Origin: Desulfallas thermosapovorans DSM 6562
Lineage (GTDB): Bacteria; Bacillota; Desulfotomaculia; Desulfotomaculales; Desulfallaceae
Reading direction: 5' to 3'
DNA: 64,000 bases
Assembly (NCBI RefSeq): GCF_008124625.1
Contig: NZ_VNHM01000004.1
Coordinates: 124,001 to 188,000 of the forward strand
Below the pieces are notes generated by a model, which saw only the letters and a program-made list of their open reading frames with translations, ran no database searches and was not told the DNA's origin. Position 1 is the stretch's first letter, and each line of letters starts with the position of its first letter. The position numbers and the translations under genes are program-made. Shown piece after piece: positions 1-64,000 of this stretch.

Positions 1-2
1 TA

Positions 3-629
3 CCGCCCCTGGAGGGGATCGACAGCTGCGTATGCATGGGGGCCAGCATTGGCATGGCCCACGGCATTGACAAGGCGATTCCGGAGCTAAGGGGGCGCAC
101 CGTTGCCGTTATCGGCGATTCCACCTTCCTGCACTCGGGTATCACCGGACTTTTGAACGCGGTTTACAATAACAGTGACAGCACCGTAATTATATTGGAC
201 AACCGTACCACCGCCATGACGGGGCACCAGGACCACCCGGCCACCGGCCGCAACCTGATGGGCCACGAGGCCCCCGAAGTGGACATAACCATGCTGTGCC
301 GGTCCCTGGGGGTAAAAAGGGTGGAAGTGGTGGATCCCCTGGATATATCCCGGCTGCAGGAAGTAATTAAGGCTGAAACAGCTGCGCCCGGCCCGTCGGT
401 GATCATTGCCCGGCGCCCCTGCGCCCTGCTCAAGCGGGAAGTGAGGCCGGCCGTTACGGTGGATCAGGACAAGTGCACCGGGTGCAAAACCTGCCTGAGA
501 CTGAGCTGCCCGGCTATTTCGGTCATTGAAAATAAAGCTTTGGTGGATGCAGGGGCCTGCGTGGGCTGCAATTTATGCGTGCAGGTATGTAAAACCGGGG
601 CAATCCAAGGGGGTCAGGCTGATGCTTAA
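3..629 (+). CDS. iorA: indolepyruvate:ferredoxin oxidoreductase, alpha subunit (3' part)
   Basis: This is the C-terminal part of the large subunit that oxidatively decarboxylates arylpyruvates, made by transamination of aromatic amino acids, to aryl-acetyl-CoA and reduces ferredoxin. The 5' end lies outside the window, and the frame is open from base 3. Visible are the family CMGASIG segment near the window start, a TPP-enzyme-like region with GDSTF, and a C-terminal two-cluster ferredoxin domain with CTGCKTCLRLSCP and CVGCNLCVQVC. The stop overlaps the start of iorB, so the two subunits are translationally coupled. The identification is firm and only the coordinates are incomplete. Confidence 0.9.
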   Translation, partial: PPLEGIDSCVCMGASIGMAHGIDKAIPELRGRTVAVIGDSTFLHSGITGLLNAVYNNSDSTVIILDNRTTAMTGHQDHPATGRNLMGHEAPEVDITMLCRSLGVKRVEVVDPLDISRLQEVIKAETAAPGPSVIIARRPCALLKREVRPAVTVDQDKCTGCKTCLRLSCPAISVIENKALVDAGACVGCNLCVQVCKTGAIQGGQADA

Positions 630-1221
630 ACCGGTGGACGTTTTAATGGTAGGTGTGGGCGGTCAGGGTACCATTCTGGCCAGTAAAGTACTGGCCGCAG
701 CGGCCCGGGCCGCCGGTTATGATATCAAGGTTTCCGAAATCCACGGCATGGCCCAGCGGGGCGGCAGTGTGGTCACCCAGGTGCGCCTGGGGGAAAAGGT
801 ATACTCGCCCCTGATTTCCCAGGGGGAAGCCGACGTTATTCTGGCCTTTGAAGAACTGGAGGCGCTGCGCTGGCTTGCCTATCTCAAACCGGGCGGTACA
901 CTGATCATCAACAACCAGCAGATTTACCCGGTACCCGTGCTGGCCGGTGCCGCCCAGTACCCGGAAAATATCATCGACCAAATTAAAGCCCGGGGGATAA
1001 ATGTACAGGTGCTGGAAGCCACGAAACAAGCCATTGCATGCGGCAACGCCAAAGCGGCCAACGTGGTGTTGCTGGGCGCCCTGGCCCAAAAACTGCCCAT
1101 CGAAGAAGCCACCTGGCGCCAGGCCCTGGCGGCCACCGTACCACCCCGCTTCCTGGAGGTAAACAACGCCGCCTTCACCGCCGGCTTTACCGCCGCCACG
1201 GGCTCCGGTGCCGGGTGTTGA
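622..1221 (+). CDS. iorB: indolepyruvate:ferredoxin oxidoreductase, beta subunit
   Basis: This is the small (gamma-type) subunit of the arylpyruvate oxidoreductase, partner of the preceding gene. The protein of about 199 residues opens with a GVGGQGT motif, as in the pyruvate:ferredoxin oxidoreductase gamma family, followed by SEIHGMAQRGGSV, typical of IorB. The ATG at 622 lies inside the iorA stop region, with a G-rich Shine-Dalgarno just upstream. A longer frame from 526 is open but would overlap the iorA ferredoxin domain, so it is not used. The last codons and stop (1207-1222) lie inside one arm of the GGTGCCGGGTGTTGAA repeat found elsewhere in the window, so the extreme C-terminus may be repeat-derived. 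Confidence 0.9.
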   Translation: MLKPVDVLMVGVGGQGTILASKVLAAAARAAGYDIKVSEIHGMAQRGGSVVTQVRLGEKVYSPLISQGEADVILAFEELEALRWLAYLKPGGTLIINNQQIYPVPVLAGAAQYPENIIDQIKARGINVQVLEATKQAIACGNAKAANVVLLGALAQKLPIEEATWRQALAATVPPRFLEVNNAAFTAGFTAATGSGAGC

Positions 1222-1222
1222 A
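1207..1222 (+). repeat. Family 1 repeat, single arm, overlapping the iorB stop
   Basis: GGTGCCGGGTGTTGAA is identical to one arm of the dispersed intergenic palindrome seen at 8879, 13776 and 30324 (the last with GGTACC). No opposite arm follows. It covers the last codons and stop of iorB. Confidence 0.6.
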
Positions 1223-1270
1223 TGGCTGAGGGGTGACAGGAAATTTTCGGTATTTAAGTCTTTCTTTTGT

Positions 1271-1303
1271 GGAAGATGGCGTCATGTGCCATCTTCCTTT
1301 TTA
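1271..1303 (+). terminator. Rho-independent terminator of iorAB
   Basis: A perfect 10-bp stem, GGAAGATGGC with GCCATCTTCC, encloses a 7-nt loop and is followed by a T-rich tract. It lies 50 bases after the iorB stop. Confidence 0.85.
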
Positions 1304-1345
1304 TGGGGGCACGGCCAAGTGTTTATGCCCTGCGGTTAAATCGCT

Positions 1346-1376
1346 TTGCATATGCACTATGAATTTGGTGTATAAT
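1346..1376 (+). promoter_or_regulatory. Possible sigma-A promoter for argS
   Basis: TATAAT at 1371-1376 is preceded by TTGCAT at 1346-1351 with a long 19-bp spacer. It lies after the iorB terminator and about 130 bases before argS. The position is sensible but the spacing is poor. Confidence 0.3.
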
Positions 1377-1504
1377 TTTCGACGAAGGAGTTTTATCCAT
1401 AAAAGTATTTAGAAGGTTATTCCTGTGGCAGGTAACGTGATATACTGTAATTTAGTGTTGATTTGCGAGGAGAACGTCCTTAACAAGGAGGCTTGTTTAA
1501 CACA

Positions 1505-3199
1505 GTGAGTGAAGTAACCAGTGTAGTGGAAGAAATGCGCGCGGCGCTTGAGAAAGCCCTGGTGGAGGCTGTGGATAAAGCGGTGCAGGCGGGGGAATTA
1601 CCGCCGGTGGAATTGCCGGATTTTGTGGTGGAGGTCCCCCGGGAGCGGGAGCACGGGGATTTTGCCACCAACCTGGCCATGCTGCTGCCCAAACAAGCCC
1701 GCATGGCCCCGCGGAAAATTGCCGGGGTCCTGGTCCAGTACCTGCCCCGTACCACCCGCTGGCTGCAGCATATCGATGTAGCCGGCCCCGGTTTTATCAA
1801 CTTTACCCTGGACCCCCGGTGGGTGCTTCAGGCGGTGCCGCTGGCGGTAGAGCGTCAATCCGACTACGGGCGGGTGCAGCTGGGGGCTAATAAAAGGGTG
1901 CAGGTGGAATTTGTCAGTGCCAATCCCACCGGTCTTTTGCACATGGGTAATGCCCGGGGTGCCGCCCTGGGGGATGCCATAGCGGCCATACTGGATTTCG
2001 CGGGCTGGCAGGTGGCCCGTGAGTATTACATTAATGACGCCGGTAACCAAGTAGAAAATTTCGCCCTTTCCCTGGAAGCCCGCTATTTAGAGCTGCTGGG
2101 CCGGGAAGGGGAAGTGCCCGAAGGGGGTTATCACGGGCAGGACATCATCGACACGGTGCGCCGTTACATAGAGGAAAACGGGGACAAACTGCTGGATGTT
2201 GACCGCCGGGTCCGGCTGGATACCCTGGCCCGGTATGCCCTGGCCGAAAAAATAAGTGGTATTAAAAAGGCCCTGGCTGATTTCGGGGTGCACTATGATG
2301 TGTGGTTTTCGGAACAGTCGCTCCATGATACCGGCAAGGTGGACGGGGCTTTGCAGCGCCTGCGGGAGCGGGGCTTTTTGTATGAACAGGAGGGCGCTCT
2401 GTGGTTTAAAGCCAGCGCTTTTGGTTTGGAGAAGGATGAAGTGGTGGTGCGTAAAAACGGCATTCCCACCTATTATGCCGCTGATATAGCCTATCACATG
2501 GACAAGTTTGACCGGGGTTTTGACCGGGTGATCAATGTTTGGGGTGCTGATCACCACGGTCATGTGGCCCGGATGAAGGGTGCCATAAAAGCCTTGGGTT
2601 ACGACCCGGACGCCCTGGATGTGGTGTTGATGCAGCTGGTCAGGCTGTTTTCCGGCGGTGAAATTGTGCGCATGTCCAAGCGTACCGGTCAATTTGTCAC
2701 CCTGGAAGAATTGGTGGATGAAGTGGGCCTGGACGCCGCCCGTTACTTCTTTATCATGCGCAGCGCCGACAGCCACCTGGACTTCGACCTGGACCTGGCC
2801 CGCACCCAGTCCAACGATAACCCGGTTTATTACGTGCAGTATGCCCATGCCCGTATTTGCAGCATTTTCCGCCAGCTGGCCGAACAGGGCGGGCAGCCTC
2901 CCCGGGCCGGCGATGTAAACCTGGAACTGCTGCGGGAGGAAGCCGAGCTGGCCCTGGCCCGCCGCCTGGCGGACTTCCCCGAAGAGGTGGCCCTGGCGGC
3001 CCGCCAGCTGGCACCGCACCGCATTGCCCGTTATGTGCACGAAGTGGCCGGACTGCTGCACAGTTTTTATAACGTACACCGGGTCATCACCGGTGATGTG
3101 GAATTAACCAGTGCCCGGCTGCTGCTGATGGAGGCCACCAGGGTGGTGCTGCGCAACGCGCTGGCCCTGTTAGGGGTACGGGCTCCGGAGAAAATGTAA
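1505..3199 (+). CDS. argS: arginyl-tRNA synthetase
   Basis: Class I aminoacyl-tRNA synthetase charging tRNA-Arg in the cytoplasm. The N-terminal additional domain has the family pattern (LPDFVVEVPRERE...HGDFATN). The HIGH-type motif is HMGN, within SANPTGLLHMGNARGAALGD, and the KMSKS-type motif is RMSKRTG. The C-terminal DALR anticodon-binding region ends normally. Start choice is uncertain. AAGGAGG at 1485-1491 is only 1 nt before a TTG at 1493 and 13 nt before the GTG at 1505. I prefer GTG 1505, giving about 564 residues, within the family range. argS next to pyrG matches the Bacillus order. Confidence 0.95.
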   Translation: MSEVTSVVEEMRAALEKALVEAVDKAVQAGELPPVELPDFVVEVPREREHGDFATNLAMLLPKQARMAPRKIAGVLVQYLPRTTRWLQHIDVAGPGFINFTLDPRWVLQAVPLAVERQSDYGRVQLGANKRVQVEFVSANPTGLLHMGNARGAALGDAIAAILDFAGWQVAREYYINDAGNQVENFALSLEARYLELLGREGEVPEGGYHGQDIIDTVRRYIEENGDKLLDVDRRVRLDTLARYALAEKISGIKKALADFGVHYDVWFSEQSLHDTGKVDGALQRLRERGFLYEQEGALWFKASAFGLEKDEVVVRKNGIPTYYAADIAYHMDKFDRGFDRVINVWGADHHGHVARMKGAIKALGYDPDALDVVLMQLVRLFSGGEIVRMSKRTGQFVTLEELVDEVGLDAARYFFIMRSADSHLDFDLDLARTQSNDNPVYYVQYAHARICSIFRQLAEQGGQPPRAGDVNLELLREEAELALARRLADFPEEVALAARQLAPHRIARYVHEVAGLLHSFYNVHRVITGDVELTSARLLLMEATRVVLRNALALLGVRAPEKM

Positions 3200-3212
3200 C
3201 GGGGGGTTAAAT

Positions 3213-5074
<1,862 letters not shown>

Positions 5075-5312
5075 ATAACCGGGCGTGGATTTATAACCGG
5101 AAGTTGATGCTAATAGCCCCCGGCGTTGCCATACGGTGCCGGGATGCTGGTAGTGTTAATGCTTGAGAGACTAGGCTGTAAATTCTAATTTGATAGTATA
5201 AAAGTACTGCCGTATGCACACCTTTGTACTATATGGAATAAGTTTGATTTGCCGTATAATTAGTATAAACCGTATATGTTTCTATCAAGATCTTGTTCTA
5301 AAATTATGCTTT

Positions 5313-5364
5313 GGTGCCGGGTGCATATAAGGTTGAGAGATTTTAATCTTTACACCTTATATGC
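5313..5364 (+). repeat. Family 1 intergenic palindrome, variant
   Basis: It begins with the conserved GGTGCCGGGTG. The variable part forms the stem GCATATAAGGT with ACCTTATATGC around a 20-nt loop. The right-hand CACCCGGCACC end has been lost or altered. Confidence 0.6.
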
Positions 5365-5395
5365 ATGCCTTTCCCGGGCCCAAAACGTCATGAAA

Positions 5396-5465
5396 GCACC
5401 TGCGTGAGTACCGCAAAAGCCGGCTTACACAGAGATTACAAGTGGATCTCGCGCGGTCTTTTTTC
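5396..5465 (+). repeat. Family 2 structured repeat, copy 1
   Basis: It begins GCACCTGCGTGA and includes GCAAAAGCCGGC and a hairpin GAGAT-TACAAGTGG-ATCTC (5432-5450), ending with CGCGCGG and a T6 run. Related copies lie at 23276 (+) and 62706 (-). The hairpin stem is GGGAT/ATCCC in the third copy, so both strands of the stem changed together. Confidence 0.55.
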
Positions 5466-5478
5466 GCATAGTCTTTAT

Positions 5479-5510
5479 AAGCTTTGGTGAATTAGCCCAA
5501 AGCTTTTTTT
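5479..5510 (+). terminator. Rho-independent terminator
   Basis: AAGCTTTGG and CCAAAGCTT form a 9-bp stem with a 9-nt loop, followed by a run of T. The nearest upstream gene is pyrG, 400 bases away. Confidence 0.75.
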
Positions 5511-5719
5511 GCATTTACACCCACAGGTTTAATTTGCCACTCCTGTTGAAATCAGGTAAAGTAACAGCCAAACACAATTTACCCGCACATTGTTGGCCGG
5601 TAAGGGGAAAATTTTTATTTTGCAATTTGTTGGCAGTAAATCACCCGGCCATTCTCCACATACTATTGATCAGTATTACCTTTGAGGGTGCTGTATATAT
5701 CTGGGAAAGGTTGTGAATT

Positions 5720-6637
5720 ATGCTCAAACGTAAAATAATAGCCGGTCTGATTATCGGTATAGCTGTACTGTCCCTTATGGCCGCCGCCCTGTACCGGGGT
5801 GGTGGGGGAGATGGTTATCCCGGTAAGGGCCGTTCCGGCAACGTGGTGGGGGTTATTGATATTAACGGCACCATTGCCGGCGGCGCCGGATCCGGTGGCC
5901 TGTTCTCGGTGGTGGCCGGTTCCGGGTCCATCATGGAACAGTTGCGCCGGGCCGCCGGTGACCCTTCGGTTAAAGCGGTGGTGCTGCGTTTGAATACCCC
6001 CGGCGGCACTGCGGCGGCCTCCCAGGAAATCGCCCTGGAGGTGGACCGGTTGCGCCGGGCGGGCAAAAAAGTGGTGGCTTCCATGGGCGATGTGGCGGCT
6101 TCCGGTGGATACTGGATTGCCTGTCGCTGTGATAAAATAGTGGCCAATCCCGGCACCATGACCGGCAGCATCGGGGTGATTATGCAATCTCAGAATTTGC
6201 AGGGTCTTTATGAAAAGCTGGGTGTGGACCCCGTGGTTTTCAAGAGCGGCCCGCACAAGGACATGGGCTCGACTTCTAGAGGCGTTACCGAAGAGGAACA
6301 GCGCATTTTCCAGAGTATGGTGGATGATATGTACCGGCAATTTGTAAAAACCGTATCCGAGGGGCGGGGTCTGGAGGAGACCAGGGTGCGGGAAGTGGCC
6401 GACGGGCGGGTTTTCACGGGCAGCCAGGCCATGGAAAACGGCCTGGTGGATTACCTGGGCAACTATTATGATGCCATTGATATAGCGGCTGATTTGGCCG
6501 GTATCCAGGGAGAGCCCGAGGTACTGAACCTGTCGCCCGTATATCCCTGGTGGGGTATGCTCGGCGGCCTGGAATCAGGGCTGTTGTCCATTGACCGGTG
6601 GGCCTGGTTACTGCTTGATGTTCCGCCAATCCATTAA
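5720..6637 (+). CDS. sppA: signal peptide peptidase SppA (S49 family)
   Basis: Membrane-bound serine protease that degrades released signal peptides. The protein of 305 residues is the short, single-domain form usual in Gram-positive bacteria. An N-terminal transmembrane segment (about residues 8-26) is followed by the S49 core: VVLRLNTPGG (oxyanion region), the nucleophile Ser in MGDVAASGGYW, and the candidate catalytic Lys in FKSGPHKDMGS. ATG at 5720 follows GGAAAGG. It is monocistronic or leads the following Yip1-like gene, 116 bases downstream. Confidence 0.92.
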   Translation: MLKRKIIAGLIIGIAVLSLMAAALYRGGGGDGYPGKGRSGNVVGVIDINGTIAGGAGSGGLFSVVAGSGSIMEQLRRAAGDPSVKAVVLRLNTPGGTAAASQEIALEVDRLRRAGKKVVASMGDVAASGGYWIACRCDKIVANPGTMTGSIGVIMQSQNLQGLYEKLGVDPVVFKSGPHKDMGSTSRGVTEEEQRIFQSMVDDMYRQFVKTVSEGRGLEETRVREVADGRVFTGSQAMENGLVDYLGNYYDAIDIAADLAGIQGEPEVLNLSPVYPWWGMLGGLESGLLSIDRWAWLLLDVPPIH

Positions 6638-6753
6638 GCTTTAAGTAGCTGACCGCATCAAGTAATAAGCTTTTGGATGCGCAAAAGTGGAAAGGGTATA
6701 CCGGCTGTTTTAATACGAGCGCTTGGTTAAAAGTTGAGCAAGGGAGGCAACGA

Positions 6754-7575
6754 ATGGATAACCGGCAAACAAACCACGAGCATTTTCGGCCGGAGGATCA
6801 TTCCGCCGGCCACGTACCGGTGGATAACTTGGCTGTGCCCGGCGGTGAGCCTGTTCCCCGTAATAGTGGCGAAGAAAATGTATATACAGCGGAACAAAAG
6901 GATAATATCGTTAATAACCACCAGGATAAAAATAACATATTAGAAATTTTTTATGGCGTTCTTTTTGAACCGGCCCGTACTTTCGCCGGCTTTGCCCAAA
7001 ATCCTCCCATTGGGGCAATCGTAATCCTTTTTGTGGCCCTTAACCTGGCGGAGGCCTTGACCGCTATTTTTACCACCCCGGTATATCTTAACCGGGTGGA
7101 TCTCAGGGACCTGCCCTGGGGAAGCGCCGGAACTGCCCAAACCATTATGTCGTTTGCCGCCGTGGCCGGTTTTTTATTCAGTGTTATAAAATGGTTTTTT
7201 ATGGCCGGTTTATTGCACTTGCTGGCGGCACTATACGGCGGTACAGGCCGGGCGAAAAGTGTATGGGCGGTATATGGCGCGGCCGCTTTACCCGCCGTAT
7301 TTATGATACCGGTCCAAATAGCCGCCGGCCTTTTGGACACCGGGGGACTGTTTGGCTTCACCAGCGGGCTTGTGACCCTGGGACTGTATGTCTGGGGCGT
7401 TGTGCTGCTAATCACCGGGCTGCGGGAAGTACACGGTTTTAGCACGGGCAGGGCGGTACTCACTGTTTTTACCCCCGCTCTGGTGCTGTTATTGATGGTA
7501 TTGGTAACGTTGATCTTCATTGGTACCGTTGCCTCAACCATTATGGCTCCCTTTATGGCACCGCAAATTTTTTAA
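6754..7575 (+). CDS. Yip1-family integral membrane protein
   Basis: A protein of 273 residues. The first 70 or so are hydrophilic and rich in Asn, Asp and His; then come five probable transmembrane helices. The segment ILEIFYGVLFEPARTF followed by NPP at the first helix is characteristic of bacterial Yip1-domain (DUF1282-like) proteins. The role is unknown. Start ATG 6754 follows AGGGAGG at 6740-6746; the frame is open back to 6673 but without a ribosome site. The next gene is spo0F, 78 bases on. Confidence 0.75.
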   Translation: MDNRQTNHEHFRPEDHSAGHVPVDNLAVPGGEPVPRNSGEENVYTAEQKDNIVNNHQDKNNILEIFYGVLFEPARTFAGFAQNPPIGAIVILFVALNLAEALTAIFTTPVYLNRVDLRDLPWGSAGTAQTIMSFAAVAGFLFSVIKWFFMAGLLHLLAALYGGTGRAKSVWAVYGAAALPAVFMIPVQIAAGLLDTGGLFGFTSGLVTLGLYVWGVVLLITGLREVHGFSTGRAVLTVFTPALVLLLMVLVTLIFIGTVASTIMAPFMAPQIF

Positions 7576-7653
7576 CGATTCAACGATTTAATGCAGGTAT
7601 TTTTAAAATCTTAGAGAAAAATGATTTAAATGCTTGCCCGGGGAGGTTAGAAT

Positions 7654-8007
7654 ATGCCTGGTCCTAATTGCGATATACTTGTCATTGACGACCAAGCCGG
7701 TGTACGCTGGTTAATCCGTGAAGCACTAATTGATGAGGGGTATTCGGTAGATCAGGCCGCCAACGGTTATGAGGCCCTGGCAAAGCTGGGCGAAAATAAA
7801 TATCGCCTGATATTGTTGGATGTGAAAATGCCGGGGATGAACGGCCTGGAAACATTGCAGGCCATCAAAAAAGTGGACAGCCAGGTGCCGGTGGTAATGA
7901 TGACGGCTTATGGTGAGCTGGATATGGAGGAAACCGTCCAACAGATCACCAAACCTTTTGATTTGAACGAATTGCGTAAATTAGTGCGGGAAAACCTGCG
8001 AGCATAA
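7654..8007 (+). CDS. spo0F: Spo0F-like single-domain response regulator
   Basis: Intermediate phosphate carrier of the sporulation phosphorelay. The 117-residue receiver has the acidic pair in VIDDQAGVR, the phospho-acceptor Asp in LLDVKMPGMNG, the Thr in MMTAYGELDM and the Lys in KPFDLNELR. DDQ.G.R, TAYGELDM and KPFD are Spo0F signatures, and the neighbours fba and tal match the B. subtilis locus. Between DM and KPF there are 8 residues where B. subtilis Spo0F has 14, so the end of helix 4 and strand 5 appears shortened. ATG follows GGGGAGG. Its donor could be the PAS kinase at 18543-20606. Confidence 0.88.
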   Translation: MPGPNCDILVIDDQAGVRWLIREALIDEGYSVDQAANGYEALAKLGENKYRLILLDVKMPGMNGLETLQAIKKVDSQVPVVMMTAYGELDMEETVQQITKPFDLNELRKLVRENLRA

Positions 8008-8131
8008 GTTTAATATTATCTTGTTGTCGCTGCACACCCATGGTTGGTTGAAGAGGCAATAAAAAGGATTTGTTTATTAACATGTCGAATACCTCTTAAA
8101 ATGAGTAAACCTGTAGGGCAGGAGGATAGCC

Positions 8132-8815
8132 ATGATTATAGATACCGATACGCTACTAGCCATGCGGTGCCCTGAATGTGGAAAACTGGATTACCACAAT
8201 CTTTCCCGGTTCAGTTTTAGCGGCCGGAAAAGAGTTGAAATTTTTTGTTCATGCGGTTATGTGAAACTTGTCATAACCTCCAAAGACCGTAAAAGTTTTT
8301 GGCTTCAGGTGCCCTGCGTTGTTTGCGAGAGCAAGCACGTACATTCCTTTAGCTCAAAGATGCTTTGGTCCGAGCGGGTAAATTACCTGTTTTGTCATGA
8401 AACCGGTCTTGAATTGGGTTATATCGGTCCTTGTGACGAGGTTAAAGCCATGGCCGCTGCACAGCAGGAAACTATGGAGGCCCTGGCGGATGATTTTGAA
8501 GCCGAGGATGAATATTTCAACAACTCAGAAGTAATGTACGAGGTGCTTAATTGCCTGCATGATATTGCCGAGCAGGGGTCACTTTACTGCCAGTGTGGTA
8601 ACCGGGACGTTGAAGTGGATATATTCCCCGACCGCCTGGAACTGCACTGCAAGGACTGCGACAGTGTAAATATTATTTACGCCGAGACGGATGATGACCT
8701 GCGGGTGATCAGGGAAGTTGAAACCATTGAACTGGTCCGCAACGGCTTTGAATGCCTGGACAGTTTGTCCAACACCACCAAAACAGGTAAAAAACCCAAA
8801 CACCGGCGTAAATAA
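8132..8815 (+). CDS. conserved zinc-ribbon-like protein of unknown function
   Basis: A protein of 227 residues that I do not recognise as a named family. It has several paired cysteines: MRCPECGK near residue 13, FCSCGY near 40, PCVVCES near 62, LYCQCGN near 150 and LHCKDCDS near 172. This suggests two or three zinc ribbons around an acidic middle segment (ADDFEAEDEY). The C-terminus is basic (KKPKHRRK). A good Shine-Dalgarno (GCAGGAGGA) precedes ATG 8132. Its place between spo0F and fba suggests a lineage-specific gene; a regulatory or nucleic-acid-binding role is only a guess. Confidence 0.6.
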   Translation: MIIDTDTLLAMRCPECGKLDYHNLSRFSFSGRKRVEIFCSCGYVKLVITSKDRKSFWLQVPCVVCESKHVHSFSSKMLWSERVNYLFCHETGLELGYIGPCDEVKAMAAAQQETMEALADDFEAEDEYFNNSEVMYEVLNCLHDIAEQGSLYCQCGNRDVEVDIFPDRLELHCKDCDSVNIIYAETDDDLRVIREVETIELVRNGFECLDSLSNTTKTGKKPKHRRK

Positions 8816-8823
8816 AATAATAA

Positions 8824-8851
8824 ACACCCCCTGCGGGGTGTATAATACTTT
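8824..8851 (+). terminator. Possible terminator after the zinc-ribbon gene
   Basis: CACCCC-ctgc-GGGGTG hairpin with a weak AT-rich tail (TATAATACTTTT), 10 bases after the stop. The T-tract is interrupted. Confidence 0.4.
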
Positions 8852-8878
8852 TGGAGCTTATTTAAAAAATAAGCTTTC

Positions 8879-8937
8879 GGTGCCGGGTGTTAAGAGGTTG
8901 AAAGTCTAAGGCTTTCAACCTCTTAACACCCGGCACC
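8879..8937 (+). repeat. Family 1 intergenic palindrome, complete copy
   Basis: A perfect inverted repeat with 26-bp arms starting GGTGCCGGGTGTTAAGAGG and a 7-nt loop (8905-8911), with no long T-tract. It is the cleanest copy of the family. Confidence 0.85.
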
Positions 8938-9130
8938 TGTCGAGGTGTGGTTTACAGGTCACTATGCCCTTTTGCGCGAGGCCACCACAAGAAGAAGATC
9001 ACCGAAGGTTTGCTTTACGGGAAGATAAGTTAATGTTGCATAACTGAGGTTTTTGTTGGAAAATTATCTTACGGATAGCTATAAAATTCAGGTAAAATAA
9101 CGTATATATATTTGACGAGGAGGATTATAT
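8938..9130 (+). other. Remainder of the spo0F-fba intergenic region
   Basis: With the preceding sites this makes a 315-base gap. A possible hairpin, GTGGT (8947) with ACCAC near 8992, and an AT-rich stretch before the fba ribosome site are visible. I see no gene. Confidence 0.4.
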
Positions 9131-9985
9131 ATGAGTTTGGTTCCGGTAAGTACATTGCTGCGGGAAGCCCGGGCGGGCGGTTATGCGGTGGGTGCTTTCA
9201 ACTGCAATAACATGGAGATTGTACAGGCCATTGCCGCCGCCGCCGAAGCTGAAAGGGCACCGGTGATCATGCAGGCCAGCCAGGGGGCGATTAAATATGC
9301 CGGCATAGAATATATTACCGCCATGGTGGGTGTAGCCGCATCCATGGTGAGCGTGCCTGTGGCGCTGCACCTGGACCACGGCACCAGTTTTGAGCAGGTG
9401 ATGCAGTGTATCCGTTCCGGGTTTTCATCCGTTATGATCGACGGCTCAAAACATGCCCTTGAGGAAAATATCGCCCTTACCAAACAGGTTGTGGCCGCCG
9501 CCAGGCCGGTGGGGGTATCGGTTGAGGCCGAACTGGGTAAAATCGGTGGTACGGAGGATGACATTCATGTCAGTGAGGCCGACGCTTTCTTTACCGATCC
9601 CGAGGAAGCACGGGTTTTTGTAGAGGAAACCGGGGTGGACGCGCTGGCCGTAGCCATCGGTACGGCCCACGGCCGTTACAAGGGCGAACCGAAGCTGGAT
9701 TTTGCCCGGCTGGAAAAGATACACTCACTGGTGAACATCCCCATTGTGCTGCACGGCTCTTCAGGAGTACCCGAGGAGGCTATCCGGGAGGCTATCCGGT
9801 TGGGGGTTTGTAAAGTAAACATAGATACCAATATCCGCGAAGCATTTGTGGATCGCTGCCGTAAAGTGCTGGCCGATTACCCCGATGAAATAGACCCGCG
9901 TAAAATACTGGGCCCGGCCCGGGAGGCGGCGGTGGAACTGATTAGAGAAAAAATCAGTATTTTCGGCAGTTCCGGCAAAGCTTAG
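9131..9985 (+). CDS. fba: class II fructose-bisphosphate aldolase
   Basis: Zinc-dependent aldolase interconverting fructose-1,6-bisphosphate with dihydroxyacetone phosphate and glyceraldehyde-3-phosphate in glycolysis and gluconeogenesis. The protein of 284 residues has the family features: LHLDHGTS with the catalytic Asp and a zinc His, VEAELGKIGGTEDD, IGTAHGRYKG with the second zinc His, and VLHGSSGVP. ATG 9131 follows GACGAGGAGGA. Its position after spo0F and before transaldolase is the same as in B. subtilis. Confidence 0.95.
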   Translation: MSLVPVSTLLREARAGGYAVGAFNCNNMEIVQAIAAAAEAERAPVIMQASQGAIKYAGIEYITAMVGVAASMVSVPVALHLDHGTSFEQVMQCIRSGFSSVMIDGSKHALEENIALTKQVVAAARPVGVSVEAELGKIGGTEDDIHVSEADAFFTDPEEARVFVEETGVDALAVAIGTAHGRYKGEPKLDFARLEKIHSLVNIPIVLHGSSGVPEEAIREAIRLGVCKVNIDTNIREAFVDRCRKVLADYPDEIDPRKILGPAREAAVELIREKISIFGSSGKA

Positions 9986-10098
9986 TACATGTTTTTTTTC
10001 CATTGACACCGCACCGGGCGTACTTTTCAATGCCGGTGCAGCGGCAATGACACCAGGCGCTTTAAGACGCGCGATAACCATTTTGGAGGTGTCCGGTT

Positions 10099-10746
10099 AT
10101 TAAACTATTCATAGATTCAGCCAATGTGGATGAGATCAGGTCGGCAAGCGAACTGGGCGTGATTAGTGGAGTAACCACCAACCCATCGTTAATTGCCCGG
10201 GAGGGACGTGACTTTGGCGAAGTGGTCCGGGAAATTACCACCATTGTGGACGGCCCCATAAGTGCCGAAGCAGTGAGTACCAGGGCCGAGGCCATGATAC
10301 CCGAAGCCGAGGAGCTGGCCGCCATCCACCCCAATATCGTGGTCAAGATACCCATGAACGGTGAAGGATTAAAGTGTGTCAGCGCGCTGTCCAAAAAAGG
10401 AATCAAAACCAATGTTACTCTGGTGTTTTCAGCCAACCAGGCTTTGCTGGCCGCCCTGGCCGGAGCTACCTACGTGAGCCCCTTTGTGGGCCGGCTGGAT
10501 GATATCGGCCATGACGGGGTGGGGCTGGTCCGGGACATTGTCGAAATATATGACCTGCATGGCCTGGAAACAGAAATCATCTCCGCCAGCATCCGTCATC
10601 CCCTGCATGTGACGCAATCGGCGCTGGCCGGTGCCCACATTGCCACCGTTCCCTACAAAGTACTGCTGCAAATGCTCAAGCATCCTTTGACTGATTTAGG
10701 TATTGAAAAATTTCTGGCCGATTGGGCCAAGGTGCCCAAAAAGTAA
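10099..10746 (+). CDS. tal: transaldolase, FSA/TalC type, with probable ATT start
   Basis: Small-type transaldolase of the pentose phosphate pathway (about 215 residues). The N-terminus [12 protein letters not shown], the segment VTTNPSLIA, the Schiff-base Lys in VVKIPMN and [10 protein letters not shown] all match the family. Start choice: GGAGGT at 10085-10090 sits 8 nt before ATT (10099), which reads straight into the conserved KLFIDSANV strand. The first ATG/GTG/TTG is GTG 10126, which would delete that strand and has no ribosome site, and an in-frame stop at 10075 excludes earlier starts. I therefore infer initiation at ATT. Confidence 0.9.
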
Positions 10747-10759
10747 GGAGGTAATCCCT

Positions 10760-11233
10760 TTGCGTATTACCGGGCGCATCAAAGATTATTACAACCGGGT
10801 AATGGACCTGCCGGATGCGCCCACCAAGGTGGCCCGGGGCGCAGCCCTGGGGGTGGCCCTTGACTTTTTACCCATCCCTGTAATCAGTATCCCCGTTGCC
10901 TATCTGGTGGCCCGGGTGGTGGGCGGTAATGGTCTGGCCGGTGCTTTGACGGCTGCTTTCTTTAAATGGGCGGTACCATTTTTCTACCTGATGAACGTGG
11001 CTACGGGCAACCTGCTGCTGGGCTTTAAATTACCAGAGGATATGGCGGCAATGGCCATGGCGGGTACGCCGGCCAATTGGATGGACCAACTGGTACAGTT
11101 GGGTATACCGTTTTTGGTAGGGGCGGCGGTGAACGCGCTACTGGCCTGGCTGGCCTTATATTTCGTGGTACGGCGCTTGCTGCTGGCCAGGCACACCCGC
11201 AGAGGGATCAAACGCAAGGATATAAAATGCTAA
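10760..11233 (+). CDS. DUF2062 membrane protein
   Basis: A protein of 157 residues starting at TTG 10760, 8 nt after TAAGGAGGT. RGAALGVALDFLPIP near the start, followed by helices around residues 45-75 and 115-140, is the pattern of DUF2062 proteins, small membrane proteins often placed near cell-envelope genes. The biochemical role is unknown. The basic C-terminus (HTRRGIKRKD) probably lies in the cytoplasm. It follows transaldolase by 13 bases and precedes rho by 24, so it probably belongs to that operon. Confidence 0.75.
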   Translation: MRITGRIKDYYNRVMDLPDAPTKVARGAALGVALDFLPIPVISIPVAYLVARVVGGNGLAGALTAAFFKWAVPFFYLMNVATGNLLLGFKLPEDMAAMAMAGTPANWMDQLVQLGIPFLVGAAVNALLAWLALYFVVRRLLLARHTRRGIKRKDIKC

Positions 11234-11257
11234 CTATTTTAATTAGGTGGGATGCCC

Positions 11258-12556
11258 TTGAATTATAATGAAAATGAATTAGCAAGTAAAACACTGGCTG
11301 AGTTATACGCCCTGGCCAAGGAACTGGAACTTACCGGGTGCTCCCGGTTACGCAAAAAGGAATTGGTTGCCGAGATTGTCAGGGCGCAGATGGAGAAAAG
11401 CGGCCTGCAGTATTCCAGCGGTGTGCTGGAAATACTCCCGGACGGTTACGGTTTTTTAAGGCCGGGACACTTTTTGCGCAGTTACGATGATATATACGTT
11501 TCATCCTCCCAAATCAGGCGATTTGACTTGCGTACCGGTGACCTGGTAGCCGGGCAAGTCCGTGGCCCCAAGGACACAGAACGGTATTCAGCGCTGCTGC
11601 GTGTTGAGCAGGTGAACAATACCGACCCTGAAGAAGCTGCTAAAAGGCTGCATTTTGCCGGACTCACCCCTCTATTTCCCCGAGAGCGGATTTCCCTGGA
11701 AACCGATAAGGATAAACTCTCCACTCGGATCATCGACTTGATTGCTCCCATTGGAAAAGGCCAGCGCGGGCTTTTGGTATCGCCGCCCAAGGCGGGCAAA
11801 ACCGTGCTTTTAAAGTCCATAGCCAACAGCGTTACCACAAATCACCCGGAAATTTATTTAATTGTACTGCTTATAGATGAGCGCCCCGAGGAAGTTACCG
11901 ATATGGAGCGTTCGGTACGCGGCGATGTAATTAGTTCTACATTTGACGAGCCGCCGGAAAACCACGTCCGGGTGGCCGACCTGGTGCTGGAACGAGCCAA
12001 GCGGCTGGTGGAACACGGCCGGGATGTGCTGATTTTACTGGACAGCATCACCCGCCTGGCCAGGGCGCACAACCTGGTGGTGCCGCCCAGCGGTCGCACG
12101 TTGAGCGGCGGTGTGGATCCCTCTTCACTGCACAGGCCGAAGCGTTTTTTCGGTGCCGCCCGTAATTTGGAGGAGGGCGGTTCCCTGACCATTCTGGCCA
12201 CCGCGCTGGTGGAGACGGGCAGCCGCATGGATGATGTAATATTCGAGGAATTCAAGGGCACCGGCAACATGGAACTGATTCTGGACCGCCGCCTGGCGGA
12301 ACGCCGGATTTTCCCGGCCATTGACGTGCTCCGTTCCGGCACCCGGCGGGAAGATTTGCTGCTCAGCAAAGACGAGCTGGAGCTGAACTGGTATTTCCGC
12401 AAAGCCACCGCCGGCCTGTCACCCGCCGAAGCTATGGAATACATCAGCGAGCGACTGAAAAAGACTAAATCCAACCGAGAGTTGCTCCGGGCCTTTTGTA
12501 ATATCCGCGGGCAAAAAAATTCCAAACCGGGGGAATGCCCTGGTTTTCCGGATTAA
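11258..12556 (+). CDS. rho: transcription termination factor Rho
   Basis: Hexameric RNA helicase that terminates transcription and limits antisense RNA. The N-terminal Rho_N helical domain ([15 protein letters not shown]), the cold-shock RNA-binding fold ([14 protein letters not shown]) and the RecA-type motor with Walker A PPKAGKT and [13 protein letters not shown] are all present. Of two nearby starts, TTG 11258 lies 7 nt after AGGTGG, whereas ATG 11252 is only 1 nt after it, so I choose TTG (432 residues). A strong terminator follows at 12599. Confidence 0.96.
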
Positions 12557-12598
12557 CCCCCCCACTCTTTCGATGAAACATAATTGCATTAAACACTG

Positions 12599-12624
12599 AA
12601 AAACCCGGTGCAAACCGGGTTTTT
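12599..12624 (+). terminator. Rho-independent terminator after rho
   Basis: AAACCCGGT and ACCGGGTTT form a 9-bp stem around a 4-nt loop, followed by T residues, 43 bases after the rho stop. Confidence 0.88.
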
Positions 12625-12655
12625 GGTTGAAAAGCGTGGTGCCGTTAAATGCTTT

Positions 12656-12671
12656 GGTGCCGGGTGTTGAG
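12656..12671 (+). repeat. Family 1 repeat, single arm
   Basis: GCTTTGGTGCCGGGTGTTGA has the same leading sequence as the copy at 5313. No opposite arm is found before the next gene. Confidence 0.55.
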
Positions 12672-12791
12672 AGTCTGAAAATCCTGCAAATTAGTATAAA
12701 CCCTGGCTTGCCTGGCAATAATTAAAGGTGATGACAAGTCTAATATTGTATATTATTTTTTTAATTATTGCGGGAGAGGTTAAGGGAGAAA

Positions 12792-13700
12792 ATGTTTAAA
12801 TGCAGTAAAAATAACATCATCATTGCGGGCCTGGCAGTTTTGCTGGTGGCGGGCTTTTTGGCCGCCGGGCTTAAGCCGGCCCAGGCCAGGTTGGATGAAC
12901 TGTTGAGCCCTGATGCACCATATGTGACAGAACCTGTGGCCGGCCAAACCGGGCGGCAGGACGCGAACCAGCCGGTGGCGGCTGTGCCCGGGGTTTATGT
13001 GGTGCAAAAGGGGGACACCCTGAGCCATATTGCATCGCGGTATGATCTCGATGTAAAGCAGTTGGTGGAGCTTAATAATCTAAAGGATGATAATCATATC
13101 ATTAAAGGGCAGGTGTTGATGCTGCCCGGCAATGTGATACCCTACCAGGTGGGCCGGGGCGAATCCCTCAGCTTAATTGCCGTGCGGTTCGGGGTGCCGG
13201 AGGAAAAGCTGGTGGAAATGAACGATCTGGATGACCCGGATCGCCTGCTGGCCGGGCAGCAGTTGCTGATCCCGGCGGGCCGGGGTGGCCCGGAGGGCCA
13301 GGTTTCCCGGGGCTTGCCCCTGAGCCAGCTTAAATGGCCCGTGGTGGGCTGGATCAGTTCCCCCTATGGTATACGGGACGGTTCCATGCATGAAGGGCTG
13401 GATATCGCCGCCGACCATGGGCAGCCGGTGCGGGCCGTTAGGGAAGGAAAAGTGGTGTTTGCCGGGCCGCGGGGTACTTACGGCAACACGGTAATCATCG
13501 ACCACGGCAATGGGCTGCGCACCCTTTACGCCCATAACTCCCGGGTTTTGGTGAGTGAGGGGCAGCGGGTAACCGCCGGCCAGCGCATCGCCCTGGTGGG
13601 CAGCACCGGTCGTTCCACCGGGCCGCACCTGCACTTTGAAGTGCTGCTGAACGGTACACCGGTGGACCCGCTGCTTTGCCTGGAGCGGGCATATTCTTAA
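12792..13700 (+). CDS. LysM and M23 peptidase (LytM) exported protein
   Basis: A secreted or membrane-anchored cell-wall protein of 302 residues. An N-terminal hydrophobic segment (about residues 9-28, ending KPAQA) is followed by two LysM peptidoglycan-binding domains (YVVQKGDTLSHIASRY and YQVGRGESLSLIAVRF) and a C-terminal M23 metallopeptidase domain with zinc ligands in HEGLD and HLHFE. The motifs are intact, so it could be an active endopeptidase. ATG 12792 follows AAGGGAGA; an upstream TTG at 12768 lacks a ribosome site. No spoIIQ gene is found near spoIID in this window, but I see nothing that assigns that role to this protein. Confidence 0.88.
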   Translation: MFKCSKNNIIIAGLAVLLVAGFLAAGLKPAQARLDELLSPDAPYVTEPVAGQTGRQDANQPVAAVPGVYVVQKGDTLSHIASRYDLDVKQLVELNNLKDDNHIIKGQVLMLPGNVIPYQVGRGESLSLIAVRFGVPEEKLVEMNDLDDPDRLLAGQQLLIPAGRGGPEGQVSRGLPLSQLKWPVVGWISSPYGIRDGSMHEGLDIAADHGQPVRAVREGKVVFAGPRGTYGNTVIIDHGNGLRTLYAHNSRVLVSEGQRVTAGQRIALVGSTGRSTGPHLHFEVLLNGTPVDPLLCLERAYS

Positions 13701-13775
13701 CAGCATAACCAGTGCATGCTTTTTACCGTACCGGGCGAAAAGTTTGACTTTTTACTCTGGTGCCTTTCTTGCTCT

Positions 13776-13833
13776 GGTGCCGGGTACCTGCCGGTTCAAA
13801 GTTAAAACTTTCAACCGGCAGGCACCCGGCACC
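13776..13833 (+). repeat. Family 1 intergenic palindrome, complete copy
   Basis: A 58-base inverted repeat with 2 mismatched pairs, from GGTGCCGGGT to ACCCGGCACC, with centre AAAGTTaaAACTTT. The centre matches the copy at 30324, although the flanking arm sequence differs. Confidence 0.8.
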
Positions 13834-13910
13834 ATTGGGTTTGTCAACAGCACCGGCGGGGTATCTGCCTTGCATAAAAAAGGAAGTCGCCCGCGATGGG
13901 CAAAGACTTT

Positions 13911-14318
13911 TTACTTTAAGGTCAATACCCGACCGGCGAAGGCGCTAAAATCCGTCAAATGCTTATTGATAATGTTCTGTACCACATCCAGGTTGAGAGC
14001 CTGGTAATCATGCACTGCAATGTTGCGAAAGCCCACCATAGCCTTCAATTTTGCACTTAACTCCCGGTTAATGATACCATTTTGCTGTAATAAATCAAAG
14101 GCCTCCCGGCTGCTCTGGGGGAGGCCCAGGTCCCTTTCGGCCACAATATGCATGGCCAGGTCAATGGCCGCCTCGCAGGCCCTCTGGATATTCAATACTA
14201 TGGAATCCTGTTTGGTATAGTCTGATAAATTGCGCGGATTGTTGTCATATACCTCATGGATCCTGTTAATGCAGCGTTTAATAGTCATTACTTTGTTCAT
14301 TATTACATCACTGGTCAT
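13911..14318 (-). CDS. hepT: HepT-like ribonuclease toxin (DUF86)
   Basis: HEPN-domain RNase toxin of 135 residues. The catalytic/AMPylation motif Rx4HxY appears as RNIAVHDY near residue 98, in an all-helical protein of typical length. It lies 57 bases downstream of a MntA-like nucleotidyltransferase on the same strand, the usual HepT/MntA arrangement. In studied systems MntA inactivates HepT by adding AMP to the motif tyrosine; both the Tyr and the partner motif are present here. Function is inferred from family and context. Confidence 0.85.
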   Translation of the reverse strand: MTSDVIMNKVMTIKRCINRIHEVYDNNPRNLSDYTKQDSIVLNIQRACEAAIDLAMHIVAERDLGLPQSSREAFDLLQQNGIINRELSAKLKAMVGFRNIAVHDYQALNLDVVQNIINKHLTDFSAFAGRVLTLK

Positions 14319-14375
14319 GGTATAAAATCCCCTTTGTCACTGGCTATGAATTAAAGTTGTTGTTCCAGCCGCTGT

Positions 14376-14786
14376 TTAGCAGTGGGATTTATTTCCCCCG
14401 GCTAACAGTTTATCAAGCACCGGGCGGCGTTCTTCATTCAAACGGGCATATTTTTTCAGGGTGAGCATGTAAAATAACATGCGCTTGGTCTCGTCGGTAC
14501 AATAAATAATCTTTCCGGTGGTTATTACCCTGGCCTGAAATACCGTGGAGGCGGATTGTAAATCCACCAAATCCACATCCCGGCCAAGTTTGTCCGCCAG
14601 TTGCCGGCCAATCATAAACAGCCGGTAGCCGCTGAATTTTTTTTCGGCCAAAAAGGCAATATCTACGTCGCTTGTGGGCAGCATTTTGTCCGCTGCTGCC
14701 GAGCCGAAAACAATAATTAAATAAGGCGCTATTTTTTCCACTAAATATGCCTTGATTAGCTCAATTTTGTGCTTATCCAGATACAA
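14376..14786 (-). CDS. mntA: MntA-like minimal nucleotidyltransferase antitoxin
   Basis: A protein of 136 residues with the GSx10DxD nucleotidyltransferase signature (GSAAADKMLPTSDVDIAF near residue 28) and the later Asp in DVDLVDL. It would AMPylate and neutralise the HepT toxin encoded next. Start TTG 14786 lies 8 nt after AAGGTG on the minus strand. The downstream end (LLAGGNKSHC) is 57 bases before hepT, so the pair forms one operon. Confidence 0.85.
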   Translation of the reverse strand: MYLDKHKIELIKAYLVEKIAPYLIIVFGSAAADKMLPTSDVDIAFLAEKKFSGYRLFMIGRQLADKLGRDVDLVDLQSASTVFQARVITTGKIIYCTDETKRMLFYMLTLKKYARLNEERRPVLDKLLAGGNKSHC

Positions 14787-15070
14787 TAAAAAACACCTTC
14801 TGATGATAAAACTTTATTTTAAAGGGTCCGTTCGAAAAAACCACCCGGCACCAAAACCTGTTTTTCAGGCAAAGGGAGGGAACTATAACATAGTTATCTT
14901 ATTATACTAGCAAAAAATGGGTGCCGCAAGGACTGCCTGGCACGGGTATAATAATTTGCCATAGGCGACTGCATGGCGGGCAACCCGCTTCACCTGCGTG
15001 GCAAATTGCATTATACTTAATTGAAGTGGATCAAGACAAAAAATGTTGAAAAACAGGAGTGCCAGGTGTC
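14787..15070 (+). other. Divergent intergenic region (TA pair / radical SAM gene)
   Basis: It holds a minus-oriented single arm of the Family 1 repeat (CACCCGGCACC, 14842-14852), an AT-rich stretch with TATACT near 14901 that could serve a promoter, and a TTGCCA...TGGCAA inverted repeat (about 14955 and 15000). No gene is seen. Confidence 0.4.
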
Positions 15071-16309
15071 ATGCAATTATTGTATGCCGATGAACAGGGG
15101 CGTATGTACGACCACGGGCTGGGGGCGGTGGGCCGCACCGGTGACCGCCTGGTGGAGATAGTTGAAGAAGATATGCTGGAGCTGCCGCCGGGGGCGTCAT
15201 TAACGTTGTTACCCGGCAGCACTCCGGTGGGTATGGACGGGCGCGGTGACTTCAAGCTGCTGCAGCGGGTGCCCGGCGGAGGTGGGCCGGCCCTGGCCGT
15301 GGGTGCCCTGCTGCCCCAGGGATATACCCGCACCCTGCTGCCCGGGTACCGGCGCCGGGCGGGCAAGCCCTTGCCCCTGCTGGGTTATGCCGCGGTGGCC
15401 TGGCGGGACGGCCGGGTTTATGTGGCCGCCACCCGCACCGATGAGCCGGACCGCTGGGACCCGGTACATTATAACACGGCGGATTTGCCGCAATTGGTGC
15501 AAAGGAGATTGGCCCGGGCACCGAAAAACCGGATACTGGCCCAGCTGGCCCACTGCGCCCTGGAGTATAGCTGCTATACCGCCCAAAATATTTTTTACAC
15601 CCGCTGGGAAGGTGGACTGCCCATGTCCCCGGCCTGCAACGCCCGCTGTTTGGGCTGTATATCGCTGCAGCCCGCCGAGTGTTGTCCCTCCCCCCAGAGC
15701 AGGCTCACCTTTAAACCCACCGGTTCCGAGGCGGTGGAAGTGGCTTTGCACCACCTGCTGCACGCCCCGGAGGGAATCATCAGCTTTGGCCAGGGCTGCG
15801 AGGGGGAACCGGCGCTGGCGGCGGGCGATATAGCGCCGGTGATTGAACGGGTGCGGCAAAAAACCGGCCGGGGCACCATTAATATGAACAGCAACGGGGG
15901 GTATACCCGGGGGGTGGAGAAAATTTGCCGCTCCGGGTTGGATTCCCTGCGGGTCAGTTTGATCAGTGCCCGGCAGCAGGTGTACCAGGCCTACTACCGG
16001 CCCCGGGACTACCGCCTGGCCGATGTGGCCCGCTCCATCAGCATCGCCCGCTCCAGGGGGGTGTATGTGTCGCTGAACTTGCTGGTGCTGCCCGGTCTTA
16101 ATGACCGCGACATCGAAATTGAGGCGATGGTTAAATTTATTACCGATAACGGTGTGAACAAGGTGCAGCTGCGCAATTTAAACATTGACCCCGATTTTCT
16201 TTTCCGCTTCGTACCCGCCGCGGGGGAAATATGCGGCATTGACGGGCTCATTGAGGCGCTGCGGGGTATTCCGGGATTAGAGCTGGGTAACTTTTCAAGG
16301 CCGGTGTAG
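15071..16309 (+). CDS. radical SAM protein of unknown substrate
   Basis: A protein of 412 residues. The radical SAM cluster motif CNARCLGC (CX3CX2C) lies unusually far in, near residue 195, after an N-terminal domain with no obvious homologue (QLLYADEQGRMYDHG... rich in Gly and Pro). ISFGQGCEGEP, MNSNGGYT and LRVSLISA resemble the later strands of the AdoMet barrel. The substrate cannot be read from the sequence. ATG 15071 is preceded by AGGAG and AGGTG; GTG 15059 is an alternative start. It is placed before rpmE with its own upstream region. Confidence 0.75.
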   Translation: MQLLYADEQGRMYDHGLGAVGRTGDRLVEIVEEDMLELPPGASLTLLPGSTPVGMDGRGDFKLLQRVPGGGGPALAVGALLPQGYTRTLLPGYRRRAGKPLPLLGYAAVAWRDGRVYVAATRTDEPDRWDPVHYNTADLPQLVQRRLARAPKNRILAQLAHCALEYSCYTAQNIFYTRWEGGLPMSPACNARCLGCISLQPAECCPSPQSRLTFKPTGSEAVEVALHHLLHAPEGIISFGQGCEGEPALAAGDIAPVIERVRQKTGRGTINMNSNGGYTRGVEKICRSGLDSLRVSLISARQQVYQAYYRPRDYRLADVARSISIARSRGVYVSLNLLVLPGLNDRDIEIEAMVKFITDNGVNKVQLRNLNIDPDFLFRFVPAAGEICGIDGLIEALRGIPGLELGNFSRPV

Positions 16310-16334
16310 TTTCCCTGGTCATTGTAATATTTTC

Positions 16335-16363
16335 TTGCTTGACAAACCCTGTTATGCTATAAT
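16335..16363 (+). promoter_or_regulatory. Extended -10 promoter of rpmE
   Basis: TGCTATAAT (extended -10, 16355-16363) with TTGCTT at 16335-16340 at 17-bp spacing, about 87 bases before rpmE. A TTGACA at 16339 is too close to serve as the -35. Confidence 0.55.
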
Positions 16364-16449
16364 AACTAAGTGTCTTACACGGAAAGATATTCGTTTTAAG
16401 CTATTGTCGGATTGCCCATATATATTTTACCGGAAAGAGGTGAGCCCCA

Positions 16450-16650
16450 GTGAAGGAAAAAATTCATCCCAAGTATGGAGAAGCTAAAGTAACCTGCGTA
16501 TGCGGTGAAACTTTTACCACCGGCTCCACAAAAAAGGAAATCAAGGTGGAGATTTGCTCCAAATGCCACCCGTTTTACACCGGTTCCCAGCGGACCGTTG
16601 AAACAGGCGGGCGAGCGGAAAAATTCCGCAAAAAGTATGGCTTAAAATAG
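16450..16650 (+). CDS. rpmE: 50S ribosomal protein L31
   Basis: Ribosomal protein of 66 residues starting [16 protein letters not shown]. It has the zinc-binding (C+) cysteine set: Cys in VTCVCG and [11 protein letters not shown]. The C+ form is normally used under zinc sufficiency. GTG 16450 is the start, preceded by AAAGAGGTGAG. It sits before prfA and prmC, a common Firmicute order. Confidence 0.96.
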
Positions 16651-16731
16651 TCTTATCAGCAGGGCGGGTGCTCTGCTTTTATTTTATTTGTTTTTAGGTA
16701 TGCCGTGCCAGTTTAAACAGAGGTGAGGTCA

Positions 16732-17799
16732 GTGTTGGATAAGCTGGAAAGCCTGGAAAAAAAATATGAAGAATTGAGCGAGCTGATTGCCGACCCCAAA
16801 GTAATGGAGGACCAGGGTCGCTGGCAGCAGTATGTCAAGTCCCATGCGGAATTAAGTGAAGTGGTAACCGTCTACCGCCAGTATAAGAAGGTAGTAACAG
16901 AGCTGGAAGACGTCCGGCAAATGCTCAAGGACAAACTGGACGCCGAAATGAGGGAAATGGCGGAACTGGAAGAAGAAGAGCTGGACAGTAAAAAAGAAGA
17001 GTTGGAAGGCAAGCTTAAAGTGCTGCTGCTACCCAAAGACCCCAATGATGATAAAAACGTGATCATGGAAATCAGGGCCGGTACCGGCGGTGAAGAGGCG
17101 GCCCTCTTCGGGGCCGATTTATTTCGCATGTATACCCGTTTTGCCGAGCTGAAAGGCTGGCGCACCGAGATTATGGATGCCCATTACACCGACATCGGCG
17201 GTGTCAAGGAAATAATTTTTCTCATTGAGGGTAAAGGGGCCTTTAGCCAGCTTAAATTCGAAAGTGGTGTGCACCGGGTACAGCGGGTGCCCACCACCGA
17301 GTCAGGCGGTCGTATTCATACCTCCGCCGCCACTGTGGCGGTGCTGCCCGAGGCCGAAGAGGTGGACGTGGACATCAACCCAAACGACCTGCGCATTGAT
17401 GTTTTTTGTTCCACCGGGCCGGGCGGGCAGTCGGTGAACACCACCCAGTCGGCGGTGCGGATAACCCACCTCCCCACCGGTATAGTGGTTTCCTGCCAGG
17501 ATGAAAAGTCCCAGCATAAAAATAAGGATAAAGCCATGCGGGTGCTGCGGGCCAGGCTATTGGACCAGGCCCAGCAGGAACAGCGGCAGCAAATGGCCTC
17601 GGCCCGTAAATCCCAGGTGGGTTCCGGCGACCGTAGCGAGCGTATCCGCACCTATAATTTCTCCCAAAACCGGGTCACCGACCACCGCATCGGGCTGACC
17701 TTGCACCGGCTGCAGGAAGTGCTCATGGGTAATTTGCAGGAAGTGGTGGATGCCCTTATAACCACCGACCAGGCCGAGCGCCTGCAGCAGGTGGATTAA
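16732..17799 (+). CDS. prfA: peptide chain release factor 1
   Basis: Recognises UAA and UAG stop codons and triggers peptide release. The protein of 355 residues has the PxT codon-recognition tripeptide as PTT in RVPTTES and the catalytic GGQ in [10 protein letters not shown]. The N-terminal helical domain is rich in Glu. GTG 16732 gives the usual [14 protein letters not shown] start; GTG 16723 is possible but overlaps the ribosome site AGGTGAGG. prmC follows after a single base. Confidence 0.96.
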
Positions 17800-17800
17800 C

Positions 17801-18670
17801 ATGCCGGGCAACACCCTGCGGGAGTGCCTTGGCCGGGCGGCCCGGTATTTAAAGGACAGCGGAGCCCCCACCCCCCGGCTGGACGCCGAGGTGTTGCTGG
17901 CCCATGTGCTGGGGCGGGACCGGGTGTACCTGTACCGGGAGGCCGACCTGGTGCTTAGCGAGGAATGCCGCCTGCGCTACCGGGCATTGCTCCGGCGCCG
18001 GGCGGGCGGTGAACCCGTGGCCTACCTGACGGGACATAAAGAATTCATGGGGCTTGACTTTATGGTTGGGCCCCATGTTTTAATTCCCCGGCCTGAAACC
18101 GAGTTGATGGTGGAAAAGGCCCTAGCGGTTCTGGCCGGCTGGTCCGGGGAAGAGCGGATTGCGGTGGATGTGGGTACGGGCAGCGGTGCGGTGGCGGTAA
18201 GCCTGGCCCGCCTGGCACCGCCCGGTACCCGGGTGTATGCCACGGACATATCAACCCGGGCACTGGATATGGCCCGGGCCAATGCCGCCCGGCACAGCGT
18301 ACCGGTAAGTTTTTATGCCGGTGATTTGCTTACCCCCCTTGACGGGGTGCTGCCCGCCGGGTCAGTGGCCCTAATATGTGCCAACCTGCCCTATATACCC
18401 AGCCGTGACCTGGCCGGATTGCCCCGGGACGTGCGTCAATATGAACCCGTTCTGGCCCTGGATGGCGGGGTTGACGGTTTGGAACTCTACCGCCGCCTGG
18501 TGCCCCGGGCGGGCACTTTGCTGGCACCGGGCGGGCACCTGTTCATGGAAATTGGGCCCGAACAGGCGCAGGCCGCTTTGTCTCTGTTGGCGCCTGCGGG
18601 TTGGCGGGTCCGGCTGTTACGGGATCTGGCCGGTCACCCGCGCCTGGTCTGGGGGACGAGGTATAGTTAG
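17801..18670 (+). CDS. prmC: release factor glutamine methyltransferase
   Basis: Methylates the GGQ glutamine of release factors using AdoMet; it is coupled to prfA with a one-base gap. The protein of 289 residues has the helical N-terminal domain, the AdoMet motif VDVGTGSGAVAVSLA, and the catalytic motif as NLPYIPS rather than the more common NPPYIP. The second position is known to vary in the family, so I expect an active enzyme. Its last 128 bases overlap the 3' end of the histidine kinase on the opposite strand. Confidence 0.93.
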   Translation: MPGNTLRECLGRAARYLKDSGAPTPRLDAEVLLAHVLGRDRVYLYREADLVLSEECRLRYRALLRRRAGGEPVAYLTGHKEFMGLDFMVGPHVLIPRPETELMVEKALAVLAGWSGEERIAVDVGTGSGAVAVSLARLAPPGTRVYATDISTRALDMARANAARHSVPVSFYAGDLLTPLDGVLPAGSVALICANLPYIPSRDLAGLPRDVRQYEPVLALDGGVDGLELYRRLVPRAGTLLAPGGHLFMEIGPEQAQAALSLLAPAGWRVRLLRDLAGHPRLVWGTRYS

Positions 18671-20606
18671 GGTCGGCTACCGGGAATTTAATACTGAAGG
18701 AGGTACCCTGGCCGGGCCGGCTGGTTACCCTGATGGTGCCGTCAAGGTCGTTGACTATTTTACTGGTAATGGCCAGCCCCAAACCGGTTCCTTCGGCCCT
18801 GGTGGTAAAGAAGGGATCGAAAATGCGGGGCAATATGGACTGGTCAATACCGGAGCCGTTATCTGCGACGGTTAATACAACATTCCGGTTGTTTTTCGAC
18901 ACCGTCACCTTGACGGTTCCCCCACGGCTGGTGAATTGCAGGGCGTTTTGAGCCAGGTTGATGATTGCTTGCTTGATTAAATCGTCGTTGCCCATGATGG
19001 GCGGGATATGGGGATCCAGCTCACGGACCAGAGTTATATCCTTTAACAATGCATCGCTTTGAAGCAGTTCCCAAATGCTGTTGGTAATCCCGGTTAAACT
19101 GACCCTGTTTAAAACCGGCTTTTCCGTTCGAGCCAGTTTTAAAAACTCGGTGGTAATACTGTTGATACGGTCCACTTCCCGTAGCATAATGGTAAAATAA
19201 TTATTGTAATCGCCGATGCGGGCTTCCTTTTTTTCTTGCAAAAGCTGCAGGAATCCTCTGATTGATGTCAGGGGGTTCCTTATTTCATGGGCAGTACCGG
19301 CCGCCAGCTCACCGATGGCGGACAGTGTGGCCGAACGCTGCACTTTTCTCTCCATATCTTTGTTTTCAGTAATATCGTCTACAATACATAAACCGCCCAG
19401 TCTATCCCGGGTGGTGCCGCTCAACTCGGTGCAATGCAGCAGTATGGTGCGGCTCTCTATCTCCACTTCATAATTCGCGCTTTGCTGCAAGGCGAAGCTT
19501 GCCTGGTAACCTGTTAAACGGCTGATGAAGTTGCCCAGGTTATCGTTTAATATGTTGTCTTTGTTGATATTCAACAATGCTTCAGCCCTGGGGTTGGCTT
19601 CGATAATTTTTCCCGAGCTGTCGGTCACAATTAACCCGGTATTGAAAAAATCAAAAAAGTAATTTGACCTGGCCCGTTCGGTTTCCAGTGTTTTGGATAA
19701 GGAAATATCATGCACACAGATAACGATATCGTTTTTCCCGTCCAGTCCGGAACTTACCGGGTGAGTAAAGCATTGCACCGGCAGCTGTTTGCCCCGTTGG
19801 TCCACCGCCTGGCCGAATGCCGGAGGGATTTTCAGCAGAAAACCGGCTAATTGACCCTTGGTAATGTTACTGTCGATATGTATAAAGGGTAGATGCTTTT
19901 CAATGATGTCTCGAACATTGATCTTGTTGAATTGAGCTGAGCCGAATAAATCAATGAAACGCTTGTTGCAAAATACAACATCACCGGAATTGTCAATATA
20001 AAGGGTGGCAACGCCCAGGTTATCCAGTAAATCATTGCGGTGCCGCTCGTTTTCCACCAGATTGTAAAATAGCTTTTTAATATACTGAAAGGATTGGCCG
20101 ACAAACCAGGCGGTGCTGATAAGCAGCAACAAATTAATTATATAGCTGGTCAGTAATTCCGGGGACGTTATAATTGCACTGATTTGAGACGTTAATATCC
20201 AGACTGAAATCACCAGTGATGTGCCAATGCCGTATACCGTGCCGCAGATAATTGAATTTAATATTACCGGTACAATAACCAAAATACCCGTTCCTGCACC
20301 GCCGGGCAATACCTGGACAATGGGCAGGTAAACAGCGCAGATGGTGAAGCTGTAGATAATCTTATCCCATAATAATCCTTGCTCCACACGGTAAAATGTT
20401 TTGGTGATAATCCTGTGCTGGATCGGTATCAGGGCCAGTACGGCAATCATACAGGCCAGCCAAAGGATACGTAATTGGGTGTTTGACTGGCTTAGTTGGA
20501 TGGTTTTTACCCAACCCATCAAATAAGAAGCCGATAATATGCAATAGGTCAGATGGGCAAAAATGTAACATTCTCTGAGCTGAATCAAACCTTTCTCCAG
20601 CTTCAT
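18543..20606 (-). CDS. membrane PAS-domain sensor histidine kinase
   Basis: A kinase of about 687 residues. Six or so N-terminal membrane helices (residues 15-190) are followed by two PAS domains (about 205-330 and 335-440), a HisKA domain with the phospho-acceptor His in GTAHEIRNPLTS, and an HATPase domain with NLAQNALQFT, DNGSGID and GTGLGLAI. The kinase core normally ends near SIKFPV; 40-odd extra residues rich in Pro continue antisense to prmC. Of two close ATGs, 20606 lies 9 nt after a GGGGGA site and is preferred over 20612. No response regulator is adjacent, so it is an orphan kinase; a sporulation-type phosphorelay role via Spo0F is plausible but unproven. Confidence 0.85.
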   Translation of the reverse strand: MKLEKGLIQLRECYIFAHLTYCILSASYLMGWVKTIQLSQSNTQLRILWLACMIAVLALIPIQHRIITKTFYRVEQGLLWDKIIYSFTICAVYLPIVQVLPGGAGTGILVIVPVILNSIICGTVYGIGTSLVISVWILTSQISAIITSPELLTSYIINLLLLISTAWFVGQSFQYIKKLFYNLVENERHRNDLLDNLGVATLYIDNSGDVVFCNKRFIDLFGSAQFNKINVRDIIEKHLPFIHIDSNITKGQLAGFLLKIPPAFGQAVDQRGKQLPVQCFTHPVSSGLDGKNDIVICVHDISLSKTLETERARSNYFFDFFNTGLIVTDSSGKIIEANPRAEALLNINKDNILNDNLGNFISRLTGYQASFALQQSANYEVEIESRTILLHCTELSGTTRDRLGGLCIVDDITENKDMERKVQRSATLSAIGELAAGTAHEIRNPLTSIRGFLQLLQEKKEARIGDYNNYFTIMLREVDRINSITTEFLKLARTEKPVLNRVSLTGITNSIWELLQSDALLKDITLVRELDPHIPPIMGNDDLIKQAIINLAQNALQFTSRGGTVKVTVSKNNRNVVLTVADNGSGIDQSILPRIFDPFFTTRAEGTGLGLAITSKIVNDLDGTIRVTSRPGQGTSFSIKFPVADPNYTSSPRPGAGDRPDPVTAGPANPQAPTETKRPAPVRAQFP

Positions 20607-20657
20607 GACCATAATCCCCCAGTATGTGCGTGTGAAAGGCACGGTGTTTACCGTGCC

Positions 20658-20978
20658 TCAGTGATTGATTGCACCGTATTTCATGTACCACCTGGTTTTG
20701 GAAAGCCAAAAAGCGGTTAAAGCCGTGGCAATGATGGGTAGCCGGTTGACTATTAACCACAGTAATTTTTGATTGGACAGCTCACTAATTTCCAGGCTGA
20801 AGAATATTGCCGGGGCCTGGTAAGTCAGTAGCTCGCCCAGCGTGATAAAGGCCATGCAAATAATGCTTACAGCCAGGGTCAGGTGCTTGGGTGTCCGGTA
20901 AAATAAAAATACCAGCGGTGCCGGTGTCAAGGTGGCCACTGCCGTGTGCATGCCCGGCACGCCGTTTAGGTTTATCAA
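20658..20978 (-). CDS. small membrane protein upstream of the kinase, apparent 5' frameshift
   Basis: A hydrophobic protein of unknown family with three probable helices (from about TPAPLVFLFY, LAVSIICMAFITLGELL and LLWLIVNRLPIIATALTAFWL). The open frame begins only at a TTG (20978) with no ribosome site. A strong site AAAGGAGGGG and an ATG (21010) lie upstream in another frame, which stops after 11 codons. Moving one base at the A7 tract after the ATG joins the two into MKKKLAFACRLLINL..., a sensible N-terminus. It ends 51 bases before the kinase and is probably co-transcribed, perhaps as a signal-sensing partner. Confidence 0.55.
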   Translation of the reverse strand: MINLNGVPGMHTAVATLTPAPLVFLFYRTPKHLTLAVSIICMAFITLGELLTYQAPAIFFSLEISELSNQKLLWLIVNRLPIIATALTAFWLSKTRWYMKYGAINH

Positions 20979-21010
20979 TAGCCGGCATGCAAATGCCAGC
21001 TTTTTTTCAT

Positions 21011-21562
21011 TTTTACCAACCCCTCCTTTCTAATTATAATTAATAACCCCTGAAAAATCCATTATGGCAACCGGGGAAACCTGAAGGGAAAAACAGAAAC
21101 CGATTGGATTGGCATTCAGCGGCACTACTTTAATGGCATAAATATAAACTTCGGAATTCAAACCGCTTTCCTGGCCAGGTAACGGGATATAACCCGTATT
21201 GTCTTTGACATAAAATATCAATTCCCTTCCGGGTATGACTGCCAGTGTCAGGTGAACAATGTAAAATTGTAGTATTTGTAGAAGGTTTACACTTGAAAAC
21301 TAAAAAAACCTGCAAGAAAAAGAAAATTATTTCCAACAAATAGTTTGAAAAATAAAGGTTTTTCGACCCCGGTTTAATAAACCGTCAAGGGATTATTTAC
21401 TTGTATAGCTATTCCGGTACATTTTTGCCGTTCTTTTATCACCTGGTCCTTTGTGGTATACTACTCCAGAGGAAACTACGCTTGCAACTTTGGCCTGCCC
21501 GGGTCTGGCGGCGGTCGCCGGGCTTTAAGGGGCAAAGCGGATCTTTGGGGGAAGGGTGTAAG
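21011..21562 (+). other. Divergent intergenic region (kinase operon / ywlC)
   Basis: A 550-base gap. It contains the ribosome site of the minus-strand operon (AAAGGAGGGG, complement of 21020-21030), AT-rich sequence from 21250 to 21400 and a TATACT near 21457 that may belong to a ywlC promoter. A 63-codon minus-strand frame (21030-21221) has only a marginal ribosome site, and I do not call it a gene. Confidence 0.4.
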
Positions 21563-22645
21563 ATGGAGTTGGCAAATTGTAATACCCGTTGCCTGCCGGT
21601 GGATCCCGCACACCCGGAAACCGGCTTAATCCAGCAGGCCGGTGTGGTTTTGCGGCAAGGCGGTTTGGTGGCTTTTCCCACTGAAACGGTTTACGGCCTG
21701 GGCGCCAACGCGCTGGACGCCCGGGCCGTAGCCCGTATTTTCGTGGCCAAGGGGCGGCCCCGGGATAACCCGTTGATTGTACACCTGGATAGCCCCGGGC
21801 TGCTTGGTCGCTATATAGAGGAAATTCCATCCGTGGTACCCGAACTGGCGGCGCGGTTTTGGCCCGGCCCCCTGACCCTGGTTTTAAGGGGCGGGCATGC
21901 CTTTCCCCCGGAGGTGACCGGCGGCCTGGGTACCGTGGGGGTGCGGGTGCCCGGCCACCCTGTGGCCCTGGCCTTGATCCGGGCGGCGGGTGTACCTGTG
22001 GCGGCCCCCAGCGCCAATGCTTCGGGGCGGCCCAGTCCCACCACGGCGGGCCACGTGCTGGAGGACCTGGCCGGGAAAATAGAGCTGGTGCTGGATGGAG
22101 GACCCACCGGCGTGGGGGTGGAATCCACCGTGCTGGACCTTTCCGGCCCCCGGCCGGTGATTTTGCGCCCCGGCGGCGTGACCCGGCGGGATTTGGAGGA
22201 AGTGCTCGGCCCGGTGGCCGTGGACCCGGCGGTTGACGGCGGTGCCGGGCCCGGGGACAGGCCCCGGTCGCCGGGGATGAAATATACTCACTACGCCCCC
22301 CGGGCCCCGCTGGTACTCTATGCAGGGCCTGATCACCGGCAAGTGGCGGCCGGTGTACTGGCGGAGGCCCGGCGATTGGCCGCGGGGGGGCGCAAGGTGG
22401 GCATACTGGCCTACAGTGAGACAGCACCCCTGTACCATGGACAGGGATATACCGTAGTGGTGGCCGGTAAACGTTCCGATCCCGGTACGGTGGCCGCTGT
22501 ATTGTACGATTCCCTGCGTCGTTTCGACCGTTTGGGGGTGGATGTGATACTGGCCGAAGGTATGCCCCCCGGCGGCCTGGGCCTGGCGGTGATGAACAGG
22601 CTGTACCGTGCTGCGGGAGGACACGTGGTGACGATAAACCGTTAA
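21563..22645 (+). CDS. ywlC: L-threonylcarbamoyladenylate synthase (Sua5/YwlC type)
   Basis: Makes threonylcarbamoyl-AMP from threonine, bicarbonate and ATP for the t6A37 modification of tRNAs reading ANN codons. The protein of 360 residues is the long Sua5 form. The N-terminal YrdC domain has FPTETVYGLGANA, KGRPRDNPLIVH and VAAPSANASGRPSPT, followed by the linker SPGMKYTHYAP and the C-terminal Sua5 domain. ATG 21563 follows a G-rich site (GGGGGAAGGG). An open frame extends to 21401 but without family similarity. It is followed by mntP and ywlE, as in B. subtilis. Confidence 0.93.
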   Translation: MELANCNTRCLPVDPAHPETGLIQQAGVVLRQGGLVAFPTETVYGLGANALDARAVARIFVAKGRPRDNPLIVHLDSPGLLGRYIEEIPSVVPELAARFWPGPLTLVLRGGHAFPPEVTGGLGTVGVRVPGHPVALALIRAAGVPVAAPSANASGRPSPTTAGHVLEDLAGKIELVLDGGPTGVGVESTVLDLSGPRPVILRPGGVTRRDLEEVLGPVAVDPAVDGGAGPGDRPRSPGMKYTHYAPRAPLVLYAGPDHRQVAAGVLAEARRLAAGGRKVGILAYSETAPLYHGQGYTVVVAGKRSDPGTVAAVLYDSLRRFDRLGVDVILAEGMPPGGLGLAVMNRLYRAAGGHVVTINR

Positions 22646-22722
22646 TTACAGATAAAACCAACTTTTACTGCATAAATATAATAAGAGGAATTTTACATAG
22701 AAAGCATGTTGGAGGAAATATT

Positions 22723-23268
22723 TTGGAGTTATATACACTGCTTGCCCTGGCCGTGGCCCTGGGTACCGACGCCTTTTCCATGTGCCTCGGCCTGGGTACG
22801 GCCGGCATTACCCGCCGCCAGATACTGGTGGTCAGCGTTACCGTGCTGGTGTTTCACGTCGTTATGCCCCTGATGGGCTGGTACGCCGGTGAATTCATAG
22901 GCACACTGGCGGGACGGGCCGCCAGCATTGCCGGCGCATTGTTGCTGGTATACCTTGGTGTTAAAATGATCCGCTCCTCAATCAAGGGCGGTGACTCTCT
23001 GGATCCCAAAGTGGTGCTGGTCAATACCTGGGGGTTGTTTTTGCTGGCGGCCAGTGTCAGCATGGATGCGCTGAGTGTGGGATTTTCCCTGGGCACCAGG
23101 CAGGTTAACCTGCTCCTGACCGCCGGAGTGATTGGTATTGTGGCCGGGGTGATGACCTTTGCGGGCCTTGTTCTTGGTCGTTTTGTCGGTGTCCGGGTGG
23201 GCCGGCGGGCCGTCCTGGGCGGTGGTATACTGTTGATCGGGATCGGGATACACATGGTGTTATCCTAA
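22723..23268 (+). CDS. mntP: manganese efflux pump MntP family
   Basis: Six-helix membrane protein of 181 residues exporting Mn2+. The conserved acidic motifs LGTDAFSMCLGLG in helix 1 and SMDALSVGFSLG in helix 4 are present. TTG 22723 follows TTGGAGGAAA. No yybP-ykoY riboswitch is evident in the 77 bases upstream. The context ywlC-mntP-ywlE matches B. subtilis (ywlC-ywlD-ywlE). Confidence 0.9.
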   Translation: MELYTLLALAVALGTDAFSMCLGLGTAGITRRQILVVSVTVLVFHVVMPLMGWYAGEFIGTLAGRAASIAGALLLVYLGVKMIRSSIKGGDSLDPKVVLVNTWGLFLLAASVSMDALSVGFSLGTRQVNLLLTAGVIGIVAGVMTFAGLVLGRFVGVRVGRRAVLGGGILLIGIGIHMVLS

Positions 23269-23275
23269 AAGCGCG

Positions 23276-23330
23276 GCACCTGCGTGAAAGCGCACAAGCC
23301 GGCCGGCGTAGAGATCACAAGCGGGTATGG
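23276..23330 (+). repeat. Family 2 structured repeat, copy 2
   Basis: GCACCTGCGTGA, CGCACAAGCCGGC and GAGATCACAAGCGG match the copy at 5396. The 3' stem strand reads GGTAT here and pairs poorly with GAGAT, so this copy looks degenerate. It lies between mntP and ywlE. Confidence 0.5.
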
Positions 23331-23365
23331 CTCATTTGGAACAGCCCGTATAAAGGAGGATGGTT

Positions 23366-23833
23366 ATGGCCAAAAGGAAAATCCTTTTTGTATGCACCGG
23401 TAACACCTGCCGCAGTCCCATGGCCGAGGCGCTGGCCCGCCGGGCGCTGGCCGAGCTCTTCCCGGGGCGGGAGGATATAGAATTTGCCTCGGCGGGGATT
23501 GCCGCGCTGCCGGGCGGCGCCGCCGCCCACCAGGCCGTTAATGTAATGAAGGAAATGGGCATTGACCTGACCGGGCACAAGGCGGCCCAGCTCGGCCCGG
23601 AGGATATTGAACAGGCGGACCTGGTGCTGACCATGACCCGCACGCACCGGGATAATTTAAAACAGCTCATGCCCGGTGCAGCGGGTAAAATATATACTCT
23701 ATCCGAATATGCGGGTTCGGGCAATGATATACCGGACCCCTTCGGTGCCAGCGAAGAGTTTTACCGCCTTGTGGCCGGCGAGCTGGACAACCTCTCCCGG
23801 GCCATGCTGCGAAAATTAGGGGGTCAGGCTTAA
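23366..23833 (+). CDS. ywlE: low-molecular-weight protein phosphatase (YwlE-like)
   Basis: Cysteine-dependent phosphatase of 155 residues. The P-loop FVCTGNTCRSPMAEA (CX5R) is at the N-terminus and the general-acid Asp is in DIPDPFG. A Thr follows the Cys-Thr-Gly-Asn part of the loop, as in protein-arginine phosphatases of the YwlE type, so phospho-arginine may be the substrate. ATG 23366 is preferred over ATG 23360, which overlaps the AAAGGAGGA site. The last codons and stop lie inside an inverted copy of the wecB 5' end (23820-23852). Confidence 0.9.
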   Translation: MAKRKILFVCTGNTCRSPMAEALARRALAELFPGREDIEFASAGIAALPGGAAAHQAVNVMKEMGIDLTGHKAAQLGPEDIEQADLVLTMTRTHRDNLKQLMPGAAGKIYTLSEYAGSGNDIPDPFGASEEFYRLVAGELDNLSRAMLRKLGGQA

Positions 23834-23852
23834 AGTTTGTTAAAGCAACCAT
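23820..23852 (-). repeat. Inverted duplicate of the wecB start region
   Basis: Read on the minus strand, these 33 bases begin with ATG and match the first 33 bases of wecB (26741-26773) at 31 positions; the only mismatches are adjacent, at bases 7-8. Translated, both give MV(A/S)LTNFKPDP. The copy overlaps the last codons and stop of ywlE. Confidence 0.85.
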
Positions 23853-24088
23853 AGCATTTTAATATTATAATTAACTCATTTGGTAATTCCTCGCCCGTTA
23901 TTTTTACATACTGGTAACTTTTATATTTCGACTCGATTATGGAGGAAACGGGGCAAATATTGTAGAATAATTTTTGGTTAAAGCCGGGTGATGAGTTATG
24001 CCGCGCGTGGTGACAAGCCTTCGGTTGGATTTTGTCTTGTGCGGCAAAGAGCTTGGCGCTTTTAATACTTTTGAAGGATGTGTCAATA

Positions 24089-24550
24089 TTGCAGGTGGCC
24101 ATTGGCAGTGACCATGGAGGTATTAAATTAAAAAACGAACTTATAGCATACTTTGAGGAACAGGGCATCGCCTACCATGATTTCGGTACATATACCAATG
24201 ATTCGGTGGATTACCCCGATTTTGCCCGGGCGGTGGCCGAAGCGGTGGCATCCGGTAAATTTGAGCGGGGCGTGCTATGTTGCGGCACCGGTATCGGAGT
24301 AAGTATAGCCGCCAACAAAATACCCGGCATCAGGGCCGCCCTTTGTCACGATACTTTTTCCGCCCGCATGGCCACCGAGCATAATATGGCCAATATTATC
24401 ACCCTGGGGGAGCGGGTCATCGGCCCCGGCCTGGCCCGGGATATTGTGGGAGCCTGGCTCAATGCCAAATTCGCCGGGGGAAGGCACGCCCGCAGGTTGG
24501 AAAAAATAGCGGCCCTGGAAAGGGAAATTGCCGCCGGAGAGAAGCGGTAA
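24089..24550 (+). CDS. rpiB: ribose-5-phosphate isomerase B
   Basis: Interconverts ribose-5-phosphate and ribulose-5-phosphate. The protein of 153 residues has the family opening VAIGSDHGGIKLK, the catalytic Cys in GVLCCGTGIGVSIAANK, and HNMANIITLGERVIG. TTG 24089 gives the expected short N-terminus and lies 10 nt after GAAGGA. The frame is open further upstream without similarity to the family. glyA follows 121 bases later, as in many Firmicutes. Confidence 0.93.
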   Translation: MQVAIGSDHGGIKLKNELIAYFEEQGIAYHDFGTYTNDSVDYPDFARAVAEAVASGKFERGVLCCGTGIGVSIAANKIPGIRAALCHDTFSARMATEHNMANIITLGERVIGPGLARDIVGAWLNAKFAGGRHARRLEKIAALEREIAAGEKR

Positions 24551-24671
24551 CAGCAACAGCAAAACGCAGGTACCCGGTCATGATGAACCAAATAATAATT
24601 AATTAAAGACATGCTGGCATGCTGTTTTAACAGGCAAACAGTTTTGTTGAATAAGTTTAGGAGGAAGTGGA

Positions 24672-25949
24672 ATGAGTTTTTACAGCCCCCTTGCCCAGGT
24701 GGATCCTGAAATCTCCCGGGTTTTAGAACAGGAACTGAACAGGCAGCGCAGCACCCTGGAACTGATTGCTTCGGAAAATATTGTCAGCCGGGCTGTCATG
24801 GAGGCCCAGGGTACGGTGCTAACCAATAAATATGCCGAGGGGCTGCCCGGGCGGCGCTACTACGGGGGGTGCTCCTTTGTCGACGTGGCGGAAACGCTGG
24901 CCATCCAGCGGGCCAAGGAAATCTTTGGTGCCGAGCATGTCAATGTGCAGCCCCATTCCGGCTCCCAGGCCAATATGGCTGTTTATTTCGCCCTGCTACA
25001 GCCGGGCGATACCATATTGGGCATGAGCTTGGCCCACGGGGGGCACCTGACCCACGGCAGCCCGCTGAATCTTTCGGGCCGGTATTTTAACATAGTCTCC
25101 TACGGTGTGGAACAAAGCACGGGCCGTATCAATTATGATCAAGTTATGGAAGCGGCGCAGAAAAGCAAGGCCCGGATGATCGTTGCCGGAGCCAGTGCTT
25201 ATCCCCGGGAGATAGATTTTGCCCGGATGGCTGAAATAGCAGCCGCCGTGGGTGCTTACCTGATGGTGGACATGGCCCATATTGCCGGTCTGGTGGCGGC
25301 GGGCCTGCATAACAGCCCCGTTCCCCATGCCGATGTGGTTACCACCACCACCCATAAAACGCTGCGGGGTCCCCGGGGCGGTATGATACTGTGTAAAGAA
25401 AAATACGGTGCCGCCGTGGACAAGGCGGTTTTCCCCGGCATTCAGGGCGGCCCGCTGATGCACGTCATTGCGGCCAAGGCAGTGGCCTTTGGCGAGGCGC
25501 TACAGCCCGGTTTTAAGGAATACCAGCAGCAAATAGTCAAAAACGCCCGGGCGCTGGCCGAAGCACTGGTCCGGCGTGGATTTGAACTTATTTCCGGCGG
25601 TACCGACAATCATATGATACTGGTGGACCTGCGCAACAAGCAGGTAACGGGCCGGGAGGCCGAACATACCCTGGAAGAAGTGGGTGTAACCCTGAACAAA
25701 AACGCCATTCCCTTTGACCCGCAGCCCCCCATGGTAACCAGTGGTATTCGTATCGGTACCCCCGCTGTAACCACCCGGGGTCTGAAGGAGGCCGAAATGG
25801 TTGAAGTGGCCGAGATCATTCACCTGGCCCTGAGCTTCGGCAATGATGCCCGTCGCCGGGAACAGGCCAGGGCCATGGCCGCCGATTTGTGCCGGCGTTT
25901 CCCTTTGTATGAAGAAGGTGGTATGTATGCAGCGCCCCGGTTGGGATGA
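24672..25949 (+). CDS. glyA: serine hydroxymethyltransferase
   Basis: PLP enzyme transferring the serine hydroxymethyl group to tetrahydrofolate, giving glycine and methylene-THF. The 425-residue protein has [32 protein letters not shown], and the PLP Lys in [17 protein letters not shown] 24672 follows TTAGGAGGAAG. The last 23 bases overlap the start of comEB, suggesting translational coupling that links one-carbon and dTMP supply. Confidence 0.97.
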
Positions 25950-26367
25950 GTATTTTATGGAGATAACCGGTGTGGTGTCCCGGCGCTCCACCTGCCTGCG
26001 CCGCCAGGTGGGGGCGCTGATCGTGCGGGATCACCGTATCCTGGCCACAGGTTATAACGGTGCCCCCGCCGGTATGCGCCATTGCCTGGAAGTAGGCTGT
26101 TTGCGGGAAAAGCAGGGGATACCGTCCGGTGAGCGCCATGAGCTTTGCAGGGGGTTGCATGCGGAACAAAACGCCCTTTTGCAGGCTGCCCTCCACGGCA
26201 TCTCCATTGCAGGGGGCGTTTTTTACGTCACCCACCAGCCCTGCGTGCTCTGCGCCAAAATGATTGCCAATGCCCAGATCAGCAAGGTGGTTTTCAGGGG
26301 AGCCTATCCCGACCGGATGGCCCTGGATGTGTTACTTGAATGTAACATCGAACTGGTACGGCTGTGA
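25927..26367 (+). CDS. comEB: deoxycytidylate deaminase (ComEB type)
   Basis: Zinc enzyme converting dCMP to dUMP for thymidylate synthesis. The protein of 146 residues has the zinc-binding LHAEQNAL (HxE) and PCVLC (PCxxC) motifs and [25 protein letters not shown] 25927 lies 5 nt after GAAGGTGG, inside the end of glyA; upstream ATGs in the same frame lie deeper in glyA and are less likely. It is followed after 11 bases by a MazG-like gene. Confidence 0.92.
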
Positions 26368-26378
26368 GGTCTGAGTAA

Positions 26379-26705
26379 ATGCAAAAGAAGATCATCGCCC
26401 TGCCCAAATTGAATAATTTAACCCCCACCATGGAGTCCACCGCCCTTAAATTGATGGAAGAGGCGGGGGAGTTGGCCCAGGCCATCGGCAAGCTGCGGGG
26501 CATGAGCGGGGAAAGCCGCACCGCCAGCGAAAGCGAAGCGCTGGCCTGTATTACCCGGGAACTGCTGGATGTGGCCCAGACTGCCGTTTCCATGATGTTT
26601 GTGCTGGAGGAAAACTACGGCGTCAGCATCGAAAAGGCCCTGGATGAGCATATGGCCAAGTTGCTGCGCAAAGGGTACCTGGTGCACGGGCCGGGTGATG
26701 AGTAG
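26379..26705 (+). CDS. MazG-like nucleotide pyrophosphohydrolase
   Basis: A helical protein of 108 residues with the MazG-type Mg2+-binding pattern: EEAGELAQAIGKL near residue 27 and ELLDVAQTAVSM near residue 61. Family members hydrolyse nucleoside triphosphates to monophosphates, often for pool sanitation; the substrate here is unknown. Its place next to dCMP deaminase suggests a deoxynucleotide role. Confidence 0.8.
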   Translation: MQKKIIALPKLNNLTPTMESTALKLMEEAGELAQAIGKLRGMSGESRTASESEALACITRELLDVAQTAVSMMFVLEENYGVSIEKALDEHMAKLLRKGYLVHGPGDE

Positions 26706-26740
26706 GATTTATAATGCAGAAATTGGGATATGGAGATAAT

Positions 26741-27913
26741 ATGGTTAGTTTAACAAACTTTAAGCCTGACCCCAAAATCCTGGTGGTCTTTGGTACCAGG
26801 CCCGAAGCTATCAAGATGGCCCCCCTGGTGCAGGCGCTAAAAAGCGCCGGGGGGCTGGAGTGCCGGGTGGCTGTGACGGCCCAGCACCGGGAAATGCTGG
26901 ACCAGGTGCTGCGGCTATTTAATATTGTGCCCGACCACGACTTGAACATTATGCAGACCGGGCAGACATTGTTTGATATCACCGGCCGGGCACTGGCCGG
27001 CCTGCAGGGGGTGCTGGAGGCCGAAAAGCCGGATCTGGTGCTGGTGCATGGTGATACCACCACCACCTTTGTGGCAGCCCTGGCCGCCTATTACATGCAG
27101 GTACCGGTGGGGCACGTGGAAGCGGGACTGCGCACCGGTGACAAGTATTCCCCCTTCCCCGAAGAGATGAACCGGCGCCTGGCCGGGGCGCTGTGCGACC
27201 TGCATTTTGCCCCCACCGCCCGGGCCAGGGCCAACCTTTTACGGGAAGGAGTGGACCCGGAACGGGTTTATGTCACGGGTAATACCGTGATTGACGCTTT
27301 GCTGGCCACGGTGCGTCCCGGGTACATATTCAACGACCCGCTGCTGGCCGGGCTGGATTTTGATCGCCACCGGTTGATTCTGATCACCACCCACCGCCGG
27401 GAGAATTTGGGCGACCCCATGCGGGATATTTACCTGGCCCTGGGGGATGTTTTGCAAACCCATCCCGATGTGCGGGTTGTTTTCCCGGTACACAAAAACC
27501 CAGCCGTGCGCCGGGTGGTGCAACAGGTGCTGGGTAACTCGCCCCGGGTGCATTTAATTGAGCCCATGGATTACGAGCCCTTCGTTAACTTAATGGCCCG
27601 CTGTCACCTGGTGCTCACCGATTCCGGGGGCATGCAGGAGGAGGCCCCTTCCCTGGGTAAGCCCGTGCTGGTGCTGCGCAACACCACCGAGCGCCCCGAG
27701 GCCGTGGAGGCCGGCACGGTGCGCCTGGTGGGTACCGGCCGCGCCGCGGTGCGCAGCGAAACCGAGCGTTTACTTGACGACCGAACCTATTACCGGTCCA
27801 TGGCCGAGGCGGTCAACCCCTACGGCGACGGCCGGGCCTGCCACCGGATAGTGCAGGCCATCAGGCACGCTTTTAAACTTTCCCCTGAGCGGCCTGCGGA
27901 ATTCGGGCTGTAA
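26741..27913 (+). CDS. wecB: UDP-N-acetylglucosamine 2-epimerase (non-hydrolysing)
   Basis: Interconverts UDP-GlcNAc and UDP-ManNAc, feeding wall polymer or secondary cell-wall polysaccharide synthesis. The protein of 390 residues has ILVVFGTRPEAIKMAPL, VHGDTTT, HVEAGLRTGD, TTHRREN and SDSGGMQEEAP. ATG 26741 follows ATGGAGAT at good spacing; ATG 26714 is less likely. The B. subtilis orthologue mnaA lies at the same place before the atp operon. Its first 33 bases are duplicated in inverted orientation at the end of ywlE. Confidence 0.94.
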   Translation: MVSLTNFKPDPKILVVFGTRPEAIKMAPLVQALKSAGGLECRVAVTAQHREMLDQVLRLFNIVPDHDLNIMQTGQTLFDITGRALAGLQGVLEAEKPDLVLVHGDTTTTFVAALAAYYMQVPVGHVEAGLRTGDKYSPFPEEMNRRLAGALCDLHFAPTARARANLLREGVDPERVYVTGNTVIDALLATVRPGYIFNDPLLAGLDFDRHRLILITTHRRENLGDPMRDIYLALGDVLQTHPDVRVVFPVHKNPAVRRVVQQVLGNSPRVHLIEPMDYEPFVNLMARCHLVLTDSGGMQEEAPSLGKPVLVLRNTTERPEAVEAGTVRLVGTGRAAVRSETERLLDDRTYYRSMAEAVNPYGDGRACHRIVQAIRHAFKLSPERPAEFGL

Positions 27914-27927
27914 AGGGTGCATTCCTC

Positions 27928-28017
27928 CAATGCAAAATTGCATTGACCGGGAATGGCTGTGTATAGCCCTCTTACTGATATTACCTTGCAAAAGTGCATT
28001 AATGATGCAATAGTGCA
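27928..28017 (+). promoter_or_regulatory. Candidate activator-binding sites upstream of the sigma-54 promoter
   Basis: Three similar TGCA-flanked sites are visible: the palindrome CAATGCAAAATTGCATTG (27928-27945), TGCAAAAGTGCATT (27987-28000) and TGCAATAGTGCA (28006-28017). They lie about 120-210 bases before the -24/-12 promoter, the usual place for enhancer-binding sites. The CBS/PAS sigma-54 activator at 32096 is the obvious candidate protein. Confidence 0.55.
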
Positions 28018-28019
28018 GC

Positions 28020-28050
28020 ACCGGCTTTGCGATACCAAAGCCGGTTTTTT
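28020..28050 (+). terminator. Rho-independent terminator of the wecB transcript
   Basis: ACCGGCTTTG and CAAAGCCGGT form a perfect 10-bp stem with a 6-nt loop and a T6 run. Confidence 0.88.
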
Positions 28051-28137
28051 GTTACCATAGCACGGCAAAAAAATTAAATCGTTGCAATACGGGGTTTCCC
28101 TGCCCTGGCTGCCTCCCGCTGCGCTGCCTTTTGCTGG

Positions 28138-28153
28138 TGGCATATATATTGCA
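28138..28153 (+). promoter_or_regulatory. Sigma-54 (-24/-12) promoter of the acyl-CoA operon
   Basis: TGGCATATATATTGCA has the invariant GG (28139-28140) and GC (28151-28152) separated by exactly 10 bases, close to the TGGCAC-N5-TTGC consensus. It is the only convincing -24/-12 element I found between the wecB terminator and the dehydrogenase start at 28232. Confidence 0.7.
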
Positions 28154-28231
28154 CAATAAATTTGAAAATTAAATATTTGATTGAGGGAGAAAATGAACAA
28201 ACAAGCTAATGAATAACAGGGAGGATTAAAG

Positions 28232-29389
28232 ATGCATTTTGAATTAACCGAGGAGTTGCTTGATATTCAAAGGATGGCCCGGGATTTTGCCCTTAAGGAA
28301 ATTGCCCCCACTGTGGACGAGGATGACAAGGCCCACCGGTTCCGCCGGGATATCGTTGAAAAGATGGGCGAACTGGGTTTCTTTGGCTGTGTGGTGCCCG
28401 AGGAATATGGCGGCAATGAAACCGGCTTTTTGGCCATTACTCTCATTGCCGAACAAATAGCCCGGGTACACAGTTCCATGCGCCTGCCCTTCAATATGAA
28501 CGCCCTGGGCCCCGCGCTGACTATTTTGCGCTATGGCAATGAAGAAACCAAGCGAAAATGGGTGCCCGGCCTTGTGGATGCCAGTAAAATGGGCTGCTTT
28601 GCCATTACCGAAGCCAATGCCGGTTCCGATGTGGCCAGCATGAAAACCAGAGCTATTTGGGATGGCGAAAAATACGTGCTAAACGGTGACAAAATGTGGA
28701 TCTCCAATGCTCCCGTGGCCGACGTGGCCCTGGTATATGCCTATACCAACCCCGAAATCAGGGTCAAGGGCATGTCCGCATTTGCGGTGGATATGAAATC
28801 CCCCGGTATAACCGTGGAACCCATCACCGAAAAGCTGGGCACCTGGGCCGCCCCGGTGGGCGTGATTACCTTTGAAGACACCCCTGTGCCCCGGGAAGCG
28901 CTGCTTGGTGAAGAAGGGCAGGGCTTTAAAATCTGCATGGAGCAGCTTAACGACACCCGTCTGGGCTGTGCCGCCGGCGGCCTCGGCGTGGCCCAGGCCT
29001 GTATTGATGCCGTGCTGCAATACGCCAACCAGCGGGTGCAATTTGGCCAGCCCATTGGTAAATTTCAAATGAACCAGGATCTTATTGCCCAGATGATCGT
29101 TAAAACCGAAGCGGCCCGTTTGCTGCTGTACAAGGCGGCCTGGCTCAAGGACCAGGACAAACCCCATACCCTGGAAACCTCCATGGCCAAATACTACTGC
29201 GGCGAAGCGGCCAACTATAATGCGGATTGCGCCATGAAAATTTTCGGCTCCTACGGTTATTCCGAGGAATACCCGGTGGCCCGCTACTACCGCGACGCCA
29301 AATCCTATCAAATTGTTGAAGGCACCAGCAATATACAGAAATTTATCATTGCCCAGGATGCCCTCGGATACCGCAAGGCCAACCGTTAA
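28232..29389 (+). CDS. acyl-CoA dehydrogenase (possibly glutaryl-CoA type)
   Basis: FAD-dependent acyl-CoA dehydrogenase of 385 residues, acting in the cytoplasm with electron-transferring flavoprotein. Family motifs are clear: CFAITEANAGSD, the QFGQPIGKFQ region, and the catalytic Glu in QIVEGTSNIQ. The substrate cannot be read directly. The two subunits of a biotin-dependent Na+ decarboxylase just downstream suggest a non-decarboxylating glutaryl-CoA dehydrogenase feeding glutaconyl-CoA decarboxylase, as in anaerobic aromatic and dicarboxylate breakdown; other short-chain substrates remain possible. ATG follows AGGGAGGATTAAAG. Transcription is likely from the -24/-12 promoter at 28138. Confidence 0.88.
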   Translation: MHFELTEELLDIQRMARDFALKEIAPTVDEDDKAHRFRRDIVEKMGELGFFGCVVPEEYGGNETGFLAITLIAEQIARVHSSMRLPFNMNALGPALTILRYGNEETKRKWVPGLVDASKMGCFAITEANAGSDVASMKTRAIWDGEKYVLNGDKMWISNAPVADVALVYAYTNPEIRVKGMSAFAVDMKSPGITVEPITEKLGTWAAPVGVITFEDTPVPREALLGEEGQGFKICMEQLNDTRLGCAAGGLGVAQACIDAVLQYANQRVQFGQPIGKFQMNQDLIAQMIVKTEAARLLLYKAAWLKDQDKPHTLETSMAKYYCGEAANYNADCAMKIFGSYGYSEEYPVARYYRDAKSYQIVEGTSNIQKFIIAQDALGYRKANR

Positions 29390-29432
29390 CCGTATAATTA
29401 ATAAACTCGTTCAGTTAAAGCTGGGCACCGGG

Positions 29433-29462
29433 CTTCAGGTGGGGATTCTACCCCACCTGAAG
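29433..29462 (+). other. Perfect 12-bp hairpin between dehydrogenase and crotonase genes
   Basis: CTTCAGGTGGGG and CCCCACCTGAAG surround a 6-nt loop. It is followed by A residues, not T, so it is not a plus-strand terminator; it may stabilise or process the mRNA. Confidence 0.65.
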
Positions 29463-29514
29463 AAAAATAGGAAATTTAATAAACAAGCCGAAAAGGATTA
29501 AAGGAGGGCTTTGA

Positions 29515-30309
29515 GTGGAAAGTCGTGACATATTATTTAACCTGCAGGACGGTATAGCAACAATAACTTTGAACCGGCCGGAAAAAAAGAATGCCTTCAA
29601 TTTAAACATGATCCGCCAGTGGGTGGAGGCGCTGGAGGAATGCCGCAGCAATCCCGCTGTAAAAGTGGTGGTGGTGACCGGCGCGGGTAATGCCTTTTGC
29701 AGCGGCGGCGACGTCGGCACCCTCAAACCCGAGGACCAGACGCCCCTGGATAGTAAAAATTTTTTATGGAAAAACGTGCACCGGGTGGCGCTGACCCTGG
29801 AAGACCTTGATAAGCCTGTTATCGCCGCGGTAAACGGTGTGGCCGTGGGGGCGGGCCTGGACATGGCGCTGATGTGTGATTTGCGCTTCGCCGCTGACAC
29901 CGCCCGTTTTTCCGAAGGGTATGTCAAGGTGGGCCTGGTGCCGGGAGATGGGGGCGCGTATTTTCTGCCGCGGCTGGTTGGCGCGGCCAAAGCCCTGGAA
30001 CTGCTCTGGACCGGTGACTTTATTGATGCCCGGGAAGCTCTGCGTATCGGCATGGTGAACAGGGTCTACCCCGGGGACAAATTGCTGGACGAAACCTATT
30101 CCTTTGCTGAAAGGTTGGCCACGGGGCCGGAGGTGGCCATCAGGGCCATTAAGCGGGCTGTGTACCAGTGCATGAGAACAGACCTGCGCACGGCCCTGGA
30201 CATGATTTCATCCCACTTTGCCGTGGTACAGTTTACCGAAGACCACGCCGAAGGCATAAAGTCCTTTGCCCAAAGGCGCAAGCCCAATTTTACCACCAGG
30301 GACGAGTAA
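29515..30309 (+). CDS. crotonase-family enzyme (enoyl-CoA hydratase/isomerase)
   Basis: A crotonase-fold protein of 264 residues with the oxyanion-hole segments NAFCSGGDV and VNGVAVGAGLDMALMCD. By hand alignment with rat enoyl-CoA hydratase, the position of the catalytic Glu144 is Asp (GLDMA) and that of Glu164 is Tyr (SEGYVKVG), while an Asp appears in PGDGG. This departs from a standard hydratase and may point to an isomerase, hydrolase or other crotonase chemistry. GTG 29515 follows AAAGGAGGG. It lies between the dehydrogenase and the decarboxylase subunits, probably in one operon. Confidence 0.82.
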   Translation: MESRDILFNLQDGIATITLNRPEKKNAFNLNMIRQWVEALEECRSNPAVKVVVVTGAGNAFCSGGDVGTLKPEDQTPLDSKNFLWKNVHRVALTLEDLDKPVIAAVNGVAVGAGLDMALMCDLRFAADTARFSEGYVKVGLVPGDGGAYFLPRLVGAAKALELLWTGDFIDAREALRIGMVNRVYPGDKLLDETYSFAERLATGPEVAIRAIKRAVYQCMRTDLRTALDMISSHFAVVQFTEDHAEGIKSFAQRRKPNFTTRDE

Positions 30310-30323
30310 AGACCTGTGCTGAT

Positions 30324-30381
30324 GGTACCGGGTGTTGAAATGTTGAAAGTTAAAACTTTCAACACTTCAACACCCGGTACC
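30324..30381 (+). repeat. Family 1 intergenic palindrome, complete copy
   Basis: A 58-base palindrome from GGTACCGGGTGTTGAA to TTCAACACCCGGTACC; the outer GGTACC replaces GGTGCC with the matching change on the other arm. The centre AAAGTTaaAACTTT is the same as in the 13776 copy. Confidence 0.8.
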
Positions 30382-30510
30382 AGTTTAGGGACTTCACCGT
30401 TAATCTTCTATCATTTAACACTTAGTTCTGGCAGGAAAATCAATATTGTGCAGCGAAATACGAAAATTCGTGAAAGATTTTGAAAAAACTTTGCATAGGG
30501 AGGTAAGTGT

Positions 30511-30660
30511 ATGGTTGACTGGGGTATGGCCGCATCGGTGGCTATATCGGGAATTGTATCTGTTTTTGCGGTACTGATAATGCTACAAATCGGAGTACAA
30601 ATCACCGGTATGGTTATAGACAGCCAGGCTAAAAAGCAATCCCAAAAACAAAATACCTGA
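30511..30660 (+). CDS. OadG-like small membrane subunit of a Na+-translocating decarboxylase
   Basis: A 49-residue protein with one transmembrane helix (about residues 7-35, SVAISGIVSVFAVLIMLQIG) and a polar, Lys/Gln-rich tail, like the gamma/delta chains (OadG, MmdD, GcdD) that hold the complex together. ATG 30511 is preceded by AGGGAGGTAAG. It lies 57 bases before the beta subunit. Identification rests on topology and context rather than on a strong motif. Confidence 0.65.
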   Translation: MVDWGMAASVAISGIVSVFAVLIMLQIGVQITGMVIDSQAKKQSQKQNT

Positions 30661-30717
30661 ATAAGTTGAATTGAATTAGGCCTTATTAAATCATATCATT
30701 AGGAGGATTCTCTATTC

Positions 30718-31830
30718 ATGGAACAGCTGGCAGAAATATTTAGTGGAATTGGGGTTATGCAGCTGACCCTGGGCAATGTGACCATGTGGCTGGTTGCCTT
30801 TGTCCTTTTTTACCTGGCCATCAAGAAGGGAGTTGAGCCGCTGCTCCTGCTGCCCATCGGCTTTGGGATATTTGCGGCCAACTTTCCCCTGACCGGCCTA
30901 TTGGAAGAGGGTGGACTGTTTTATATCTTTTATCATTACGGCATTGCCAATGAATTGATCCCGCCCCTTATTTTCCTCGGCCTGGGGGCGATGACCGACT
31001 TTGGTCCGGTGTTGGCCAATCCTAAAACACTGCTGCTGGGAGCGGCTGCCCAGCTGGGTGTTTATGCAGCATTCTTTGGGGCCCTGCTGGTGGGTTTCAC
31101 CGTTGCCGAAGCGGCCTGTATCGGCATTATCGGTGGTGCCGACGGCCCCACCTCCATATTCCTTTCCGCCAACCTGGCCCCGCACATGATGGGCTCGGTG
31201 GCGGTGGCGGCGTATTCTTACATGGCACTGGTGCCCATAATTATTCCGCCCATTGCCAAATTACTCACCACCAAAGAAGAGCGGGCCATGGTGATGCAGA
31301 TGACCCGCATGCCCAGCAAAACGGAGAAAATTATTTTTCCCATTATTACGTCAATTATTGTTATGCTGCTGGTGCCCAAGTCAGCACCGCTGATTGCCAT
31401 GTTCATGTTGGGTAACCTGTTCATGGAAAGCGGTGCGGTGGAACGGTTGACCAATGTCAGCCGGGATCAGTTGATGAATATCGTTACTATTATCCTTGGG
31501 CTGGGCGTTGGCTCCACCATGACGGCGGAAACCTTTCTGAACCCAAAAACCATCGGCGTATTTGCCATGGGCGTGGTGGCCTTTGCCTTTGCTACAGCGG
31601 GCGGTGTATTGATCGCCAAGCTGATGAACCTGTTCGTCAAAAATAAGGTCAATCCCCTTATCGGTGCCGCCGGCGTGTCCGCCGTACCCATGGCGGCCCG
31701 GGTGGTCCATAACATGGGTGCCGAGGCCAACCCCCAAAATTACCTGTTGATGCACGCCATGGGACCCAACGTGGCCGGTGTTATCGGCACGGCTGTAGCC
31801 GCCGGTGCTTTCATAGCGGCGATCATGTAG
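30718..31830 (+). CDS. Na+-translocating decarboxylase beta subunit (GcdB/OadB/MmdB family)
   Basis: A polytopic membrane protein of 370 residues that couples decarboxylation of a carboxybiotin carrier to Na+ export. The signature GGADGPTSIF lies near residue 139, and MAARVVHNMGAEANPQNYLLMHAMGPNVAGVIG closes the protein as in GcdB/OadB. ATG 30718 follows TTAGGAGGA. The carboxyltransferase (alpha) and biotin carrier subunits are not in this window, so the substrate (glutaconyl-, methylmalonyl-CoA or oxaloacetate) is open; the acyl-CoA context favours a CoA ester. Confidence 0.9.
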   Translation: MEQLAEIFSGIGVMQLTLGNVTMWLVAFVLFYLAIKKGVEPLLLLPIGFGIFAANFPLTGLLEEGGLFYIFYHYGIANELIPPLIFLGLGAMTDFGPVLANPKTLLLGAAAQLGVYAAFFGALLVGFTVAEAACIGIIGGADGPTSIFLSANLAPHMMGSVAVAAYSYMALVPIIIPPIAKLLTTKEERAMVMQMTRMPSKTEKIIFPIITSIIVMLLVPKSAPLIAMFMLGNLFMESGAVERLTNVSRDQLMNIVTIILGLGVGSTMTAETFLNPKTIGVFAMGVVAFAFATAGGVLIAKLMNLFVKNKVNPLIGAAGVSAVPMAARVVHNMGAEANPQNYLLMHAMGPNVAGVIGTAVAAGAFIAAIM

Positions 31831-31889
31831 CCTTAGCCCTTGATTTAAACAACTAATTAGATATGTTACCTTGACGGTACAATAAAATG

Positions 31890-31923
31890 CCGGGCTGTCT
31901 GTTACACAGCCCGGTAATTTTAT
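31890..31923 (+). terminator. Rho-independent terminator of the decarboxylase operon
   Basis: CCGGGCTGT and ACAGCCCGG form a 9-bp stem with a 7-nt loop followed by TAATTTTATTT, 60 bases after the beta-subunit stop. Confidence 0.8.
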
Positions 31924-32017
31924 TTATACAGGTTGAAAGGCTGCCCGCCGCCATTGCGCCAAGCTCGGGCTTTTCTGCCGCCACGGATAAAGGCGGTAGT
32001 TCCCGCTCCCCGGCATT

Positions 32018-32056
32018 GGTGCCGGGTGTTCCAAGGTTGAAACAACGCCCGGCACC
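32018..32056 (+). repeat. Family 1 intergenic palindrome, short copy
   Basis: GGTGCCGGGTGTT pairs with AACgCCCGGCACC around a 13-nt loop; the inner stem has been lost. Confidence 0.7.
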
Positions 32057-32095
32057 GTCGTAGCCGGCACCGTTATAATGCTGCTGCAACAGTGC

Positions 32096-34222
32096 TCAAA
32101 GGGGTAGCCCCTGCTCTCTTAGGCGGTTTACCTTGCGAACAATGGTGGACTGGTCCACCTGCAGCGCCCTGGCGGCCTTGTAAGTGCTGCCCAGCTCTTT
32201 TAGGGCGGCTCCGATAAGCTGGCGTTCCAGTTCCAGTTGGGCTGCTTTCAATGGAATAATCCCCCGCACGGTTATGTGATTTTGCCCGCCGGGCAGTTGC
32301 TCGGGTAGTACCGGGGGTGCCATGTCCAGCGGTATTTCCACGGATTGAATAACCGGCCCGGCGGAGGTGACCAGCAGCCGCTCCACCACATTCTTGACTT
32401 CCCGCACATTTCCCGGCCAGTGGTATTCCACTAGCGCCTTGAACACCGCGGGAGCAAATTCCTTTTTAATGTTATACAACTTTTCAAATTGCTTTTTAAA
32501 CCAGTAGACCAGGGGGATGATATCGTCCTTTCTCTCCCGCAGGGGCGGTATTGTAATGGGCACCACGTTCAACCGGAAATATAAATCCTCCCGGAATTTG
32601 CCCTCCTTGACCAGTTCCTCCAGTTGTTTATTGGTGGCCGCGATGATTCGTACATCCACCGGCCGGGATTTGGTCCCGCCGATACGGGTAATTTCCCTTT
32701 CCTGCAATGCCCGCAGTAATTTAACCTGGAATAGCAGGGGCAGGTCGCCGATTTCGTCCAGGAACAATGTACCGTTATCCGCCAGTTCAAACATACCGGG
32801 CTTGCCCTCCCGGCCGGCCCCTGTGAAAGCACCCTTTTCATAGCCGAACATTTCCGATTCCAGCAGGTTTTCGGGTATGGCACCGCAGTTTACCGTGATA
32901 AAGGGGCCGCTGCCCCTTTTGCTGTTTTTATGGATGGTTTTGGCCACCACTTCCTTGCCCACGCCCGATTCCCCCAGCAGCAGCACCGTGGTATCAACCT
33001 GGGCCAGACGCAGGGCCATCTCCGCCACCTTTTGCATTTTGGTGGACTTGACAATCATGCCGGTTTGGTGGATCAATTTGCTGCGCAGCTGGTTTAGTTC
33101 ACCCCGGTAACGCTCGCTCAAAGCAATGCTCTGTTCCAATTGATTTTTCAGGCTGTTCAAGTCCGACATATCCCTAATATTGATGACCACCCGCTCAATT
33201 TCACCCCGCTGGTTATACACCGGGTTGCCCGTAATCAGCAATTGATTCCGGTGGGCGGTCAATTGAGACAAGGTGACGACCCCGTTTTGTTCAACTACGG
33301 CATCCACCACGGACCGGGCATAAACCCCCGCAGTTACCAGATCCGCCATGGTCTTGCCCTGTATGCTGGCCCCGGGCAGGCCCGTGATGCGTTCATGGGC
33401 CTTGTTGGCCCGGATTATTTTTCCCTGGCGGTCGGTGATGATAATGCCGTCATAGGATGATTCGATGATGGTTTCCAGTTCCCTGTTCAACTGCTTGACC
33501 GAGCTTAGTTCCTCGGAAATAAATTCAAATTCCGATATATCCTGAAACACGCCGATGGCCCCCACCACCCGGCCGTTTTCAATGATGGGGCTGCGATTGG
33601 TCAGGTAGATGTGCGTACCCGACGAATATTCCACCGAGAATTTATATTGAGACTGGTAATTGCCGTGCTCCAGAATATCCAGCAGTCCCTGGGGAATGAT
33701 AACTTGGGAAAGGTGGCGGCCCAGGGCCTCGCTTTTTCTGCGGCGGGTGATCTTTTCCGCCGCCAGGTTGAAGGTGGTGACAATGCCATCCTTGTCAATG
33801 GCCACGATGCCGTTATGGGCCGAGTCCAAAATGGTCTCAGCCTGCTGCAGCATTTGGGCGGCCATTTTAAAAAGGGTATGGCCCACTTCCGAGCGGTCCA
33901 GTATGCCGGTAAAGCGACCGCTATCATCCACCACCGGAATAACATTGGCCGGCAGGGTCCAGGCGTCGGAAAGGGGGGCGTCCTCTTTAAGTATGCAAAC
34001 TTCCCGCTGCATGATGTCTCGCACTTTCACGTTGTCATCCAGTACCCGGGGACCGGCGTTTATTATTTCGTCCCGGGACACAATGCCGGTGATGCGGCCG
34101 CCGTGGTCCGTGACGGGAACGCCGATGAGCCCGGCCCGGCTGATAATTTGCCAGGCTTCACGGGCGGATTGCTCCGGGTTGACAGTGGTGTTGCTTGGGA
34201 GCATGATATCCTTTACCAACAT
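32096..34222 (-). CDS. sigma-54-dependent activator with CBS and PAS domains
   Basis: An enhancer-binding regulator of 708 residues. Domains in order: a CBS pair (about 1-118), PAS domain 1 (130-240), PAS domain 2 (250-365), an AAA+ motor (395-620) with Walker A GESGVGKE, the sigma-54 contact loop GAFTGA and Walker B LFLDEIGD, and a C-terminal Fis/TyrR-type helix-turn-helix ([17 protein letters not shown]). The CBS domains suggest sensing of adenine nucleotides or CoA derivatives. It is convergent with the acyl-CoA operon, which carries a -24/-12 promoter and upstream palindromes, so it is the likely regulator. An RpoN gene is not in the window. Confidence 0.93.
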
Positions 34223-34323
34223 TTTATCACCGCCTTTGGCTCCCTGTAATATGCGAATATTTTTAATAATTATACCGCCTGAACAGGCTGTTCGAAAAGG
34301 TCCGGTTTGCTGCCTTTTGCTTT

Positions 34324-34348
34324 GGTGCCCCTTTCAACACCCGGCACC
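34324..34348 (+). repeat. Family 1 repeat, collapsed copy
   Basis: The outer ends GGTGCC and CACCCGGCACC remain with most of the central stem missing; the leading GCTTTGGTGCC is shared with the 5313 and 12656 copies. Confidence 0.6.
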
Positions 34349-34498
34349 AAATAAGGGGCAGTAATGCATATAACCAGTGGTGGTTTGAAAGGCTAAAGAC
34401 GAACAATAATGCCAGATTTTGTGGTGCAAAAAGGCCTGTATAATCCATAGAGACTGAAGGAAAAAAAGCTTTAGCGGAGAATCCTTTAAAGGAGTTTG

Positions 34499-34526
34499 TT
34501 TGAAAAGCAGCATTTTATCATATAAT
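34499..34526 (+). promoter_or_regulatory. Candidate sigma-A promoter for the atp operon
   Basis: TATAAT (34521-34526) with TTTGAA at 34499 (16-bp spacer) or TTGAAA at 34500 (15-bp spacer). It is about 215 bases before the first atp gene. Confidence 0.45.
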
Positions 34527-34742
34527 TATACATACCGTCATACAATTTTTGGTAGGATGGTTTGTGTTATGGGGTTAAATAAAGTTCGACACAGTGCGCA
34601 AAATAAATTTACAAAAAGTGCGGATCTCCCTGAAGGAATACTATCTTTTTTGTAGAAATCTAATCATTAAGCGAAATGTAAAGTGCGCGACAATAAAATG
34701 CATTTTATACGACAATTTTCGCAAAATTAAGGCGTGGTTATT

Positions 34743-34970
34743 GTGGGGGAACCAAAGGGTAAGAAAAACGGGGCACTGACTGCCATAGCCGTCACCACCA
34801 CCATCGGCACCGAGCTAGCCATCACTACCCTTTTGGGATTTTACGGTGGCAGGTTGCTGGATGACAAGCTGGGCACCGAACCCTGGTTTTTGGTGGCCGG
34901 TGTTTTGGCAGGCGTGGGCCTGGGCATTATGGGGATAGTTAAAACGCTGCAGCGGTTTTTCCCCGGTTGA
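34743..34970 (+). CDS. atpZ: AtpZ/AtpI-family protein at the head of the ATP synthase operon
   Basis: A protein of 75 residues: a charged N-terminus (GEPKGKKNG), then two helices (AVTTTIGTELAITTLLGFYGG and FLVAGVLAGVGLGIMGIVKTL) with the GRLLDDKLGTEPW loop typical of the AtpZ/AtpI type. These proteins assist assembly or Mg2+ supply of F-type synthases. GTG 34743 is preferred, about 10 nt after AAGG; GTG 34734 is an alternative. Confidence 0.8.
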   Translation: MGEPKGKKNGALTAIAVTTTIGTELAITTLLGFYGGRLLDDKLGTEPWFLVAGVLAGVGLGIMGIVKTLQRFFPG

Positions 34971-35107
34971 GACGGCCTGCAAGGGATTCCCCCGGGATGA
35001 CACCGGCTATTTACGGTTTAATTAAATAAATAATAAATGCCGCCTTACATAAATTAGGAAACAAGCAAGTGTCAGCGGGGTAAAAAGTAGGTTAAGGAGC
35101 GATAAAA

Positions 35108-35545
35108 TTGCTGTTCAAACCAACACCCATAAGAAATATAGACCAGCAGTTTACCCGCACCAAAAAGGCGATGGTTATTACCATGGTGCTCGTATCTCCG
35201 GGGCTGATCATTAATCCCGGGGATGCATTGATCCTTGGTTATCTCGTGGGCGGTGTTTTCGGCCTGCTGAATATTTTCTTCCTGGCCCGGCGTATCAACA
35301 CCCTGTCCCAGTTAATCATCGATAAGGGCGCTTCCTACCGGCAGGCTGTATTTTTTATGCAGGCCGGCTTTTACCCCCGGATGGGGATGATCATCGGCAT
35401 CTGTGCCCTGGCCAGCCAAATTGATTTCTTGAATGTTTACGGTGTGGGGGCGGGGATTTTACTGCCCACACTTATTACCACGGTGGATGCCAATTTGGCG
35501 CTGTACCGTTATTATACGGCGCATGATGCCGTTGATAAAATATAA
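35108..35545 (+). CDS. atpI: ATP synthase subunit I
   Basis: A membrane protein of 145 residues with four hydrophobic segments and the ATP-synt_I pattern (RRINTLSQLI, YPRMGMIIGICALASQI). AtpI proteins help assemble the c-ring. TTG 35108 follows AAGGAGCG. It lies just before the a subunit, as usual. Confidence 0.85.
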   Translation: MLFKPTPIRNIDQQFTRTKKAMVITMVLVSPGLIINPGDALILGYLVGGVFGLLNIFFLARRINTLSQLIIDKGASYRQAVFFMQAGFYPRMGMIIGICALASQIDFLNVYGVGAGILLPTLITTVDANLALYRYYTAHDAVDKI

Positions 35546-35580
35546 AAATATTTTTTTAAAGGGAAAGGGGTGAGAGAGAG

Positions 35581-36330
35581 TTGGCTGCAGATGCAGGTCA
35601 TGCAAGTCAGGATATGTTAACCAGGGTACACCATGATTTAAACTTTTGGGGGTTTCCCGAAGCGCCGGTGGATTTGGGGTTCGGTCCCGTAAACCTGAAA
35701 ACACTGGTCATGACCTGGGTTGTGATGGGGCTGGTGATATTGTTCACCGTTACGGCCACCCGTAACATGCAATTAAAACGACCCGGCAAGATGCAATTGA
35801 TGGTGGAAGAGGTGTTCCAGTTCCTGCGGGGCCTGGCTGTTGAAAACCTGGGCACCCAGAAAGCGAACAGCCTGATGTTCCTGGTTTTCAGCCTGTTCAT
35901 CTATCTGCTGTTCAGTAACCTGTGGGGGCTTATCCCCACTATGATGTCACCTACGGCGGATGTAAACACCACACTGGGGATGTCTATTTCAGTATTCATT
36001 TTGGTACAGATTTTAGGTCTTTATTACAAAAAACTTAAGTTCTTCAAGCACTTCATAGAGCCCTTTGTATTCTTCCTGCCACTGGTCATTGTCGAGGAAT
36101 TGTCCAAGCCTCTGACACTGGGCTTTCGTATTTATGGCAACATATATGCCGGTGAGGTCCTTATCGCGGTGCTTTTAGGGTTAATCCCCCTGACTGCCAC
36201 TATTTTCGGCGGTTTCGTCGCATCGGTCGTATGGTTGTCATTCAGTATCTTTGTCGGTTTCGTCCAGGCATTTATCTTTACCATGTTGACCATAGCCTAT
36301 ATTTCACAGGCGACCACTGATCAACATTAA
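35581..36330 (+). CDS. atpB: ATP synthase subunit a
   Basis: Membrane stator subunit carrying the ion half-channels, 249 residues. The essential Arg is in TLGFRIYGNIYAGE. Helices and the GLIPLTATIFGG segment follow the family pattern. TTG 35581 is preceded by AAAGGGGTGAGAG. It forms the F0 sector with the c-ring encoded next. Confidence 0.95.
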   Translation: MAADAGHASQDMLTRVHHDLNFWGFPEAPVDLGFGPVNLKTLVMTWVVMGLVILFTVTATRNMQLKRPGKMQLMVEEVFQFLRGLAVENLGTQKANSLMFLVFSLFIYLLFSNLWGLIPTMMSPTADVNTTLGMSISVFILVQILGLYYKKLKFFKHFIEPFVFFLPLVIVEELSKPLTLGFRIYGNIYAGEVLIAVLLGLIPLTATIFGGFVASVVWLSFSIFVGFVQAFIFTMLTIAYISQATTDQH

Positions 36331-36399
36331 CGCTTTTTACGGTAACCAGTTTATATCTCACCATATATACAGAGATATGCCACCATAATTTATGTTTAA

Positions 36400-36660
<261 letters not shown>

Positions 36661-36688
36661 TTCTTTCTCGCAAGGAATTATGTGGCGA

Positions 36689-36728
36689 AAGGCGGTGTAG
36701 CGGGCCAAACCCGCTATCGCCTTCCTTT
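36689..36728 (+). terminator. Stem-loop after atpE (partial terminator or stabiliser)
   Basis: AAGGCGgtgTAGCGGG pairs with CCCGCTAtCGCCTT around a 5-nt loop, followed by CCTTTTG. It lies inside the operon between atpE and atpF, so partial termination or mRNA protection could raise c-subunit yield. Confidence 0.7.
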
Positions 36729-36759
36729 TGTCCACGCCCTAAAGGAAGGAGGGTAAGTT

Positions 36760-37266
36760 GTGGATGGTGTTATAAATGCTCTGGGCTTGAACAATACACT
36801 GGTGGCACAGGTTTTTAACTTTATTATGTTATTAATTTTCCTGCGTGTTGTAGTATACCCGCACATAGTCAGAATCCTCGAAGAGCGGCAAAACTATATC
36901 GCCAACAGTGTGACGGCGGCCGAAGAAGAAAGAAAACAGGCCGAAGCACTGCGCCAGCAGTATCTGGACGAATTAAACAAAGCTAAAGCCGAAGCCCAGG
37001 AAATTGTCCAGAAGGCGACCAGAGCTGCTGAAGTGCAAGCCCAGGAGATTATCGAATCCGCCAAGGCTGAATCCGCCCGCATCAAGGAATCCGCCTTGCA
37101 GGATATTAACAGGGAGAAGGAGAAAGCTGTTGCAGAATTGCGCGACCAGGTGGCTACATTATCCATACTGGTGGCCAGCAAAGTTGTCAGTGAAAAAATT
37201 ACTGCCGATGTGCAGCGCGGCATGATTGATGAGTTTATCAAAGAGGCAGGGGATCTGCCATGCTAA
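36760..37266 (+). CDS. atpF: ATP synthase subunit b
   Basis: Peripheral stalk protein of 168 residues: one N-terminal membrane helix (FNFIMLLIFLRVVVYP) followed by a long charged coiled coil rich in Ala, Glu, Lys and Arg (residues 35-155). GTG 36760 follows AAGGAAGGAGGG. Its stop overlaps the atpH start by 7 bases. Confidence 0.94.
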   Translation: MDGVINALGLNNTLVAQVFNFIMLLIFLRVVVYPHIVRILEERQNYIANSVTAAEEERKQAEALRQQYLDELNKAKAEAQEIVQKATRAAEVQAQEIIESAKAESARIKESALQDINREKEKAVAELRDQVATLSILVASKVVSEKITADVQRGMIDEFIKEAGDLPC

Positions 37267-37802
37267 AAGGGGCTGTAGCTGGGCGTTATGCCGAGGCACT
37301 TTATGAAATTGCGCTGAAAGAGAAATTGGTTGACCAGTTGGAAGCTGAATTAAAGTCCGTAGTGGAAGTGATTGAGGGATCTGAACAGCTGAAAAAGGTG
37401 CTGTTCCATCCCCGGATTACCGCTGCTGAAAAAAAAGAAGTGCTAAATGGCCTCTTTAAAGATCATATATCCGGTATTGCCATGGATTTCCTTGGTCTTG
37501 TTGTGGATCGCCAGCGGGAGGTATACATTGCCGATATAACCGCATATTTTACCGGTTTGGCCAATAAGGCCCGCAATATCAGTGATGTTCAGGTAACATC
37601 GGCGGTGGAACTGACCAAAGAGGAGAAGAAAAAACTGGCTGCGGTTTTGGCCAAGTCCACCGGTAAGAAGGTTAAGCTCAGCTATAATGTGGATAAAGAA
37701 TTGCTGGGCGGATTGGTGGTTCGCGTCGGTGACAAGGTCATCGACGGCAGCGTGCGTACCCGCTTGCAAACCCTGCGCGAGCACCTCAGACAAATAAGTT
37801 AA
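37260..37802 (+). CDS. atpH: ATP synthase subunit delta
   Basis: A protein of 180 residues that connects F1 to the b stalk. AVAGRYAEALYEIA at the N-terminus and LGGLVVRVGDKVIDGSVR near the C-terminus are family signatures. It starts inside the atpF stop (ATGCTAA). Confidence 0.95.
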   Translation: MLKGAVAGRYAEALYEIALKEKLVDQLEAELKSVVEVIEGSEQLKKVLFHPRITAAEKKEVLNGLFKDHISGIAMDFLGLVVDRQREVYIADITAYFTGLANKARNISDVQVTSAVELTKEEKKKLAAVLAKSTGKKVKLSYNVDKELLGGLVVRVGDKVIDGSVRTRLQTLREHLRQIS

Positions 37803-37826
37803 TAGTGGATAGGGGTGAAACAGTAG

Positions 37827-39335
<1,509 letters not shown>

Positions 39336-39375
39336 AGCGCCCGGCGAATGATATAGCGAGGTGGTGATACACTAG

Positions 39376-40224
39376 ATGGCTAGTTTGCGCGACCTGCGGC
39401 GTCGTATTAAGAGTATCAGCAGCACCCAGAAAATTACCAAGGCCATGAAGGCGGTGGCCGCGGCCAAAATGCGGCGTGCCCAGGAGAATGTGCTGGCTGC
39501 CAGGCCCTTCGCACGGCGGGTGCGGGATGTGCTGGGCAGGGTCGGGTCTGCATCCGTGGGGATGAAGCACCCGCTGCTTGCCGTACGCGAGCCGCAAAAG
39601 GTAGCATATGTAATAGTGACTGCGGACCGCGGCCTGTGCGGAGGCTTTAACGCCAACGTCATCAAAGCGAGCGTTCAGGAGATGAAAAAGCACCAGAACG
39701 CTGATATTATAACTATTGGTCGCAAGGGTAGGGATTACTATCGCAACCGTGGCTACAACATTGCACAGCAATATGTCGGTATCGGCGATGCCAACCTTGA
39801 CCTGACCATTAGAGTGGCCAACTTTGTCATAGACAAATACACAGCCGAAGAATATGATGAAGTTTATTTGATATACAGCCAGTTTGTAAACGTGCTGGTA
39901 CAAAAACCCGTGGTACAGAAGATCTTGCCTGTTGAACCTCCGGAAGGTGAGGCCGGCGAAAAGAAAGTGAATTATATATTCGAACCCGATGCGGAAACCA
40001 TCATGGGCCAAATACTGCCCATGTATATTCAAAACTCGATCTTTCAGGCCCTGTTGGAAACCAACGCCGGTTTCTACAGCGCCCAGATGACGGCTATGGA
40101 TAATGCCACCAAGAATGCTGCGGACATGATTGAAAGGCTGACACTTTCTATGAACCGTGCCCGTCAGGCCGCCATTACCACGGAAATTACCGAGATTGTC
40201 AGCGGCGCTGCCGCTCTTGAGTAA
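39376..40224 (+). CDS. atpG: ATP synthase subunit gamma
   Basis: Central rotor shaft, 282 residues. The N-terminal helix (LRDLRRRIKSISSTQKITKAM), the TADRGLCGGFN motif and the C-terminal helix (TKNAADMIERLTLSMNRARQAAIT) match the family. ATG follows GCGAGGTGGTGA. Confidence 0.97.
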   Translation: MASLRDLRRRIKSISSTQKITKAMKAVAAAKMRRAQENVLAARPFARRVRDVLGRVGSASVGMKHPLLAVREPQKVAYVIVTADRGLCGGFNANVIKASVQEMKKHQNADIITIGRKGRDYYRNRGYNIAQQYVGIGDANLDLTIRVANFVIDKYTAEEYDEVYLIYSQFVNVLVQKPVVQKILPVEPPEGEAGEKKVNYIFEPDAETIMGQILPMYIQNSIFQALLETNAGFYSAQMTAMDNATKNAADMIERLTLSMNRARQAAITTEITEIVSGAAALE

Positions 40225-40336
40225 GCGGGGCGGGGGTTCCGTACGGTAGCCGGTATGAGAAAGGGAATACCCCAACTGATGAATGTCTCCAATTGATTAT
40301 GTTCCGACAATTGAAGGCAAAGGAGGTACGGAATAG

Positions 40337-41764
<1,428 letters not shown>

Positions 41765-41766
41765 GC

Positions 41767-42177
41767 ATGGCGGAAGAAAAACTGCAACGGTTGGAAGTTG
41801 TTACACCCGAGAAAAAGACATACAGCCAGGATATCCGGTTCGTGGTTCTGCCCGGCACCGAGGGTGAATTGGGTATCTTACCCGAGCACGCCCCGCTGGT
41901 CACCTCCCTGAAAACCGGCCTGGTTCGTGTGCAGCATGAGGGAAAAACATTAAAAATAGCCGTCAGCGGCGGCTTTGCCGAGGTGCGTAACAGCAGAGTA
42001 ACCGTTTTGGCCAATGCTGCCGAGCGGGAGGACCAAATCGACGTTCAGCGTGCCCAGGCCGCCAAGGAACGTGCCGAACAACGCCTGGCGTCCGGCGGTT
42101 CGGACATCGACGTGGTCCGAGCCGAAGCCGCTCTGAAAAGGGCCCTCAACCGCCTCAAGGCGGCGGGCCAGGCTTAA
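41767..42177 (+). CDS. atpC: ATP synthase subunit epsilon
   Basis: Regulatory F1 subunit, 136 residues: an N-terminal beta sandwich (VVLPGTEGELGILPEHAPLVTSL) and two C-terminal helices (AQAAKERAEQRL and ALKRALNRLKAAG). It starts 3 bases after the atpD stop and closes the operon. Confidence 0.96.
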   Translation: MAEEKLQRLEVVTPEKKTYSQDIRFVVLPGTEGELGILPEHAPLVTSLKTGLVRVQHEGKTLKIAVSGGFAEVRNSRVTVLANAAEREDQIDVQRAQAAKERAEQRLASGGSDIDVVRAEAALKRALNRLKAAGQA

Positions 42178-42193
42178 ACTTTAACTCAAACTT

Positions 42194-42230
42194 AAAAGGA
42201 AGCAGGGGGACGGTTCCCTTGCTTCCTTTT
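42194..42230 (+). terminator. Terminator of the atp operon (also a Family 3 repeat)
   Basis: AAAAGGAAGCA and TGCTTCCTTTT form the outer stem, with GGG/CCC inside and a GACGGTT loop. The core AAGCA...GACGGTTCCC...TGCTT recurs, inverted, at 44355. Confidence 0.8.
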
Positions 42231-42301
42231 GTGTTTGCCCGGCATGTTTGCTGTGCCGGTGGGTTAAGAAACCCTTTGCTACATTTACTCGAAAAAATAT
42301 T

Positions 42302-42700
42302 TTATGGAATTTCCTGCAAAATCTTATCATTTATAATCAATTGCAAAAAATCAGGCGCTTTAATTATAGCTATCCCCTTGTACTCACCTAACTTTAATAA
42401 ATGTTTATCGCCTGAAATTATATAACTCGATCCGCTGGCAACAGCACATTCAATTATTTTGTTATCGTCAGGGTCAGCAATAACGATATCAATTTTTTCA
42501 GTAGGAGTTATAAAGGTAATTACAGGCAAAAGCCTTCCAATAAAACCATCAACTTCATCATTGGAAAAACGGAATTTTGGATATTGAGTCACCCTGTAAA
42601 ATTCGCTTAATATCTGAGCCGAAAGGCAAAGCTCCAACTTTGATTCCAGAACCATTTCGATGACAGCGGCTTCCGGGCCATTCCATCTTACCACCCTCAT
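42302..42700 (-). pseudogene. PIN-domain toxin remnant lacking the first catalytic Asp
   Basis: A frame of 132 residues resembling the PIN-family toxin component (COG1569-like): LCLSAQILSEFYRVTQYP, ADPDDNKIIECAVASG and IISGDKHLLKL. Family members normally open with a short strand and DTNVxxSAL carrying the first metal-binding Asp. Here the protein opens MRVVRWNGPEAAV, as if about 10 residues had been deleted in frame. No DTN segment is found upstream in any frame. The gene is AT-richer than its neighbours and has no antitoxin partner, so I read it as a decayed, transferred gene; a divergent active form cannot be excluded. Confidence 0.65.
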
Positions 42701-42872
42701 TAAGATATTCTTACATGTATTATATTATGCCTTTTCTTACCCAGCAATATCTATTTACGCTGTTCAATCTGAATGTCCTATCCCACGGGATAACTGGTAA
42801 TTAACGCTGGTATGCACCACAGGCAAACTGGTAACAATAGGTAACATCAATCAACTGCAACGGAGGGATACG

Positions 42873-44123
42873 GTGGAAAAGTTATTTATCAGGGGCGGCA
42901 GGCCTTTACACGGCAAAGTGCGCGTCAGTGGCTCGAAAAACGCCGTGCTGCCCATTATCGCGGCCTGCCTGCTGCCCACATCCCCGTGTACCCTGGAGGA
43001 TATACCCGGCCTGGCGGACGTTCATACCATTTGCCTGGTGTTGCAGCACCTGGGCGCCCGGGTGGAGCGAAAGGGTACAACCCTGGTGATCCACCCGCCG
43101 GAAAAACCCAGCACCGAGGCACCCTATGAATTTGTACGCCAAATGCGGGCCTCATTTTTGGTGATGGGGCCGCTTTTGGCCCGCGCGGGCCTGGCGGCCA
43201 TATCGCTGCCCGGCGGTTGCGCCATCGGCAGCCGGCCCGTCGACCTGCATCTTAAAGGCTTGCAAATGCTGGGTGCCCGCATAGAACACGGTTACGGCAG
43301 CATCCGGGCCAGGGCCGAAAAGGGTGGACTCCGGGGCAACCGTATTTACCTGGACTTTCCCAGCGTGGGGGCCACCGAAAACATCATTATGGCCGCCGTG
43401 CTGGCCCGGGGCCAAACACTGATCGAAAACGCCGCCGAGGAGCCGGAAGTGGTGGACCTGGCCAACTTTCTCTGTGCCATGGGGGCCAAAATTAAAGGGG
43501 CGGGCACCAAAGTGATTAAAATCACCGGGGTTAAAGAGCTGCACGGGGTAACCCATACGGTAATACCGGATCGCATCGAGGCGGGCACCTACCTGGTGGC
43601 CGGGGCCATCACCGGCGGAAATGTCCTGGTGGAGAATGTCATTGCTAACCACGTTAAACCTGTGCTGGCCAAGCTGCTGGAAATGGGCGTAACGGTATAT
43701 GAGGAGAACGACGGCCTTAGGGTTATCGGGCAGCAAGAATACACTGCGGTGGATGTAAAAACCATGCCTTACCCCGGATTTCCCACTGACATGCAGCCCC
43801 AGATGATGGCCCTTTTGACCCGCGCGCGCGGCACTGCAATTATCACCGAAACGGTCTTTGAAAACCGTTTTATGCACGTCAGCGAGTTAAGGCGCATGGG
43901 GGCCCGGATCAAAACGGTGGGACGTAACGCAGTCATCCAGGGGCCGGTTCATTTGAGCGGTGCCCCGGTCAAGGCCACCGACCTCCGGGCCGGAGCGGCC
44001 CTGGTGCTGGCCGGTTTATGTGCCGAGGGAGTCACCGAGGTGAGCAACGTCCACCATATCCAGCGTGGCTATGAACACCTCATGGACAAATTACGCAACC
44101 TGGGCGCTGCCATATGGGCATGA
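42873..44123 (+). CDS. murA: UDP-N-acetylglucosamine 1-carboxyvinyltransferase
   Basis: First committed step of peptidoglycan synthesis, adding enolpyruvate to UDP-GlcNAc. The protein of 416 residues opens with [21 protein letters not shown], has the catalytic Cys in [18 protein letters not shown] (the fosfomycin target form) and [15 protein letters not shown] 42873 follows ACGGAGGGA. Placement between atpC and spoIID matches the B. subtilis murAA locus. Confidence 0.96.
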
Positions 44124-44128
44124 GGAAG

Positions 44129-44170
44129 CAAGGGGAGCAAGGGGAAGCAAAAGAACCGTCCCCGTGCTCC
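44129..44170 (+). repeat. Family 3 repeat, divergent copy
   Basis: GGGGAGCA pairs with TGCTCCC around a segment containing GAACCGTCCCC, shared with the copies at 42194 (inverted) and 44355. It begins just after the murA stop. Confidence 0.55.
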
Positions 44171-44354
44171 CTCGGCAGCAGCAACGCCCCCGTGCTCCCC
44201 CGTCTCCCGCACCCCCACCTCTGCGGCAGAATAAGTTTAACCCGGATCCCTTTAGGTAATAATTACCTATATAAGCTCATATACTGCTCTATATCGGTAA
44301 AAGTATAGCGGCAGTCTTTATGGGCAAATGAATCGCCACTATGGTAATAATTAC

Positions 44355-44383
44355 GGAAGCAAGAGAACCGTCTCCCTGCTTCC
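44355..44383 (+). repeat. Family 3 repeat, complete copy
   Basis: GGAAGCA pairs with TGCTTCC around AGAGAACCGTCTCCC. Relative to the inverted copy at 42194, an inner A-T pair here is G-C there, a compensatory change. It lies 16 bases before spoIID. Confidence 0.6.
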
Positions 44384-44399
44384 TAAAGGGTGAAGGCGC

Positions 44400-45362
44400 A
44401 TGCGCAAAATATTTATAATTACATTGATATTGGCACTGCTGCTGGCTCTGGGGGTGCCCTGGGTGGTGCAGCGAATGACCGAGCCCAAGGTGCAGGAAGA
44501 GGGCACCATTGTACGACTGTACAGGCATGATACAGACACCGTGGAGCTAATATCGCTGGAGGATTATGTGACGGGGGTGGTGGCGGCCGAAATGCCCGCG
44601 TTATTCCCCGCTGAAGCATTAAAGGCCCAGGCCGTGGCGGCCCGCACCTACGTCGTCAAACGTATGGTGGCCGGCGGGGTGGTGAACAGTTGCCACGAGG
44701 GTGCCGATACATGCGACAACCCCAGCCATGCCCAGGGCTGGTTGACCAGGGAAGCCATGAAGGAACGCTGGGGGAAGTTAAAGTATTACCAGTATTACTA
44801 TAAAATTCGCATGGCCGTGGATGATACCGCCGGGGAGATTATCACCCACCAGGGGCAGCCCATTGACCCGGTGTTTCACGCCGCCTGCGGCGGGCATACC
44901 GAAAACGCGGAGGACGTGTGGAAATTTGCCGTGCCCTACCTGAAGGGAGTGGCCTGCCCCTATGAAGCGGATCCCGAACCGGTTCGCCGGGTGGCCCTGC
45001 CCCTGGAGAAGGTGGCCGGTGCACTGGGCGTGGATCTGCAACCGGTTCCGGTCTCCACCGGCCAGGCTCAACTTATCAAGGTGGTGGAAAGCACAGCCAC
45101 CGGTAGGCCCAAGACTTTACTGGTTGGTGACCGGCATGTGACCGCTTCGGAAATGCGCCAGAAATTGGGCCTGCGCTCCACGAATTTCACCTGGCAGTAC
45201 AGGGACGGCCAAATTATCTTTGCCACCACCGGCTACGGCCATGGTGTGGGTATGTGCCAGTACGGGGCCAAAGGGCTGGCTGAACACGGCTACGATTACA
45301 AACAGATAATTAATCATTACTATACGGGGGTTCAGATTAATAATATCAACAATAATAACTGA
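44400..45362 (+). CDS. spoIID: stage II sporulation protein D (lytic transglycosylase)
   Basis: Membrane-anchored peptidoglycan-cleaving enzyme needed for engulfment. The protein of 320 residues has one N-terminal helix, LEDYVTGVVAAEMPA with the catalytic Glu region, LKAQAVAARTYV, and the zinc-linked HAACGGHTENAEDVW. The C-terminal GYGHGVGMCQYGAKGLAEHG is also characteristic. ATG 44400 follows AAAGGGTGAAGG. Unlike B. subtilis, no spoIIQ follows. Confidence 0.95.
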   Translation: MRKIFIITLILALLLALGVPWVVQRMTEPKVQEEGTIVRLYRHDTDTVELISLEDYVTGVVAAEMPALFPAEALKAQAVAARTYVVKRMVAGGVVNSCHEGADTCDNPSHAQGWLTREAMKERWGKLKYYQYYYKIRMAVDDTAGEIITHQGQPIDPVFHAACGGHTENAEDVWKFAVPYLKGVACPYEADPEPVRRVALPLEKVAGALGVDLQPVPVSTGQAQLIKVVESTATGRPKTLLVGDRHVTASEMRQKLGLRSTNFTWQYRDGQIIFATTGYGHGVGMCQYGAKGLAEHGYDYKQIINHYYTGVQINNINNNN

Positions 45363-45709
45363 AAGCGAATATTAACTGAAAAATGGAAGCATGAAAAATA
45401 AACAACGGGCCATAATAAAACTGTCCAACAACCCCCGGTGTCAAGTATTTTGAAAACCTGGCACCGCTTTACATCCACCACTAATCTTTAAAGGGGGATA
45501 GGTTATGTGGCCCTTTGGGAAAAGATTACGGGAGCAAAACGCGCTGGAAAAACACAGGCGCTGGTTAAAGCGGTGGTTGATGGGCGGCAACCCGCACCGC
45601 TTCATTATTCCAAAAATTTTACAATCATGTATATAAAGTGTTCCGCCGGTAAGAGCATTTCTAACCTCCTCCTGCATATAATGTACTAAATGCCCGGGGA
45701 GGTAAAGCA
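45363..45709 (+). other. Region between spoIID and spoIIID
   Basis: In B. subtilis this place holds spoIIQ. Here it holds a degenerate Family 1 palindrome (45437-45465, GGTGTCA...CACC), a 43-codon frame (45505), and a CATATAAT string near 45674 that resembles a sigma-E -10 element upstream of spoIIID. No larger gene fits. Confidence 0.5.
45505..45636 (+). CDS. possible 43-residue basic, Trp-rich small protein
   Basis: ATG 45505 is 7 nt after a strong AAAGGGGGATAGG site. The predicted protein is rich in Arg, Lys and Trp (KRLREQNALEKHRRW, LKRWL), with a helical amphipathic middle. I know no family match. It sits between spoIID and spoIIID, where a sporulation-specific small protein would be plausible, but coding is supported only by the ribosome site. 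Confidence 0.35.
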   Translation: MWPFGKRLREQNALEKHRRWLKRWLMGGNPHRFIIPKILQSCI

Positions 45710-45970
45710 ATGCAGGAATACATCCAAAAGCGGGTTCTGGAAATTTGTACCTACATACTGGAGACACAGGCCACGGTCCGCCAGGCGGCACAAGTTTTTG
45801 GCGTTAGTAAAAGCACCGTGCATAAAGATATGACCGAAAGGCTTCCCTCATTAAATAAAGAACTGGCTAAGCAGGTAAAAAAGGTACTGGATTATAATAA
45901 GTCCGAGAGGCACTTGCGCGGCGGAGAGGCCACCAGAAAAAAATACCGGCCGGATTTGGAACAAAACTAG
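45710..45970 (+). CDS. spoIIID: sporulation transcription factor SpoIIID
   Basis: A helix-turn-helix DNA-binding protein of 86 residues active in the mother cell. The opening MQEYIQKRVLEICTYILET and the HTH VRQAAQVFGVSKSTVHKDMTERL are diagnostic, as is the basic tail with RHLRGGEATRKKY. ATG 45710 follows GGGGAGGTAAAGC. mbl follows, as in B. subtilis. Confidence 0.97.
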   Translation: MQEYIQKRVLEICTYILETQATVRQAAQVFGVSKSTVHKDMTERLPSLNKELAKQVKKVLDYNKSERHLRGGEATRKKYRPDLEQN

Positions 45971-46209
45971 CATATCTTGGAGGAATTTGTCCCAACAGGT
46001 AGAAATACACTTACGAATAGCTGTCTGTGTAAGTAAATAGCTGATTTCACTGCAAAACAAATTGGGCAGCCCTGTATAATCGATAAAGCAACGCCCGCCA
46101 ATTAAACAAAATTGGTAATTGTTGCATTAAAGCTGGGTGGATGCTGCCTTACGCAGTGAAACATGCCGGGCGGCTTGTTGTTTGTCATTCGGAAAGGGGA
46201 CAAGTTCAG

Positions 46210-47262
46210 ATGCTCCATTTGGGTGCCGATATTGGTATTGATCTGGGCACAGCCAATATATACGTATACGTTAAAGGTAAAGGTATAGTGCTTAAAGAAC
46301 CGTCGGTGGTGGCCATAGACAAATCCTCGGGCAAAGTGATAGCGGTGGGATCAAAAGCCAGGCGTATGCTGGGCCGTACCCCCGGCAACATAGTGGCCAT
46401 CCGGCCGCTGCGCGACGGTGTAATTGCCGACTATGACGTTACCGAAAAAATGCTGCGCTATTTTATCGGTAGAGTCAATGGCAATAAAGTATTATTCAAA
46501 CCCCGGGTCATGGTATGCATACCCTCCGGCGTAACCGGGGTGGAGGAGCGGGCCGTAAGGGAAGCCACCATTCAGGCGGGTGCCAGGCAATCCTTCGTAA
46601 TTGAAGAGCCGCTGGCTGCAGCCCTGGGGGCCGGGCTGGACATATCGCAGCCCGGGGGCACCATGGTGGTTGATATAGGGGGGGGCACCACCGATGTGGC
46701 CGTTCTTTCCCTGGGCGGCATTGTCGCCAGCCGCGCCGTCAGGGTGGGCGGCGATAAATTTGATGAGGCCATTGTCAAATACATACGCAAGGAATTCAAC
46801 CTGGCCATTGGCGAGCGTACCGGGGAAGAAATCAAAGTGGAAATTGCCAACGCCTGCCCCGAAGACAAGCCAATCGTGGAAATGCAGGTCAGGGGCCGGA
46901 ATTTGCTGGACGGTCTTCCCAAGGAAATAACGGTAAACAGCTGGCAAATATATCATGCCATTAGCGAAAACCTGTCTTTGATAGTCAATACCGTTAAAGA
47001 AGTTCTGGAGGAAACACCCCCGGAGCTGGCCTCGGATATCATAGACAAGGGCATTGTCCTCACCGGTGGCGGGGCTTTATTGCAGGACATCGATACATTG
47101 ATTGCCCGTGAAACCGGGCTCAATGTGATCATTGCCGAAGATCCCCTGTCCTGTGTGGCTATAGGTACGGGACGGGCCTTATCTATGCTGCATGTGCTTA
47201 ATCCGCAGCAGAAAAGAAGTCCTCTTCGCAAAGCTGTGAAGGCAAACCACTATGCAGGTTAA
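46210..47262 (+). CDS. mbl: MreB-family cell-shape protein Mbl
   Basis: Actin-like filament protein organising side-wall synthesis, 350 residues. IGIDLGTANIYVYVKGKGI, the phosphate loop DIGGGTTDVAVLSLGG and LTGGGALLQDIDTLI are family motifs. ATG 46210, 9 nt after AAGGGGA, gives the standard N-terminus; the frame is open to 46141 without similarity. Called Mbl rather than MreB from its place after spoIIID. Confidence 0.93.
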   Translation: MLHLGADIGIDLGTANIYVYVKGKGIVLKEPSVVAIDKSSGKVIAVGSKARRMLGRTPGNIVAIRPLRDGVIADYDVTEKMLRYFIGRVNGNKVLFKPRVMVCIPSGVTGVEERAVREATIQAGARQSFVIEEPLAAALGAGLDISQPGGTMVVDIGGGTTDVAVLSLGGIVASRAVRVGGDKFDEAIVKYIRKEFNLAIGERTGEEIKVEIANACPEDKPIVEMQVRGRNLLDGLPKEITVNSWQIYHAISENLSLIVNTVKEVLEETPPELASDIIDKGIVLTGGGALLQDIDTLIARETGLNVIIAEDPLSCVAIGTGRALSMLHVLNPQQKRSPLRKAVKANHYAG

Positions 47263-47378
47263 AGTGAACCATGTATTTTCACCAAACATGTTTGTATGTA
47301 TCCCTTTGGTGTATTACATTTTATTCTTACCGAAACTTGCCGGTGAAAATGGAGGAAATATTAAACAAGGTTTATACC

Positions 47379-47409
47379 GGGCTGTTCGATGGGACAGCTC
47401 AATTTTTTT
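47379..47409 (+). terminator. Rho-independent terminator after mbl
   Basis: GGGCTGT pairs with ACAGCTC (one G-T pair) around an 8-nt loop, followed by AATTTTTTTG. Confidence 0.75.
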
Positions 47410-47521
47410 GTTTAAACTAAACCAAAGGAAAAATTTGCAGGAACAAAAACTTGATTAGTTCGTCTAAAACAAAAGAGGAGTCTGATCAGTTTAATATCAT
47501 TGTCCTTATGGAGGTATCGCT

Positions 47522-49240
47522 GTGATTGTAGTAAAAAAGTGGTTAAGCCGGGTATTTATTATGGTTTTCGTATTGTGCCTGGTTTATCCCGGCATGGCCC
47601 GGGCCAACCCGGATGCCGGCAGTGTGATAATGACACTGGGGCAAACCAAGTACTACGTTGATGAAAAAGCCCACATAATGCCAGTGGCGCCAACTGTTCA
47701 TGAAGGGGTTACGCTGGTGCCCCTGCGGGCAATCTCGGACATTTTCGGATTAAGGGCCACGTGGGAACAATACACGGGAGTTATTAACCTGAAACTGGAA
47801 GATGGGCATACAATGCGAATTGACACCCGTAACAATAAAGCCTACCATAGCGCTACCCCGGGCGCCTTTGATGTTACCACAATCATACAGGATGGCAACA
47901 CTCTGGTGCCGCTGCGATTTTTGGCTCAGAACATGAATTATCAAGTTGACTACAACACAAACAGCAAGGAAATTCGCATCAAAAAACTACCGCCACCCAA
48001 CCAGCCTCCTGTGGCCATGTTCAAGCTGTCCCGGGAAACATATGCCCAGGGCGAAACTATAGAATATGAAGACACCAGCTATGACCCCGACGGCGATGAA
48101 ATTATCGAAAGAAAGTGGGAAGGCAGGGAAAACGCATATTTCGCGCCGGGAGAATACCAAGTTTCCCTCACGGTAAAGGACAGCCGTGGTGCATGGAGTG
48201 AACCGTTTGTCCGGAATATAAAAATCACCGAAGAAGAGCTCATGGACCAATTGACCTATTACTTGCACAATCCCGTGCTGGGTAAAAACATCGATGTTTC
48301 AGGGATACCCGTGCTGAGCCTCAATACACTGAACCGGGTGGTTACCCAGACCAGAGAGAGCTTCTTACTTAGTGACAATCCCGAGACCTTTAAAAGGGAC
48401 GGTATATTATACAAAGACGAGGTTGTGGGCGACAACCGCATTCTATACCATCACGCCAACGGCACAAACCAGGACAAAAGCGTTTATTTGCTGGCCATTA
48501 ACAACGGTTCCGAACCCGCTACGGTTCAGGTGAAGCGGCATGGCGTGGCGGGGCCTGCGGACCCCATGGGCGTAGGCCGTTTGGCCGCCTACAATTTCCT
48601 GGGATTTGACCCCTCCCGGGCGTATACCCTGGAACTGCAGCCGGGGGAAAAAGTTATATTAAACAAGGACGCCAAAAATCCATTAAGGCCCGGCCAGACT
48701 GTGCATGGCATTTTCGACGTCCATTCGGATAACCCTGTCACCTTTGCAGTTGTTGCGGTGGGAAAACAGGATCCCATAAATGATTATGATGAACTAATTA
48801 TGCTGCCCCGGGAGGAAACCCATACCAGAGGCACCTTTCAATTGCCCAGCCGCAACATGACGGTACGCGTAACTGATAACCAACCCTCGAGACTTATCAT
48901 CGCCGACGGAAAGGATGATACCTTTCTTTACGGCAAGGACTTAACCAGTGGCCGAAATGTGGTTTATACCAGAAACGTGGGCAACTACGGAGTGGTTTAC
49001 AGTATTACCATTGAGTCCCGGTACAGAGTTGGTTTGTTGCTGAACCCCCGGGGAGGTACCTTTGCCGGGGCCGGCAGTTGGGACGGAGAACCCTTTTATA
49101 TTCCCGAAAGCGGTATCATGAAGACCAAGGAAGAAGCTGCCCTGCTGGGTATTATCGAACCAGGGGAGCGCAAAGTGCTGCAATTCATTCCCCCGGGGGG
49201 TTCTTATTTACCTGTGAATATATTGGTAATTCCCTTTTAA
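47522..49240 (+). CDS. secreted protein with copper-amine-oxidase stalk-like domain and PKD domain
   Basis: An exported protein of 572 residues: a signal peptide ending near PGMARA, two copies of the copper amine oxidase N-terminal (stalk) motif (TLVPLRAISDIFG and TLVPLRFLAQNM, residues 40-155), a PKD-like domain (AMFKLSRETYAQGE...DTSYDPDGDEI, 160-240), and a long C-terminal part that I do not recognise. No membrane anchor or SLH domain is seen. GTG 47522 follows TTATGGAGGT. The stalk domain is common in Firmicute surface proteins and does not imply an oxidase. It lies just before the SLH subtilase. Confidence 0.8.
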   Translation: MIVVKKWLSRVFIMVFVLCLVYPGMARANPDAGSVIMTLGQTKYYVDEKAHIMPVAPTVHEGVTLVPLRAISDIFGLRATWEQYTGVINLKLEDGHTMRIDTRNNKAYHSATPGAFDVTTIIQDGNTLVPLRFLAQNMNYQVDYNTNSKEIRIKKLPPPNQPPVAMFKLSRETYAQGETIEYEDTSYDPDGDEIIERKWEGRENAYFAPGEYQVSLTVKDSRGAWSEPFVRNIKITEEELMDQLTYYLHNPVLGKNIDVSGIPVLSLNTLNRVVTQTRESFLLSDNPETFKRDGILYKDEVVGDNRILYHHANGTNQDKSVYLLAINNGSEPATVQVKRHGVAGPADPMGVGRLAAYNFLGFDPSRAYTLELQPGEKVILNKDAKNPLRPGQTVHGIFDVHSDNPVTFAVVAVGKQDPINDYDELIMLPREETHTRGTFQLPSRNMTVRVTDNQPSRLIIADGKDDTFLYGKDLTSGRNVVYTRNVGNYGVVYSITIESRYRVGLLLNPRGGTFAGAGSWDGEPFYIPESGIMKTKEEAALLGIIEPGERKVLQFIPPGGSYLPVNILVIPF

Positions 49241-49286
49241 TTAGTTAATATTGTTAAATATTAATTACTTCAAATAAGAGGTTTTA

Positions 49287-49318
49287 CACTATGTCTGTCG
49301 AAAATGACAGACATAGTG
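49287..49318 (+). other. Perfect 13-bp inverted repeat
   Basis: CACTATGTCTGTC and GACAGACATAGTG surround a 6-nt loop. There is no T-tract, so it may be an operator or mRNA hairpin between the stalk/PKD gene and the subtilase. Confidence 0.7.
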
Positions 49319-49388
49319 ATTTATGGCTAAAGTCAACATAATATACTCCTTATGGAGAATTTCCTTGGTGTCTGGAAGGGGGTTTTTA

Positions 49389-52300
49389 GTGAGTTCCAAT
49401 AGGGTAGTGGTTTTTCTGGCGTTGTCACTGGTGGCTGTTGTACTAATCATCTGGCCATCCGGTGTGAGCCCGGATTCGGGTGAGGCGGAAAAAACCGGTG
49501 GGGTTGTTGATGAAACACTGGAACTATACAGCATTCAAATGGGCCGCCCGCTGACAAGCAGTGAAAGGGATGAATTGGCTGAAAAGGTTGACTGGATGGG
49601 GCGGCTTGAAGGTAATGCCATCCTGGTGCGCACTGAACCTGAAAATATAAACAGGTTAAAGGAACTGCCATACGTTAAGGAAATCAATACATACCAGCCC
49701 CAGGAGAAGATAACTGGAGAATTAAAAAACAACGGTGACAGAGAGGCAGCCGGTGGAACACACCCGCCGGCCGGCGAACAAATAGAATTAATGGTTACCC
49801 TGGTCAAAGGGGAAGATAAACTGGACATAGTTAAACTGGTGGAACAGTCCGGCGGTGCGGTTATAGATGGCGCTGCCACACCAGACGTTTACCTGCGGAT
49901 AAAACTGCCCGTTACTAACCTTGAACAATTAACCGCATCCCCACGGGTACTATATGTGGAAGAATATCACCAGCCGGAATTTTTAAATGACCGGGCCGGG
50001 GATATCACCGGGGCCGCGCCGCTGGCAGTACCGGATTTCATTACACCGGGCGGCCTCACGGGTAAAAATTTAATTATCGGGCTGGCCGACAGCGGCCTGG
50101 ACACCGGTAAAATGGGTAATTTACATCCCGATTTAAGCAATGATCCCGGTAAACAACCCCGGGTGTTGATGATCAACTCACTGGCCGGTACCGGTGTCCC
50201 CGCCGACAAAATCGGTCACGGTACCCACATGGCGGGCACCATTGCCGGCAGCGGCGCGGCTTCCGGTGGTAAATACGCGGGCATAGCACCGGAGGCAAGT
50301 ATATATTTTCAGGGTATAGTGGACGCCAACGGCAATATATCACCCCCCCTGGATTTGCAAAGGCTTTTTATGCCCGCCTATGAAGCCGGCGTGCGCATCC
50401 ATGTTAATGGCTGGGGGAGAAAAAACAATAGATATACCAGCACCTCGGCCCAAATAGACCGGTTTGTGCGCGGGCAGGTTGACTTTCTGCCCATATTCGG
50501 GGCGGGGAATTTCGGGCCGGATGTCGGTACCCTGACCACCGAGGCCAACAGTAAAAACGCGCTGGTGGTGGGCGCTTCCCGCAGTCCCAGGCCGGCATTT
50601 GATAATGACAAGGGCAACACCTTCCAGGTGGCCGGCTTCTCCAGCAGCGGTCCCGCCGGTGACGGTAGAATCAAGCCTGAACTGGTGGCTCCGGGAACTT
50701 CAATTATATCTGCTTGCTCCAGCCTGGTGGAAAGCAATTGGCCCGGTCAAACCCATTACACCAGAATGCAGGGCACCAGTATGGCCACCGCGGTAACTGG
50801 GGGATCGGCCGCCCTGCTGGCCGAGTATTTACAGCGCCATACCACCGGTATTGAAAAACCATCGGCGGCTCTGTTCAAAGCAGTGCTCATCAACGGTGCC
50901 CGTTCCCTGGAGGGTGATCTCTACAAAACCGGTTTTGGTTTGCTGGACATGACCGGAACAATATTGGCTCTGGAACAAGACCTTTTCTATCTAGTTGATG
51001 AGCAAAAGGGCGTTGCCGAAGGGGAAACGCTGGCTTGGGAATTTGAAGTGACAGACTCCAAGGCACCTTTTAAGGTTACCCTGGCCTGGACAGATCCTCC
51101 GGCATCCCCGGCGGCCAAAACTGCACTGGTTAATAACTTGGATCTGGTGGTAACAGGCCCCGGGGGTAAAAAATACCTGGGTAATGACCGCGACGGTCGC
51201 GGGCTGCAGGATAACATAAATAACGTTGAGCAGGTGGTCATTGAAAAACCTGCTCCCGGTAAGTATAAAATTGAAGTGTACGGTACCTCCGTGGATACAA
51301 ATGCCTCTGCGGTTTTAAACATGGTGAAACAGGATTTTGCCCTGGTATACGGGCAGCCACCCGTGCAAAGCACGGTAACAGGTGTTGCACAGGACAAATT
51401 GACCCTGGCTGATGGAACTACTGTGGACAGGCCCGAAAATTTAAAAACCATCCTGAACGGAGAAATCGTTTCCGGAGTTGTGCTGCCCGGTGCCGACCTT
51501 TACCTGGCCGGGCCGTCCGTTAACCCGGCGGCGCTGGCAGTCAGCCGGAACCTGCAGGTACCGGGTATCAAGGTGCTCACCTCAGAGGAGGGCACGCTGC
51601 TGGTCAGGATTAATCGACAATACCGGGAAGGTGGGTATTATATTGATGAGCATCCCAAAAACACCATTGAACTCAATGGCATGAAACTATCCGGAGCAAC
51701 GGGCATACCACCCGGTGCTGGTATTGAAGCCTCGGTTAATCCCACCAGCCAAAGGTTATGGCGGGTACAAGCCACAAGCCACGAGCAGGAAGGGATTATT
51801 AAAAGCCTCGATCTTGATAACCGGGAACTGGAGCTATTAAATAATGACAAGCTGAAGATCGACCCCAATCTCGCCATTATGCTAAATGACACCATTGTTG
51901 AAGGTGATCCCGAGGCACTGCCCTTCGGTGCCCCGGTGTCCAGCGATGTGGAAAATATTGTGCCCGGAATGCCCGTGCGCCTGATAATGGACCAGGACCA
52001 AACCGTTTATTACATGGCGCTGGATCGCCACATTGTTGTGGGCGGCATTGCAGCGGTGGACGTAAACGGCGGAAAAATTACATTAACTTCCGGTGGGGAA
52101 TACCAGGTACTGCCCGGTGTTAAAATGCTCCGGAATAACCGGGAATCATCAATGCAGGCATTGCGACCAGGCGACCTGGTTATGGGCACCGTCAACCCGG
52201 GTACCAACCAGCTGCTGGGCCTTACGGTTTACACCACCTGGGTATACGGGAAAGTGTTTTTTGCAGGCCAGAATACCCTATATATTACCGACAACAACCA

Positions 52301-53504
52301 GGTGAACCGGGAGTATAAATTTACACCCAAAACCCAGGTCTACCGCTGGGGCCTGGCCTCGGACACTTCACTTTTGGCGCCGGGCCAGTGGGTGCGTTTA
52401 ATTATAGATACCGGCACCAACACGCTATTCAGGGTGGATATTGCCGAAACCGGTTTTCAGGGCCAGGAAGTTATTGAGTCCTGGGACCGGCAAAACAGCC
52501 GGTTAAGCACCACATCCGGCAAGGAGTATATTATCAGCTCCAAAACATCAGTAACCAAAAACGGTTACCCGGTACATGCCGGGGATTTGCGTTCCGGGGA
52601 AGAGGTTGCACTGGTTTCCCTGCGGGGGCAGAATAACAAGCAGATACTGGTATCGGCAGCGGCCAGCAGCTATGTTGAAAACAGCAATTTGTCCCTGTCC
52701 GTTGACTCCACCATACCCTTTGAGGAGTTCACCATAATTAAGGGAAAGACGCCGGCCACCAAGCTTACGGCCTGGTATGCCGACGGTAGATCCGAGCCCG
52801 TACAGTTGACCGGCGGGGAATTCTATTACCCGGTATATTACCCCCACGGGGGCGGTGTGCAGCTTGTGGCTGTGGATGAAGCAAGTGGCGCAGTTACGGG
52901 AATAAGTGTAAAACTGCCCAACAACCAGGGTAAGGTCTTTGAAGACCTGGACGGGCACTGGGCCGAGACCGATGTGCTGAGCCTGGTTTCACGGGGATTA
53001 ATTGCCGGCTATGCCGGTGATACTTTCCGGCCCGGGCAACCCATATCAAGGGCCGAGTTTACCGTGATGCTGGCCCGGTTGCTGGGGGGGCAAAACAATA
53101 CCGTACCCCGGCAAGGCTTTAAAGATGATGACGATATACCCAGCTGGGCCAGGTCCTCGGTGTACCTGGCCAGTTCCCGGGGACTGATTACAGGTTATGA
53201 AGATGACACATTCCGCCCCCGGGCACTGCTCACCAGGGCGGAAGCTGCCGTTATGTTTATCCGGTTGGCCCAGGCTTTGAATATGGGCTGGGATGAAACA
53301 AAACCCGCTCCCCAATACAATGATGCGGTCAGCATACCCGATTGGGCGCTAAGCAGTGTGGATAGTGCCGGGCGGGCGGGCCTGCTGACCGGCAGGCCCG
53401 GCAACAAGTTTGAACCGCAGGCAAACATTACCCGGGCAGAAACAGCGGCGGTAATGAACCGGCTGCTAAAATTATTGAACAGACCCGCTGCCCAAGCACA
53501 ATAG
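49389..53504 (+). CDS. SLH-anchored subtilisin-like serine protease
   Basis: A cell-surface S8 protease of about 1371 residues. A signal segment (VVVFLALSLVAVVLIIW) is followed by a propeptide-like region (to about 200) and the catalytic domain with Asp in GLADSGLDTG, His in GHGTHMAGTIAG and Ser in GTSMATAVTGG. After a P/homB-like domain come several beta modules of about 60 residues (850-1190) related to those in the 60088 protein, and three C-terminal SLH domains (VFEDLDGHWAE, FKDDDDIPSWA, YNDAVSIPDWA) binding pyruvylated wall polymer. GTG 49389 follows GGAAGGGGG and is preferred over ATG 49323. Confidence 0.92.
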   Translation: MSSNRVVVFLALSLVAVVLIIWPSGVSPDSGEAEKTGGVVDETLELYSIQMGRPLTSSERDELAEKVDWMGRLEGNAILVRTEPENINRLKELPYVKEINTYQPQEKITGELKNNGDREAAGGTHPPAGEQIELMVTLVKGEDKLDIVKLVEQSGGAVIDGAATPDVYLRIKLPVTNLEQLTASPRVLYVEEYHQPEFLNDRAGDITGAAPLAVPDFITPGGLTGKNLIIGLADSGLDTGKMGNLHPDLSNDPGKQPRVLMINSLAGTGVPADKIGHGTHMAGTIAGSGAASGGKYAGIAPEASIYFQGIVDANGNISPPLDLQRLFMPAYEAGVRIHVNGWGRKNNRYTSTSAQIDRFVRGQVDFLPIFGAGNFGPDVGTLTTEANSKNALVVGASRSPRPAFDNDKGNTFQVAGFSSSGPAGDGRIKPELVAPGTSIISACSSLVESNWPGQTHYTRMQGTSMATAVTGGSAALLAEYLQRHTTGIEKPSAALFKAVLINGARSLEGDLYKTGFGLLDMTGTILALEQDLFYLVDEQKGVAEGETLAWEFEVTDSKAPFKVTLAWTDPPASPAAKTALVNNLDLVVTGPGGKKYLGNDRDGRGLQDNINNVEQVVIEKPAPGKYKIEVYGTSVDTNASAVLNMVKQDFALVYGQPPVQSTVTGVAQDKLTLADGTTVDRPENLKTILNGEIVSGVVLPGADLYLAGPSVNPAALAVSRNLQVPGIKVLTSEEGTLLVRINRQYREGGYYIDEHPKNTIELNGMKLSGATGIPPGAGIEASVNPTSQRLWRVQATSHEQEGIIKSLDLDNRELELLNNDKLKIDPNLAIMLNDTIVEGDPEALPFGAPVSSDVENIVPGMPVRLIMDQDQTVYYMALDRHIVVGGIAAVDVNGGKITLTSGGEYQVLPGVKMLRNNRESSMQALRPGDLVMGTVNPGTNQLLGLTVYTTWVYGKVFFAGQNTLYITDNNQVNREYKFTPKTQVYRWGLASDTSLLAPGQWVRLIIDTGTNTLFRVDIAETGFQGQEVIESWDRQNSRLSTTSGKEYIISSKTSVTKNGYPVHAGDLRSGEEVALVSLRGQNNKQILVSAAASSYVENSNLSLSVDSTIPFEEFTIIKGKTPATKLTAWYADGRSEPVQLTGGEFYYPVYYPHGGGVQLVAVDEASGAVTGISVKLPNNQGKVFEDLDGHWAETDVLSLVSRGLIAGYAGDTFRPGQPISRAEFTVMLARLLGGQNNTVPRQGFKDDDDIPSWARSSVYLASSRGLITGYEDDTFRPRALLTRAEAAVMFIRLAQALNMGWDETKPAPQYNDAVSIPDWALSSVDSAGRAGLLTGRPGNKFEPQANITRAETAAVMNRLLKLLNRPAAQAQ

Positions 53505-53575
53505 TGTACTTTCCGGTGGTGCCGGCTCCTATAGGGCAACGCCACCCTTAATTGTTATTGTAGCGAGCGATTATG

Positions 53576-53584
53576 TGATATAAT
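53576..53584 (+). promoter_or_regulatory. Extended -10 promoter of hicBA
   Basis: TGATATAAT is an extended -10 element 37 bases before hicB. No convincing -35 is present, as is common with TGn promoters. Confidence 0.5.
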
Positions 53585-53620
53585 TAAAGGCAATAGAACA
53601 AATTTTAGGAGGCTGGAAAG

Positions 53621-53839
53621 ATGGCCATTAGGCGTTTCACTGCTGCCATTGCCAGGGAAGGTAAATGGTATGTGGCCCGGAGCCTTGAAGTGGAGGTAAC
53701 TTCGCAGGGTGAGACATTAGAAGAAGCCTTAACTAATCTGAAGGAAGCATTAGAATTATACTTTGAAGATGAGAAAATCCCAGAAAACTTCCAAACACCA
53801 ATTATTGCACCCCTTGAGGTAAATATTTGCAATGGCTAA
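53621..53839 (+). CDS. hicB: HicB-family antitoxin
   Basis: A small protein of 72 residues with the partial RNase-H-like HicB fold: FTAAIAREGKWYVARSLEVEVTSQGETLEEALTNLKEALELYFE. It would neutralise HicA, encoded next with an 8-base overlap. No C-terminal DNA-binding domain is present, so autoregulation may be indirect. ATG follows TTAGGAGGCTG. Confidence 0.88.
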   Translation: MAIRRFTAAIAREGKWYVARSLEVEVTSQGETLEEALTNLKEALELYFEDEKIPENFQTPIIAPLEVNICNG

Positions 53840-54062
53840 GCTACCAGTTCTATCAGGTACTCAAGTTGTTCAATTGCTATCTCAATTCGGCTTTGTTAAA
53901 GTGGCTCAGAAAGGAAGCCATGTAAAATTAAAGGGCGTGCGTAACGGGATGAGTAGAATCGTTATTGTGCCGCTTCATAAAGAATTAGCGACTGGGACTC
54001 TGGCTTCAATTTTGAGACAAGCCAGCCTGAGTATTGAAGAACTTACAGGTGAAGAACAGTAA
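53832..54062 (+). CDS. hicA: HicA-family mRNA interferase toxin
   Basis: A dsRBD-like toxin of 76 residues with the catalytic His in KGSHVKLKG and the closing segment VPLHKELATGTLASILRQASLS. Order antitoxin-toxin with overlap is one of the two usual hic arrangements. Both key parts are intact, so the pair is probably functional. Confidence 0.9.
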   Translation: MAKLPVLSGTQVVQLLSQFGFVKVAQKGSHVKLKGVRNGMSRIVIVPLHKELATGTLASILRQASLSIEELTGEEQ

Positions 54063-54089
54063 AAAAGGGAGCGAATTTCGCTCCCTTTT
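54063..54089. terminator. Bidirectional terminator between hicA and the anti-sigma gene
   Basis: AAAGGGAGCG and CGCTCCCTTT form a symmetrical stem with A and T runs on the two sides, so it can serve both converging genes. Confidence 0.82.
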
Positions 54090-55233
54090 ATTGCTCTAAC
54101 CAAATGACAATTTTATGCTTGCCAGTATCGCTTTCCCAGTCTTTTAACTGCTGCTTGATTTCGTTCATGCGTTGTTGTGTTTTTTCCTGTTCTCCAGCAC
54201 TGGCGCCGCTCCTTAATTGAGCATCCAGCCATTGATACTGTTCCACCAGGTTATTGTACTGGTCGCTGATATCCTTGCTGTTTTTATCCTTAACCTGCAG
54301 AGCCCCCAGCCTTTCCAGACCGGCGATTAATTGGCCGGCGTTACTTTGGTCTACGGTAAGCTCATAGGCCAAATACTTTTCCCCGGCGGTGTTTCGGGAT
54401 TCCATCAAGCGCAAGTTTGCATTATGCTGTCCCGCAAGTGAATTTACCTGCTCCCTGACCGTCTCGGGCTCTTCCACCCTGGTTTTAATCAGGGTGCTTT
54501 CTATAAGCCTCTGTTTTTCCGTGCTGAGCAGTGCGACTATCTCAGGATCTTGCTCTGTGCCGGTGGCCGGGTTAGGTGTATTCTGGTTTGCCGGCGGTGT
54601 ATCGCTGTCCCCGTTCCCTGTTGACGGATTATCCGGGGTATTCACATCGTGGTCATTTTCACTGTTACTATTTTGAGGGCCGGTATCTTCCCCAACCCGG
54701 TCACCGGGGGTATTGTTACCGCCGGGAACAGTTTCCGTGTCATTGCCGGGTTCCTGAACCGGTGCGGTGGTTTCGTTATCTCCAGGCTCTGTTTTTTCTA
54801 TCAGGGCTTTGTTAATACCGGCCAGCTGGGTTCCCTCGGTCAAGCCTGAGTAGGTGGCCATGGCATAACTCCCGCAGGCAATAAGGACAGTGGCTGCCGC
54901 GGCGGCAATGCCCCGCTTCCAGTTGGCCATTGCGCTCGCCCATCTTCCTACTCTGCCCCTGCTACTATTGTGCCCGCCGCTGGCTGTCAAGCTCTGTGAA
55001 CCTGCTTCCGGTTCGGCGATGCGGCTCATCACCGCAGCAGAAAACCCCTCGGGTGCAGGTATTTCCATCGCGCATGCGCGCAATTCTGCCTGAATCTCCT
55101 GTAAAATTACCAGGTCTTCCCGGCAGGCGGTGCATTCGCCCAGGTGCCTTTCCACTGCTTCGGCTTGGGCCTGATCCAATTCGCCGTCAAGCCAGGCCGA
55201 AATCATTTCCTTTATATGATTGTCGCATTGCAT
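54088..55233 (-). CDS. zinc-finger anti-sigma factor with extracellular DUF4349-like region
   Basis: A protein of 381 residues. The N-terminal zinc anti-sigma domain has the H..C..C pattern (HLGECTACRED), followed by one membrane helix (RGIAAAAATVLIACGSYAMA, about 110-130), an acidic Asn/Thr/Pro-rich linker (150-240) and a C-terminal part with a coiled-coil segment (SDQYNNLVEQYQWLDAQL) like DUF4349. It would hold the ECF sigma factor encoded just upstream until released, probably by proteolysis. ATG 55233 follows AGGCGGTGAT. Confidence 0.85.
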   Translation of the reverse strand: MQCDNHIKEMISAWLDGELDQAQAEAVERHLGECTACREDLVILQEIQAELRACAMEIPAPEGFSAAVMSRIAEPEAGSQSLTASGGHNSSRGRVGRWASAMANWKRGIAAAAATVLIACGSYAMATYSGLTEGTQLAGINKALIEKTEPGDNETTAPVQEPGNDTETVPGGNNTPGDRVGEDTGPQNSNSENDHDVNTPDNPSTGNGDSDTPPANQNTPNPATGTEQDPEIVALLSTEKQRLIESTLIKTRVEEPETVREQVNSLAGQHNANLRLMESRNTAGEKYLAYELTVDQSNAGQLIAGLERLGALQVKDKNSKDISDQYNNLVEQYQWLDAQLRSGASAGEQEKTQQRMNEIKQQLKDWESDTGKHKIVIWLEQ

Positions 55234-55253
55234 ATATATCACCGCCTGTCAGT

Positions 55254-55856
55254 TCAATGCTTTTTTTTGCCGGGTAATTGTATATCCCTGGCCCAGGCCT
55301 CTTTTAAAATCATTTTCTTTAAATTCTGCCGCGCCCTGTTAATCCTTGATTTTACCGTACCCAGGGAACAGTTCATAATTTGGGCAATCTCATCATAATT
55401 ATAGCCATGCATTTCCCTTAAAATTAAAACGGTCCTGTGCTCCTCGGATAACCCATTCATTGTCCTTTGAACCAGAGAGCTAAACTCTTTGCGTTCAATG
55501 ATATCTTCGGGAGACTCATCATCCGAGGGTACATCAAAGGACACTTCACCGTTATCCGTAGTTATGGTGGCGTCCAGCGACAACTCCGGCCTCCGGCGCC
55601 GTTTGGTGTTTATCCACAGGTTGACGGTGATGCGGTGTATCCAGGTACCGAAGTCCGCTTCATTCCGAAATCCGGACAGGGAGCGGTAAGCTTTGACAAA
55701 AGCCTCCTGGGCAAGATCCTGGGCGTCGGATTGGCTGTTAGTCAATTGATAACAAAGGGCATAAACTTTGTTTTGGTACATTTTGACCAACTGCTCAAAC
55801 GCCTCGGTGTGTCCCTTTTTTGATTTATCCACCAGCAGCTTTACGGTGTTGTCCAA
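55254..55856 (-). CDS. sigW: ECF (SigW/RpoE-like) RNA polymerase sigma factor
   Basis: A group 4 sigma factor of 200 residues: region 2 (AFEQLVKMYQNKVYALCYQL...DAQDLAQEAFVKAYRSL), the acidic linker and region 4 (LSEEHRTVLILREMHGYNYDEIAQIMNCSLGTVKSRI). The membrane anti-sigma gene follows after 20 bases on the same strand. TTG 55856 follows GGAAGGA. The stress or envelope signal is unknown; the surrounding cell-surface genes are possible targets. Confidence 0.88.
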   Translation of the reverse strand: MDNTVKLLVDKSKKGHTEAFEQLVKMYQNKVYALCYQLTNSQSDAQDLAQEAFVKAYRSLSGFRNEADFGTWIHRITVNLWINTKRRRRPELSLDATITTDNGEVSFDVPSDDESPEDIIERKEFSSLVQRTMNGLSEEHRTVLILREMHGYNYDEIAQIMNCSLGTVKSRINRARQNLKKMILKEAWARDIQLPGKKKH

Positions 55857-56423
55857 GTAAAGACATTCCTTCCGTACTTCGCTCCGGTTAATTTTTAGAC
55901 AATTATTCTTACCCTAAAGTTCCGGATGGGAGCGAAATTTTTTAAAGAATATTGAAAGTCATTTATAGTGATATTACCCTTCCTTAATAGTACTTGAAAA
56001 AAGCCATCGTTTCAAATGGTTAAAATTTAAGCTGCAAAAAAAATTATGGAACCAAGGAACTTTTTAAGAAACCACTGTGTCTAATTAATCAGATGGCAAG
56101 GAGAGGGCAGCCAAAATAGTAAAACATAAACTGCGTAACCTTGTCGATACACAACTGCATAAATTTAATCAACAGGCAGGAAAACTGGCGGAGAATGTAG
56201 AATATGCTTTTCCTGTCGGTCTTACCCGTAAATAGGGGGAACAGGAGTTTGCAAAACTCCTGCTCTCACAATACAAAAAGGGTAAGGAAAGCGCCCGGCA
56301 GTTAAGTGCCACGGCGCACGGACAAACATTGCACCAATCGGGGGAGGGATGTGCAACATTAGATTTTTGTATTTGGTTGATTGAAAAATCGACGAAACAA
56401 TTATTTTAAGGAGGGAAACGGTT
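55857..56423 (+). other. Intergenic region upstream of the S-layer-like gene, with a coding-like remnant
   Basis: These 567 bases are AT-rich. From 56095 to 56235 a frame reads like a helical protein end (RAAKIVKHKLRNLVDTQLHK then FNQQAGKLAENVEYAFPVG) but has no start codon, with a stop 8 codons upstream; it may be the tail of a lost gene. A hairpin (CAGGAGTTT...AAACTCCTG, 56242-56262) follows. The rest is probably a long 5' leader. Confidence 0.4.
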
Positions 56424-58655
56424 TTGTTTAAACCCAAAACAAAGAGAACAATTTCATTGGCAGTTGCTCTGGTGTTCTTGTTCACAGTAATTATGCCGAT
56501 GAGCGCATTTGCTGACACTGATTATGCAAAGTTTAGTAGTGCCTATAACTACCTTACAGCTGAGGACGAAGTTAATGCAGGCTCTGCTACTGTGAAATCC
56601 AAAGCTTATGGTGATGCTGAAGACATTCAGATTAAGTTAACATTACCATCCGGTGTAGAATTTACTGACAAACCAAAAAGTAGCGATGTTGGCAGTGGTC
56701 AATTCGTGAGCTTTACTGGATTACTTTTTACGTATATTAAATCCGATTCCTCTAGTATAACTGTGAGAGGCGGAAATAATTACGGCGGAAACATTACTGA
56801 TTGGGATGCTAATGGTACAACAAGCGTAGTGTTTGATTTTGCTAAGAAGAAAATTGATATTGATTCAGATTTTACTGGTAACATAGATGTTAATGTTGAA
56901 GTTTGGGGTATTAAGGGTGACAAGGTGTTATGGAGCGAGTCTGATGACCTTACCATAGCTAAGGTAGCAGGTTCCGAAAAAGTTATGGTGTCAGCTAAAT
57001 CCCCCAAAAGTATAACTAAAGGTAAAAATAAGACAGGTGCAGACATTAAAGTTTACGAAACCAAAAATGGCGTATTTCCAGTTGATGAAGTAGTAGTGTT
57101 CGATATTATGACCAATGGTGTAAAATTCAATGATAATACTACTAATGGCTCCAACCAATGGGTTAATTGGCAGGTAGCAAGCTTTACGGATGCAACAGGT
57201 GATCGAGGAACAGTTAATATTACAAACAATGACAAGGATCAGATCGTTTATCAGCCTGCAAAGACATCTTCAATATTCCCCGGGGATATTGTATTCACAC
57301 CAAAGCTTGACGTAGACCCTGATGTGACTGGCGAAATTGAGATCCGTGTAAGCAGTGCGAAAGCAGATGGTAGTGGTAGCAATCTTACTGCTGGCAAGAG
57401 CACCTCAACCATTAGCAGAACCACTGTGGTTGTAGCTACCGTTGGCGACACCAAGGCGGTAGTTGATAAGCTGGAAGACAACGACACCATTGCATACAGT
57501 GGCCAAGTGACCGATTTGGACGTTGAAATAACCATTGAAGCTGAAGGCGATGCTGAATTCAAGAAAGACGATTCGATGGAGTTTACGCTCAATGTAGGTG
57601 AGTTTGTTTTTAATGCAGTTCCTACAGTTAAATTTAACAATAGCAGTAGTAGTCAAGATGTAGATCTTTACAATAACAATAAATCTTTCTACGTGTCATT
57701 TAACGGTGGCGAAGAAAAATTTACTTTGAGCAATTTCAACATTGTTTTACCTAACGATGTTGAACCCGGCGACATCACCCTGACCATCGATGGCGACTAC
57801 GGTGATCTGGGCGAAGTAACCATTGGTGTGGCAGCTGCTCCCATTACACTTAGTGCTGAGAAAACCCCGATTCTTGCTGAAGCTTTGAACCAACAAGCCG
57901 GCGACATAACAATCACCGAAACTGGTGACGGAGCACTGAAAAAAGACGGCATATTGGTATTGGAACTGCCCTCCGGCATTGAGCTGAACGGCAAGCCCAA
58001 GCTGGACGTAGTAGAGGGTAACTTTGACGGTGACATCAGTGTAGTTGACGATAAGTACATTGCTATTAAAGTTAAAAAAGAAAGCTCTGATGCCAGTGAA
58101 ATCAGGCTTTACAACATCAACTACGACACTGGCCGCCTAGCTCTGAACGGTGATGTGGAACTTAAGGCTTATTTTGTTGACCCAGAAGTTATTGCAAACG
58201 AAGAAGAACTTCCATTAAATACTTATATCAGTGACTCTGTTTCTAACAATCTTGATAGATACGACGACACCGGCGTAATTGCTAGAGTAGCCAACGCAAC
58301 CGTCGCTAACGAAAATGAAATCGTTGCTACCTTCGCAGTTGGTGACGAAGGCGTAGCCGTTGTGAACGGTCGTACTCTGGTACAAGTAAACAAACTGTGT
58401 GACGTGCTCGGCATGCAAAAGAGCTGGGACGAAGTCACCAAGACTGCTTACTTTGTACTGAACGGCAAAGTGGTTGCCTTCCCGATGGGCGAAAACGCCA
58501 TCTACATCAATGGCACCAAAATTGCTGTTGACCAGGGCGGTAAAATCATCAATGATTTCACCTATGCAACCCTGCGCGGCATTCAAATGGCCTTTGGTGG
58601 AGAACTCGATTGGGATGACGCCACCAAGACCGCTACCTTCAAGTTCGTTAAGTAA
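56424..58655 (+). CDS. S-layer-like secreted protein with C-terminal copper-amine-oxidase-type domain
   Basis: An exported, acidic, low-complexity protein of 743 residues. Signal peptide to about residue 31 (SLAVALVFLFTVIMPMSAFA). The body is a series of beta-rich modules with repeated patterns (LPSGVEFTDKPK..., LPSGIELNGKPK...), Asp- and Val-rich and almost free of Cys. The end (from about 640) holds the stalk-type motif GRTLVQVNKLCDVLGM and FTYATLRGIQMAFGG. It is AT-richer than its neighbours and codon-biased as for high expression. TTG 56424 follows AAGGAGGGAAACG. A major surface protein role is inferred; no SLH domain is seen. Confidence 0.75.
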   Translation: MFKPKTKRTISLAVALVFLFTVIMPMSAFADTDYAKFSSAYNYLTAEDEVNAGSATVKSKAYGDAEDIQIKLTLPSGVEFTDKPKSSDVGSGQFVSFTGLLFTYIKSDSSSITVRGGNNYGGNITDWDANGTTSVVFDFAKKKIDIDSDFTGNIDVNVEVWGIKGDKVLWSESDDLTIAKVAGSEKVMVSAKSPKSITKGKNKTGADIKVYETKNGVFPVDEVVVFDIMTNGVKFNDNTTNGSNQWVNWQVASFTDATGDRGTVNITNNDKDQIVYQPAKTSSIFPGDIVFTPKLDVDPDVTGEIEIRVSSAKADGSGSNLTAGKSTSTISRTTVVVATVGDTKAVVDKLEDNDTIAYSGQVTDLDVEITIEAEGDAEFKKDDSMEFTLNVGEFVFNAVPTVKFNNSSSSQDVDLYNNNKSFYVSFNGGEEKFTLSNFNIVLPNDVEPGDITLTIDGDYGDLGEVTIGVAAAPITLSAEKTPILAEALNQQAGDITITETGDGALKKDGILVLELPSGIELNGKPKLDVVEGNFDGDISVVDDKYIAIKVKKESSDASEIRLYNINYDTGRLALNGDVELKAYFVDPEVIANEEELPLNTYISDSVSNNLDRYDDTGVIARVANATVANENEIVATFAVGDEGVAVVNGRTLVQVNKLCDVLGMQKSWDEVTKTAYFVLNGKVVAFPMGENAIYINGTKIAVDQGGKIINDFTYATLRGIQMAFGGELDWDDATKTATFKFVK

Positions 58656-58673
58656 TTAAACTTAATTGAACGG

Positions 58674-58703
58674 AAAACCCGGGCTTTTATAGCCCGGGTT
58701 TTT
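58674..58703 (+). terminator. Strong terminator of the S-layer-like gene
   Basis: AAACCCGGGCT and AGCCCGGGTTT form an 11-bp stem with a 5-nt loop and a T5 end. Confidence 0.92.
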
Positions 58704-58806
58704 ACATTACAGGACCCTTTGTAATGATGGCGTTGGCTTGACTAGCCAGGCAAGTACTATTATACTTAAATAGGTAAATAATTTATCAATCAAAGGGGTT
58801 GGTGGC

Positions 58807-59931
58807 ATGCGGCGGGCCGTAGTTATTACTTTGGCTACTTTTGCTATGATTTTCTGTTTCGCCCTGGTATCATTCGCTTCTGAAGAAGAACAGAATTTGC
58901 AGGAACCTGTACGTGAAGAGCTTTCCTTGGAAGATGCAATAAACAACGCGCTTAAAAACAGTTTCAGTATACAACAGGCGGAACTTGATGTTGACCGGGC
59001 TAATGAAGTCCGGGATAAGGCCTGGGATCTGCATGGTTACATGATGCAACGAACATGGGTGGAAACGGAACAGGCTTATATGACCTTGCCCGGCATGGAT
59101 GATAACTCCCTTTTCCAGGCCCTGGGTGCAGATCGCGCGGCGCACATCCAGAAGAGAACCTTTGAAATAACCTGCGATGCTTTAGCGATGCAGGTTACCC
59201 AAATCTATTATGATATTATTAAAAAACAAAATGAAATAGAAACGGCCAAGTTGGCAGTGGAAATAGCTGAGCGGGGTTGCAAAATAGCCAGGATGCAAAA
59301 GCAAGTGGGCATGGGCACCGAAGCAACGGTACAGGCCAAAAATGCGGAGCTGGAAAATGCCAGGAGTGCTTTGGAAGCTGCCCAGGCCGGCTTGGAAAAC
59401 GCCTACCGTTCATTGAATAAACTGATGGGCAAAGATGAAAAGTTGAGACCTCAATTGACAACGCCGGTAAATTTTGAAAAATTGGAGATACCTTCCTTGG
59501 AGGCTGAAATTGCAAGGGCAATGAATCCCAACCAAAACCCCTATTTGTGGTCTTTAAAAGAAGGCCACGAGCTGAAAAAATATACTTGGACTATTACCCA
59601 GCCTGCTGAAGCCGGTAAAATTGATATTGATAAAGCCAAGCTGACTTATGAAGAAGCCCGGGTGGAGACGCGCAACAAAATGAATGAGCTAAACGAAACC
59701 CTGAAGACACTGGAGGCTTCCTATATTTCTGCCCAAGAGGCATTGTCAACCGCCCAATTGAATTTAAAGAACGCCCAAATTTTATATGAGGCCGGTATGA
59801 TAACTAAGGATGATGTTTTAAATAGCGAGATGGCTGTTGCCCGGGCCGAGAATGCTTTGCTTAACCTAACAATAAGTTACGAATTGAGCAAGCTGAATTT
59901 TAAAAAGCCCTGGTTATCATTTATGGCCTAA
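58807..59931 (+). CDS. TolC-like (outer-membrane-efflux family) protein, short barrel segments
   Basis: An exported protein of 374 residues (signal peptide to about residue 25). Two halves each show the TolC helix signature: VGMGTEATVQAKNAELENAR with LEAAQAGLENAYRSL, and AGMITKDDVLNSEMAVARA with LLNLTISYELSKL. The segments that would form the membrane beta strands are short, about 40 residues in half 1 and 20 in half 2. In a single-membrane organism it may form only the helical tunnel. ATG 58807 follows AAAGGGG. It precedes an SLH protein, a MarR gene and a membrane-fusion gene, pointing to an efflux or secretion complex. Confidence 0.85.
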   Translation: MRRAVVITLATFAMIFCFALVSFASEEEQNLQEPVREELSLEDAINNALKNSFSIQQAELDVDRANEVRDKAWDLHGYMMQRTWVETEQAYMTLPGMDDNSLFQALGADRAAHIQKRTFEITCDALAMQVTQIYYDIIKKQNEIETAKLAVEIAERGCKIARMQKQVGMGTEATVQAKNAELENARSALEAAQAGLENAYRSLNKLMGKDEKLRPQLTTPVNFEKLEIPSLEAEIARAMNPNQNPYLWSLKEGHELKKYTWTITQPAEAGKIDIDKAKLTYEEARVETRNKMNELNETLKTLEASYISAQEALSTAQLNLKNAQILYEAGMITKDDVLNSEMAVARAENALLNLTISYELSKLNFKKPWLSFMA

Positions 59932-59947
59932 GTATTATAATTTTTAC

Positions 59948-59984
59948 GCGCAGTCCCGTCACAAAAGGGTGCTGCGCTTTATTA
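59948..59984 (+). terminator. Terminator after the TolC-like gene
   Basis: GCGCAG pairs with CTGCGC around an 18-nt loop, followed by TTTATTATT. A weaker internal CCC/GGG pairing is possible. Confidence 0.55.
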
Positions 59985-60087
59985 TTGTGTAAGTTTTTCC
60001 CCTTCTTGGACAGGACTTGGCATCATGTTTGTCGAAGTTAAAATTTAAAGCAATGGTGAAAGAAATACCAGGGGAGTGAATTATATC

Positions 60088-62514
60088 ATGGGAAAGCGAA
60101 GCCTGCTTGGGAAATGCATGGTTATTTCGCTGGCCTTGCTGTTGGCCATGCTTTTCAGCGGAGCGGCACTAGCCGGTTTTTCAGACGTAAAGGCCGACCA
60201 CTGGGCGGCCAATATAATTAAAACAATGTCGGAGAAAGGAATTGTAAGCGGCTATCCAGACGGCACCTTTAAACCAAACAATACCGTGAGCCAGGTGGAA
60301 GCGGTGTGTATGGCTGTTAGAAGCATGGGCCTGCAGGCTGCGTCTCAGGGATCATTACCTGAGATTACTTTTCCTGTACCCGGTTATGCGGAAAACGATG
60401 TCAAACTTGCCCTGCAGCATGGCCTGATCAAGGACACCGACCAATTCAGCGCTTACAGTGCTGCCAACAGGGCCTGGGTGGCCAGGTTATTGGTGCGGAT
60501 GATCGGCAAAGAATCCGAAGCCCAGGAAGAACTATTAATGCCCGTGTTCACCGATATGTCCCAGATCCCGGATTGGGCCGTTTACTATGTGCGGGTGGCC
60601 CAGGATTATGATTTGATAGCGGGCTACCCGGACAAATCATTTAAGCCTTACCGGGAAGTTACCCGGGCGGAAATGGTTTCCTTTTTAAGCCGTGCCATGG
60701 ATAAACTGCCAGGAACGGGTGGTGTTGCCGGCAATACTGGTAGCGTCGGCGTTCAGCAGGCGGCCGGGACGGTCAAAGGTTTGATAGTAAAGGTTTACCC
60801 GGAAATCGGTGCATTTGTTGTGGAGGAGGCCGGTGGCAATCTCAGGACACTATACTTGCCGGAAAACGCCTCTATTTCCGTGGTGGGCTCCAGCAGTCAG
60901 GGCTTAAATGCGTTGCAGCCCGGTGATGAGGTAAGTGTTGGACTGGACAGCCGGGGCTACGTTATCAGCATCAGTGTGACAGATCGTAGCGGTTATCCGG
61001 GTACGGAAGGCACTGTTTTTGACTTGGATCTGGATAATATGCTGTTAACCCTTCAATTAAATGATAATCGCTTGCAGCCATACCGGCTAGGCAAATATGT
61101 AAATGTAACGGCTCCGGGGGTCAGATTCCCTTCCCTGAATGACATCATCACAGGCGACCGGGTTAAAGTAACTGTTGAAGGCAGCGAAGTCATTGGCATT
61201 GAAATTCTAGAGGTTGCCTCGCGGCTCACCGTAACCGGTAAAGTTATTACGCTCAACACCGCCATGAATTTTGTCAACCTGGAGGTTGACGGCAGAATGC
61301 ATGTTTATTCCCTGCCGGCCAGTGTTCAGGTAAACATTTCGGGTATGACCAATGCGTATATTTCCGATGTGCAGGAAGGGGATACGGTTACCGCTACCAT
61401 CAATAACGGCGAAATAACTTCCCTGACTGTTACCGGTCGCCGGGGGGACAATGATTTAAATGCCACTATCATGGCCGTGGATACTGTTAATGACCGGGTT
61501 ACCTTGAAAGACCGCAATGGCAAAATAAATGTTTACGATGTACTGAGCAATGCCCGTATCATAATAGATGACGATGATGATGCAGAGTTAAGTGACCTTA
61601 AACAGGATATGGATGTTAAGTTCCGGCTCAAGGATGGGGATATCATTTACCTGGAAACCGACAACAAAGTGGGCGGCATAATTACCAGCATCGATGCCGA
61701 CAGCCTGATTATGGAGTTTCAAAGGGATAACGGCGAGAGAAAAACCTACTTTATAGCTAAAAGCGCCGACGTAAACAGCAAGGATAACCGTGATGATATA
61801 GATGAAATTAGAAGGGGCGAGTATGCTTACCTGACATTGTCCGGCGATAAGGTGCTGGAAATAGACCTGAAGAGTACAATAATCTACCGGGTTGAAAGGG
61901 TTAGGGACTCCGTAGACCGGTTGGATGTGGTGGATGATGATGACGACAGCGACCGGTTGTATATCCGGTCCGGTGTGAAACTAATCATCCCCGGTATAAC
62001 TTACCCCGGTGTTTCAGATGTGAAAGAGGGCGATCTGGTAAGGGCTGTTTTCAGTGGAGATGATTTGAAGTCCGTGGAAGTGCTGGAACCGTTGTATGGT
62101 CAGGTGACATTTATCGATACCGCCCGCAGCACCGTAACCCTGCAGCTCTTTAACGGCAGAACCACCACCCTTGACTTCAGAAACCGCAGTATGGTGAACG
62201 ATGGTGGCAGAACATACTCCAACCTGAGCGCCCTGACCACGGGTGACCGGGTGGAAGTTATAGAAAACAGTGACGGTGGCTATGTGTTCAGGGTTATGGA
62301 GGAAGTATCCAGCAAACTGGCCTTTAGTGCTGAAAGGGATGCCGATAGCATTTACCTCGTAAAGGGTAACAGCTGGGAGAGATATAATTTACACAGTGAT
62401 GTGTATATTCACAACGCAAGCGGAAAAACCTTGGGTAAAGGAGATTTAAAGAGCGGCTACAGGGTTGTAATATATACATTCCGGGATATGGTTTACGAGG
62501 TTGTCGTTGAGTAA
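60088..62514 (+). CDS. SLH-domain protein with tandem beta repeats
   Basis: A wall-anchored protein of 808 residues. After the signal peptide (to about residue 31) come three SLH domains (FSDVKADHWAANIIKTMSEKG, a degenerate middle copy, and FTDMSQIPDWAVYYVRVAQDYD, to about 215). The rest is at least six tandem modules of 60-70 residues of the form G-x-V-x-x-(I/L)-D-x(5)-(V/L)-T-L ... GD-x-V ... (V/I)-x-x-I-x-V, similar to DUF5666-type beta folds, with an Asp-rich insertion near residues 500 and 615 that could bind cations. ATG 60088 is 11 nt after GGGGAG. It lies between TolC-like and MarR genes. Confidence 0.85.
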   Translation: MGKRSLLGKCMVISLALLLAMLFSGAALAGFSDVKADHWAANIIKTMSEKGIVSGYPDGTFKPNNTVSQVEAVCMAVRSMGLQAASQGSLPEITFPVPGYAENDVKLALQHGLIKDTDQFSAYSAANRAWVARLLVRMIGKESEAQEELLMPVFTDMSQIPDWAVYYVRVAQDYDLIAGYPDKSFKPYREVTRAEMVSFLSRAMDKLPGTGGVAGNTGSVGVQQAAGTVKGLIVKVYPEIGAFVVEEAGGNLRTLYLPENASISVVGSSSQGLNALQPGDEVSVGLDSRGYVISISVTDRSGYPGTEGTVFDLDLDNMLLTLQLNDNRLQPYRLGKYVNVTAPGVRFPSLNDIITGDRVKVTVEGSEVIGIEILEVASRLTVTGKVITLNTAMNFVNLEVDGRMHVYSLPASVQVNISGMTNAYISDVQEGDTVTATINNGEITSLTVTGRRGDNDLNATIMAVDTVNDRVTLKDRNGKINVYDVLSNARIIIDDDDDAELSDLKQDMDVKFRLKDGDIIYLETDNKVGGIITSIDADSLIMEFQRDNGERKTYFIAKSADVNSKDNRDDIDEIRRGEYAYLTLSGDKVLEIDLKSTIIYRVERVRDSVDRLDVVDDDDDSDRLYIRSGVKLIIPGITYPGVSDVKEGDLVRAVFSGDDLKSVEVLEPLYGQVTFIDTARSTVTLQLFNGRTTTLDFRNRSMVNDGGRTYSNLSALTTGDRVEVIENSDGGYVFRVMEEVSSKLAFSAERDADSIYLVKGNSWERYNLHSDVYIHNASGKTLGKGDLKSGYRVVIYTFRDMVYEVVVE

Positions 62515-62578
62515 GAGTCCTTTCGAATAGTATGAAGAATTTTTGGCGAACAGCTTCCATATGACTATCTCAAAAAAG

Positions 62579-62608
62579 GTCGTCCTTTAATGCAAAGGGC
62601 GGCTTTTT
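62579..62608 (+). terminator. Terminator after the SLH gene
   Basis: GTCGTCCTTT pairs with AAAGGGCGGC (two G-U pairs) around a 5-nt loop, followed by T5. Confidence 0.75.
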
Positions 62609-62705
62609 CCTTTTTCTCCCATTCAAATTGCGATTGACAAGCATTAACATAACAAATTATACTTAACCCAGTAAATTATTCACGGCACAAACAAACATTG
62701 CAAAA

Positions 62706-62776
62706 AACTGTCCGAAAAGTCCCGGCGGGATCCACTTGTGATCCCTGGGCTGGCTGGCTTTTTGCGTTGCCCGCGC
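62706..62776 (-). repeat. Family 2 structured repeat, copy 3 (inverted)
   Basis: On the minus strand it reads GCAACGCAAAAAGCC, then the hairpin GGGAT-CACAAGTGG-ATCCC (62727-62745) and CGCCGGGACTTTT. The loop CACAAGTGG is shared with the other copies while the stem has G-C in place of A-T. A Family 1 arm abuts it at 62778. Confidence 0.55.
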
Positions 62777-62777
62777 G

Positions 62778-62793
62778 GGTGCCGGGTGTTGAA
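62778..62793 (+). repeat. Family 1 repeat, single arm
   Basis: GGTGCCGGGTGTTGAA is identical to the arm at 1207. It lies 35 bases before the MarR gene. Confidence 0.6.
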
Positions 62794-62827
62794 AAAATCT
62801 ACAAAAACAAAAAGGGGGGAGATGGGA

Positions 62828-63295
62828 ATGAATCAGGAAATCATGTTGCGTTATATTGATCGCCTGGAGGAGATGCAGGGGCGCTTTATCCGTCGCATTC
62901 ACCAGGAGTTGGTGGGCATGCTGGACCCCAGCATTACCGGTCACCAGTTTGTGGTGCTCAAAATGATCAAAGACGGCGGCCAGATGACGGTATCCCAGGT
63001 GGCTGAATACCTGGGCGTCTCTTTAAGCGCCGTTACCGCGATGGTGGACCGGTTGTGCAAAGCCGGGATGTTGGAACGCCGTCGTTCCGAAGAAGACCGC
63101 CGCGTGGTTTGGCTGGAAATCACCGGGGAAGGGCGGCGGGTGGTTCAATTATGCGACGAAGGGCGGAGGCGGATAATTATGCGCTACCTGGAACTGGTCA
63201 CGGAAGAAGATTTATTACATATGATAAAAATTTACGAAAGAATAATAGCTTTTATGAGGCAGGAGGAGGCACAGCAAACACCGGGCAAGGTGTAA
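62828..63295 (+). CDS. MarR-family transcriptional regulator
   Basis: A winged-helix regulator of 155 residues: TGHQFVVLKMIKDGGQMTVSQVAEYLGVSLSAVTAMVDRLCKAGMLERRRSEEDRRVVWLEIT covers the DNA-binding domain, with helices at both ends for dimerisation. ATG 62828 is 7 nt after AAAAGGGGGGAG; ATG 62822 is too close. It heads the membrane-fusion gene by 51 bases, so it probably controls this transporter operon. Confidence 0.93.
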   Translation: MNQEIMLRYIDRLEEMQGRFIRRIHQELVGMLDPSITGHQFVVLKMIKDGGQMTVSQVAEYLGVSLSAVTAMVDRLCKAGMLERRRSEEDRRVVWLEITGEGRRVVQLCDEGRRRIIMRYLELVTEEDLLHMIKIYERIIAFMRQEEAQQTPGKV

Positions 63296-63346
63296 TTTTA
63301 CCTATACATTTTGAGTCAACTCACAAGTAGAGAGGGGAGAGTTAGG

Positions 63347-64000
63347 ATTAAGCGCAAAGTAATTTATTTACTAATCAGCCTGCTGGTTATATCATTTTCC
63401 CTGGCCGGCTGCGGCGGCCAGGATAAACCAAATACCGAACAGGAAGAAACAGTCGTTCCAGTTCAAACGGCGGCGGTGGAAAGGGGTGTCATTAATGACA
63501 CCATTGTTGTCACTGGTAAATTGGAAGCCATTGCTACTTCTAATGTTGTGCCCAGCGGTCCGGGCGGCAAGGTTTTAGCCGTTAATGTGGAAGTAGGCAG
63601 CCAGGTCAGTAAAGGGCAAACGCTGATAACCCTGGAAAATCCCTCTGAAGCTTCGCTGGCGGCGGCGATTCACCAGGCCGAGCAGGGTGTGGCCCAGGCC
63701 CAGTCCAATTTGGAAATTGCCCGTATCAATTTTGAGCAAGCTGCGGCCAATTATGAGCGGGGCAAGCAGCTCTATGACGCAGGGGCAATCCCCCAGGCGG
63801 GACAGGCGGGTTTTGAAACCGTCTATGAAATACCATACAAACAAGCCAAGGTTAATTATGAGCAGGTGGCCCCTGCAGCGCTGGCTAGTGCTGAGGCGGC
63901 CGTGGCTGCGGCCAGGGAAAGATACCAGGAACAACAAAACAACTCACTGATCAAGTCACCCATCAGTGGTGTGGTCACTGCCGTCAATGTCAATCCCGGT
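63347..64000 (+). CDS. HlyD/RND-type membrane fusion lipoprotein (5' part), probable ATT start
   Basis: The first 218 codons of a periplasmic-adaptor-type protein; the gene runs off the window. The N-terminus KRKVIYLLISLLVISFSLAGCGG is a lipoprotein signal with lipobox LAGC. VVPSGPGGKVLAVNVEVGSQVSKGQTLITLE is the first half of the barrel-sandwich (lipoyl) domain, followed by a helical hairpin and SPISGVVTAVNVNPG. The only start near the ribosome site (GGGGAG, 63334-63339) is ATT 63347; TTG 63311 has no ribosome site. Partner pump genes (MacB- or AcrB-type) are expected just downstream. Confidence 0.85.
   Translation, partial: MKRKVIYLLISLLVISFSLAGCGGQDKPNTEQEETVVPVQTAAVERGVINDTIVVTGKLEAIATSNVVPSGPGGKVLAVNVEVGSQVSKGQTLITLENPSEASLAAAIHQAEQGVAQAQSNLEIARINFEQAAANYERGKQLYDAGAIPQAGQAGFETVYEIPYKQAKVNYEQVAPAALASAEAAVAAARERYQEQQNNSLIKSPISGVVTAVNVNPG

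Follow-up and report, generated by a model that had tools for sequence, protein, structure and literature searches.

Stubenrauch et al. (2022, PMC8809574) proposed that monoderm Firmicutes have a TolC-dependent pump that crosses the S-layer, with the TolC-like protein seated in that layer, and the exporter concept is therefore already known in outline. In that paper one protein was modelled with a reduced, hydrophilic barrel domain, and the homology model of a C. difficile TolC-like protein has an omission in the barrel domain. It also posed the question of how monoderm TolC-like proteins are assembled without BAM. In the order to which our organism belongs, the OEP-family protein Dred_3141 was found in the surfaceome of D. 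reducens and its authors suggested a role in type I secretion (PMC4137172). We found nothing on barrel-less or tandem TolC beyond PMC8809574 in the literature searched, with subscription papers and preprints outside its scope.

The window we analysed is a stretch of 64,000 nucleotides from a spore-forming bacterium, whose 2.96-Mb genome is 99.99% complete. Its end carries what is likely a TolC-type efflux system suited to single-membrane cells, in which the TolC-like protein is probably the exit duct of the neighbouring pump through the cell wall. As with the TolC-like proteins of PMC8809574, there are operons with adaptor and pump genes, S-layer genes and no detectable outer membrane. Unlike in that work, both barrel hairpins are absent from all 75 barrel-less sequences collected here, with a clean gap to the barrel-bearing ones. 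As far as the literature searched shows, a barrel loss this complete and clean throughout the phylum is new, as are its coupling to BamA, the tandem pairs of barrel-less and barrel-bearing genes, the operons ending in an SLH gene and the promoter motif shared by duct and pump genes.

With AcrAB-TolC of E. coli (PDB 5ng5, 9tg4) the locus has in common an AcrB-family RND pump, the R and L of the RLS tip in the membrane-fusion protein (MFP) and the helical fold of TolC. It differs from it in having no beta-barrel and no outer-membrane marker or BamA, and in that the duct gene is transcribed separately from MFP/RND, with an operator-like motif common to both. Dred_3141 is likewise an OEP-family protein and was found on the cell surface together with PF07833 proteins, but that work established neither a structure nor a function for it (PMC4137172). 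In MmpS5L5 of Mycobacterium tuberculosis, a coiled-coil tube is reported to be part of the pump (PMC12501195), whereas here the duct is a separate TolC homologue. The features of the locus are, in window numbering:

47522-49240, PF07833-PKD protein, 572 aa
49323-53504, + strand, SLH-anchored subtilase with Peptidase S8, PPC and three SLH domains
54088-55242, - strand, zinc-finger anti-sigma factor, partner of the ECF sigma factor
55254-55856, - strand, ECF sigma factor; with its partner it diverges from the PF07833/TolC pair and is conserved alongside it
56424-58655, + strand, secreted protein with beta repeats and a PF07833 domain at the C-terminus (copper amine oxidase N-like, E 7.1e-17)
58673-58703, terminator before the TolC-like gene (-23.1 kcal/mol, z -6.4)
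58760-58783, + strand, promoter/operator-like motif before the TolC-like gene (-35 at 58738, -10 within the motif)
58807-59931, + strand, TolC-like protein, 374 aa (PF02321 OEP, E 3.9e-22)
59948-59977, + strand, intrinsic terminator after the TolC-like gene (-17.5 kcal/mol, z -3.3)
60076-62514, + strand, SLH protein, 812 aa (PF00395, E 5.3e-26)
62574-62608, + strand, intrinsic terminator after the SLH gene (-17.8 kcal/mol, z -5.4)
62657-62680, + strand, second exact motif copy, before MarR-MFP-RND (-35 TTGACA at 62634)
62738-63295, + strand, MarR-family regulator that opens the MarR-MFP-RND operon (PF01047, E 1.3e-17)
63311-64522, + strand, MFP/periplasmic adaptor lipoprotein, 403 aa (PF16576 E 7.2e-25, PF13437, TIGR01730-like; lipobox LAGC)
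64527-67661, beyond the window end, RND pump, 1044 aa (PF00873, E 3e-279)

The preliminary description had placed TolC-like, SLH, MarR and MFP genes on one strand. All four are present on the + strand with curated family matches, and the terminators it had read after the TolC-like and SLH genes were both upheld (z -3.3 and z -5.4). The PF07833, TolC-like and SLH genes are set apart by terminators. The MarR operon has a promoter-like site of its own, and so has the TolC-like gene. The nearest partner of the TolC-like gene, overlooked in the preliminary description, is the upstream PF07833 protein (56424-58655). The true start of the MarR gene is probably the ATG near 62828, behind the ribosome site GGGGGGAG.

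The TolC-like protein has a Sec signal peptide with no lipobox at its end, as judged from sequence. PF02321 matches it twice, once in each half, and covers only profile positions ~84-187, compared with 2-187 in E. coli TolC. When a profile of 28 relatives was compared with the PDB, it matched TolC in two helical blocks (E 1.8e-19). Its AlphaFold model is all helical (pLDDT 87, pTM 0.80), with helices at residues 41-51, 53-76, 100-166, 172-207, 231-238, 245-264, 267-328 and 334-366, and aligns to E. coli TolC over 315 residues with Z 26.0 and rmsd 3.3 (VIA-align). The protein therefore has the two-repeat helical hairpin domain homologous to TolC. The two beta-hairpins that each protomer contributes to the barrel are missing. 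In the model the site of hairpin S1-S2 is a low-confidence loop and that of S4-S5 a two-residue turn. Nearly 60 residues are absent at S4-S5 in the alignment to E. coli TolC, and the segment between TolC residues 240 and 315 has 15 aa vs 74 in E. coli. Since both barrel hairpins are absent, we ruled out an ordinary TolC and regard the protein as a TolC homologue that is not an outer-membrane factor. Information content was somewhat higher at the adaptor-facing tips (2.05 and 2.54 bits) than near the lost barrel (1.83 and 2.06), a mild trend which we did not retain as an argument. The protein led us to six named relatives, which are MAGs of Desulfoscipio geothermicus and, at 67% identity, Desulfallas sp. 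Bu1-1; they place our organism in the Desulfotomaculum group.

Only the first 230 of the 403 aa of the MFP lie inside the window (63311-64000), and the gene is complete past its end. Extending the window beyond 64000, as the preliminary description had advised for finding the pump genes, revealed the RND gene directly after it. An AcrB-type (HAE) RND pump (PF00873, E 3e-279) is encoded 5 nt behind the MFP, which in turn follows MarR by 16 nt. The RND gene lies about 4.6 kb from the TolC-like gene. The genome has one RND gene and one OEP gene, the latter with two OEP matches within it, and the two are therefore paired by exclusion. A third, sub-threshold OEP match on contig 20 was rejected as a second OEP gene, since it is an adaptor-type protein. 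MFP hairpin tips carry a TolC-docking RLS motif, RxxxLxxxxxxS (PMC3391258). The tip found here, YERGKQLYDAGAIP, keeps R and L and has P in place of S. We dropped the motif as proof of docking since R and L are also present in 8 of 10 MFPs without a TolC neighbour. Several relatives have a short 218-aa HlyD-type protein after RND or MFP (L052:15708-16364, L037:17128-17784, L069:7140-7796), which once overlaps a 522-aa ORF of unknown type and is missing from our locus.

Duct and pump genes are linked by a 24-base motif, TTATACTTAA-N4-GTAAATNATT, which occurs in exact form before both the TolC-like gene and MarR-MFP-RND. No third exact copy exists in the 2.96-Mb genome. There are five further matches with three mismatches, compared with two for a reversed control pattern, and 0.01 matches with up to three mismatches are expected in the window. 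In relatives, with our own genome left out, at least 15 of the 20 motif positions were found before 48% of TolC-like genes (n=27, p about 6e-11) and 71% of MarR genes (n=17, p about 8e-11) but before 1% of 250 other genes, with p-values that overstate independence because the relatives are akin to each other. The motif overlaps the -10 hexamer and part of the enrichment is therefore promoter-like sequence; the part outside the -10 was also enriched (MarR 76%, TolC 30%, others 4%). The threshold was reached before 2 of 18 SLH genes. Read most simply, the motif is a MarR operator, to which MarR is predicted to bind. As far as sequence can tell, the link between the TolC-like gene and the pump goes beyond proximity.

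To see how constant the locus is, the preliminary description had called for a survey of related genomes. The neighbourhood recurs in relatives and, in other lineages without BamA, forms tight MFP-RND-TolC-TetR-SLH operons with near-zero gaps; the part that did not hold is the SLH gene at 60076, which is absent from this place in most of the order. In those other BamA-negative lineages MFP was near the TolC-like gene in 17/20 loci and RND in 14/20, and an SLH gene lay at most three genes downstream in 13/20. Within our order the corresponding numbers, in the counted gene range, were 12/33 for MFP and 7/33 for RND, and 4/33 for SLH. The steadiest partner of the TolC-like gene in the order is the PF07833 protein and not the pump, which is a counter-point to the pump reading. 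It lies upstream in 28/33 loci, often with a sigma/anti-sigma pair. Homologues of the PF07833-PKD protein (47522-49240) were seen immediately after the TolC-like gene in several relatives.

The TolC-like protein could accordingly be a structural component of the wall or S-layer that acts with the PF07833 beta-repeat protein and has no part in a pump. Besides the 28/33 loci, the presence of both PF07833 and OEP proteins in the surfaceome of D. reducens speaks for it. However, the motif common to the TolC-like gene and the pump operon reached 15 positions before none of the 29 PF07833 genes of relatives, and in other lineages the TolC-like gene stands in operons with MFP-RND or ABC-MFP. We consider this explanation unlikely. 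The codon bias of the PF07833 protein, looked at as a sign of very high expression, was nothing special.

Another way to read the exit duct is that it works mainly, or also, for ABC transporters of the MacAB-like or type I secretion kind, and RND would be one client among several. E. coli TolC indeed serves several transporters as clients. Two relatives (G010 and G011) have MacAB-type operons of ABC, MFP, a MacB/FtsX-type permease and the TolC-like gene, similar operons occur elsewhere (L148, L151, L158), and our genome has an MFP-ABC cluster at a separate site (L055). Against this, the exact motif is present in our genome only at the TolC-like gene and at MarR-MFP-RND, and we regard a mainly or partly ABC-serving duct as improbable.

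The surface proteins around the duct may hold it. The preliminary description had mentioned tandem beta modules in the SLH protein at 60076, and these are eight repeats of ~73 aa each, next to three SLH domains. Model residues 33-212 match the SLH domain of B. anthracis Sap with Z 21.9, and the genome encodes a CsaB-type pyruvyl transferase (PF04230, E 1e-41). Together with 19 SLH matches, this transferase fits an SLH-binding wall. Structure matches of the beta modules (Foldseek and VIA: CusF, CspA, DDB1 and others, all with Z below 10) were rejected as generic small beta-barrels. That this very protein holds the duct is at most a possible reading. Its gene is the least conserved part of the locus, lacks the shared motif and was ruled out as a fixed partner in the order (4/33 loci). 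Homologues of its modules (E 1.6e-10 and 8e-10) nevertheless occur elsewhere, in the SLH proteins that close the pump operons of other lineages. The SLH-subtilase (49323-53504) is a kept upstream neighbour; in much of the order its homologues lie close to the TolC-like gene, and in other lineages they are the last gene of MFP-RND-TolC-TetR-SLH operons (E down to 1e-47). Since homologues of both the modules and the subtilase end pump operons elsewhere, SLH proteins and TolC pumps keep company.

Peptococcaceae are described in the literature as monoderm and lacking outer-membrane markers (PMC5007114). The search for marker genes that the preliminary description had proposed found neither BamA (PF01103) nor LpxC in our genome. 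BamA was absent from all 60 genomes of the order, and the same search was positive in seven known controls. In 9 of these 60 BamA-negative genomes we observed LpxC homologues (E 1e-54 to 1e-64; for example L082:9916-10746, L083:9530-10402, L084:9558-10412). They lie apart from other lipid A genes, within a conserved glycan-type cluster whose other genes look by eye aminotransferase-like, WbqC-like, oxidoreductase-like and FemAB/GNAT-like, and are perhaps a deacetylase redeployed for other use. An unrecognised outer membrane with an ordinary TolC, at which these homologues hint, is therefore ruled out for practical purposes, given the glycan-type setting, the absence of BamA from the order and of BamA and LpxC from our genome, and a TolC-like protein without a membrane barrel.

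The wall-spanning exporter of the preliminary description thus stands in part. Of the two outcomes that the description had named as refuting, an outer membrane and a neighbourhood not conserved in relatives, neither was observed. The missing BamA and LpxC, the RND gene after the MFP and the link through motif and operons support it, while a TolC without a barrel and an SLH protein (60076) that is little conserved depart from it. We propose that the RND pump, seated in the cell membrane, and the lipoprotein MFP would pass substrates to the TolC-like exit duct, presumably a trimer onto which the MFP docks. The duct would keep its tunnel of helices as well as the hairpin tips by which it contacts the adaptor. 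Its beta-barrel would have been lost because there is no outer membrane to enter and no BamA for insertion. It would stand in the zone of the cell wall and S-layer, amid SLH and PF07833 surface proteins that might hold it, and let substrates out either at the wall or outside it. The surface location of Dred_3141 in D. reducens speaks for this reading. The duct may not be long enough to span a thick wall completely. Through one and the same operator, the MarR repressor would probably control the TolC-like gene, which stands apart, as well as the pump operon.

Barrel loss is not confined to this protein. In 105 sequences, the region of TolC residues 240-315 has 15-24 residues in 75 and 52-131 in the rest, with none between. 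A second, independent count agreed, save for a few ill-aligned rows. We compared this with BamA in 149 genomes across the phylum, 35 of them BamA-positive, which is how diderm is defined in this comparison. At least 30 genomes have a full-length, barrel-bearing OEP among the matches listed, and 29 of 30 were BamA-positive (Fisher p 7e-24). Apart from G141, BamA-negative genomes have solely barrel-less OEP among the matches listed. In G141 we noted one barrel-bearing OEP among the matches listed (G141:C160:1058-1621, L104). This assembly has 450 contigs, the protein forms a long branch in the tree, and it is possibly contamination.

In BamA-positive relatives, barrel-less and barrel-bearing OEP genes are often adjacent (e.g. 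L121, L122, L123, L125, L126, L129). The gene order in L126 and L129 is MFP-RND-barrel-less-barrel-TetR, and the same frame recurs in BamA-negative genomes, minus the barrel gene and with an SLH gene at the end. In a tree of the helical part, the tandem barrel partners group with all of the barrel-less proteins, at support 93/98 and with several long branches. The unconstrained tree needs five changes, and a single barrel-less clade is compatible with the data (p-AU 0.117). Because of the E. coli outgroup, loss of the barrel rather than its gain is the simpler reading. In L128 (G091:C137), one open frame of 716 aa has scores for RND as well as OEP and is perhaps a fusion or an open-ended frame.

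Two genomes have the barrel-less/barrel tandem inside one MFP-RND operon. Tentatively, barrel-less TolC might be a conduit module of its own, which together with a barrel TolC would build a two-storey tunnel in a four-part pump. The barrel storey would have gone with the outer membrane, and the helical storey would have been kept as a wall conduit. We think this less likely than not by a clear distance, but if it is true, the transition from diderm to monoderm cells is recorded in pump genes.

To the question of how monoderm TolC-like proteins are assembled without BAM (PMC8809574), our results suggest the answer that there is no membrane barrel there to assemble. The split of the barrel along BamA and the tandem pairs would make the diderm-to-monoderm transition readable in one gene family. 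For Gram-positive sulfate reducers, the locus suggests drug-type efflux via a dedicated wall duct.
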